Shown here piece after piece: positions 1-34,780 of a stretch of DNA of 34,780 bases (positions within the stretch are counted from its first letter, which is position 1; each line of letters opens with the position of its first letter). The notes beneath the pieces were generated by a model. The model had not been told where the DNA came from. It saw nothing but the letters and a program-made list of their open reading frames with translations, and did not search any database. The stretch comes from a virus. The position numbers were made by a program, and so were the translations under genes. Where the stretch lies: the IMG/VR virus record IMGVR_UViG_3300031812_000011, positions 1-34,780 of that record. One strand, given 5' to 3'.

Positions 1-37
1 GGTAAGGCAGCGAAAACCGTGGTTTTACAACGAGTTG

Positions 38-114
38 ACCCCCCCCCTATGACTCGTCAGAGGCCCGAGTCATAGGGGGTGTCATAGGGGGGGGGTAGGC
101 GAGTCATAGGGGGG
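38..114. repeat. Left poly-C/TATGAC repeat array (inverted)
   Basis: One forward copy (A, nine C, TATGACTCG, 38-56) is followed by three reverse copies: CGAGTCATAGGGGG (66-79), GTCATA plus nine G (81-95) and CGAGTCATAGGGGGG (100-114). Positions 43-56 and 66-79 form a perfect 14-bp stem with a 9-nt loop. The three G tracts on the plus strand (5, 9 and 6 G) could also fold as a G-quadruplex. A short inverted repeat AAAACC-GT-GGTTTT lies just before it (13-26). The same unit recurs at the right end of the window. An origin, terminus or packaging role is inference from position; no known initiator box is recognised. Between the array and the first gene (115-267) no further feature is seen. Confidence 0.85.
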
Positions 115-267
115 CAACGCTTCGCGGTCGCGGAGGTATCCGACCGGCTGCGACCCAAAAACGTTGGCAATCCTTGGGTTTGGGGTTATTTTCGACCCCG
201 AACAACCCCCGCGCTTGGCGGCCCCTACGGCTGGATCACGAGCGCGGCGATCCGAAGGAGAGTGCCA

Positions 268-639
268 ATGCGTCAGGAGCTCACCACCGCCTTCCTCAAA
301 GCCCTGCGCCCGCCCGCCAGCGGCCGGGTCGAGTACTGGGACGCACGGACGCCGAACCTCATCCTGCGCGTAAGCGCCAGCTCGGCGGTGTGGGCGGTGC
401 GTGCCACGACCTATGACGGCAAGCGCACCAACGTCAAACTGGGCACCTATCCGGCGGTCGGGCTGGCCGAGGCCCGCCGACGTGCGCTCGCGACCCTCGC
501 CGCCATCTACCGCGGCGCCGACCCGGTCGCCGAGAAGCGGGCCGCCCGGGCCGCTCGCCGGGCCGCCCTGGCCGCCCGCAAGGTCGTCGAGCGGGGCATC
601 CGCCAGGAGGCCGCGCCAGGCGACGATCGGCTGGGGTAG
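268..639 (+). CDS. Orphan integrase-type arm DNA-binding domain protein
   Basis: This 123-residue protein resembles the N-terminal arm-binding domain (DUF4102 type) of proteobacterial tyrosine integrases. Visible signs are the FLKALRPP opening, the DARTPNLILRVS strand, a W-AVRAT segment, the LGTYPAVGLAEAR motif that starts the helix, and a basic Ala/Arg-rich helix. In integrases this domain binds arm-type att sites. The central and catalytic domains are absent: the gene stops after about 120 residues and no catalytic R, H-x-x-R or Tyr region follows downstream. The ATG at 268 is preferred because GAAGGAG (254-260) sits seven bases before it; a GTG at 262 is too close to that site. It may be a stand-alone DNA-binding protein acting on the neighbouring repeats, or a decayed integrase. 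The gap after it (640-822) shows only a weak -10-like TAAAAT at 789-794. Confidence 0.75.
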   Translation: MRQELTTAFLKALRPPASGRVEYWDARTPNLILRVSASSAVWAVRATTYDGKRTNVKLGTYPAVGLAEARRRALATLAAIYRGADPVAEKRAARAARRAALAARKVVERGIRQEAAPGDDRLG

Positions 640-822
640 GAGGGGTGTACCGGCCATCCCGAATCGGCGCTCTACGGGGAAATTTCTGGCCCTGGCAGGC
701 GCGTTTCCGGCCGCAGCGCGCCATCCTCGAGGCCTGTCAAACCCGCCGCAGCGCGCGCCTGGGACGGGAAAATAGCAAGGAAGTCGTGTAAAATTGCGTC
801 AACAACGGGAAGAGCGTGGGGT

Positions 823-1383
823 ATGCCGTTCGTCAAAGGGCAGCCACGGCCGCCCGGATCCGGGCGCAAGAAGGGGACGCCGAACCGATCGACGATCCTC
901 AGGCCGCTCATCGAGCGGATCGCAACCGGAGAGGTGGCAGACCCGGTGCGGACCCTCAACGAGATCATGGAGGGACCGCGCACCCCGCTGCCGCTGCGCC
1001 TCCGCGCCGCCGAGATCCTCTGCGAGTACGCCTACCCGCGGCTCCGCACGGTCGAGGTCTCGGGACCTGGCGGCGCTCCGCTCGTGTCGCCAGCGTCGGC
1101 CGCCGACCTCAAAGAGGCCCTCAAGCGCGCGCTGGCCGATGTAGCCCGCGAGCGCGCGGCGCTGGGCGCGCACCCACCTGGCGTCGTCGTCGAGGGCGTG
1201 GTCGAGCCGCGGCCTCTTCCGGCCCAGCTCCAGGCGACAGATGCTCCGGCGGCCACGGCTGCCACGACTGACGCAGCTGCGGCGGCGGTGGTCACGACGG
1301 CCACGGCCGCCGCTGTTGCCGCGGTCGAGCTGGAGCTCGAGGAGGTCGAGCCAGAGGAGGTCTTCGCGCCCGACGATCGGTAG
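823..1383 (+). CDS. Terminase small subunit-like protein
   Basis: This 186-residue protein opens with a basic segment carrying GRKKGTPNR (about residues 14-22), typical of DUF5681-like and small terminase-like phage proteins that contact DNA. Residues 25-75 are predicted helical (a PLIERIATGEV region and an LRLRAAEILCEYAYPRL helix), as expected for an N-terminal DNA-binding bundle. The tail from about residue 130 is low-complexity Ala/Thr/Val followed by an acidic stretch (ELELEEVEPEEVF), which could contact the large subunit. Small terminases recognise the packaging site and regulate the motor. It lies about 4 kb before the large subunit, separated by tail and lysis genes, which is unusual but seen in mosaic phages. 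The assignment rests on the motif and context; a general DNA-binding protein is the alternative. Confidence 0.6.
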   Translation: MPFVKGQPRPPGSGRKKGTPNRSTILRPLIERIATGEVADPVRTLNEIMEGPRTPLPLRLRAAEILCEYAYPRLRTVEVSGPGGAPLVSPASAADLKEALKRALADVARERAALGAHPPGVVVEGVVEPRPLPAQLQATDAPAATAATTDAAAAAVVTTATAAAVAAVELELEEVEPEEVFAPDDR

Positions 1384-1445
1384 CGGGCGTCCGTGCGGTG
1401 GTGTAGATCCACGCGTGGGGATGGACCCCAGGCCGGAGGCGAGGG

Positions 1446-2837
1446 ATGGTGGCCTTACAAGCCAACCGCCGCGAGGGTCGCCGCGCGGGCGGCATCGCCG
1501 TGGCGCTCATCGGCAACCCCGACAGGACGCCGTTTCAGGTGCCCGACCTCCTCATCGACTTCGCGACGGGGGCCGGCATTCCGCCGGCCAACGGCGGCAT
1601 CGGCGGGCGCGGCGAAGAGCTCGTGGAGATCATCTCGCCGCAGGATGCCGGCGGCGACGCCCGGCTCGTGCGTGCGCCGCGGTATTGGGATCCGTCCGCC
1701 CAGTGGCGCCCCGGCGAGCCGATCTTCGTCGGAAAACAGGCTGGCCGGCTGGTCGGCTGGCCCGGCCCACGCGACGGCGGCTACTGGACCGGACCGATGG
1801 CGTCGCGGTCGTCGACCAGCGAGACGGTGGCGGTCTACGGCAACACGACCGGCCTGACGGTCACCACCGTGGCCGGCGGTGTGGTCGGGCCGGAGGCGAT
1901 CCGGTGCGACGTTGAGGCTGGCCAAAGTGGTGGTGGCTGGCCGGCGTGGCCACTCGCCACGATGACCAGCGGGTGGGTGGCGGACGCGAACGGAAACGGC
2001 ACCGTTTGCTACCTGCACGCGGTGGTCGAACTGTTGGGCGCGATCGAAAATCATCGCGTCCGGTTCGGGTTGTACGATCAGGGTGCCAGTCAATTCGTTG
2101 AACAAATCACACAGCGCTACGACCAGTCGGATCAACAGCGGGCGGGCAAAGTCTATCGCGGTATCGGCCCGCACGGCGGACATCTCTACGAGATCTGGGC
2201 GCTCGCTCGGTTGATCTCGTCACCCGTCGGACCGCTCTCCGCGTTTGCGTATTTGTTGAGCAGCGGGTCGGGGTCGAACCCCGCGCGCACGGTGATCGTG
2301 CACGGGTGTCAGACGTACTTCCTGTCGTCGTTTGCGAGTTTTGGTCTCGCAGGGCTGCCGCCGTTTTTCAGTTACGCGCGCGGAACGCCGGTTGTCTGGA
2401 CCGACGAGAATTTGCGGGTCAATATCACAGACGTCGCTTACAGCGCAGCGCTCAAAGCGCGAGCGGCGCAATTTGCTGTAGGCGCAACGAATTGTTTTGC
2501 CGAAATCGTCGCGCGGAACGGTGCTCCCAATGAGTCGTGGTATCACCGGTTCGTTAACGGCTGGCGCGCCACGACGCCGAACGCCGAGTTTCCCGGGTTC
2601 GATAGCATGGTGGCGTTTCGCACGGGCGCTGATTATTCGCGCGCCGCGACCGTCGACGGCAATACCGTGGTACCCGGCGGTGCGTTCACTTCGCCGCCGA
2701 CGCCAAACTATTTGGCGATCGGAAGCGCGTCCGGCGTGTTTTTCGGCCGCTTCGATCGCTTGGCTCTCTGGCAACGTGCATTGACCGGCGCGGAATTGTT
2801 GCGAGCGTTTCGGTTATTGGGGAGTCGGCTGCCGTGA
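1446..2837 (+). CDS. Putative tail/receptor-binding protein with lectin-like (LamG-type) C-terminus
   Basis: This is a 463-residue, beta-rich, Gly/Ser/Thr-rich protein without signal peptide or membrane segment. The last 35 residues (FFGRFDRLALWQRALTGAELL, about 430-455) match the closing pattern of concanavalin A/LamG-like domains, where a final strand naming a residue pair is followed by 'W-RALT-AEL'. The middle (about 120-330) has alternating strands typical of phage appendage proteins. Base composition drops clearly from about 2040 to 2830 (more AAT, TTT, GAA codons) relative to both flanks, suggesting separate acquisition of the C-terminal half. A role in adsorption to surface glycan is inference. 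It ends in a GTGA overlap with the next gene, which may be its partner. It is set apart from the main tail fibre genes at 21-24 kb. Confidence 0.55.
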   Translation: MVALQANRREGRRAGGIAVALIGNPDRTPFQVPDLLIDFATGAGIPPANGGIGGRGEELVEIISPQDAGGDARLVRAPRYWDPSAQWRPGEPIFVGKQAGRLVGWPGPRDGGYWTGPMASRSSTSETVAVYGNTTGLTVTTVAGGVVGPEAIRCDVEAGQSGGGWPAWPLATMTSGWVADANGNGTVCYLHAVVELLGAIENHRVRFGLYDQGASQFVEQITQRYDQSDQQRAGKVYRGIGPHGGHLYEIWALARLISSPVGPLSAFAYLLSSGSGSNPARTVIVHGCQTYFLSSFASFGLAGLPPFFSYARGTPVVWTDENLRVNITDVAYSAALKARAAQFAVGATNCFAEIVARNGAPNESWYHRFVNGWRATTPNAEFPGFDSMVAFRTGADYSRAATVDGNTVVPGGAFTSPPTPNYLAIGSASGVFFGRFDRLALWQRALTGAELLRAFRLLGSRLP

Positions 2838-3343
2838 CGTACGTGATCGAAATGATCGATTGCCCCGATCCGCACCGCGTGCTGCGCGAGGCCGCCGTGT
2901 CGTGGCCCGGTCTCGTCGAGGCGCTGGCGTCGCGTGAGGTCGAACTACCCGATGGCAAGCGCGAGGTCATGCAGCCAGGCACGGCGGAGCTGCCGGGCGC
3001 CCGGGTGCACGTGATCCCGCTGCAGCAGGAGCTGCGCGAGGACGGCACGATCACCCCGCCCGCTGCGGTGGTGATCGTGGACGGCGAGCGGGCCGAGGAG
3101 GTCGGCGAGCAGATCGACGCGGCCCTCTGGCGGCAGGCACGCGCTGGCGATGCGGACGCCTACGAGTTGCCCGGCGGTGCGCGCGTCGTGCTGGCCGGTG
3201 AACCGATTGCCGAGACCGGTGCCGCCCCGCGGAAACCCAGCGCGGAGCGGCTGGCCAGGCTGGCCGCCGTAGTCGCGGCGCTCGACGAAAGCGCCGCGCG
3301 CGAGCTCGGCAGCGGCGCGATGCAGCGATTCCCGACGTCATGA
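2834..3343 (+). CDS. Hypothetical phage protein, probable partner of the upstream tail protein
   Basis: The product is 169 residues and I do not recognise its family. It is acidic and soluble, with no signal peptide or membrane segment. The N-terminal half alternates strands and helices (YVIEMIDCPD, VHVIPLQQEL, AAVVIVDGER); the C-terminal third is Ala/Glu/Arg-rich and helical. The GTG start at 2834 shares a GTGA overlap with the upstream tail-like gene, and its stop is followed within four bases by an ATGA junction with the next gene, so all three are translationally coupled. Small genes directly after a fibre gene often encode assembly chaperones or accessory tail proteins; that is only a positional guess. 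Confidence 0.6.
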   Translation: MTYVIEMIDCPDPHRVLREAAVSWPGLVEALASREVELPDGKREVMQPGTAELPGARVHVIPLQQELREDGTITPPAAVVIVDGERAEEVGEQIDAALWRQARAGDADAYELPGGARVVLAGEPIAETGAAPRKPSAERLARLAAVVAALDESAARELGSGAMQRFPTS

Positions 3344-3720
3344 GCGAGAACGCGCCCCACGTCGACGCGGTCCTCGGCGAAATCCGCGCCTCGCTCGCGC
3401 ATCTCGAGGCGGAGGTCGCCAAGCTGCGCGATTGGCGCCACGCGATGTCGGACCGGTTCGCGGCACTCTCACACGTGCCGGAGCTACTCGTTGCATTGCA
3501 GGCCGAAATGCGCGGGCTGCGGGAGCAGATGGCCGCCCTGCAGCGCGAGCAGGCGCGGCAGGAGGGCGCGCGGATCGCTGCCGAGCAGGCCCGCGTGGAA
3601 CGCGAGCGCGACCGCGAGCGGCTCGGAGCGTGGGTCCGCTGGGGGCTGCCCGCATTGTGGGCGGCGATCGCCTCGGTGATCACCTGGATCACCGCACACC
3701 GCTGGGGTCAGGGACAATGA
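3340..3720 (+). CDS. Coiled-coil protein with C-terminal membrane segment (holin/XhlA-like candidate)
   Basis: This 126-residue protein has a long heptad-rich coiled coil (about residues 8-95, with EMRGLREQMAALQREQ and a highly charged Arg/Glu stretch). One hydrophobic helix follows (about 98-119, AWVRWGLPALWAAIASVITWI), then a short basic tail. Coiled coil plus a C-terminal membrane helix is the layout of haemolysin XhlA-like lysis proteins, and the gene opens the lysis cassette. It overlaps its neighbours by ATGA at both ends (3340 and 3717). It may be a holin partner or a membrane-tethered lysis regulator. A virion or moron function cannot be excluded, because the family match is based on architecture rather than sequence motifs. 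Confidence 0.65.
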   Translation: MSENAPHVDAVLGEIRASLAHLEAEVAKLRDWRHAMSDRFAALSHVPELLVALQAEMRGLREQMAALQREQARQEGARIAAEQARVERERDRERLGAWVRWGLPALWAAIASVITWITAHRWGQGQ

Positions 3721-4355
3721 CGCCACCTCGGACCCCACCTCGGGGGATCCGGAACAACAACCCGTTGAACATCGAGCGGACGGGCCGCGACAAGTGGGTC
3801 GGGATGGCGACAGACCAGACCGACCAGCGCTTCGTGGTGTTCGAGGCGCCCGAGTGGGGCATCCGCGCCGCTGCCCTGATCCTCCAGCGCTACCAGGACC
3901 GCCACGGCTGCGCGACTATCCGCCAGATCATCGCCCGCTGGGCGCCGCCGCACGAGAACCCCTCGGACGCCTATGCCGCGGCCGTGGCACGCGCGGTCGG
4001 CGTTGGGCTGGACGATCCCGTCGACGTGCAGGATTACCGGATCGCGCGGCCGATGATCGAGGCGATGATCCGGCAGGAGAACGGCGTGCAGCCCTACCCG
4101 TCGCACGTGATCGACGAGGGGCTGCGGCGCGCGGGTATCGTGCCCGGCCGGCCGCGGTCGGTCGCCGAGGTCGTGCGGACCGACACCGCCATCGGCAGCG
4201 TGGCTGCGACGGTGCCCACGGCCGCGGCGGGCGCCGTCGCCGCGGTGGCGCCGCAGCTCGTGGGGCTCGACTGGCGGGTAGCTGTCGCCGCTATCGTCTC
4301 GGTCGCCGTCGTCGCGGTCGTGGCCGTGTTGATCTGGCGGATGAGGAGGGACTGA
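3717..4355 (+). CDS. Putative lysin of the RGIRNNNP structural-protein family with C-terminal membrane anchor
   Basis: This 212-residue protein starts at the ATG in the ATGA overlap with the upstream gene. Residues 9-19 read RGIRNNNPLNI, the signature of the phage 'structural protein P5'-type family that includes virion-associated muralytic enzymes. The domain continues with RFVVFEAPEWGIRAA and W-PPHENP-DAY, both typical of that family, to about residue 135. A linker follows, then an Ala/Val-rich helix ending in one strong membrane segment (about 184-207, WRVAVAAIVSVAVVAVVAVL) and a basic tail RMRRD. Lysis genes on both sides suggest a peptidoglycan hydrolase held at the inner membrane by its C-terminus. 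No catalytic residue can be assigned by eye. A structural protein is the alternative reading. Confidence 0.7.
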   Translation: MTPPRTPPRGIRNNNPLNIERTGRDKWVGMATDQTDQRFVVFEAPEWGIRAAALILQRYQDRHGCATIRQIIARWAPPHENPSDAYAAAVARAVGVGLDDPVDVQDYRIARPMIEAMIRQENGVQPYPSHVIDEGLRRAGIVPGRPRSVAEVVRTDTAIGSVAATVPTAAAGAVAAVAPQLVGLDWRVAVAAIVSVAVVAVVAVLIWRMRRD

Positions 4356-4356
4356 C

Positions 4357-4512
4357 GTGGTTTCGCTGGGAGAGCTGTTCTTTCTCGCGCTCGCGTTCGC
4401 GGCGGGCGCCGGCGCCGTGGCGCTCGGCGTGCCCGCGTGGCTCGCCGTCGTCCTGCCCGTCGGCATCTGCGCCGTCGCGCTCGCGATCGAGCTGGTGGGA
4501 GACCGCGAATGA
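4357..4512 (+). CDS. Small two-TM protein, holin candidate
   Basis: This 51-residue protein starts at GTG 4357, with GAGGAGG at 4343-4349 placed correctly upstream. It is almost wholly hydrophobic: a first membrane helix at about residues 6-24 (FFLALAFAAGAGAVALG), a Pro-containing turn (GVPAW), a second helix at about 28-47 (LAVVLPVGICAVALAIEL), and an acidic end GDRE. Two short membrane helices in a very small protein between a lysin candidate and a spanin pair fit a class II-like holin or pinholin. It starts two bases after the lysin stop and its own stop forms an ATGA overlap with the next gene. Lack of a charged N-terminal tail leaves the topology open. Confidence 0.7.
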   Translation: MVSLGELFFLALAFAAGAGAVALGVPAWLAVVLPVGICAVALAIELVGDRE

Positions 4513-4868
4513 AGCGCGTCGTTCTGCTACTGGGCGTGCTCGTCTGCCTGCTCGGCAGCCCGGCCGCGGCGCAAACGATCACGCATCCACCCGAGGGGGA
4601 GCCCGATCCCTATTCCGGCTGGTTGTCGCCCGTGGTCGGGCCGTGCTGTGGGCGGAACGACTGCGGGGTGGCCCAGCGCTGCTCCGTCAAGGGTCGGGCC
4701 GGCTTCCTCGAGCGCGGCCAGTGCCACGTCCTGCCGCCCGACCGCTACGTCGAGCCGCCGTTGCCCCTGGCCGGCAGCAGCGAGCTGCACGTGTGCCGGC
4801 AGCCGGTGTGGATCGGCGGGACCTACGTGCCGCAGGTCCTCTGTTGGACCGATGCCCTCGGGCTCTAG
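4509..4868 (+). CDS. Exported cysteine-rich small protein
   Basis: This 119-residue protein has a clear Sec signal peptide (MKR, then a VVLLLGVLVCLLG core, then SPAAAQ, cleavage after about residue 22). The mature part has seven cysteines in the spacing CC-x4-C-x5-C, later C, C and C near the end, with conserved-looking aromatic and Pro positions (DPYSGW, WIGGTYVPQVLCW). I recall small secreted proteins of alphaproteobacteria with a CC-x-x-x-D-C core, but cannot name a function. Disulfides in the periplasm are likely. It lies within the lysis cassette, coupled to the holin candidate by ATGA and followed closely by the i-spanin. It could aid lysis, block superinfection, or be a host-derived cargo gene; none of these is shown by the sequence. 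Confidence 0.75.
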   Translation: MKRVVLLLGVLVCLLGSPAAAQTITHPPEGEPDPYSGWLSPVVGPCCGRNDCGVAQRCSVKGRAGFLERGQCHVLPPDRYVEPPLPLAGSSELHVCRQPVWIGGTYVPQVLCWTDALGL

Positions 4869-4873
4869 GAGGT

Positions 4874-5257
4874 ATGATCGCGATCGCCAGCACGCTGCTC
4901 GGCGGCCTCGGCACGTCCCGCTGGCTGGGCTGGGGCGCCCTGGCACTCGCCATCGCCGGCGGGCTCGCGCTCGGCTGGTGGCGGCTCGAGGACGCCCGCA
5001 GAGCTCGCGACCAGGCGATCGCCGCCGCAGCCGCGGCACGGGCCGAACTGGATCAGGCCCGCGCCGCTCTGGCCCGGGTCGACCAGGAGCGGGCCAGGGC
5101 CCGGGAGACCGCCCGCGCCGCGGAGGCGCGTCAAGCGGCGATCCGCCGCGAGGTCGAGACGCTGCGCGCGCGGCTCGCCCACGTCACCGACGGCCGCAGT
5201 CGCTGCGAGGCGGCCCTCGACGCGATCCGCCGCAGCCTCACCGGGGGCCGGCCGTGA
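4874..5257 (+). CDS. i-spanin (Rz-like inner-membrane subunit)
   Basis: This 127-residue protein has one N-terminal membrane helix (about residues 17-38, WLGWGALALAIAGGLALGWW). It continues as an almost uninterrupted charged helix rich in Ala, Arg, Glu and Gln (about 40-120), the standard layout of Rz-type i-spanins, which sit in the inner membrane and span the periplasm as a coiled coil. A strong site TAGGAGGT (4866-4873) ends directly before the ATG at 4874. The next gene, overlapping by GTGA, encodes a small lipoprotein, so the pair makes a two-component spanin that fuses inner and outer membranes in the last step of lysis. The length and context match the family well. Confidence 0.85.
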   Translation: MIAIASTLLGGLGTSRWLGWGALALAIAGGLALGWWRLEDARRARDQAIAAAAAARAELDQARAALARVDQERARARETARAAEARQAAIRREVETLRARLAHVTDGRSRCEAALDAIRRSLTGGRP

Positions 5258-5499
5258 TCGCACGGCGAGCCATCGCCGGCATCGCCCTGGCACTCGGCGC
5301 GTGTGCCGCCCCGCCCCGCCTGGTCGAGATCGCGCCGCTTTCCGCCTGCCCGGTGATCGACGGCAGCCTCTGGCATGCCGGAGCCCTGCCCGACGGCCTG
5401 CCCGCCGACGCAGGCGATGCTGTGCTCGCGCTCTGGCGCGCCTATCTGGAGCGGGGCGCCGCGCTGGACGCGATCCGACAGCAGCTCGAGGAGCGCTGA
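5254..5499 (+). CDS. o-spanin (Rz1-like outer-membrane lipoprotein)
   Basis: This 81-residue protein starts at the GTG in the GTGA overlap with the i-spanin gene. The N-terminus is a lipoprotein signal (two Arg, then IAGIALALGAC) with lipobox L-G-A-C, so Cys17 would become the lipidated first residue of a mature protein of about 65 residues. Pro residues follow the Cys (AAPPRLVEI), as in many Rz1 proteins, and the C-terminal part is helical. Order and linkage to the i-spanin are decisive, since the sequence itself is short and not strongly conserved. Here the gene follows the i-spanin rather than being nested inside it. It would pair with the i-spanin across the periplasm. Confidence 0.83.
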   Translation: MIARRAIAGIALALGACAAPPRLVEIAPLSACPVIDGSLWHAGALPDGLPADAGDAVLALWRAYLERGAALDAIRQQLEER

Positions 5500-5500
5500 C

Positions 5501-6952
5501 GTGGATCGCCTGAGCGTCAGCAATGCAGCCCCTGCGCTGCGACGCGACGATCTCGAGGCGCTGGTGCGAGCGACGGCGGCCGACCCTGCGGCGTTCGTCC
5601 GGGTGGCGTGGCCGGACGTGGTGCCGGACGCCTGGCAGGCCGCAGCCCTGCGGCACGTTGCGGAGGCGCTGGTCTCCGGGCGGCCGGTGCGACTGGCGAT
5701 CCGGGCCGGGCACGGTGTCGGCAAGGGCACGCTCGCGTCGTGGCTGATCATTTGGTTCGTCCTAACCAGGCCCGACTGTGCTGGGGTCGTCACGGCCAAC
5801 ACGTGGGCGCAGTTGAGAACCAAAACTTGGCGCGAGGTCGCGCTATGGAGGCAGAGGCTGCGGCCCGAGCTCGGTGCTCTGCTGGACCAGACGGCCCATC
5901 GGCTCTCGCACCGGCTCAGCCCCGACACCTGGGGCGTGGACGCCATTCCCTGGTCCGAGGAACGGCCCGAGGCGTTCGCGGGCCTGCACGCGGAGCACGT
6001 GCTGGTCGTGTTCGACGAAGCCTCTGCGATCCCGGCTCCGATCTGGGAGACGGTGCGCGGCGCGATGACCACGCCGGGGGCGATGTGGGTCGTGCTCGGC
6101 AACCCCACGCGCTCGTCCGGCCCGTTCTACGAGGCCTTCCACCGGCACCGCGCGCTGTGGACCAGAATGAGAGTGGACGCGAGGTGGAGCTCGCGGGTCG
6201 ACCGTGCCGAGATCGAGGAGATGATCAACGCGTACGGGCTCGACAGCGACTTCGTGCGGGTGCGCGTGACGGGGGAGTGGCCATCCACGTCGGGTGCCGG
6301 GCTGATCGCGCGTGACGTGGTCGACGCAGCTCGGCGGCGGGTCGTGGAGGACGACGAGGGGACCCCGATCATCATGGGGGTGGACGTCGCGCGGTTCGGG
6401 GATGACCGCACGGTCTTTGCCTTCCGCCGCGGCCGCGACGCGCGAACGATCCCGTGGCGGGTGTTCCGCGGACTGGACACGATGCGCGTCGTGGGCGAGG
6501 TCATGGCGGCGCTCAACACCGTCCGGCCACACGCCATAGCAGTGGACGGCGTCGGGATCGGTGCCGGGGTGATCGATCGGCTGCGCGAGCAGGGCGTGTT
6601 GGTCCACGACGTCCAATCGGGCGGCGCGGCGACCGAGCCGCACAGGTATCGCAACCGGCGTGCGGAGCTCTATGTGATGATGAGGGACTGGCTCCGGACC
6701 GGGGCCATTCCGGACAGTCAAGACCTCGCGGACGAGCTCACGATGATCGAGATCGCCTACGACAGCGCCGGCCGCCTCGGGCTGGAGAGCAAGGCGGACA
6801 TGAAGCGCCGCGGCCTGCCGAGCCCGGACGAAGCGGACGCGCTCGCTCTGACGTTCGCGGTCACGGTGCCGAGGCTCGACCTGCCCGTGCTGCCGCGGCT
6901 GCATGGCAGCGGGCGCGATCAGGTGCTACGAGTGCACGACGTGTTCGCGTGA
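5501..6952 (+). CDS. terL: Terminase large subunit
   Basis: This 483-residue packaging motor starts at GTG 5501; GAGGAG (5488-5493) is seven bases upstream, and the reading frame further upstream overlaps the o-spanin gene. The ATPase domain has Walker A GHGVGKGT (residues 70-77) and Walker B VLVVFDEAS (about 166-174). A coupling-type segment LGNPT lies near residue 200. The C-terminal RNase H-like nuclease has acidic positions in GVDVARFGDDRT (about 290-301), AVDGVGIGAG (about 347) and SPDEADALALTF (about 447-458). The protein cuts concatemers and pumps DNA into the procapsid through the portal. It opens the packaging and head gene run. Length and all motifs are normal for the family, so I see no defect. 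Confidence 0.95.
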   Translation: MDRLSVSNAAPALRRDDLEALVRATAADPAAFVRVAWPDVVPDAWQAAALRHVAEALVSGRPVRLAIRAGHGVGKGTLASWLIIWFVLTRPDCAGVVTANTWAQLRTKTWREVALWRQRLRPELGALLDQTAHRLSHRLSPDTWGVDAIPWSEERPEAFAGLHAEHVLVVFDEASAIPAPIWETVRGAMTTPGAMWVVLGNPTRSSGPFYEAFHRHRALWTRMRVDARWSSRVDRAEIEEMINAYGLDSDFVRVRVTGEWPSTSGAGLIARDVVDAARRRVVEDDEGTPIIMGVDVARFGDDRTVFAFRRGRDARTIPWRVFRGLDTMRVVGEVMAALNTVRPHAIAVDGVGIGAGVIDRLREQGVLVHDVQSGGAATEPHRYRNRRAELYVMMRDWLRTGAIPDSQDLADELTMIEIAYDSAGRLGLESKADMKRRGLPSPDEADALALTFAVTVPRLDLPVLPRLHGSGRDQVLRVHDVFA

Positions 6953-6964
6953 GGAGGGTATGAG

Positions 6965-7168
6965 GTGAGCGCACCGAAAGCTCCGAAACCGCCGAAGGTT
7001 GTGAGACCCGAGACCGTGTCGCAGGCCGTGCTCGATGAGGAGGAACGCCGGCGCCGGCGCGGCCTCGAGGGGGTGCGCGAGGCGGTGACGGCGTCGGCGC
7101 AGATGCCTCCGACGCCGCTCAACGCCGCCTACGGCCTGGTGCTCCGGCGGCTGTTCGGCGGCGGGTAG
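6965..7168 (+). CDS. Small basic protein between terminase and portal
   Basis: The product is 67 residues: a Lys/Pro-rich N-terminus (APKAPKPPKVV), a charged helix (DEEERRRRRGLEGVREAV) and a hydrophobic C-terminal part (LNAAYGLVLRRLFGGG). The GTG at 6965 has GAGGAGG (6951-6957) upstream; an ATG at 6960 is followed two codons later by a stop, so it cannot serve. Small proteins at this position between terL and portal are common in BPP-1-like and other podoviruses and often have no assigned role. A minor virion or packaging accessory function is a guess from location. Confidence 0.7.
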   Translation: MSAPKAPKPPKVVRPETVSQAVLDEEERRRRRGLEGVREAVTASAQMPPTPLNAAYGLVLRRLFGGG

Positions 7169-7173
7169 CGGCA

Positions 7174-8721
7174 GTGAATGCGACCGAGAAGGAGAAGTTG
7201 CGGCGACTGCAACAGGCGTTCGAGGCCGAGCGCTCGCGGTTCGAGTCGACGTGGGGCGAGATCGCGCGGCTCTGTCTGCCGTCGCAGGAGAATTGGTTCG
7301 GTGAGCCGCCCGCGGAAGGGCCAGACCCCAGGATCTACACGACGGTGGGGCTCGAGGGGCTGCGGCGGTGCGCTGCCGCGCTGGCCAGTGTGGTCGCGCC
7401 CGACGGGGAACGGTTCCACGACCTCGTGATCAACGGGGATCCCGAGGCCGAGCGTGAGGTTGCGGAGCGCGTGCTGCGCGCGCTCGAGGTGCTGCGGGAT
7501 CAGGGGGGGTTCCAGGCGGCGATCCAGAGCGCGCTGCAGAACGCGGTGGCGTTCGGGCACGGCTGTGTCGAGGTACGCGACGTGCCCGGCCGAGGCCTCG
7601 CCTACCGCGCGATCCCGTCGCAGGAGGTGTGGTTCAGCGAGAACGAGTTGGGCCGCGTCGATCGGGTGCACCGGCGGTACCGGCTGACCGGCTGGCAGGC
7701 GATCGAGGCGTTCGGGGACGACCTGCCGCCGCGCGTGCGCGAGCAGGCCGAGCGCAACCCCGGTGTCGAGCTCTCGTTCCTGCACTGCGTCTACCCGAGC
7801 GAACGTGGCTCGGGCTACGAGAGTGTGCACCTCCTCGCGGACAGCTACGAGGAAGTGCAGGAGGGCACCTATCGGACGCTGCCCTACGTGGTCGCGCGGT
7901 TCCAGGCGGTGCCGGGCACGGTCTACGGGCGCGGGCCGGCGTGGTACGCGTTGACCGCGCTCCGAGCTCTCAACGTCATGCGCCGCAACGCGCTCATCGC
8001 CGACAATCTGCGGGCACGCCCAGTGCTGGCGACGGCGGCAACGATCGTTCCGCCGCCGGCGCTGCGGCCGGGCGCAATCCACCGCGGATGGCTGTCCCCG
8101 GAGGGCAGGCCGCTGGTCGCACCGCTGGACCTCGGGGCGCGCGCGGACGTGTCGCAGCTCGAGGAGGCGCTGATCCTCGAGACCAACGCGGCGTTCATGA
8201 CGTCGTTGTTCCTGGATCAGGCGCTCGACGAGCCTGGCGACCGCACGGCCACCGAGGTGCGGGTGCGGGTGCGCGAGCGGGCGCTGCTACTCGGGCCGAT
8301 CGTGGCCCGGCTGCAGCGCGAGCTGCTCGCGCCGATCGTCCAGCGCGAGATCGACATCTTGGAGCACGAGGGCGGGCTGGCCGAAATCCTGCCCGAGGGG
8401 GTCGAGCGCATGGATCTGGAGTTCGTGGGGCCAGGCTGGAGGCTGCAGGGCCAGGTCCAGGCGCAGGGCATCGAGCGGACGATCGCGGTGCTGCAGCCTC
8501 TGATCGCAGCCGACCCGGGGCTGGCGCAGCTGGTGGACTGGCAGGCCGTGGCGCGGCTGGTGGCGCGGGCGAACGGGGTGCCGGCGGATGTCCTGCGCTC
8601 ACCTGCTGACGTGGCGACGATGCAGCAGCAGGCGGCGGCGCGGATCGCGCACCAGCTCGGCGCGGCGGTTGGCGCCGCGCAGGCGGCCGCGCCTGAGACG
8701 GTTGGAGCTACGCTGCAATGA
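7174..8721 (+). CDS. Portal (head-tail connector) protein
   Basis: This 515-residue protein matches the T7 gp8-like head-to-tail connector family in length and opening pattern: a charged N-terminal helix followed by FESTWGEIARLCLPSQENWF, then the VGLEGLRRCAAALASVVAP segment, and later a helix-rich region with RALNVMRRNALIADNLRARPVL. The portal is the dodecameric ring at one capsid vertex that takes DNA from the terminase and later docks the tail tubular proteins. The GTG at 7174 starts five bases after the upstream stop with no strong ribosome site. Its stop overlaps the next gene by ATGA (8718-8721). Its place between terL and scaffold confirms the assignment. Confidence 0.9.
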   Translation: MNATEKEKLRRLQQAFEAERSRFESTWGEIARLCLPSQENWFGEPPAEGPDPRIYTTVGLEGLRRCAAALASVVAPDGERFHDLVINGDPEAEREVAERVLRALEVLRDQGGFQAAIQSALQNAVAFGHGCVEVRDVPGRGLAYRAIPSQEVWFSENELGRVDRVHRRYRLTGWQAIEAFGDDLPPRVREQAERNPGVELSFLHCVYPSERGSGYESVHLLADSYEEVQEGTYRTLPYVVARFQAVPGTVYGRGPAWYALTALRALNVMRRNALIADNLRARPVLATAATIVPPPALRPGAIHRGWLSPEGRPLVAPLDLGARADVSQLEEALILETNAAFMTSLFLDQALDEPGDRTATEVRVRVRERALLLGPIVARLQRELLAPIVQREIDILEHEGGLAEILPEGVERMDLEFVGPGWRLQGQVQAQGIERTIAVLQPLIAADPGLAQLVDWQAVARLVARANGVPADVLRSPADVATMQQQAAARIAHQLGAAVGAAQAAAPETVGATLQ

Positions 8722-8954
8722 AGCCGGGCGAGGCATTCTTAGCTGTCTTCGGGCGGCCGGATCGGCGCACGCCAGCGCAGCAGGCAGCGATGGGCGCGCT
8801 CTGGCGGTTCGCGTGCGTCGACAGCACGACCGTCCCGGCGGAGGGCGTGATCGATCCGCTGCGGCTGGCTCTGCTCGAGGGGCGGCGGCAGGTGGTGTTG
8901 TGGATCGAGGCCGAGATGGCGGCCGAGATGGAGGGTACCAATGACGGAAGGTGA
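8718..8954 (+). CDS. Bbp19-like small phage protein
   Basis: This 78-residue protein has a single compact domain: AFLAVFGRPD, then an AALGALWRF-type helix, then DPLRLALLEGRRQVVLWIEAEM. This pattern (VFG-P near the start and LLEGRRxVVLWI near the end) recalls the Bbp19-like domain, named for Bordetella phage BPP-1, found between portal and scaffold genes in that phage type. The position here is the same. The function is not known; a role in head assembly is suggested by conserved order only. The ATG is in an ATGA overlap with the portal stop, and the gene end overlaps the scaffold gene by 14 bases, with GGAGGG inside it serving the scaffold start. Confidence 0.75.
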   Translation: MKPGEAFLAVFGRPDRRTPAQQAAMGALWRFACVDSTTVPAEGVIDPLRLALLEGRRQVVLWIEAEMAAEMEGTNDGR

Positions 8955-9729
8955 TGCGGTCCCGAGCTCGGGGCAGCCGCTGGGTGCTGCGGACGCGGCC
9001 CCCGATTGGGTGGCGCAGCTGGAGCCGCAGCTGGCCGAGGTGGTCAAGCACAACGGGTGGAAAAGCCCGGGAGATGTTGTGAAAAACTATGCGGCGCTCG
9101 TCAGCTACATGGGCGCCGACAAAGCGGGCCGGGGCGTGGTGCTGCCCAAGGCGGACGAGGACCTCCTGTCCTGGCCTGGCTGGGAGAAGCTCGGCACGCC
9201 GGCCAAGCCCGAGGACTACGGGATCGCGACGCGGCCTGGTGTGGATCCCGTGCTCGCCTCGTGGTTCGAGCGGACCGCGCATCAGTTGCGGCTGCCGAAA
9301 GTGGTCGCGGAACGGTTGGTTGCGGCGTGGGAGGGGCAGGCCAAGGAGCTCGCGCAGCAGGAGCAGTCCGCGGCGCTGATGAAGCGCGAGAAGGAGCGCG
9401 ACCAGGTCTTTGCCGAATGGGGCTTCCGCCGTCTCGAGCGCCAGGAGCTGGCGAGCCGCGGCGCGCACGTGGCCGGGCTCACGGACGAGCAGATCGCGGC
9501 GATGGAGTTGGCGATCGGCGTCAAGCCCGTCATGGAAATGTTGGTGCGGATCGGCGGGCTCGTGAGCGAGGCCAAGGGCGTGCCGCACAACGCGTTGAGC
9601 CCGCGGGTCGAATCCGTCCAGGCGTTGGAGGCGGATCCCGACTTCATGGCGCGTTACCGAAACGGTGACCCGGACGCCGTGAAGCGAATGAACGCGGCTA
9701 TGTTGGCGGAGGTGCGGGCCGGCCGCTGA
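8941..9729 (+). CDS. Scaffolding protein
   Basis: This 262-residue acidic, helix-rich protein lies immediately before the capsid gene. Features typical of podovirus scaffolds are a variable N-terminus, a WKSPGDVVKNYAALVSYMGADKAG-type segment (about residues 39-65) that these proteins share, KADEDLLSWPGWEKLGTPAKPEDY, and a long charged helical centre with an Ala/Glu/Gln/Lys-rich stretch (about 120-160). The C-terminal part (DPDFMARYRNGDPDAVKRMNAAM) is the usual helix-turn-helix end that contacts the capsid protein. Scaffold guides capsid assembly and leaves before DNA packaging. The ATG at 8941 follows GGAGGG (8931-8936). Confidence 0.88.
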   Translation: MTEGDAVPSSGQPLGAADAAPDWVAQLEPQLAEVVKHNGWKSPGDVVKNYAALVSYMGADKAGRGVVLPKADEDLLSWPGWEKLGTPAKPEDYGIATRPGVDPVLASWFERTAHQLRLPKVVAERLVAAWEGQAKELAQQEQSAALMKREKERDQVFAEWGFRRLERQELASRGAHVAGLTDEQIAAMELAIGVKPVMEMLVRIGGLVSEAKGVPHNALSPRVESVQALEADPDFMARYRNGDPDAVKRMNAAMLAEVRAGR

Positions 9730-9786
9730 CCGGCTCGCTTGAAATAGCGCGCGCGCTGCATTAGCAGATGTGTTGATTGGCCGTAG

Positions 9787-9817
9787 CCGCAGCGGGGAGC
9801 CGTCAGGTCCGCTGCGG
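9787..9817 (+). promoter_or_regulatory. Hairpin in the leader of the capsid gene
   Basis: CCGCAGCGG (9787-9795) and CCGCTGCGG (9809-9817) form a perfect 9-bp stem with a 13-nt loop. The hairpin is in the 154-base gap between scaffold and capsid, one of the longest gaps in the structural region. No T tract follows, so it is not a standard terminator. It could be an RNA processing or stabilising element that raises capsid expression. A weak -35-like TTGAAA (9739-9744) lies upstream but no convincing -10 follows. Confidence 0.5.
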
Positions 9818-9883
9818 ATGCGGTCTCGGGTCCGGCTCGCCGGGTAGCCCAGGGACGGTCAACACGCCAGCCTGGAGAGCCCG

Positions 9884-10768
9884 ATGCCCAACGAAATCTT
9901 CACCGTTTACCACCGACTCTACTCGAACGAGTTCAAACTCGCGCTGCAGCGCGAGGACTTCCTGCTCGCGGGATGGACCGAGCAGCGCACCGATTACACC
10001 GGGGCGGCCGTGCAGCCGCTCAAGACCGTGGGAAAAGTGTCCTTCTCGGCCCGCACCCGGCTCGGGAACACCCCGTGGGAGGAGCCGCAGTACTACGCGC
10101 GGTGGCTCGTGGGTCAGGCGCGCCACCTGCCCCTGATCTACGACATCACGGATGAGGCGCAGCTCGGGTTCTCGCCGCAGGGTGCGCTCATCAAAGCGGC
10201 GCGCGCGGCCCTCAACAGGCTCAAGGATGATACCATCCTCGCGGCCTGTTTTGCGAACGCCGTGACCGGTGGTGACGGGACCGGCAGCACGCCGTTCCCC
10301 GCCAACATGACCGTCGGCGTGGACGTCGGCGGCACGAACACGGGGCTCAATTACGAGAAGATCGTGACGGCGTTGGAGCTGCTCGGCCAGAGCGAGGTGA
10401 ACAAAAGTGAACCGATGGTCATGGTAGTCTCGAGCAAGCAGATGGGCCAGCTCATGCGCCAGTCCGAGGCGATCATGAACGAGTACTCGGTGGCGGCCCG
10501 CCGCGACCCGAGCGGGCGCATCGTCGGGCTGCTCGGGATCGACATCGTCGAGATCAACTACGACGGATTCCTCAGCGGTGGCGTCCGCGACGTGCCGCTG
10601 TTCGTCAAGTCGGGCATGCATCTCGGCATCTGGCCGGCCGCGACGGAGGTGCACATCGAGCGGCTGACCGAGAAAAATTTCGCAACCGGCATCTACCACG
10701 CGGTGATGCTCGGCGCGACCCGAACGGACGAGGGTAAGGTCGTCCGGATCCGTTGCGCGGAGGCCTGA
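9884..10768 (+). CDS. Major capsid protein
   Basis: This 294-residue protein has the length and sequence style of HK97-fold major capsid proteins from BPP-1-like podoviruses. It opens with MPNEIFTVYHRLYSNEFKLALQ, continues with ARTRLGNTPWEEPQY, and has the DEAQLGFSPQGALIKAARAALNRLKDD helix that corresponds to the long spine helix. The C-terminal half carries MVMVVSSKQMGQLMRQSE and LGIDIVEINYDGF, then ends with a strand-rich VRIRCAEA. It has its own leader with a hairpin, and GGAGAG precedes the ATG. It follows the scaffold gene and precedes tail tubular A, as in T7-like maps. No protease gene is seen, in agreement with scaffold-based assembly. Confidence 0.9.
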   Translation: MPNEIFTVYHRLYSNEFKLALQREDFLLAGWTEQRTDYTGAAVQPLKTVGKVSFSARTRLGNTPWEEPQYYARWLVGQARHLPLIYDITDEAQLGFSPQGALIKAARAALNRLKDDTILAACFANAVTGGDGTGSTPFPANMTVGVDVGGTNTGLNYEKIVTALELLGQSEVNKSEPMVMVVSSKQMGQLMRQSEAIMNEYSVAARRDPSGRIVGLLGIDIVEINYDGFLSGGVRDVPLFVKSGMHLGIWPAATEVHIERLTEKNFATGIYHAVMLGATRTDEGKVVRIRCAEA

Positions 10769-10769
10769 G

Positions 10770-11006
10770 ATGGCGACGTTCGCCACGGCTAGGATCAGGC
10801 AGGGGCGCCCACCGGCCGATATTGTCCTCAACCAGTCGACGGCGGGGACGACCACGCTGGACGCTCTGTTGGCCGGTAATCCCTCGGCGGTGGTGCTCGT
10901 CTACAGCAGGACGAGCGCCGCCAATTTCCGCTCGCTGCAGGCCACGGTCGAGAAGCTCCTGGCCGCGATCCGGCAGCGGGCGTGGTCGCCTCCGGCGGGG
11001 ACCTGA
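10770..11006 (+). CDS. Small protein between capsid and tail tubular A, unknown
   Basis: The 78-residue product starts one base after the capsid stop. It has a strand-like N-terminus (TFATARIRQGRPPADIVL), a short helix (STAGTTTLDALLA), a hydrophobic strand followed by a helix (SAVVLVYSRTSAANFRSLQATVEKLLAAI), and an unstructured end. I do not recognise it. Position suggests a head decoration, head-completion or minor tail protein. The strand-helix element resembles alpha/beta folds rather than a typical decoration protein, so the role is open. Confidence 0.65.
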   Translation: MATFATARIRQGRPPADIVLNQSTAGTTTLDALLAGNPSAVVLVYSRTSAANFRSLQATVEKLLAAIRQRAWSPPAGT

Positions 11007-11013
11007 TCGTCGC

Positions 11014-11598
11014 ATGACGCTCGGGGCTGTCGAGCTGGTCAACCAGGCCCTGGCCAAATTGGGCCAGGCGCAGCGATTGACGACGCTCGACAGCCCCGAC
11101 GCCGCGGCCGTACTCGCGTCCACCGTGCTGGACGGGGCGCGGAGGGACGAGATCCGGCGCATCGCCCCGCACTTCGCACGCGCGACCGCGACGCTGGCCG
11201 CGACGGTCGGCACGCAGAACGCGGCTGGTTGGTGGTACGCATTCCCTGCCGACCTGATCCGGCTCCTGCACGTCCAGCCGATCGGCGAGGCGAGTGCCTG
11301 GGCCGTCGAGGGCCGCGGCGTCAGGGTGCCGGGCGACGGGCATGGCGTCCTCATCTACTACCTGCGCGATGTGCCCGATCCCGCGCACTGGGATCCGAGC
11401 TTCGCCAACCTCATGGCGACGCGCCTGGCGTGGGAGCTGGCGCCGGCCCTGACACAATCGGATCAGACGCTGGCCAAACTCGCGCGGGAGCTCGAGGACG
11501 CGCGCCAGGCTGCGGCGCAAGCCGACGCGCACGAGGGCCTGCCGGTACCTGCAGTGATCCTGTCGGAGGTCGTGGCCGCCCGCTACATCGGGGTGTAG
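11014..11598 (+). CDS. Tail tubular protein A (gp11-like gatekeeper)
   Basis: This 194-residue protein is close to T7 gp11 (about 196). The opening LGAVELVNQALAKLGQAQRLTTLDSPDAAAVLASTVLDGARRDEIRR is the recognisable family start, with a helical bundle that sits on the portal. It is followed by WWYAFPADLIRLLHV (the 'YxxPxDxLR' region), strands around VRVPGDGHGVLIYYLRDV, and a closing region FANLMATRLAWELAPALTQSDQTLAKLARELEDARQAA. The protein forms the first tail ring and holds DNA after packaging. The ATG at 11014 is chosen because the family start begins there; the longer open frame runs back into the preceding gene. Confidence 0.9.
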   Translation: MTLGAVELVNQALAKLGQAQRLTTLDSPDAAAVLASTVLDGARRDEIRRIAPHFARATATLAATVGTQNAAGWWYAFPADLIRLLHVQPIGEASAWAVEGRGVRVPGDGHGVLIYYLRDVPDPAHWDPSFANLMATRLAWELAPALTQSDQTLAKLARELEDARQAAAQADAHEGLPVPAVILSEVVAARYIGV

Positions 11599-11601
11599 GT
11601 C

Positions 11602-13809
11602 ATGCGCCCGGAGCTGCCCCAGACCTCGTTCGCGCGGGGCGAGGTATCGCCGCACCTGTTCGGCCGGCACGACCTCGCGCCGCTGCAGGACGGGGTCGCC
11701 TACGCCCTCAACGTGCTGCCCCTGATCGAAGGGCCGATCACCAAGCGGCCGGGGACGCGGTTCCTCGGCGAGCCTCACCCGACGACGGCCGTGCTGGTGC
11801 CGTTCGTAGTGTCGCGCGCGGAATCCTACTATCTGGCGCTGGGCGACGCACGCATCGACGTGTGGTCGCACCATGGGCAGCTCGCGGCGCTGTCGCTGAC
11901 CGGGGGCCCGCTCTGGCCGCAGTCGGCCCTGCGTGATGCGGATGGTCGGGTCCTGGTGCGATGGACCAGGCTGGCTGACACAATGTGGCTCACGTGCCGC
12001 GGCCAGCCGCCTCTCCGGGTCCAGCGGCAGGCCGACGGGACGTTCGCGGTGGCGCGGGTCGAGCCCCAGGACGGCCCGTGGGACGATGAGAACCTCGACC
12101 CGTCCAAGAAGATGTGGGCTTCGGCGAGCACGGGCACGGTCACGTTGAAGGCCGTCGGGCACGCGCCGTTCACGGCCGGGCACGTCGGGATGCTCGTGCG
12201 GCTGTGGCTCAACCCGCTGGGACCCGAGATCCGGCCGTGGGAGCCGCAGCGCAACTTGAACGCGGGCGACGTGCGGATCAGCGACGGCAACTGGTACCGC
12301 GCGCTCGACGGCGGGACCACGGGCACCGTCCGCCCGGTGCACACCGAGGGGCGGGCCTGGGACCACGCCAAGGCCGCCGGTATCGAGTGGGAGTACCTGC
12401 ACTCGGGCTACGGGATCCTGCAGATCACGACCGTCACCAATCCGACGACCGCGCAGTGCACGGTGCTGCGGCCCGTGCCGGACCAGGCGGTCGGCGCGAG
12501 CAACGCGAGCTACCGCTGGCAGTTCCAGGCGTGGGGCGCGGCGCCAGGCTGGCCGGAAGGCGTCGCGCTGGCGTTCGGGCGGCTCGCCTTCCTGCGCGGC
12601 CGCCACGTGTGGTTCTCGAGAGCCAATGGTTTCAACAGCTTCGCAGACCGGACGGCGGCGCGAGTACTTGCAGACGACGGGCTCAGCCTCGTGGTGACAG
12701 CCGACGGGCTCAACACGCCACTGTGGGCAGTCGAGATGGCCGAGGGGCTCTTGGTCGGCTACGACGGCGGCGAGGTATTGATCCGGCGGCAGAGCGACTC
12801 CCGGGTCTTCGGCGCGACGGATGATGGCAAGCGAAACGTCGAGGTGGTGGTGCTGTCAGCCGCGGCGGGCGCGCGCGTGCGGCCGGTTCGGGCGTACAAT
12901 CGACTGATCACCGCGGACGACAGGACAATTAAAGAAGTGCGGGCCGAGAGCGACGAGGGCGACCGGGCCGAGCTCGACCTCCTCACCTACGCCGGGCACC
13001 TGCTGACCGGCCGGCGTGTGCTGCAGCTCGAGCACCTGCGTGCGCCGCACCGTGTCCTCGTAGCCCTCCTGGATGACGGGTCGCTGCTGACCTGCACCTA
13101 CGAGCCGCAGCAAGAGGTGGTCGGGTGGGCGCGCTTCCAGGCAGCCGACGGCGGCGTGATCCGCGCGATCGTCGCGATCCCGCGGCCGGACCACGGCGAC
13201 GCGCTGCATCTACTGGTCGAGCGGCCCGGGCTGCGGTCGCTCGAGCGGTGGGAGCTGCCGTGGACGCCGGGGCAGCCTCAGACCGAGGCGCGGCACCTCG
13301 ACTGCCACCTCGACTACGAGGGGCCGCCCACGTCGACGATCGCGGGTCTCGACTACCTGGTCGGCCGCCGCGTGATGGTGCTGGCGGACGGGGCCGAGTA
13401 CGGGCCGGTCCAGCTCACGAGCGGCACGCTCACGCTGCCCTACGCGGTGCGGCACGCACGGGTCGGGCTGGCCTATGACGCGGTGGTGGACCTCCTGCCG
13501 GCAGTGGACGCGCAAAGTCTCGCGCTGGGCCTGATCGGCCCGCAGCGCGCGGACGGCGAAGTCGTGCTGTGGATCCTCGACACTGGGCGGCTGGCGGTGG
13601 GCGACCCGGACGGGGACGGCCCGGTCGAGCTGCCGCGCTACCGGGCCGACGAGCCGACGGACACGGCGCCAGCGCTGCGGCAGGGTTTCGTGGCCGCGCG
13701 GGTCGCGGCGCGCTGGGACCGGCTGGTGCGGCTGCGCATCGCCATGCCGGGTATCGAGCCCGCGACGATCCTCGGCGTCTATCGGAGGGGGCGGCAGGGT
13801 GCGCGTTGA
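11602..13809 (+). CDS. Tail tubular protein B (gp12-like nozzle)
   Basis: This 735-residue, strand-rich protein (T7 gp12 is about 794) starts with LPQTSFARGEVSPHLFGRHDLAPLQDGVAYALNVLPLIEGPITKRPGTRF. The opening is diagnostic: the FARGEVSP... and RPGTRF segments occur at the N-terminus of podovirus nozzle proteins. Internal repeats of GIEWEYLHSGYGILQIT and WPEGVALAFGRLAFLRGRHVWFSRANGFNSF are also typical. It forms the distal tube of the short tail and binds fibres. It lies directly after tail tubular A with a 3-base gap, and its end overlaps the next gene by 11 bases. No defect is visible. Confidence 0.9.
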   Translation: MRPELPQTSFARGEVSPHLFGRHDLAPLQDGVAYALNVLPLIEGPITKRPGTRFLGEPHPTTAVLVPFVVSRAESYYLALGDARIDVWSHHGQLAALSLTGGPLWPQSALRDADGRVLVRWTRLADTMWLTCRGQPPLRVQRQADGTFAVARVEPQDGPWDDENLDPSKKMWASASTGTVTLKAVGHAPFTAGHVGMLVRLWLNPLGPEIRPWEPQRNLNAGDVRISDGNWYRALDGGTTGTVRPVHTEGRAWDHAKAAGIEWEYLHSGYGILQITTVTNPTTAQCTVLRPVPDQAVGASNASYRWQFQAWGAAPGWPEGVALAFGRLAFLRGRHVWFSRANGFNSFADRTAARVLADDGLSLVVTADGLNTPLWAVEMAEGLLVGYDGGEVLIRRQSDSRVFGATDDGKRNVEVVVLSAAAGARVRPVRAYNRLITADDRTIKEVRAESDEGDRAELDLLTYAGHLLTGRRVLQLEHLRAPHRVLVALLDDGSLLTCTYEPQQEVVGWARFQAADGGVIRAIVAIPRPDHGDALHLLVERPGLRSLERWELPWTPGQPQTEARHLDCHLDYEGPPTSTIAGLDYLVGRRVMVLADGAEYGPVQLTSGTLTLPYAVRHARVGLAYDAVVDLLPAVDAQSLALGLIGPQRADGEVVLWILDTGRLAVGDPDGDGPVELPRYRADEPTDTAPALRQGFVAARVAARWDRLVRLRIAMPGIEPATILGVYRRGRQGAR

Positions 13810-14221
13810 GCTGCTTACCGCCGATCACGTCCGAGCGATCCGGCCCGACCGGCTGCAGCGCGACGTGGCCCCGGTGCTGGGCGAGGTGGCCGACTGGCTG
13901 CCCGAGGTCGGGGCCGGCTACGCGCTGCTGACCAATGATGGCGCGGTGGTGGCGATCGGCGGTGTGGTCTGGGGTGTCGCGGAGGCCCCGGTGGCGTGGC
14001 TGATCTGCGCCGAGGGGGCGGCGGCGTACCGGCGCGCGATCGTGGCCGCCGCGCGCGTCATCCTCGAGCTGTGGAGGCCGAGGGCGGCGATCGACCCGGC
14101 GCGGCCAGTGGCGCAGCGGTTCGCACGTGCGCTAGGAATGCGGCCGACCGGCCGGTTGTGGACCGCGTGGCCGGCGCCGGCGAGCGGCTGGCAGGAGTGG
14201 GCGGTGGACGATGGGCATTGA
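13799..14221 (+). CDS. gp13-like internal protein with GNAT-like fold
   Basis: The 140-residue product has a layout reminiscent of GNAT N-acetyltransferases: a helix start (LTADHVRAIRPDRLQRD), strands AGYALLTNDGAVVAIGGVVWG and VAWLICAEG, a helix AAYRRAIVAAARVILELW, and a final strand pair with RFARALGMRPTGRLWTAW. The last motif resembles the 'ALGF' end of acetyltransferases. The R/Q-x-x-G-x-G/A acetyl-CoA loop is not evident, so activity is doubtful. T7 gp13 (about 138 residues) lies at the same place and is needed for virion assembly, and many podoviruses have a GNAT-like protein here. The GTG at 13799 lies inside the end of the nozzle gene. Confidence 0.7.
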   Translation: MRVELLTADHVRAIRPDRLQRDVAPVLGEVADWLPEVGAGYALLTNDGAVVAIGGVVWGVAEAPVAWLICAEGAAAYRRAIVAAARVILELWRPRAAIDPARPVAQRFARALGMRPTGRLWTAWPAPASGWQEWAVDDGH

Positions 14222-14702
14222 CCCGGCGACACTGATGCTGCTCGCGGGCGGCGCGCAGGCGTTGGGCAGGCTCGCCGGGGCCGGCCTCGGTGCACTGAGC
14301 GGCGCGGCGGCGGCGCAGGCCGGCCGGCAGGCCGAGATCGCGGCGCGGCGGCAGGCCCGGGCCGAGCTCGAGAGTGCGGTTCTGCAGCAGCAGGACCTGC
14401 GCGAGCAGGCCCAGGAGAGCCTGGCTGCGACGCGGGCCGGCGTCGCGGAGAGCGGCCTCGCGCTCTCGGGATCCGTGCTCGACCAGTACCGTCAGGCGGT
14501 GCGGCGCGCCGCGGAAGACGAAGCGCGGCTGCGGACCGAGGCAGCGCGGCGCGCGCAAGCGATCGCGTACGGCGGGGCCGTGCAGCGCGCCCAGGCGCGC
14601 GGCCAGCAGTGGGCAGGCCGGGCGGGGTTGCCGCTCGGGCTGCTGAGCGCCGGAAGCAGCCTCGCGGCCGGGTACGGCCACTACCTGAGGCTGCGCTCGT
14701 GA
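14211..14702 (+). CDS. Internal virion protein B (gp14-like)
   Basis: This 163-residue protein has the features of T7 gp14-type ejection proteins: an Ala/Gly/Leu-rich amphipathic N-terminal segment (TLMLLAGGAQALGRLAGAGLGALSGAAAAQAG), a long helix rich in Glu, Gln and Arg (RQARAELESAVLQQQDLREQAQESLAATR), the VAESGLALSGSVLDQYRQAV region typical of the family, and a hydrophobic end (GLLSAGSSLAAGYG). gp14 is released from the capsid and forms a pore in the outer membrane. The gene overlaps both neighbours (11 bases at 14211, GTGA at 14699), which agrees with strict co-expression of the internal core proteins. Confidence 0.82.
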   Translation: MGIDPATLMLLAGGAQALGRLAGAGLGALSGAAAAQAGRQAEIAARRQARAELESAVLQQQDLREQAQESLAATRAGVAESGLALSGSVLDQYRQAVRRAAEDEARLRTEAARRAQAIAYGGAVQRAQARGQQWAGRAGLPLGLLSAGSSLAAGYGHYLRLRS

Positions 14703-16807
14703 GGATCGAGCTCTACCAGCGACGGGTCGGCCCGCCAGGCGTACCGACGCTGGCGACGCCCACGGCCGGTCAGGCGGAGCGGCAGGTGGGCGCGATGGTG
14801 GCAGACGCCGCGTCCGACCTCGCCCACGGGCTGAGCACGCTGGCGCTCGGGCGGTCGCAGGTCGAGGAGGAGGAGGCGCGGGCCTGGACGGCGCAGCGTC
14901 TGGCCGAGGCGCGGCTCGAGTGGCAGCGCCGCGAGGCACAGGCTCGCGAGCAGGCGCCGGCCGGGCTGCAGGGGCACGCGCAGCGGCTCGCGGCGGAGTT
15001 CGATGCGTGGCGGCAGGAGGTCGAGCGAGAGGCCCCTACGCCGGGCGCCAGGCGCCTGCTGTCCGAGCGGCTCGGACTCCTGCGCGCCTCGCTGCTGACC
15101 GACGCCGAGGAGGCCGAGCGCTCGGCGCGGGTCGACGCCACGGTCGCGCAGATGCAGCGGTCCCTGCAGACGCTCGGCGCGGCAGTGGCCGCGAAGCCGT
15201 TGGCGCTGCCGGCCGCGTTGGCGGACATGAACGCGGTTTTGGACGCCGGAGCGCTGCCCGAGCCCCTGAAGGAGAAGTTGCGGCGCGCCGGGGCCGAGGA
15301 GCTGACGCGCGCCGCGATGCTCGCGCAGATCGAGGCGGACCCGGCCGGCGCGCTGCAACTGTTGGCTGAGCCCGGGCTGGCGCTGGACCCGACGCAGCGG
15401 GCTCGGCTGATCGCCGCGGCGCGAGCCGAGGTCGAGCGGCGCGCGCGGGCGGCGCAGGCCGAGGCGCGGGAGCGCGCCCGCGAGGCGCAGTACGAGGCGC
15501 AGATCGACCTGGCCGAGCGGCTGGAACAGCACCAGGCGCAGCTTGCGGTTGGCATCGTGCCGCGCGAGCCGATCGCCGCTGACGAGTTCCAGCGCGCCTA
15601 CGGCCAGCGGTGGGAGCGGCGGTACCAGTCCTACCGCAATCAGGTGGAACAGGTGCGTGCGCTCGGGCGGTTCGGCGAGCTCCCTTTGCCGGAGCAGCGT
15701 GCGGCCTACGCGGCGGCCGTGCGGCGCGCTGAGGAGACGGGTGAGGGCGCAGCACTCCTGCCGGCGATGCAGCGGATCATGGCCGCTCGGCTCCAGGAGG
15801 TGACGCGCGATCCGGCCGGTGTGGTGATGGGGCGGCTGGGGCAGCGCGTGCTCGAGGGGCCGGCCTCGGCTGCGATCCGGACCGCGTGGGAGGCGCAGGG
15901 CGCCGAGCTGGGGCTGCCCGAGCACGCACGTCGGGCCGTGCCCGAGGCGGTCGTGAAGGACGTGGCCGCGCGGTGGGAGGGGGCGACCGACGCGCGCGGC
16001 CTGGTCGAGGCGGTGACGCCGCTGTTCGCGGGTCTGGCTGGACACCCGGCCGAGGCAGCGCTGGCGCGGCAGCTCGACCGGGCAGGGGTGCCGCGGGAGG
16101 TGCTCTACGTGGCGCGAGCGGCCGAGCGCGGCGACATGCGCGACGCGGAACTTCTGGCCGAAGTGCTGCGGTCTAAGCCGGCCAAGCTCGACCGGGACGC
16201 CGAGCGCGATCTGGCGCACGAGCTGGACGCGCAGGCGGATCGTGACGAAGGAGAGCGGGCTGCGCGTGCCAAGGCGCAGGCGGCAGGGCCCGGCGCGCTG
16301 GTCGAGCTCGCGCGCCAGCGCGACCTGCAGGCCGCGGTGGCGCGGTACCTGATCGCAGCGGGGACCCGCACGCGCGAGGCGGTGCGGCGAGCTCGGGAGA
16401 TCGTGCGTGGGCGAGGGCCGGCGCTCTACGCCGAGGGGCTGGCCGCCATCGAACGGCTGCCCGAGGGGCTCGACCCGGACGTGGTCGAGGATGCGCTTGA
16501 TCGTCGGCGCGAGGAGCTGCGGCAGAGCATGACCCTCGAGGAGGTCGCGAAGCTCGGCTTTGTGGAACTGGCGCAGGGGCAGGCCGAACGTGCGGTGCAG
16601 GAGCGCAACTGGCGCGCGACCTGGAACGCCGTGATGGACAACGCGCGCTGGCAGGATCAACCGGACGGGGAGCTGTGGCTGACGATCCAGATGCCGGACG
16701 GGCGCCGCGTGCGGATCGATGACCCGAGGTTCCGGGCGTCACCGCTGCTGCTGATCGATCCCGCCGGCGCCAGGGCTCCGCGCGTGATCCCGCAGGGGGC
16801 GCCGTGA
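14699..16807 (+). CDS. Internal virion protein C (gp15-like ejection protein)
   Basis: This 702-residue protein (T7 gp15 is about 747) is almost entirely helical and rich in Ala, Glu, Arg and Gln. It begins with a short extended segment RIELYQRRVGPPGVPTLATPTAG, the usual opening of gp15-like proteins, and continues with long charged helices carrying repeated AR-EAQ-E heptads, for example residues about 240-300. The C-terminus becomes strand-rich (ELWLTIQMPDGRRVRIDDPRF). It would form the periplasmic tunnel with the next two proteins after ejection. The GTG at 14699 is in a GTGA overlap with the gp14-like gene. The large antisense open frames in this gene come from its base composition. Confidence 0.78.
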   Translation: MRIELYQRRVGPPGVPTLATPTAGQAERQVGAMVADAASDLAHGLSTLALGRSQVEEEEARAWTAQRLAEARLEWQRREAQAREQAPAGLQGHAQRLAAEFDAWRQEVEREAPTPGARRLLSERLGLLRASLLTDAEEAERSARVDATVAQMQRSLQTLGAAVAAKPLALPAALADMNAVLDAGALPEPLKEKLRRAGAEELTRAAMLAQIEADPAGALQLLAEPGLALDPTQRARLIAAARAEVERRARAAQAEARERAREAQYEAQIDLAERLEQHQAQLAVGIVPREPIAADEFQRAYGQRWERRYQSYRNQVEQVRALGRFGELPLPEQRAAYAAAVRRAEETGEGAALLPAMQRIMAARLQEVTRDPAGVVMGRLGQRVLEGPASAAIRTAWEAQGAELGLPEHARRAVPEAVVKDVAARWEGATDARGLVEAVTPLFAGLAGHPAEAALARQLDRAGVPREVLYVARAAERGDMRDAELLAEVLRSKPAKLDRDAERDLAHELDAQADRDEGERAARAKAQAAGPGALVELARQRDLQAAVARYLIAAGTRTREAVRRAREIVRGRGPALYAEGLAAIERLPEGLDPDVVEDALDRRREELRQSMTLEEVAKLGFVELAQGQAERAVQERNWRATWNAVMDNARWQDQPDGELWLTIQMPDGRRVRIDDPRFRASPLLLIDPAGARAPRVIPQGAP

Positions 16808-18528
16808 GCAGCGCGCTGCCGCTGGCTCGACCCGAGGATCTGCGCGAGGCGTGGTCGAGCACGCGGCCCGGGCTGCTCGAGTATCTGGGCGCGCAGGTGC
16901 GCGAGGGATTCGCCAGCACGACGCCGTTCGCGCTCGGCCGGGCTGGAGCCACGCGGGGCCAGGAGCTGCCCACGTTCGGCTTCGAGATGGGCGACCTCTC
17001 CACCGCCGTCCCCTCGGATCTGCCGAGCCTCGAGGAGGCGCGACAGATGGTGGGCGATCGCGAGGAGCTGTTGCCCGTCCTGACTGGCACGCAGAGCCGC
17101 GAGCAGATCCAGACCCTCATCGAGGCCTACGACGCGCGGCGGGCTCGGCAGGACGTGATCGCGCGGCGGCAACCAGGGCTGGGCGAGAGCGTGCTCGGCC
17201 TCGTGGCGCAGCTCGTTGGTGCCCTCCCGGACCCCGTCAACTTCCTGCCGCTGGGTGGCAGTGCCTGGCAGGCCGCGCAAGCGGCGCGGTCGGCCGGGAG
17301 GCTGGCGGCGCTGCGGGCCGGGGCGGCGGCCGGGGCCCGCGAGGGTGTGCTGGGGGCCGCGATCACGGTGCCGTTGGTGGCAGCCGGCGAGCGTGCGATC
17401 GGCTCGGACTACGGGTGGGAGGAGCTCCTCGTCGACCTGGCGGCTGGCGCTGTGGTCGGCGGTGCGCTCGGCGGGGCCGGGCAGTGGTGGGCGGCACGGC
17501 GGCGGACACCGGCTGCCACGGCAGACGCGGCGGCTCCGCCGCCGACGCCGGAGGAGTTCCGTGCGATCCTGGACGCAGTGCCGAGCGAGCTCGTCGACCG
17601 CGCCGCCGCGCGGATCAATCTGGCGGCCGAGCAGGTGCTCGGAGGGGTTCCGGTGCGGGCGGCCGACGTGCCGGACCCGGACCCCGCAGCGCAGCGGGCG
17701 TTGATCCCACGGGTCGCGATCACGGCGCGCGGCCGGGAGGTGCCGGTCACCTACGAGGTGCGCGATCTGTCCGAGCTGATCGCGTCGCACCTCGAGGACA
17801 CGCTGCAGCGGAACCCGCGCTATCCTCGCGAGCTGCAGCCGCGGGACCGGTCGAGTGCGGCGAGCCGAGCGCAGATCCAGCGGATCGCGGACAACCTGGA
17901 CGCCCGGCTGCTCGGCCCGAGTCCATCGGCGGCCGAGGGCGCGCCGATCGTGGACGCGCGCGGGGTGGTGCTGAGCGGCAACGTTCGCCTATTGGCCCTG
18001 GCGAGGGCCTACGCAGACCTGTCGGCGGCCGGGCGGATCGGTGAGTATCGCGCGATGATGGAGGCGCTCGGCTATCGGCCGGGCGAGCGGCCGCGGCCCG
18101 TGCTGGTGCGACGTGCGGACCTCACCGATGAGGAGGCGCGGGCCGTCGCGCGCGAGGCTAACGAGCGGGTCCCGGCGGCGGCTCCGGGTGAGGCCAGCGC
18201 GGCTCCGGCCCGGGCGGCGAGGGCTCCGGCGGCGGCGGGCGGGCGCGACGGCGTGCCAGCGGACGTGCGGACACTGACGGCCGCAGAGGCGCCATCGGCC
18301 CGGGCGGCGGAAGCGCCGGCCGAGGCCATCGCGGCTCCGGGTGCAGCCGGCGACGGTGACGAGGCCGCGGCGCTGGCGCGGGCCGAGCAACAGCTCGCGG
18401 CCATCCCGCGCGACCAAATCCCGGAGGACCTGCGCGCCGAGCTCGACCAGAGCGCGAGCGACCTGGCCAAAGCCGAGGCCGGGGTCGATGCCTGGCAGGC
18501 CGCGGCCGCCTGCATCCTGAGGGCCTGA
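16804..18528 (+). CDS. Ejection protein with DdrB/ParB-like domain
   Basis: This 574-residue internal virion protein starts at the GTG in a GTGA overlap with the gp15-like gene. The N-terminal 230 residues look like a gp16-type core region with a hydrophobic part (about 135-240, several Ala/Gly-rich segments). Residues about 314-405 match the DdrB-like ParB superfamily domain: VTYEVRDLSEL, then ELQPRDRS-AASRAQI, IADNLDARLLG, GAPIVDARGVVLSGNVRLLAL. Other members usually read SGNGR at the last site; here it is SGNVR (V394), in the putative nucleotide-binding turn, which may reduce activity. The C-terminus is Ala/Pro-rich low complexity. It may enter the host with the DNA. T7 gp16 is one protein of about 1318 residues; here the role seems split over this gene and the next. 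Confidence 0.72.
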   Translation: MSSALPLARPEDLREAWSSTRPGLLEYLGAQVREGFASTTPFALGRAGATRGQELPTFGFEMGDLSTAVPSDLPSLEEARQMVGDREELLPVLTGTQSREQIQTLIEAYDARRARQDVIARRQPGLGESVLGLVAQLVGALPDPVNFLPLGGSAWQAAQAARSAGRLAALRAGAAAGAREGVLGAAITVPLVAAGERAIGSDYGWEELLVDLAAGAVVGGALGGAGQWWAARRRTPAATADAAAPPPTPEEFRAILDAVPSELVDRAAARINLAAEQVLGGVPVRAADVPDPDPAAQRALIPRVAITARGREVPVTYEVRDLSELIASHLEDTLQRNPRYPRELQPRDRSSAASRAQIQRIADNLDARLLGPSPSAAEGAPIVDARGVVLSGNVRLLALARAYADLSAAGRIGEYRAMMEALGYRPGERPRPVLVRRADLTDEEARAVAREANERVPAAAPGEASAAPARAARAPAAAGGRDGVPADVRTLTAAEAPSARAAEAPAEAIAAPGAAGDGDEAAALARAEQQLAAIPRDQIPEDLRAELDQSASDLAKAEAGVDAWQAAAACILRA

Positions 18529-21071
18529 TGCCGCTCAAGGACTGCCTCGACGACATCATCCGGGCCGGCAAGGGCAGGTTCGACCGGGCCGAGGCGGAAG
18601 AGATGCTCGAGCACCTGGAGCGGGTGCGCGAGGACCTTCGCCGCCGCGGCGATCCCGAGCTCGCAGAAGCGCTACGGAAATACGCGGCCGAGGCGGCCAA
18701 AGCGGCGCTGACGGATGCACAGCGCGCGCGACGGCAGAAGATCCTCAACATCCTCGCGGCACGGCGGCTGCTGGCGGATGTCGACGCGCTGATAGCGCAG
18801 GGGACGACGCCGTCGCAGGCGGTCCTGACCATCCTCCGCGGCGAGGAGAGCACGAGGATCGGCGCGCGAGCCTCGGTCGAGCGCGCTCGCGCAGCTTACT
18901 CGGGCGAGTTCTTGGGGCCGGTGATCGCGGCGATCGATGCGGATCCCGACCTCGCGCGCCTCCTGCGGCAGCGCTCCTGGGACGGCCGGCCGCGGCCCGA
19001 GCTGGCGGAGTTTCTCGCCCGCGTCGAGCGCGAGATGGAGGCCTCGGTGGGGGGCAAGCCCGCGTCGCAGACGGTCACGGGCGACGCGCGGGCGAAGCGG
19101 CTCGCGGACGTGCTCACGACGCAGCTCGAGCACGCGCGCGTGGAGGCGAACCGGCTCGGCGCTGACGTCGGGCAGCTGGACGGGTACACGCCGCACCAGC
19201 ACGACGCGTGGAGGATTGCACAGGCGCCCGCCGAGGATTGGCTGCGGACGATCAAGGCCGAGCTCGACGTGGAGCGGACGTTCCCGGGCGCGACGCCGGA
19301 GCAGGTGGACGCCGCGCTGCTGTGGATCCGCGACAAGATCATCGCGGGCGACGAAATCGACCCCTTGGCGCATACGCTGCCGGCGGGCAAAGAGCCGCCG
19401 CAGAACATCGCGAATCTGCTCTCGCGATCGCGGTCGCTGCACTTCAAGCCGGGCGGCTGGGAGCGCTACGCGCGTCGGTTCGGCACCGGCGACGTGCTGA
19501 CCGCCTCGGTCCGGAAACTGGAGGACACCGCCCGAGCGGCGGCGCTACTGGAGCGGCTAGGCGCGTCGCCGAGCACGGTGCTGCAGTCGGTGGTGAACGA
19601 GCTGGCGGCGCGGATCCGCAACCGCGGCGGGATGACCGCGGCCACCAAGCGCGACTTGGAGAAGCTGCGCAATCTGACCAGCTCGCCGACGGTGCGGGTG
19701 GCGCTGGGCCTCGAGCAGGCGGTGCGCAGCGAGCGGCTGGCAACGGCAGGGGCCGTCGCGCGCAGCTGGGAGCAGGCCACGAAACTGGGAGGGGCCGTCC
19801 TGTCCGCGAGCACGGACCCGGTGCTGAACTACCTGCAGGCGCGCTACCGCGGAGTGCCAGCCCCGCGGGCGGCCGCACAGGCGTTCCTCGGGCTGTTCGA
19901 GGGCCGGGGCAAGGGTGAGACGCGCCGACTGGGCGCGCTGCTCAACGAAGGGTTCGACGCGTTCACGAACCAGCTGACTTCGGCCTACGCCGACGCGGAG
20001 ACGCTGGCCGGCCGGGCCGGGGCGGTCGCGCGCCTCGTACTCCGATGGCAAGGTCTGGCCGGTTGGACCGACATCGGCCGCGCGGTGGGCCTGCGTATGA
20101 TCCTGCGCGAGGTTGGGGAGTGGGCTGCCAAGCCGATGTCGGCGCTGCGGGTGCGCGAGCGCAACGTGCTGCAGCGGCACGGGATCAGCCCGGCCGAGTG
20201 GGACGCGATGCGCCAGGGCCGCGAGCTCGTCGATGGTCGCCCCCTGCTCACACCGGCCGCGATCATGGCGCTCCCGGACCAGGCGGTGGCGGCGGTGCTG
20301 CGTCCAGGCGAGCTTCCGGAGGAGGCCAAGCGGCGGCTCGCGCGGACGTACCGCGGCCTGATCGCGGACGAGATCTCCGGAGCGATCCTGGAGCCGGGGA
20401 TCGGGACGCGGGCGATCACCACGGGGGGGCTCGAACGCGGCACGCTAGCCGGCGAGGCCGTCAGGGCCCTCATGCAGTTCAAGTCGTTCCCAATCGAGTT
20501 CACCAGGCGCGTGCTGGCGCGGTCCATCTTTGCCCAGCCGGGCTCGACGCGCGCCGAACGCGGCTGGCGCGCAGTCGGCAGTGTTGCCGAGCTCATCGCA
20601 ACGCTGACCGCGGGCGGTCTACTGGCCGCCTGGGCGAAAGATGTTGCCGCCGGCAAATCGCCGAAGGCGGTCGTGACCGACCGCGGCGAGATCAATTGGA
20701 AAACGATTGGCGCTGCGATCGCGCAGTCTGGAGGTCTGGGCATTTTCGGCGACTTTCTCTTTGCTGAAGCGAACCGCGTCGGGCGCGGTCTCGCCGAGAC
20801 GCTGGGCGGGCCGCTGGCGGGCGACGTCGCGCAGGCTTTCGGGCTCGTCACCGAGCTCGTCCACGGCGAGCCTCGGGCCAGTCGCGCGGTCAATCTGCTC
20901 ACTGGCTTGACCCCGAACCTGTGGTACACGCGAGCCGCGACGAACGTGCTCGCGCTGAACGCGCTGCGCGAGTGGGCCGCCCCGGGGTATCTGCGCCGGC
21001 AGGAGACGCGAATGCGGCGGGAGTTCGGGCAGGAGCGGATCCTCCCGGCTGACATCTGGAGCATGCGATGA
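18528..21071 (+). CDS. Large ejection protein (internal core protein D-like)
   Basis: This 847-residue helical protein starts by a TGATG overlap with the previous gene. The N-terminus (about 1-120) is a charged helical bundle; the middle has YTPHQHDAWRI and LAHTLPAGKEPPQNIANLLSRSRSLHFKPGGW, both seen in large internal proteins of podoviruses with long structural operons. The C-terminal third has GWTDIGRAVGLRMIL, LMQFKSFPIEFTRRVLARSIF, and a hydrophobic stretch SVAELIATLTAGGLLAAW, resembling the membrane-active end of gp16-like proteins. It probably forms part of the trans-envelope channel. No lytic transglycosylase motif (E with a following GLxQ) is visible, unlike T7 gp16, so the muralytic function may lie elsewhere. 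Confidence 0.75.
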   Translation: MPLKDCLDDIIRAGKGRFDRAEAEEMLEHLERVREDLRRRGDPELAEALRKYAAEAAKAALTDAQRARRQKILNILAARRLLADVDALIAQGTTPSQAVLTILRGEESTRIGARASVERARAAYSGEFLGPVIAAIDADPDLARLLRQRSWDGRPRPELAEFLARVEREMEASVGGKPASQTVTGDARAKRLADVLTTQLEHARVEANRLGADVGQLDGYTPHQHDAWRIAQAPAEDWLRTIKAELDVERTFPGATPEQVDAALLWIRDKIIAGDEIDPLAHTLPAGKEPPQNIANLLSRSRSLHFKPGGWERYARRFGTGDVLTASVRKLEDTARAAALLERLGASPSTVLQSVVNELAARIRNRGGMTAATKRDLEKLRNLTSSPTVRVALGLEQAVRSERLATAGAVARSWEQATKLGGAVLSASTDPVLNYLQARYRGVPAPRAAAQAFLGLFEGRGKGETRRLGALLNEGFDAFTNQLTSAYADAETLAGRAGAVARLVLRWQGLAGWTDIGRAVGLRMILREVGEWAAKPMSALRVRERNVLQRHGISPAEWDAMRQGRELVDGRPLLTPAAIMALPDQAVAAVLRPGELPEEAKRRLARTYRGLIADEISGAILEPGIGTRAITTGGLERGTLAGEAVRALMQFKSFPIEFTRRVLARSIFAQPGSTRAERGWRAVGSVAELIATLTAGGLLAAWAKDVAAGKSPKAVVTDRGEINWKTIGAAIAQSGGLGIFGDFLFAEANRVGRGLAETLGGPLAGDVAQAFGLVTELVHGEPRASRAVNLLTGLTPNLWYTRAATNVLALNALREWAAPGYLRRQETRMRREFGQERILPADIWSMR

Positions 21072-23092
21072 CGGTGCTATCGCAAAGCCCCACGTGGACG
21101 ACCATCGCGGCGGTGTCGGGCCTGACCCGCTACACGATCCCGTTCAGGGTCGACACCCCGGCGGACCTACGCGTCACGCACGAGACTTCGAGCGGCATTC
21201 GGACCGACTTGGTGCTCGGCACGGATTACACCGTCACGGACCTAGGGCGACCGACCGCGACCCTCATTCTGAACGTGGCGCGGCCCACCGGAGACTACCT
21301 GCACGTGCGGCGCCACACGCTGGCGGTGCAGCCTGTCGACCTGGCCCCGGCCGCGCCGCTGCGCGCCAAGGAGATCGAGCGCGCGCTGGATCGCGCCGCG
21401 CTGGTCGCCCAGGACATTCGCGAGGTCCTGGAGCGAGTGCCACAGGCGGCGTTCCCGCACGGCCCGCGCGGGCTGGTGATCCCGCAGCCAGCCACCGGCC
21501 AGGCCATCGGCTGGAACGACGCGGGGCAGCTCGCGAACGTCCCTGCCCGGACTGGACGCGAGCTGACGCTGGTGCCCGAGGCAGTCGGCGTGTCCCCGCT
21601 GGTGCCAATACCGATTGGAGGCCGCGTGCTCGCGGCTGCGGCGGACGGGCTGTCGCTCGAGTGGGTGCCGCAGGCGTCCGGTGGCGGTGGTGGCGGCGGC
21701 GGCGGAATACCCGAAGCTCCGGTAGACGGTGTCGCCTACGCGCGGCGCAACGCCAGTTGGGTGTCGGCCGACGCGCGCTACGTCGGGCTGCTGGCCAGCG
21801 CGGCGGCGATCCCAGCCGGTACGACCGCCCAGCGCCCCGCGTCGCCGCCGACGGGCGCCACGCGGTGGAATACCACGACCGGGCTCCTGGAGGTGTACGG
21901 CGGCACGAGCTGGATCGGGATCGGCGCGGGCAGCGGGGATCAACTGCGCTGGGCCGATACGGCCGCCGATCTGGGCGGTGGGTCCGGGTTCCTCTGGCCA
22001 GGCCTGTACCGTCGCACGGGGGCGAATTCGTGGGCGTTCGAGCCGCGGATGAACCCCGGACTCATCTACCGGTACCTGCCCGAGCCGAGCGGCGGGGGGC
22101 CGGTGAATGCCGAGCCGTGGTCGCCGGTGCATGTCTTCGGTTCGGCGGCCGCGCACACGTCCCTGTCCGCCCCCAATCTCAGCCTGAATGCCGGCAAAGT
22201 CTTGATCACCGTATTCACGGCTCGCGGCACGTCGCCGCCTCCGGTGGCAAGCGTAACGCATCCGGCGCTGTCGAATTTCGTGACGCGAGACGGACGCCCA
22301 ACGCTCGATGACACGTCCTGGAAAGGTCGCGTGACCGTCATCGAGGCCGATTGTTCTGGCGGTGCGGGCACCCTTACCATCAACCTCGAAGCCGAAAGCT
22401 GGGTGACGATCTGCCACGTACGGCACGTCGCGGCCGAAAAGATCGGTTCGTTCCTAGGTGCCGCACAGTCCGGCCACGTGACGAACGTATCCAGCGTGTC
22501 GGTTTCGCGTACCGGCGGCAACCCGAAAGTGGACCTGGCGCTGGTACACGGCCTGAACAGTGTCGAGGGCGCGATATTCAACGTCTCGCGCGACGAGGCC
22601 TCGCTGCAACGCGGCAATATCTCACCTTGGATCCGCGCCGCCTCGACCAGCGGCGCGAACGACATAGACGACGTTCTGCAAACATTCAGTATTTCCGCCG
22701 GCCAGATCGCTGCGGGACGCGCCGTGATCCTGCAATGGGCCGGGCCCAGCGGTAGTAGTGGCAGCGCTGATTACACGGTGACGCCGGACGACCTGGGCAA
22801 GAAACTCATCTGCCATCCCGGCCTCACCAATTTGACACTGCCGGTCCTCTCGCTGCCGCACGGCAGCGACGCCAACGGGCAGACCGGCATCGAGCACTTC
22901 GTGGCCGTAGAGGTACCGCCGAACGCTACGCTCAAGTTGATCCGCGGCGCTGGCGCAGCGCTCTGGACGGGACCGAACAGCGGCAACGTCGCTCAAGCAA
23001 CTGTGACGTCGAGCGCCACGCAGCGCAAACTGATCGGCCTGATCACGCGGCACGACGGACTGTGGCAGGTGGTGTCGGGCGAGGTCGATTGA
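21068..23092 (+). CDS. Tail fibre protein with T7-type N-terminus
   Basis: This 674-residue protein overlaps the previous gene by ATGA. Residues about 20-130 resemble the T7 gp17 N-terminal adaptor that binds the tail: RYTIPFRVDTPADLRVTH, then LVLGTDYTVTDLGRPTATLIL, and a helix with APLRAKEIERALDRAALVAQDIREVLERV. A nine-glycine run (205-213) ends the tail-binding half. A strand-rich shaft and receptor-binding part follow, with ATRWNTTTGLLEVYGGTSWIGIG (a common fibre repeat). The C-terminal 350 residues have no recognised motif and include a less GC-rich stretch (22150-22700). The fibre recognises the host surface and is likely trimeric; no chaperone or peptidase domain is seen. Confidence 0.83.
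   Translation: MTVLSQSPTWTTIAAVSGLTRYTIPFRVDTPADLRVTHETSSGIRTDLVLGTDYTVTDLGRPTATLILNVARPTGDYLHVRRHTLAVQPVDLAPAAPLRAKEIERALDRAALVAQDIREVLERVPQAAFPHGPRGLVIPQPATGQAIGWNDAGQLANVPARTGRELTLVPEAVGVSPLVPIPIGGRVLAAAADGLSLEWVPQASGGGGGGGGGIPEAPVDGVAYARRNASWVSADARYVGLLASAAAIPAGTTAQRPASPPTGATRWNTTTGLLEVYGGTSWIGIGAGSGDQLRWADTAADLGGGSGFLWPGLYRRTGANSWAFEPRMNPGLIYRYLPEPSGGGPVNAEPWSPVHVFGSAAAHTSLSAPNLSLNAGKVLITVFTARGTSPPPVASVTHPALSNFVTRDGRPTLDDTSWKGRVTVIEADCSGGAGTLTINLEAESWVTICHVRHVAAEKIGSFLGAAQSGHVTNVSSVSVSRTGGNPKVDLALVHGLNSVEGAIFNVSRDEASLQRGNISPWIRAASTSGANDIDDVLQTFSISAGQIAAGRAVILQWAGPSGSSGSADYTVTPDDLGKKLICHPGLTNLTLPVLSLPHGSDANGQTGIEHFVAVEVPPNATLKLIRGAGAALWTGPNSGNVAQATVTSSATQRKLIGLITRHDGLWQVVSGEVD
21675..21706 (+). 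repeat. Gly-linker DNA repeat, copy 1
   Basis: This stretch encodes Ala-Ser followed by nine glycines in the tail fibre gene. It begins GCGTCCGG and continues with GGN codons; the same begins at 23135 in the next gene, with 26 of the first 28 bases the same by hand alignment. It separates the conserved tail-binding half from the variable half of the protein. Confidence 0.7.
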
Positions 23093-24255
23093 TGAACCGC
23101 ATTCTGCCGATACTCGGCCGCGCGCGTAATCCAGCGTCCGGCGGCGGTGGTGGCGGTGGCGATGGCGGCGCTCCGCCGGGCTGGGGCTCGGTCCCGCCGC
23201 TCGGCTGTTGGCACGGAATCGGCCAGCCGTTCAGCTTCGCCTACAACAACCAGGGACAGCTCATCTGGCAGCCGCTTCGGGACTACAACGCTTGGCTCCG
23301 CCGGCCGGCCAACATCGCCAAAGTGTGGGGGAATACCACTACAACCGGCTGTCCGAACTGGGACGCGGTCGCAGGCGGTGCGGGCTCGTCGGATGCAACT
23401 TGGGCCGGACAGCTCAACGAGGTCAACCCGAACCGCGCGTTCGACCCGACCTATTGGCCGATCGCCAATCCGATCGTCATCGCGCTGACGGCCGTGCCAT
23501 GGAGCCACTCCAACCCGCGGACCGGCTCGTCGTGGAGACGGCCCGGCATCTGGCAAGAGATCGCGCGTGGCGATTACGACCTCTACTATACTCGGCTGTT
23601 CCGCCGCATCGCTTACCGCTGCGGGCAGATCGGTCGAAATCCCCGGACGGTCGTGCTCCGGTGGAACTGGGAGGCGAACGGCGATTGGTACTCACACAGC
23701 ATCGGCCCGGACAAGGCGAACTTCGTAGCCGCTTGGCGCCGCTGCATGGACATCATGCGCAACGCGGTGGGTGCCGTTCTCGGCGCCGGTAAGACCTTCC
23801 TGATCGAGTTCGGCCCGTCCAAGCAGTTACGTTTCGGTAGCGGTAGCGCGACCGAACGACTTTGGAACATCTACCCGGGCGACGATTGGGTCGATATTTG
23901 CGGCATGGGCATCCATGACAACGTCGGGATCAAAACACAGGCCGACTGGGACGGGATGCTGCGCCATCCGGCGTTGTTGTTCGGTGAGCCGCAGGAGGGC
24001 ATCCTGGATTGGTTCGACTTCGGCGAATCGCGCAATAAATGGCTCGGGACGAGCGAGATCGAATCGAACTACGAGGCGCGGACGTATTTTCCGCGGACGC
24101 AAAATATGCACGTCATGTGGACCACGGGATTCGAGCCGGTGCGGCAGCGCTATGGCAGCCGTTTTCTGTACCACATCTATCTGTGGACCGGCGCGAGTGC
24201 GCTGAATCGCCCCGACGGCTGGGGCGAGCCGTACCGTCAGCTCTACGGGTTGTGA
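23092..24255 (+). CDS. Tail-associated GH26-like glycoside hydrolase
   Basis: This 387-residue protein begins with a short leader and a Gly-rich linker (residues 17-26), then one large domain. Two motifs fit the (beta/alpha)8 glycosidases of family GH26 (beta-mannanase type): VVLRWNWEANGDWY, placing Glu194 as acid/base candidate, and YPGDDWVDICGMGIHDN (from residue 261). WFDFGESRNKW places Glu312 as a nucleophile candidate; the spacing of 118 residues is close to the roughly 108 known for GH26 mannanases. Many Trp and Tyr residues fit a sugar cleft. There is no signal peptide. It follows the fibre gene by TGATG, so it is probably a tail depolymerase for capsule or surface glycan. The exact substrate is unknown. 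Its last 13 bases overlap the convergent leftward gene. Confidence 0.68.
   Translation: MNRILPILGRARNPASGGGGGGGDGGAPPGWGSVPPLGCWHGIGQPFSFAYNNQGQLIWQPLRDYNAWLRRPANIAKVWGNTTTTGCPNWDAVAGGAGSSDATWAGQLNEVNPNRAFDPTYWPIANPIVIALTAVPWSHSNPRTGSSWRRPGIWQEIARGDYDLYYTRLFRRIAYRCGQIGRNPRTVVLRWNWEANGDWYSHSIGPDKANFVAAWRRCMDIMRNAVGAVLGAGKTFLIEFGPSKQLRFGSGSATERLWNIYPGDDWVDICGMGIHDNVGIKTQADWDGMLRHPALLFGEPQEGILDWFDFGESRNKWLGTSEIESNYEARTYFPRTQNMHVMWTTGFEPVRQRYGSRFLYHIYLWTGASALNRPDGWGEPYRQLYGL
23135..23166 (+). repeat. Gly-linker DNA repeat, copy 2
   Basis: This stretch encodes Ala-Ser, seven glycines, Asp and more glycines near the N-terminus of the GH26-like gene. It nearly repeats the linker DNA at 21675 in the fibre gene. 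The two copies are direct repeats about 1.46 kb apart and bracket the variable half of the fibre gene. Confidence 0.7.
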
Positions 24256-24491
24256 CGGTCAGGCGAGGACGAGAGAGCGCGGAGCCACGCGGCGACCTCC
24301 TCGAGGTCGCCGGAGGAGAGCTCGAGGCGGTACGAGCCGCAGGCCCAGACCCGCAGCACGGCGCTCTCGTGCGTGCTCGGCGGCGGGCCGGACGCCACGA
24401 CGACGGCCACGCCGTAGGGTGCGGCCACCTGCTCGGCCGCGGCCAGCACGCGGGCCTCGTGCGTTTGGCGGGTCTTGGATTTCGTGGCCAT
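24243..24491 (-). CDS. Hypothetical small protein of the leftward cluster
   Basis: This 82-residue protein is read leftward and starts at ATG 24491, sharing an ATGA overlap with the larger gene upstream of it. It has a basic N-terminus (ATKSKTRQTHEARV), a helix (LAAAEQVAAPYGVAVVV), strands VLRVWACGSYRLELSS and an ending helix DLEEVAAWLRAL. The strand-helix pattern looks like a compact alpha/beta fold. I do not recognise it. It converges with the tail enzyme gene and overlaps its last 13 bases, with no terminator between. Confidence 0.65.
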   Translation of the reverse strand: MATKSKTRQTHEARVLAAAEQVAAPYGVAVVVASGPPPSTHESAVLRVWACGSYRLELSSGDLEEVAAWLRALSSSPDRHNP

Positions 24492-25114
24492 CAGCCGTCT
24501 TCGTATTGGCCACCGCTGCCTACTTCAACGGAGTTGGTAGACGCGCCACCCGCGCTGGGGAACAGCTCGCGGATCCTGGCCAGCTCGAGCTCGTCCGGCG
24601 TCCCGCCCACGGCGGCCACCTCGCGGCCGTCGACGGTCACGACGACGTGGTCGCCCCTCACGATCGCGCGGCCGTGGTGGTCGCGCAGGGCCGCGTCGAG
24701 GCGGCGCGCTGCCGCCGCGACGGCAGCGGCTGCGTCGCCGCCCGTCAGCACCCACCAGAGCGCCCAGCTGCGGCTGGCGAGCAGAACGAGCGCCGCCCGA
24801 GCGGCCTCGTGAGCGGGCGCGTGCGGATCGTCCACCCTCGACTGGTCGGCCCACTCGAGGAGGTCGCACGTAGTTGGCTCGCTCGGGCGCTCCTCGGCTG
24901 GAGGCGCCCAATCCAGGCGTGGTGGATACACGATCCACGCACCGCGTTCGCAGACGGCGACGTGCCGTCGCTCGCGACACACGATGAGACCGGCCACTCG
25001 TGTGACAGCAACCCACGATGCGCATGCGCAGAACATGGCGCGCGCGACGGTGTACACGACCGCTGCGCGCTGCAGCCGGTCGGGGCCGGAGACGATGAGG
25101 GCCGCCATCATCAC
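24491..25114 (-). CDS. Hypothetical protein, largest gene of the leftward cluster
   Basis: This 207-residue protein is read leftward from a GTG at 25114 that shares a GTGA overlap with a 21-codon open frame; ATG codons follow at once (25111, 25108), so the exact start is unsure. The N-terminal half has several Cys residues (FCACASW, LIVCRERRHVAVCERGAW, TTCDLLEW) and Trp residues. The middle is Ala-rich and helical (HEAARAALVLLASRSWALWWVL), and the end is strand-rich (GRAIVRGDHVVVTVDGREVAAVGGTPDELELARIREL). No signal peptide or clear motif is found and I cannot name a family. Inverted unknown genes near the late/early boundary are often host-takeover or anti-defence genes; that is a guess from position. 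Confidence 0.6.
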   Translation of the reverse strand: MMMAALIVSGPDRLQRAAVVYTVARAMFCACASWVAVTRVAGLIVCRERRHVAVCERGAWIVYPPRLDWAPPAEERPSEPTTCDLLEWADQSRVDDPHAPAHEAARAALVLLASRSWALWWVLTGGDAAAAVAAAARRLDAALRDHHGRAIVRGDHVVVTVDGREVAAVGGTPDELELARIRELFPSAGGASTNSVEVGSGGQYEDG

Positions 25115-25176
25115 TCCCGCGGCGGCACGTAGACGCGCCAGCCGCGCGCGCGGAGCCGAGCTCGGATCCTTTCCAT
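25111..25176 (-). CDS. 21-codon open frame, possible leader peptide or microprotein
   Basis: Read leftward, ATG at 25176 is preceded by two Shine-Dalgarno-like sites, GAGGAGGT and GGAGGT. It encodes a basic peptide MERIRARLRARGWRVYVPPRE. Its stop overlaps the next start by GTGA, the same junction used by many true genes in this genome. It may be a leader peptide that couples translation of the 207-residue protein, or a small functional protein. Its length gives little power, so it remains tentative. Confidence 0.45.
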   Translation of the reverse strand: MERIRARLRARGWRVYVPPRE

Positions 25177-25207
25177 TTTACCTCCGTACCTCCTCTCGGC
25201 GTGCTGC

Positions 25208-25438
25208 TCAGCCGAGCAACCAGGCGACGGCCGCCCCCAGCACGCCGCCCGCGGCGAACGCCAACAGCGCGTGCCGCCGGGCTGCCCGCTCCGCCTCGAG
25301 CCGGCGCTCGCGCTCCGCCTCGAGTTCGTCCGCGAGCTGGAAGATGGCGAGACGCCGTTGCTCGGCCAGCCAGCGGATCTCCTCTAACGTCTCGCCGCGC
25401 CGCATCGCGACGGCCGGGTGGATGATGATGGATGCCAT
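25208..25438 (-). CDS. Small coiled-coil protein with C-terminal membrane anchor
   Basis: This 76-residue protein is read leftward from ATG 25438, with AGGAGG correctly placed on the minus strand (plus-strand CCTCCT near 25444-25449). After a short hydrophobic start (MASIIIHPAVAM), a helix ETLEEIRWLAEQRRLAIFQLADELEAERERRLEAERAARR forms a charged coiled coil. One membrane segment (about 58-75, LLAFAAGGVLGAAVAWLLG) ends the protein. The layout is similar to a miniature of the coiled-coil/TM protein at 3340-3720, but I see no sequence similarity. It is the first gene of the leftward cluster. A membrane-linked defence or exclusion role is possible but not shown. Confidence 0.7.
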   Translation of the reverse strand: MASIIIHPAVAMRRGETLEEIRWLAEQRRLAIFQLADELEAERERRLEAERAARRHALLAFAAGGVLGAAVAWLLG

Positions 25439-25607
25439 CTCGCCCTCCTGCCCGTCCGCCGCGCGGCGGACCCGATCTGGGCACTACCGCCGGCCGCAGT
25501 AGGCGCGCTATTGCAGATCGCGCATACCCGCCCGCACAAAATCGCAATTCTCGCGCGCCGGCCAGTCGGCTTGCGTGGTCGCGCACGCCAACCCACGGGA
25601 GACGGAC
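25439..25607. promoter_or_regulatory. Divergent control region with 18-bp palindrome
   Basis: This 169-base gap separates the leftward cluster from the rightward DNA-metabolism genes, so promoters in both directions are expected. It holds a perfect palindrome, GTCCGCCGCGCGGCGGAC, at 25454-25471, a candidate operator or hairpin. It overlaps the probable leader of the leftward genes. A TTGCAG (25511-25516) and a CAAAAT (25537-25542) are spaced 20 bases apart, too far for a standard sigma-70 promoter. No promoter can be named with certainty. Confidence 0.5.
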
Positions 25608-26009
25608 GTGATCCTCAACTGGACTCCCCACAAACTGGACATCTACGACTCGACCTTGGCGTTGATCGCCTCGCTCGAGCCCGCGGGCTACGCCCCGCGG
25701 CTCGCGGAGCGGCGCACCATGCTTGGTGCGCTCGACCGCATCCCGATCACCCGAGTGGATCGCGACCAGCTGGCCGCGCCCCTGCCGCCGATCCCGGCCG
25801 ACGTCCGGGCGGTGGTGGTGTCCGAGATCGTCTCGGACGCCGTCCGGGCGGCTTTGGTCGCGGCCGGCCGCGGCGACGTTCGCGTCCTCTGCCCGGACAC
25901 CGGTCCGGGCTATGCCGTCCGCCGGGCTCCGGACGGCACGCTCTCGGCCGCGCCGAACGCCACCGGCGCGGTCGCGGGCGTCCTGGCTCTCCGGCAGGTG
26001 GCGCCGTGA
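25608..26009 (+). CDS. Conserved phage protein of the N-x-TPH type
   Basis: This 133-residue protein starts at GTG 25608; CACGGGAGAC just upstream supports it. The opening VILNWTPHKLDIYD resembles the common 'NLTPHP' opening of small phage proteins found near early and recombination genes. Later parts match the same style: a middle segment LPPIPADVRAVVVSEIVSDAVRAAL and a closing GRGDVRVLCPDTGPGYAVRRAPDGTLSA with an alpha/beta pattern. The family has no firm function known to me. The gene ends in a GTGA overlap with the annealing protein gene, so it belongs to the recombination operon. An upstream in-frame GTG at 25575 is less likely. Confidence 0.75.
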   Translation: MILNWTPHKLDIYDSTLALIASLEPAGYAPRLAERRTMLGALDRIPITRVDRDQLAAPLPPIPADVRAVVVSEIVSDAVRAALVAAGRGDVRVLCPDTGPGYAVRRAPDGTLSAAPNATGAVAGVLALRQVAP

Positions 26010-26842
26010 GCGCCACCCTGCCGACGCGGGCCGGCGATCAGGACGAGCTGGTCCGCGTCCTGGCGGCCAGCCACTACCCCGGGGCCTCGGCCAGCTCGAT
26101 CGAGCTGGTCCTGGCCTACTGCCGCGCGGCGGGTCTCGATCCCCTTCAGAAGCCCGTCCACATCGTGCCGATGTACGACCGTACGTCGCGCGCGATGCGC
26201 GACGTCATCATGCCGGGGATCGGGCTCTATAGGATTCAAGCTGCCCGTACCGGGCAGCTGGCCGGCGTCAGCCGGCCCGAGTGGGGCCCCACCGTGACCC
26301 AGGTCCTCGGGGGCGTCGAGGTGACGTACCCGGAGTGGTGCCGGGTGACGGTCCGTCGGCGGTTGGCCGACGGGACGGTCGCCGAGTTCACCGCGGAAGA
26401 ATGGTGGACGGAGAACTACGCGACGGCCGGCCGCGACAACGAGGCGCCCAATGCAATGTGGCGCAAGCGGCCGCGCGGGCAGCTCCGCAAGTGCGCGGAG
26501 GCCCAGGCGCTGCGCATGGCTTTCCCGGAGGTCGGGCAAGCCCCGACCGCAGAGGAGATGGAGGGCCGGGTGCTCGAGCGGGCCGAGCTGCAGCCGCCGC
26601 CCGCGCCGGAACCCCCACCGCAGCCCGCGCCGCCGTCGCCCGAGGGCTCGCCCGCCGCGCTCGCGCCCTACCCGGCCGAGCGGTTCGAGAGCCAGCTGCC
26701 CGTGTGGCGGGAGCTGGTCGCCAGCGGCCGCCGGACCGCGGCGGAGATCCTGGCGGCGATCGCCTCGCGCTACGCGCTGACGGCCGAGCAGCGCGAGGCG
26801 ATCGAGGCCCTGGATGAAGCGCAAGAGGAGGAGGCGCAATGA
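26006..26842 (+). CDS. bet: Bet-type single-strand DNA annealing protein
   Basis: This 278-residue protein is a clear member of the lambda Red-beta family. Diagnostic stretches include YCRAAGLDPLQKPVHIVPMY (about 38-57), the ARDVIMPGIGLYRIQAARTGQ region, GGVEVTYPEWCRVTVRRRL, and WWTENYATAGRDNEAPNAMWRKRPRGQLRKCAEAQALRMAFPE (about 130-175). A Pro-rich linker (about 190-220) joins to a C-terminal helical domain, as in other Bet proteins. It anneals complementary single strands and works with the exonuclease encoded next, by ATGA overlap. The GTG start overlaps the preceding gene. The upstream extension of the open frame does not look coding. Confidence 0.93.
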   Translation: MSATLPTRAGDQDELVRVLAASHYPGASASSIELVLAYCRAAGLDPLQKPVHIVPMYDRTSRAMRDVIMPGIGLYRIQAARTGQLAGVSRPEWGPTVTQVLGGVEVTYPEWCRVTVRRRLADGTVAEFTAEEWWTENYATAGRDNEAPNAMWRKRPRGQLRKCAEAQALRMAFPEVGQAPTAEEMEGRVLERAELQPPPAPEPPPQPAPPSPEGSPAALAPYPAERFESQLPVWRELVASGRRTAAEILAAIASRYALTAEQREAIEALDEAQEEEAQ

Positions 26843-28455
26843 AGGTCCTGCCGATCACGCAGGGCAGCGCCGAGTGGCACGCGGCCCGAGCCCGACACTT
26901 CTGCGCCAGCGAGGCCCCCGCGATGATGGGGGTCTCGCGGCACCTGACCCGCGCGGCGCTGCTCCGCCGCAAGGCAAGCGGGTTCGACGAGGAGCCCCAC
27001 CCTGCGCAAGAGCGCGCGTTCCGCCGCGGTCACGAAGCCGAGGCCGCCGCGCGGCGCCTCGCCGAGCAGGAGCTCGGTGAGGAGCTCTACCCGGCCACGG
27101 TAGTGGCCGAGGTCGAGGGGCTGCCGCTGCTCGCGAGCCTCGACGGGCTGACGCTCACCGGAGATGTCGTCTGGGAGCACAAGCTCTGGCGCGCGGACCT
27201 GGCCGAGCACATCGCCCGCACGGGCGAGCCCCCGCCGGAGCACGTCTGGCAGCTGGAGCACCAGCTGCTCGTCACCGGGGCAGAGCGGGCGATCTATTGC
27301 GCCAGCGACGGCGGCCCCGAGCACTACGTGCAGGTCGAGTATCGCTCTCGGCCGGAGCGGCGCGCCCAGCTGATCGCCGGCTGGCGGCAGTTCGCGGCTG
27401 ACCTCGCGGCCGCGCGTGAGGCGCCGCCTCCGGCCGCCGAGCCATCCACCACGGGGCGCGCTCCCGCGCAGCTCCCGGCGCTCGTAATCCAGGTCGAGGG
27501 CCGCGTGGTCGCGAGCAACCTCGAGACCTGGCGCGCCGGCGCGCTCGGAATGATCCGAGCGTTCAATAGGCGGTTGGTCACAGATCAGGATTTCGCCGAC
27601 GCCGAGCGCGTCGTGAAGTGGGCGAAGATTGCGGAAGAGCAGCTCGAGGCCGCGAAACGCGCTGCACTGGCGCAAGCCGCCGATGTGGAAGCGCTGTTCC
27701 GAACAGTGGACGATGTGAAAAGCGAGCTACGCTCGCTGCGGCTCGATTTGGAAATGCTAATCAAAGCGCGAAAAACAACGATCCGGGATCAGATCCAGCG
27801 GGAGGCGCTGAGCACCGTGACCGATTGGTTGCGCGCCGAAGCAGCCGATCTGGGCGACTACGCGCCACGGATCCCCTCCGAGGCCGCGCTGCGGATCGCC
27901 GAGGAGATGAAGGGGCGCAAAACGGTCGCGACCCTGCGCGAGGCAGCGCAGGGGGCCGCCGCGCGGCTGCGGGCCGAGCTGAGCGTGCAGATCGCTCAGG
28001 TCCGCGCTGGCCTCGAGCGAGCTCGGCGCCTCGAGCGCGAGGTCGGCGGGTCGCACCTCTGGCCCGACCTGCGCGACCTGCTCGCCCGCGGGATCGATCC
28101 CGACCACCTCGAGGCGGTGCTCCGCCAGCGCGTCGCCGACGCGCGCGGTGCGGACACGCGCGCGGCGATGGAGGCGGCCCCGGCTCAGGCAGCCACAGCT
28201 CAGGCGGAGCTGACGCTGGCCAAGGCGGACCGGACCGAGGTCCAGGCCACCGACGTGATCACCATCCAGGAGATCGCACGGCGCATCCAGCCGCTGGCGA
28301 TCACCCCGCACGGCCTCGCCCAGCTCGGGGTCGAGCCGCTGACAACCTATCCGGACCCGGTCACCTATTCGGTCGACGCGTGGCCGCTGATCGTCGACGT
28401 GATGATCAATCACCTGCACCGCGTGCGATCGGAGCGATGGGAGTGGCAGAAATGA
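26839..28455 (+). CDS. YqaJ-type recombination exonuclease with long C-terminal extension
   Basis: The N-terminal ~190 residues of this 538-residue protein are a PD-(D/E)xK nuclease of the YqaJ/lambda-exonuclease type: [13 protein letters not shown] (residues 6-18), the [15 protein letters not shown] helix, Asp102 in SLDGL, and Glu113 and Lys115 in WEHKL, which together form the catalytic D-ExK set. It digests one strand from double-strand ends to load the annealing protein. The remaining ~330 residues are mostly helical and Ala/Glu/Arg-rich and extend beyond lambda Exo (226 residues). A less GC-rich patch (27590-27790) lies within the extension. I cannot assign that part; it may interact with the annealase or the SSB. 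The gene overlaps the SSB gene by ATGA. Confidence 0.88.
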
Positions 28456-28853
28456 ACGGCGTCAACAAGGTGATCCTCGTCGGCCACCTCGGCCGCGATC
28501 CGGAGGTCCGCCACGCCCAGAACAACCAGAAGATCGTCCACCTCTCGCTCGCGACCTCCGAGCGCTGGAAGGACCGCACCAGCGGGGAAACCAAGGAGCG
28601 CACCGAGTGGCACCGGGTGGTGATCTTCGACGAGAAGATCGGCGAGATTGCCGAGCGGTACCTCCGAAAGGGATCGCTGGTCTACATCGAAGGCGAGCTG
28701 CGCACCCGGAAGTGGCAGGACCAATCGGGGCAGGAGCGCCAGACGACCGAAGTCGTCGTCCCGCGCTACGGCGGAGCGATCCGGCTCCTGGGCGACCGTC
28801 GCACCGAGACCGCCTCCAACAAGGAGCTACTCGACGATGACATCCCGTTCTGA
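28452..28853 (+). CDS. ssb: Single-stranded DNA-binding protein
   Basis: This 133-residue protein has the SSB OB-fold from its start ([16 protein letters not shown]) through [53 protein letters not shown], to about residue 112. It has a short linker and ends in the acidic tip DDDIPF, the canonical bacterial tail that recruits partner proteins. It coats single-stranded DNA in replication and recombination and probably binds host partners through the tail. The ATG at 28452 is in an ATGA overlap with the exonuclease gene; a further in-frame ATG at 28437 would extend it by five residues. The linker is much shorter than in host SSB. Confidence 0.95.
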
Positions 28854-29142
28854 GGAGCTCGTCGTGCCGCCGTTCGTGAGCCGTGGCCGCCTCGTCACCA
28901 AGTACACGAGCCCCACGGAGTTCGCCGAGACCGTGCGCCGGGCGTGGCAGATGGCTGGCCACGAGGTCAACGTCTGGGTCGAATGGCAACAAGGCATTGA
29001 GCATTTCAAGCAAGGGTGGGTCCGATCCGACTTGATTGCAGGACTGCCTCGGCACGTCTGGTTCGAGCGCTACAGCCAGTACCTCGCGGCCGGAGGCCGG
29101 CCGGTGCCGGTGAAGAAGGTGAATCGGGAGTGCGATGTCTAG
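28837..29142 (+). CDS. Hypothetical protein next to SSB
   Basis: The product is 101 residues if it starts at ATG 28837, which overlaps the SSB end by 17 bases and has AAGGAG ten bases upstream. A GTG at 28864 (92 residues), with GAGGAG seven bases before it, is an equal alternative. It contains [39 protein letters not shown], then [21 protein letters not shown], rich in Trp and basic residues. I do not recognise it. A DNA-binding or accessory role in the recombination operon is inferred from neighbours only. Its last eight bases overlap the RuvC-like gene. Confidence 0.65.
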
Positions 29143-29617
29143 GATCCTCGCCCTCGACCTCGCCCGCGTCACCGGCTGGGCGGTCGTCGTCAGAGAGCCG
29201 GGCCGACCGCCCGTCGTCGCGGCCAGCGGCGCGGTCACCGTCGGGACCGGACGCTGGGCCGCCGACTGGGATCGCGCCCACCGCGACGCCTGGTCCGCCG
29301 AGCAGCTGGCTTGCTGGGTGCAGCGGATCGTCGAGCTCGAAAATGTCACCACCCTCGTCCTCGAGGACGCATTCGCGGCCGCGGCTCGCACCCGGGCGGC
29401 CCGCCAGCTGTGGATCCTCCGCGGTGCGGCGCTCGCGGGAGCCCGGCTCGCGCGGCCGCGAATCAGTGTCGTCGACGCCCCGATCCGCACGTGGCAGGCG
29501 TGGGCCGCCGCCGAGATCGGCTGGCGGAAGCAGCGGGGTCGCGCCGGTGACGAGGCCGATGCTCGCGCGATCGGCCTATGGGCGGCCAGCCGAAATCAAC
29601 GCACAGACAAGGAGTAG
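29135..29617 (+). CDS. RuvC-like Holliday junction resolvase
   Basis: This 160-residue protein has the RNase H fold pattern of RuvC-type nucleases. The first strand ILALDLARVTGWAVV holds Asp8, the next acidic pair is in VLEDAF (Glu77, Asp78), and the C-terminal helix GDEADARAIGLWA holds Asp139 and Asp142. All the acidic positions expected for two-metal catalysis are present. It would resolve Holliday junctions or branched replication DNA produced by the Bet/exonuclease pathway before packaging. It lies eight bases inside the end of the preceding gene and within the recombination operon. Length agrees with phage RuvC-like proteins (about 150-170). Confidence 0.85.
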   Translation: MSRILALDLARVTGWAVVVREPGRPPVVAASGAVTVGTGRWAADWDRAHRDAWSAEQLACWVQRIVELENVTTLVLEDAFAAAARTRAARQLWILRGAALAGARLARPRISVVDAPIRTWQAWAAAEIGWRKQRGRAGDEADARAIGLWAASRNQRTDKE

Positions 29618-29622
29618 TTGAG

Positions 29623-29856
29623 ATGCGTCGGCTGACAGACGAAGAGCGCCTGGTGTTGGTCTACAACTGGGCGTACGAGGTGTACAGCGCCTCGCGCCCC
29701 GGTGGACGTCTCGCGGCGCTGGACCTCGCGATCAGCGACGAGCAGGCCGACGAGATCGATCACGCGTTCGCGGCGATCGCGGACGCGGCGCTCGTGATCC
29801 TGCGCGCGCTCAGCACAGATCTGCCAGGCGCTCAGGGGGCGCCGCGGAAGGAGTGA
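29623..29856 (+). CDS. Hypothetical small helical protein
   Basis: The 77-residue product starts at ATG 29623 with AAGGAG (29609-29614) eight bases upstream; an earlier in-frame ATG at 29578 falls inside the previous gene and is less likely. It is helical: LTDEERLVLVYNWAYEVYSA, an acidic centre ISDEQADEIDHAF, and AAIADAALVILRALST. No motif is recognised. The gene is in the same operon as the RuvC-like gene and is followed by an intergenic hairpin, which may mark the end of one transcript on the opposite strand. Confidence 0.6.
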   Translation: MRRLTDEERLVLVYNWAYEVYSASRPGGRLAALDLAISDEQADEIDHAFAAIADAALVILRALSTDLPGAQGAPRKE

Positions 29857-29885
29857 AAAAAGAGCGGGGCCGCTGGGGGCCCCGC
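29856..29885 (-). terminator. Hairpin with U tract on the minus strand
   Basis: GCGGGGCC (29864-29871) and GGCCCCGC (29878-29885) form a perfect 8-bp stem with a 6-nt loop. The minus-strand RNA continues into UCUUUUUU (complement of 29856-29863), so it would act as an intrinsic terminator for leftward transcription. No leftward gene is seen to its right. On the plus strand it is only a hairpin. Confidence 0.45.
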
Positions 29886-29911
29886 GCAAGCGATGTCAGG
29901 GAGGCAACGTC

Positions 29912-30073
29912 ATGGACCGTAGGATCCACGATGGTGTGGCTAGGGCAAACAACACCGCGCGTCAAGCCCGGTGCGATGCGCTCGCTACATACCTGGCATG
30001 CGCAAGCTGCGGATTGCCACACCGACGCAGCAGTGGCGTCTTGTCGACGCGTCCCCCGCACGGGCGGGGATAA
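29912..30073 (+). CDS. 53-residue microprotein with CxxC
   Basis: ATG 29912 is preceded by GGGAGG seven bases upstream, an ideal ribosome site. The frame encodes 53 residues ending in TAA, a rare stop in this genome, and the next gene's GGAGGT follows at 30078. The peptide has Cys in RCDALATY and the CASCG pair (a C-x-x-C half knuckle) followed by basic residues HRRSSG, so metal binding or nucleic-acid contact is possible. I do not recognise a family. A different, longer reading frame covering 29853-30092 was rejected. Confidence is moderate because the product is short. Confidence 0.5.
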   Translation: MDRRIHDGVARANNTARQARCDALATYLACASCGLPHRRSSGVLSTRPPHGRG

Positions 30074-30088
30074 AAATGGAGGTAGGGA

Positions 30089-30412
30089 ATGAGCGAGATC
30101 ATGGGCCGCTGCAAGGTCCTCGACTGGTACGCCCAGCCCCAGCCGTCGCGGTCAGCGCCAGGCACGGAGCACGTCTGCGTCTCGCTGCGGGTCAAGACCC
30201 CAGACGGGGGCACCCGCAACGGACGGGTGTACTTCACACCCGAGCACCCGAACCAGTTCGCCCGCTATGACGCGATCCGGCTCGGAGCCCGCCTCGGGCT
30301 GTCCGAGAGAAAGTGCACCGCGCGGCGCCTCGCCGCGGCGATCGACCTGAATCGGCCGGAAGAGGTCGACGCCTCCATCGATGACAAGGGCTTTTGGCGG
30401 ATCAGCTGGTGA
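30089..30412 (+). CDS. Stand-alone copy of the phage helicase C-terminal domain
   Basis: This 107-residue protein is almost entirely one domain (residues 6-107) that also forms the last 101 residues of the helicase gene 1.3 kb downstream. By hand alignment about 65 of 101 positions are the same, including VLDWYAQPQPSRSAPGT, TPEHPN-FARY, RLG-RLGL, EVDA and the ending GFWRI-W. The DNA is even more alike at the front: 43 bases (30114-30156) recur without change at 31717-31759. ATG 30089 has GGAGGT (30078-30083) upstream. The gene is followed by a strong terminator, so it is not in one simple transcript with the helicase. It may regulate, replace or compete with the helicase domain. No known family is recognised. 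Confidence 0.8.
   Translation: MSEIMGRCKVLDWYAQPQPSRSAPGTEHVCVSLRVKTPDGGTRNGRVYFTPEHPNQFARYDAIRLGARLGLSERKCTARRLAAAIDLNRPEEVDASIDDKGFWRISW
30114..30156 (+). repeat. 43-bp direct repeat, copy 1
   Basis: Begins AGGTCCTCGACTGGTACGCC and matches 31717-31759 over all 43 bases. It lies in the stand-alone domain gene and encodes its conserved VLDWYAQPQPSRS part. Such nucleotide identity exceeds that of the remaining domain and suggests recent duplication or gene conversion. Confidence 0.9.
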
Positions 30413-30434
30413 TCCGCCTGGCCCTGGCCCTATC

Positions 30435-30465
30435 GGCCCGCTGGTAGCCACCAGCGGGCCTTTTT
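30435..30465 (+). terminator. Intrinsic terminator before the helicase gene
   Basis: GGCCCGCTGGT (30435-30445) pairs perfectly with ACCAGCGGGCC (30450-30460) across an AGCC loop, followed by five T. This is a strong Rho-independent terminator, placed 22 bases after the stop of the stand-alone domain gene. It divides the operon and also shows that the helicase cannot start upstream of about 30470. Confidence 0.88.
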
Positions 30466-30491
30466 ACGTTCAGACAGTGGCGGAACGGACC

Positions 30492-32012
30492 GTGAGTACC
30501 ACGGGCCAAGAGCCCGAACACGCGGCGGCCCCGGCGCTCCGGTCCTACCAGCTCGAGGCGGTGGAGAAAGCCGCCGCCTCGATCGCCGCGGGTAAGAACC
30601 CGCTAGTCGTCCTGCCCACGGGGGCAGGCAAATCGGTCGTCCTGGCCGAACTCGCCAGGCGACACACGCACCTCCGTCCCCTCATCCTCACTCATCGGCA
30701 GGAGCTCGTTGCCCAGGACGCAGCCGCGATCGAGCGGCTGACCGGGCAGACCCCGGCGGTCATCTGCGCAGGCCTCGGCCGGAACGACAGCCCGGACGCG
30801 GCCCCGATCGTGGTTGGCTCCGTGCAGACCGTCGCCCGGCGCGACGTGCCCGGGAGGCGGCTCCTCATTGTCGACGAGGCGCACCTCGTCTCCCCCGACG
30901 AGGGGAGCCAATATCAGCAGGTCATCGGCCGCCACCCTGAGGCGGCGATCGTCGGGCTGTCCGCGACCCCGTACCGGCTCGATGACGGGCCGCTGGTCAC
31001 CCACCCCGACATCCCGTTCGATGAGGTGGCGATCGACGTCCCTGCGCGCGACCTCGTCGCCCAGGGCTACCTCTGCCGGGTGGTCCTCGACGACCGCCGC
31101 AATCACGCGATCCCCACCGGGACGGTGAAGAAGCGCGGCGGCGAGTTCATCTTGGGCGAGCTGGAAAAGCTCGCCGCCGTCGCCGAGCTGGTCGAGAGGC
31201 AAATCGAGGACGCCGCGACACAGGCCGACAGCCGCCGATCGATCCTCGTGTTCACCGTCGGCAAGGGGCACGCCGCGTTGGTGACCGCGGCCATCGCTCG
31301 CCGCGGCGAGCGCGTGGCCCTCGTTTCCGAGGACACGCCTCCCGCCCAGCGGGCCGACGTGATCGCAGCGTTCCGCTCGGGCGAGCTGCGCTGGCTCGTG
31401 AATATCGACGTCCTCACCGTCGGGTTCGACGCACCCAACATCGACGCGATCGTCTGCCTCCGGCCGACCTGCTCGCGCGGCCTGTTCGTCCAGATGGTCG
31501 GCCGCGGCTACCGCATCGCGGCCGGCAAAACGGACTGTTTGGTCCTCGACTACGGCGGCAACGTGGCACGCCACGACCCGCTCGACGAGGTCCCGGGCGA
31601 GCGCCGCGTCAACGGTGTCAAGAAAGAGCGCCAAGAACGGCGCGAGGCGACCCAACCGAGCTCCGCGTGGCTCGACCGCGCACTGCTGCATGGGTTCGAG
31701 CCCGTCGGCCGGTGCCAGGTCCTCGACTGGTACGCCCAGCCCCAGCCGTCGCGGTCAGCCCCGGGCACCTGGCACGTCCGCCTCGCCCTCCGGCTCAGGA
31801 CCCCCGCTGGGCTCACCAAACGCGCGTGTGTCTGGTGGACGCCGGAACACCCGAACAAATTCGCCCGCTACCGCGCTCTCCGGCTCGGCCGCCGCCTCGG
31901 CCTGCCGGAGCAGACCGTCAACGCGCGCACCCTCGCCTGGGCGCTCAACAGAGCACGGCCGGTAGAGGTCGACGCGTTCCTCGAGCAGGGGTTCTGGCGG
32001 ATCACGTGGTGA
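30492..32012 (+). CDS. SF2 DNA helicase with duplicated C-terminal domain
   Basis: This 506-residue SF2 helicase has the Q-type opening ALRSYQLEAVEKA, Walker A LPTGAGKS (residues 41-48), motif Ia LILTHRQELVAQ, motif II LIVDEAHLV (Asp128 to His131), motif III GLSATPYRL, motif IV-V regions RSILVFTVGKGHA and LVNIDVLTVGFDAPNIDAIVCL, and motif VI RGLFVQMVGRGYR. The catalytic core is complete. Residues about 406-506 form the domain shared with the stand-alone protein at 30089-30412. The open frame begins earlier, but a terminator precedes it; GTG 30492 (GGAA at 30482) is chosen over GTG 30477. The helicase likely serves replication restart or recombination. No sequence-specific primosome partner is identified. 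Confidence 0.88.
   Translation: MSTTGQEPEHAAAPALRSYQLEAVEKAAASIAAGKNPLVVLPTGAGKSVVLAELARRHTHLRPLILTHRQELVAQDAAAIERLTGQTPAVICAGLGRNDSPDAAPIVVGSVQTVARRDVPGRRLLIVDEAHLVSPDEGSQYQQVIGRHPEAAIVGLSATPYRLDDGPLVTHPDIPFDEVAIDVPARDLVAQGYLCRVVLDDRRNHAIPTGTVKKRGGEFILGELEKLAAVAELVERQIEDAATQADSRRSILVFTVGKGHAALVTAAIARRGERVALVSEDTPPAQRADVIAAFRSGELRWLVNIDVLTVGFDAPNIDAIVCLRPTCSRGLFVQMVGRGYRIAAGKTDCLVLDYGGNVARHDPLDEVPGERRVNGVKKERQERREATQPSSAWLDRALLHGFEPVGRCQVLDWYAQPQPSRSAPGTWHVRLALRLRTPAGLTKRACVWWTPEHPNKFARYRALRLGRRLGLPEQTVNARTLAWALNRARPVEVDAFLEQGFWRITW
31717..31759 (+). repeat. 43-bp direct repeat, copy 2
   Basis: Matches 30114-30156 over 43 bases and lies at the start of the C-terminal domain of the helicase gene. 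Similarity drops outside this block (the two domains are about two-thirds identical in protein), which suggests that this part has been kept the same or converted recently. Confidence 0.9.
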
Positions 32013-32090
32013 GTTAGTCTGCCTGAGCCCCCCTTCGAACGACGCGACCCGCCGGTGGGCGCCGACGGGCCGCGGGAGGGAGAACGACAC

Positions 32091-33020
32091 GTGACCGGTC
32101 CCGAACGTGCCCTGAGGAACCCACTCCGTCAACCCGTTCGCCAGCCTGACGTCGAGTGGTTGCTCGCGCGAGTGGGCGCCCGCTCACCGGGCCCCCATCG
32201 CCTCCCCTGCCCCCGGTGCGCTCAGGTCAAGCACCGCCCACGCGACGACGCGCTGTCCGCGCTGCTCGAGCCCGACGGCGGCCTGACCTGGCTCTGCCAC
32301 CGCTGCGGCTGGCGCGGTGGTCTGCCCGGCGCACGACGCCCGCTGCGGCTCAACCGCCCCTCGGGTCTCGCGCCCTCCCAGCCGCAGCCCGCACCTCGCG
32401 CACCGCAGGACGACCGCACCGAGCGCAGCGAGCGCGCCCAGGCGATCTGGCGGGAGACCGTCGACCTCCGCGCCGTCCCGGCCGCCGTCGCCTACCTCGA
32501 GAGCCGCGGCCTCGGCGACGTCCCAGTCGATCACGACCGCCTCCGCGCCCACCCACGCTGCCCCCGGCCAGGCCACCCGCCGGGCCCGGCGATCGTCGCC
32601 CCAGTCAACGATCCAGCCACCGGCCACGTCGTCGGCGTCTGGCGAATCGCCCTCACGCCTGAAGGTCGGAAGCTCGGCCGCTACGGCCTCGGCCCGTGCG
32701 CAGGTTGTGCGTCGCGCCTCTGGCACGTCGCGCCCGGCGAGACGCTGGCCATCACGGAGGGAATCGAGGACGCTCTCGCCGCACGCGCCCTGCTCGGGAT
32801 CCCGGCGTGGGCGGCTCTATCGGCCACAGGAATGGCGCAGCTCGAGCTGCCCGCGTGGATCGGACCCGTCGTGATCGTCGCCGACGCCGACGACGCCGGA
32901 CGCCAGGCCGCGCGCGCCCTCTGGCGACGCCTGACCACGGCAGGACGCGAGGCTCGCATCATCGAACCGGCAGCAGCCAAGGACGCCAACGAGGCGCTCC
33001 TCGCCCAAAGGAGGCAATGA
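32091..33020 (+). CDS. DNA primase with zinc ribbon and TOPRIM domain
   Basis: This 309-residue protein starts at GTG 32091, with GGGAGGGAGA (32075-32084) upstream. An N-terminal four-cysteine zinc ribbon is complete: CPRC (Cys40, Cys43) and CHRC (Cys69, Cys72), as in DnaG-type primases. A Pro/Ala-rich linker follows. The TOPRIM core holds Glu223 in AITEGIEDALAARALLG and the DADD cluster (Asp265, Asp267, Asp268) in VVIVADADDAGRQAA. These are the metal-binding acidic residues of primases. It makes RNA primers and probably works with the ATPase encoded next (one base apart). Unlike T7 gp4, primase and helicase are separate proteins here. Confidence 0.9.
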   Translation: MTGPERALRNPLRQPVRQPDVEWLLARVGARSPGPHRLPCPRCAQVKHRPRDDALSALLEPDGGLTWLCHRCGWRGGLPGARRPLRLNRPSGLAPSQPQPAPRAPQDDRTERSERAQAIWRETVDLRAVPAAVAYLESRGLGDVPVDHDRLRAHPRCPRPGHPPGPAIVAPVNDPATGHVVGVWRIALTPEGRKLGRYGLGPCAGCASRLWHVAPGETLAITEGIEDALAARALLGIPAWAALSATGMAQLELPAWIGPVVIVADADDAGRQAARALWRRLTTAGREARIIEPAAAKDANEALLAQRRQ

Positions 33021-33021
33021 C

Positions 33022-34647
33022 GTGACGCACGACGCCCACGGACCGAACGGCTCAGCCACGCACAGCATGTTCGTCCTCCCCGCGGGGTTCCGCGACACGA
33101 CACCCTCGAGCGATCACGACGACCAAGTCCACGAGCCGCCCGACAGGGATCTGCCGAAGCTGGTCATCCGCAAGGACGACCTACCAGCCACCGCACGGGA
33201 GCTGGCCGCGATCCTGGCGGACGACCCCAACCTCTACTACCGCGGCGACCGCGTCGTCCACGTCCACCAAGACGAACGCGGCGACTTGGTTATTACCGCT
33301 GCGACTAAAGAAGATGTGATCAACGTCACTCACCAGTACGTCCGTCCAGCGTTAGAGCGGAAGACCAAGAAAGGTGTCGAGACGATTTACATCACGCTTC
33401 CAACTCAAGTCGCCGCGCTCTACCTCGCACTGCGCGCCGACTGCGGGCTGCGTCCGCTGGCCGCGATCACATCGTCCCCGGTGTTCCATCCCGACGGCAC
33501 GATCCTGACCGGCGACGGCTACGATCCGGTCACCCGGACCCTGCGGCACCAGGTGCCGGACGTCTACGTGCCGGACTACCCCACCGACGCCGACGCTCGG
33601 CGCGCGTTCGCCGCTTTGCGCCACGCTATTGCCACGTTCCCGTTCGCGGACGCGATCTGCTGCCAGGACGGCAGCGTCGACCAGGCCAGCCCACCGGGAA
33701 TGGACGAGAGCGCGGCACTCGCCGCGCTCGTGACCGCGTGCCTGCGCTCGTCCCTCCCCCTGTGCCCAGCGTGCGCGGTCCGTGCCGCGGCTTTCTCGGG
33801 ATCGGGCGTTGGGAAAGGCCTCCTGACCCGCACGATCGCCGCGATCGCGTTCGGCAGGCCACCGCGGACAATTACGCCAGGACACAACGCCGACGAGCTA
33901 GACAAACGAATAGTCGCCGCGGTACTGGGCGGCTACCAGGCAATACTGTTCGACAATTGCAACGGACACACGCTGCGCAGCGACACCTTGGCGTCCATGA
34001 TCACAGAGGCTCCGACTACAATCCGGCCCCTGGGATCGTCCGAGACGATCACCGTCGACAGCCGCTCGTGGATCGTCGTCACCGGCAACGCGCTCGAAAT
34101 CAGCGAGGACCTCGCGCGGCGATTCCTCGTCACGAACCTCGACGCCCGCATCGAGAACCCGGAGACGCGACGGTTCCCGTTCGACCCGGTCGAGCGCGCG
34201 CTCGCACAGCGCCCCGCGCTGCTCGGAGCGGTCGGCACGATCTGGCGGTGGGGCCGCCAACGCGCCGGCACTCTGCCGACCGGAGCGCCGCTCGGATCGT
34301 TCGGCGAGTGGTGCCGGCAGGTGCGCGACCCACTACTCGCCCTCGGGATCATGGATCCGGTCGAACGGATCGCGGAGATCAAAGAGGCGGACCCGCGGCG
34401 CGTCGCGGTCGCCGAGCTGTTCGCGGCCTGGGCCGAACACCACGGGACCAGCCTCGTGCGGGCGGCCGACCTCGCCGAGCCGGTCCGGGACATCCTCGAC
34501 CCGCGGGGCCACGGGCGACAGTTCCTCGCGCGGCGCCTCCGCGAGCTCGTCGGCACCCGCTACGCAGGGCGCGTGCTGGTCGCGAGCCGCACCGGCGGTC
34601 GCTGGTCCGTTACAAAATATCGCCTCGAGCAGGCCCAAGAGGCCTGA
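33022..34647 (+). CDS. Replicative helicase-like ATPase (phage/prophage primase-helicase type)
   Basis: This 541-residue protein starts at GTG 33022 with AAAGGAGG (33008-33015) six bases upstream. Motifs are those of the AAA+/SF3-like ATPases found in prophages next to zinc-TOPRIM primases: Walker A SGSGVGKG (Lys265), Walker B AILFDNCNG (Asp311, Asn312), a sensor-like WIVVTGNAL (Asn356), and the LARRFLVTNLDARIENPETRRF segment with arginine-finger character. The N-terminal 230 residues carry a strand-rich domain with a basic IRKDDLPATARELAAIL start. It probably unwinds the replication origin or fork, using the primase next to it. It ends directly at the repeat array. The product is full length, with no defect visible. 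Confidence 0.85.
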   Translation: MTHDAHGPNGSATHSMFVLPAGFRDTTPSSDHDDQVHEPPDRDLPKLVIRKDDLPATARELAAILADDPNLYYRGDRVVHVHQDERGDLVITAATKEDVINVTHQYVRPALERKTKKGVETIYITLPTQVAALYLALRADCGLRPLAAITSSPVFHPDGTILTGDGYDPVTRTLRHQVPDVYVPDYPTDADARRAFAALRHAIATFPFADAICCQDGSVDQASPPGMDESAALAALVTACLRSSLPLCPACAVRAAAFSGSGVGKGLLTRTIAAIAFGRPPRTITPGHNADELDKRIVAAVLGGYQAILFDNCNGHTLRSDTLASMITEAPTTIRPLGSSETITVDSRSWIVVTGNALEISEDLARRFLVTNLDARIENPETRRFPFDPVERALAQRPALLGAVGTIWRWGRQRAGTLPTGAPLGSFGEWCRQVRDPLLALGIMDPVERIAEIKEADPRRVAVAELFAAWAEHHGTSLVRAADLAEPVRDILDPRGHGRQFLARRLRELVGTRYAGRVLVASRTGGRWSVTKYRLEQAQEA

Positions 34648-34780
34648 CCCCCCCCTATGACTCGCCCACCCCCCCCTATGACACCCCCTATGACTTTTCG
34701 CATTTAGGGCCGGTTTGGGACTATTCCGCGGAGCTAACCCATTGAATTCGGCCGAAAACGAAAGGCCCCCCCCCTATGAC
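34647..34780. repeat. Right poly-C/TATGAC repeat array
   Basis: Four forward copies of A/G-C(5-9)-TATGAC: eight C with TATGACTCG (34647-34664), eight C with TATGACA (34668-34683), five C with TATGACTT (34683-34696), and nine C with TATGAC (34766-34780), the last ending at the window edge. Between 34697 and 34765 only an AT-richer spacer with GAATTCGGCCGAAAACG is seen. Joined to the left end, these forward copies face the reverse copies of 66-114. The first overlaps the stop codon of the helicase-like gene. Confidence 0.85.

Follow-up and report, generated by a model that had tools for sequence, protein, structure and literature searches.

Why would a phage encode the C-terminal domain of its helicase twice, once at the end of the enzyme and once as a small protein of its own? 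The question is raised by a single genome, a 34,780-base IMG/VR record (71% G+C; hereafter the window, i.e., the whole stretch of DNA analysed) of an uncultivated tailed phage, which encodes a terminase, a head-tail adaptor, and head and tail genes. A sequence-only reading of this DNA had noticed that the end of an SF2 helicase recurs as a separate gene just upstream, and had proposed structure prediction, a search with the domain alone and a comparison of synonymous divergence as ways of following this up.

Two copies of one domain in a replication-recombination module

The two genes belong to a module which runs, in order, from a RecT-like annealase, a RecE-like exonuclease, an SSB and a RuvC-like protein through two small ORFs to the free C-terminal domain (CTD) gene, the helicase, a primase and a polymerase/primase-type protein (Table 1). 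BLASTP aligned the free CTD with the helicase CTD at 66 identical residues out of 105 (63%, E 2e-43), and the free frame is intact over its 107 aa, thus confirming that the helicase C-terminal domain is also encoded separately; the whole record holds these two copies only. Misassembly is ruled out as the source of the duplication, since the two copies show 37% residue divergence. Their dS is ~0.50 and their dN ~0.28, and the resulting omega of 0.56 (bootstrap 0.32-0.96) indicates that the protein sequence is held by selection, though loosely. The copies also differ in charge, with 17 K/R versus 13 D/E in the free CTD and 17 versus 7 in the helicase CTD, i.e., the free copy is less basic.

The sequence-only reading had also placed a strong terminator between the two genes, so that they could be expressed separately, and this was borne out both by the structure itself (a perfect 11-bp stem followed by T5) and by its folding energy (MFE -24.9 kcal/mol, z -4.2 when compared to shuffles). 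Homology of the helicase to its relatives begins near residue 16 counted from GTG 30492, and a frame starting at ATG 30381 would run through the terminator; the latter start is therefore almost certainly wrong, the helicase starts at GTG 30492 (or GTG 30477), and the terminator is intergenic. Note that a terminator-like hairpin with a T-run is found on the minus strand (29864-29885, z -2.9), where no minus-strand gene is evident; it precedes the small ORF of 53 aa, which displays a strong Shine-Dalgarno sequence and a CASC motif, and the free CTD gene.

Table 1. Features of the window discussed in the text, and tip-bearing DUF669-like proteins of three other loci
Feature	Position	Strand	Basis or remark
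Bacterial-type SSB (PF00436)	28452..28853	+	E 3.3e-35; C-terminal tip DDDIPF (canonical SSB); same module
RuvC-like resolvase, weak match	29135..29617	+	phrog_159, 7e-05
Small ORF, 53 aa, directly before free CTD gene	29912..30073	+	own Shine-Dalgarno AGGGAGG
Shine-Dalgarno GGAGG of free CTD gene	30078..30082	+	read from sequence; 6 nt before ATG 30089
Free CTD of predicted RadD type, 107 aa	30089..30412	+	BLASTP versus helicase CTD; AF2
43-base repeat, copy 1, codes VLDWYAQPQPSRSA	30114..30156	+	predicted β1 end and β1-β2 loop
Intrinsic terminator between free CTD gene and helicase	30435..30465	+	11-bp stem 30435-30460, then T5
RadD-like SF2 helicase, 506 aa from GTG 30492	30492..32012	+	motor residues 16-358; GTG 30477 start also possible
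Helicase CTD, paralogue of free gene	31698..32012	+	coding sequence to 32009, stop codon to 32012
43-base repeat, copy 2, same reading phase	31717..31759	+	1603 bases downstream of copy 1
Primase (Toprim), directly 3' of helicase	32055..33020	+	Pfam/PHROGs profile matches
Replication protein related to DNA polymerase/primase families	33022..34647	+	DUF5906 weak
Tip-bearing DUF669-like protein, locus L083	3939-4397		helicase there without tip
Tip-bearing DUF669-like protein, locus L085	253-696		helicase there without tip
Tip-bearing DUF669-like protein, locus L009	3190-4038		helicase there without tip

Identity of the domain

The window helicase displayed Pfam matches to ResIII (2.8e-19) and Helicase_C (6.6e-14), and its motor matches E. 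coli RadD (6jde, E 1.1e-55), no other solved structure coming near; the catalytic residues K37, D117 and R343 are conserved. RadD (YejH in E. coli; structures 6jde, 7r7j, 8h5y and 8h5z) is a conserved SF2 RecQ-like repair ATPase whose helicase activity is undemonstrated and whose CTD has been described as unique. The window helicase departs from it in several respects: the zinc-binding elements ZF1 and ZF2 of RadD are missing (there are no cysteines or CxxC pairs between motor and CTD), the SSB-Ct pocket residues R21, R49 and R145 are replaced by A, H and A, and E. coli RadD, unlike the window phage, has no free copy of its own CTD. Phage and prophage RadD-like helicases (e.g., those of Escherichia phage Seurat, Sphingomonas phage MMDA13 and planctomycete prophages) have the same order of motor and C-terminal CTD as the window helicase. 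Relatives with the order motor, zinc ribbon and CTD were collected from 80 virus loci and 80 genome loci (the genomes being mostly planctomycete), and the ribbon pattern was found in 150 of 156 such helicases, whereas the window helicase has none; its nearest relatives are only ~43% identical to it.

In these relatives, the CTD reads roughly V..V.YsvH.KR.AP....RtmRVdY......SEWvCfEH.GyAR.KAe.WW... The motif EH.{2,4}[FY]AR..A is shared by the two window copies and was found in 77 of 162 helicases, as compared to about once in 32,000 other ORFs (most of the other listed matches are re-fetched copies of the same helicases). The predicted structures agree with this placement. Indeed, the AF2 model of the free CTD (mean pLDDT 95) displays the order β-β-β-α-α-β-β, and modelling the relatives' CTD with window sequences excluded from the alignment gave the same strand-helix order; the alignment used for the free CTD itself contained relatives, hence this fold match is not fully independent. 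The best viral matches of the free CTD model were helicases of phages, aligned in their C-terminal regions (TM 0.65-0.69, E from 2.4e-05), followed by DUF669/SSB-like proteins (TM ~0.5). When the relatives' CTD model was compared with the PDB, all of the top eight matches were RadD chains (E 6.3e-04 to 2.8e-03, TM ~0.62); a Foldseek search of the PDB with the free CTD's own model gave no significant match. At the level of profiles, a direct search from the relatives' CTDs did not reach the window pair, and hhalign gave a weak but suggestive similarity between the two (P 0.006, collinear over 73 columns). The domain is absent from both Pfam and PHROGs, and its matches to AsnC-HTH (0.056) and phrog_29829 (0.022) were discarded as chance level. 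Altogether, the same place in a homologous protein, the shared motif and the agreeing predicted structures strongly suggest that the free protein and the helicase C-terminus are RadD-type CTDs.

This assignment gives the domain a candidate activity. When isolated, the CTD of RadD is reported to bind branched DNA at 47% of the level of the full-length protein, with K488 on the CTD as a key DNA residue (PMC9821108). By alignment, K488 falls in the β1-β2 loop, in a segment fully conserved between both window copies. The idea that the domain may bind DNA or a partner is thus plausible by its fold and by analogy with RadD.

Distribution of the free form

Within 46 related virus records, the CTD was found only in the long helicase frame (two records gave a second, fragmentary match in the same frame), many virus records being fragments from which absence is not proof. 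Among 35 genomes and 294 genomes of the planctomycete phylum (some overlapping; ~330 in all), nearly all CTDs lie in frames of ~550-700 aa. Matches in short frames were rejected as free copies: four of them, on inspection, are helicases with a frameshift or cut by a contig edge, a further two are situated at the very start of a contig, and locus L100 is likewise a helicase fragment caused by a frameshift or a contig edge. Direct searches with the free CTD or with both window copies returned nothing in viral contigs, GTDB genomes and phage records; sister phages sought via the RecE-like protein were without a CTD, no relatives were found via the primase and the last gene, and the window-type domain in close form was absent from all relatives found. 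The domain search thus retrieved copies fused to a helicase only, and this phage is the only one in the searched data with a RadD-type CTD in free form. As a separate observation, one planctomycete chromosome (CP087563) contains 12 RadD-like CTD matches, 11 in helicase-length frames and one frameshifted, and therefore probably harbours many related prophages.

The position upstream of the helicase

The sequence-only reading had considered the arrangement foreign to any standard phage module known to it. Our results do not sustain this view, since a small SSB-type protein upstream of the helicase is the rule in the relatives. Indeed, the window record contains no DUF669 (PF05037), whereas 35 of the 38 other virus records do. 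In all 35, DUF669 shares its strand with the RadD-like helicase and is encoded upstream of it, and in 20 of them it appears to be the immediately preceding gene (as judged from distance); with prophages counted, 134 loci have both genes. As an example, the gene order in Seurat and MMDA13 is RecA-type ATPase, DUF669, exonuclease and RadD-like helicase. Neighbourhoods with sak4, DUF669 and a helicase have been described in Firmicutes phages (PMC8093625), and the DUF669 protein of HK620 has been shown to be a genuine SSB, which needs its last six residues to work with Sak4 (PMC5928155). The free CTD gene is likewise upstream of its helicase on the same strand, and directly so. In addition, a bacterial-type SSB (PF00436) is present in the window and in none of the 38 relatives. 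In view of the absence of DUF669 and the presence of this SSB, the window phage has exchanged its SSB equipment, and the free CTD occupies the position of DUF669. Thus, the arrangement appears to be a known one, a small and putatively SSB-like protein beside a RadD-like helicase, and what is new is that the small protein copies the helicase's own domain. UvsW.1 of T4 is likewise a small protein beside an SF2 helicase, UvsW, but it is not known to copy a domain that UvsW itself retains.

The likeness between DUF669 SSBs (e.g., the HK620 SSB) and the free CTD lies in small size, a position upstream of the helicase and a loosely similar fold. In contrast, the two have no profile-profile similarity (hhalign E 0.4-0.8), and homology between CTD and DUF669 was not supported by profiles, the loose fold similarity being all that links them. 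PF05037 matched neither the free CTD nor any of 62 CTD members, PF00436 did not match the free CTD, and the window protein is without a C-terminal tip, ending in RISW.

Origin and putative function of the free protein

Our preferred reading, to which we give a probability of about 0.5, is that duplication of the helicase CTD gave a free SSB-like accessory protein which replaced DUF669, the function being judged from fold and position. The free gene would have arisen in this phage lineage when the 3' end of the helicase gene was duplicated, and its product, a small basic protein and putative DNA binder, would serve as an SSB-like accessory beside the RadD-like helicase. Its substrate may be single-stranded or branched DNA, which it would coat or grip at forks and recombination intermediates of the phage; it may also help to load, tether or stimulate the helicase, whose level would be kept below that of the free protein by the intergenic terminator.

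The omega value and the intact, separately terminated frame argue for a function of the free CTD. They speak at the same time against the very unlikely case of a functionless remnant of a tandem helicase duplication: the frame has remained intact after 37% protein divergence, even the upper bound of omega is 0.96, the gene has its own Shine-Dalgarno sequence and terminator, and no trace of a lost helicase motor was found upstream of it. What such a remnant would explain is that the surviving copy is the upstream one, as expected if the first motor was lost after tandem duplication, and that no homologue of the free gene occurs in any data searched.

Several points count against the SSB-like accessory protein. 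The free CTD is less basic than the helicase CTD; the phage already has an SSB, hence a second SSB-like protein may be redundant; and the case comes from a single genome, in which the CTD has no sequence link to DUF669 and the window pair has a weak one to the relatives' CTD. The loss of net positive charge would suit a regulator or competitor, i.e., a free CTD which binds SSB (of host or phage) or the helicase and limits or steers helicase recruitment, with no DNA action of its own. Support for this comes from a GST pull-down, in which SSB was retained by the RadD CTD alone and SSB binding was thereby mapped to this domain (PMC9821108), and from the window helicase itself, which has lost two of the three pocket arginines (R21 to A, R145 to A), so that its SSB contact may be rewired. 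However, in another study the SSB-Ct pocket was assigned to motor domain 1 of RadD, with R21, R49 and R145, and not to the CTD (PMC10238739), and the predicted DNA-contact segment is the best-conserved part of the copy pair. We regard a regulator as unlikely on balance. The adjacency of the genes, their shared domain and their common conserved segment would also be compatible with a detached subunit, in which the free CTD pairs homotypically with the helicase CTD and adds a second DNA-binding site; this is quite unlikely, given that the RadD literature examined gave no sign of CTD dimerisation and that the terminator suggests unequal amounts of the two proteins.

The 43-base exact repeat

The sequence-only reading had further pointed to 43 bases shared without change by the two copies, and these are indeed present, in the same reading phase. 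The run of 13 identical codons has a permutation p of 0.02 in a region where third positions are ~89% G+C, and the identity is mildly unusual. The block corresponds to the predicted β1-β2 region and is conserved at the protein level, hence gene conversion is possible but not required; the special selection or gene conversion suggested earlier is weakly supported. It is highly improbable that these bases are mainly kept as DNA (as a binding site or a recombination-homogenised repeat), with the proteins being secondary: the codon run and the RecT-like and RecE-like recombination proteins of the phage would agree with it, but the effect is weak and the protein conservation and G+C bias of the block speak against it. 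Note that this phage combines in-phase 43-base direct repeats with its own RecT/RecE-like proteins; annealing between the repeats, 1.6 kb apart, would remove the helicase motor, so that a single chimeric CTD gene remained.

An SSB-like tip on related helicases

Of 148 complete phage and prophage RadD-like helicases, 132 (~90%) carry at their C-terminus an acidic tip resembling that of SSB, [DE]..[IVL]P[FW] (as in "-DDIPF"). The helicases considered come from loci L003-L162, together with L180 and L181, which are related by descent, so that these counts are not independent events. Among 4,690 other complete ORFs the tip was found in 4, namely a frameshifted helicase and three DUF669-like proteins (the match in L009 being marginal). 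At loci with a tip on the helicase, the DUF669 partner never has one (0 of 122), while at those without, it has one in 3 of 12. Neither E. coli RadD nor the window helicase carries the tip. Two of the three pocket arginines are conserved in tip-bearing phage helicases (R21 in 112 of 126, R145 in 124 of 126), whereas the window helicase has neither of these two. The ATPase of RadD is stimulated about threefold by SSB-Ct (PMC10238739), hence the phage enzymes may carry their own activating peptide, and this analogy suggests that the helicase tip is a built-in one. The literature searched gave no earlier description of a tip on RadD-like helicases, which is no proof of its absence.

These observations allow a bolder version of the preferred reading, which is possible although on the unlikely side. 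RadD-type CTDs would be SSB-like modules interchangeable with phage DUF669 SSBs; the window phage would have freed its helicase's own domain as an SSB-like protein, which would be a novel way for a phage SSB to originate, and in the relatives the SSB interaction tip would have been transferred from the SSB to the helicase C-terminus.

Altogether, a RadD CTD which occurs naturally as a free protein would make it possible to test the role of this domain alone, two studies being at odds over whether SSB binds to the CTD (PMC9821108) or to motor domain 1 (PMC10238739), and a built-in activating tip peptide would be easy to test. If the DUF669 SSB was replaced in this lineage, the case shows that copying a helicase domain can provide a phage with a new accessory SSB.
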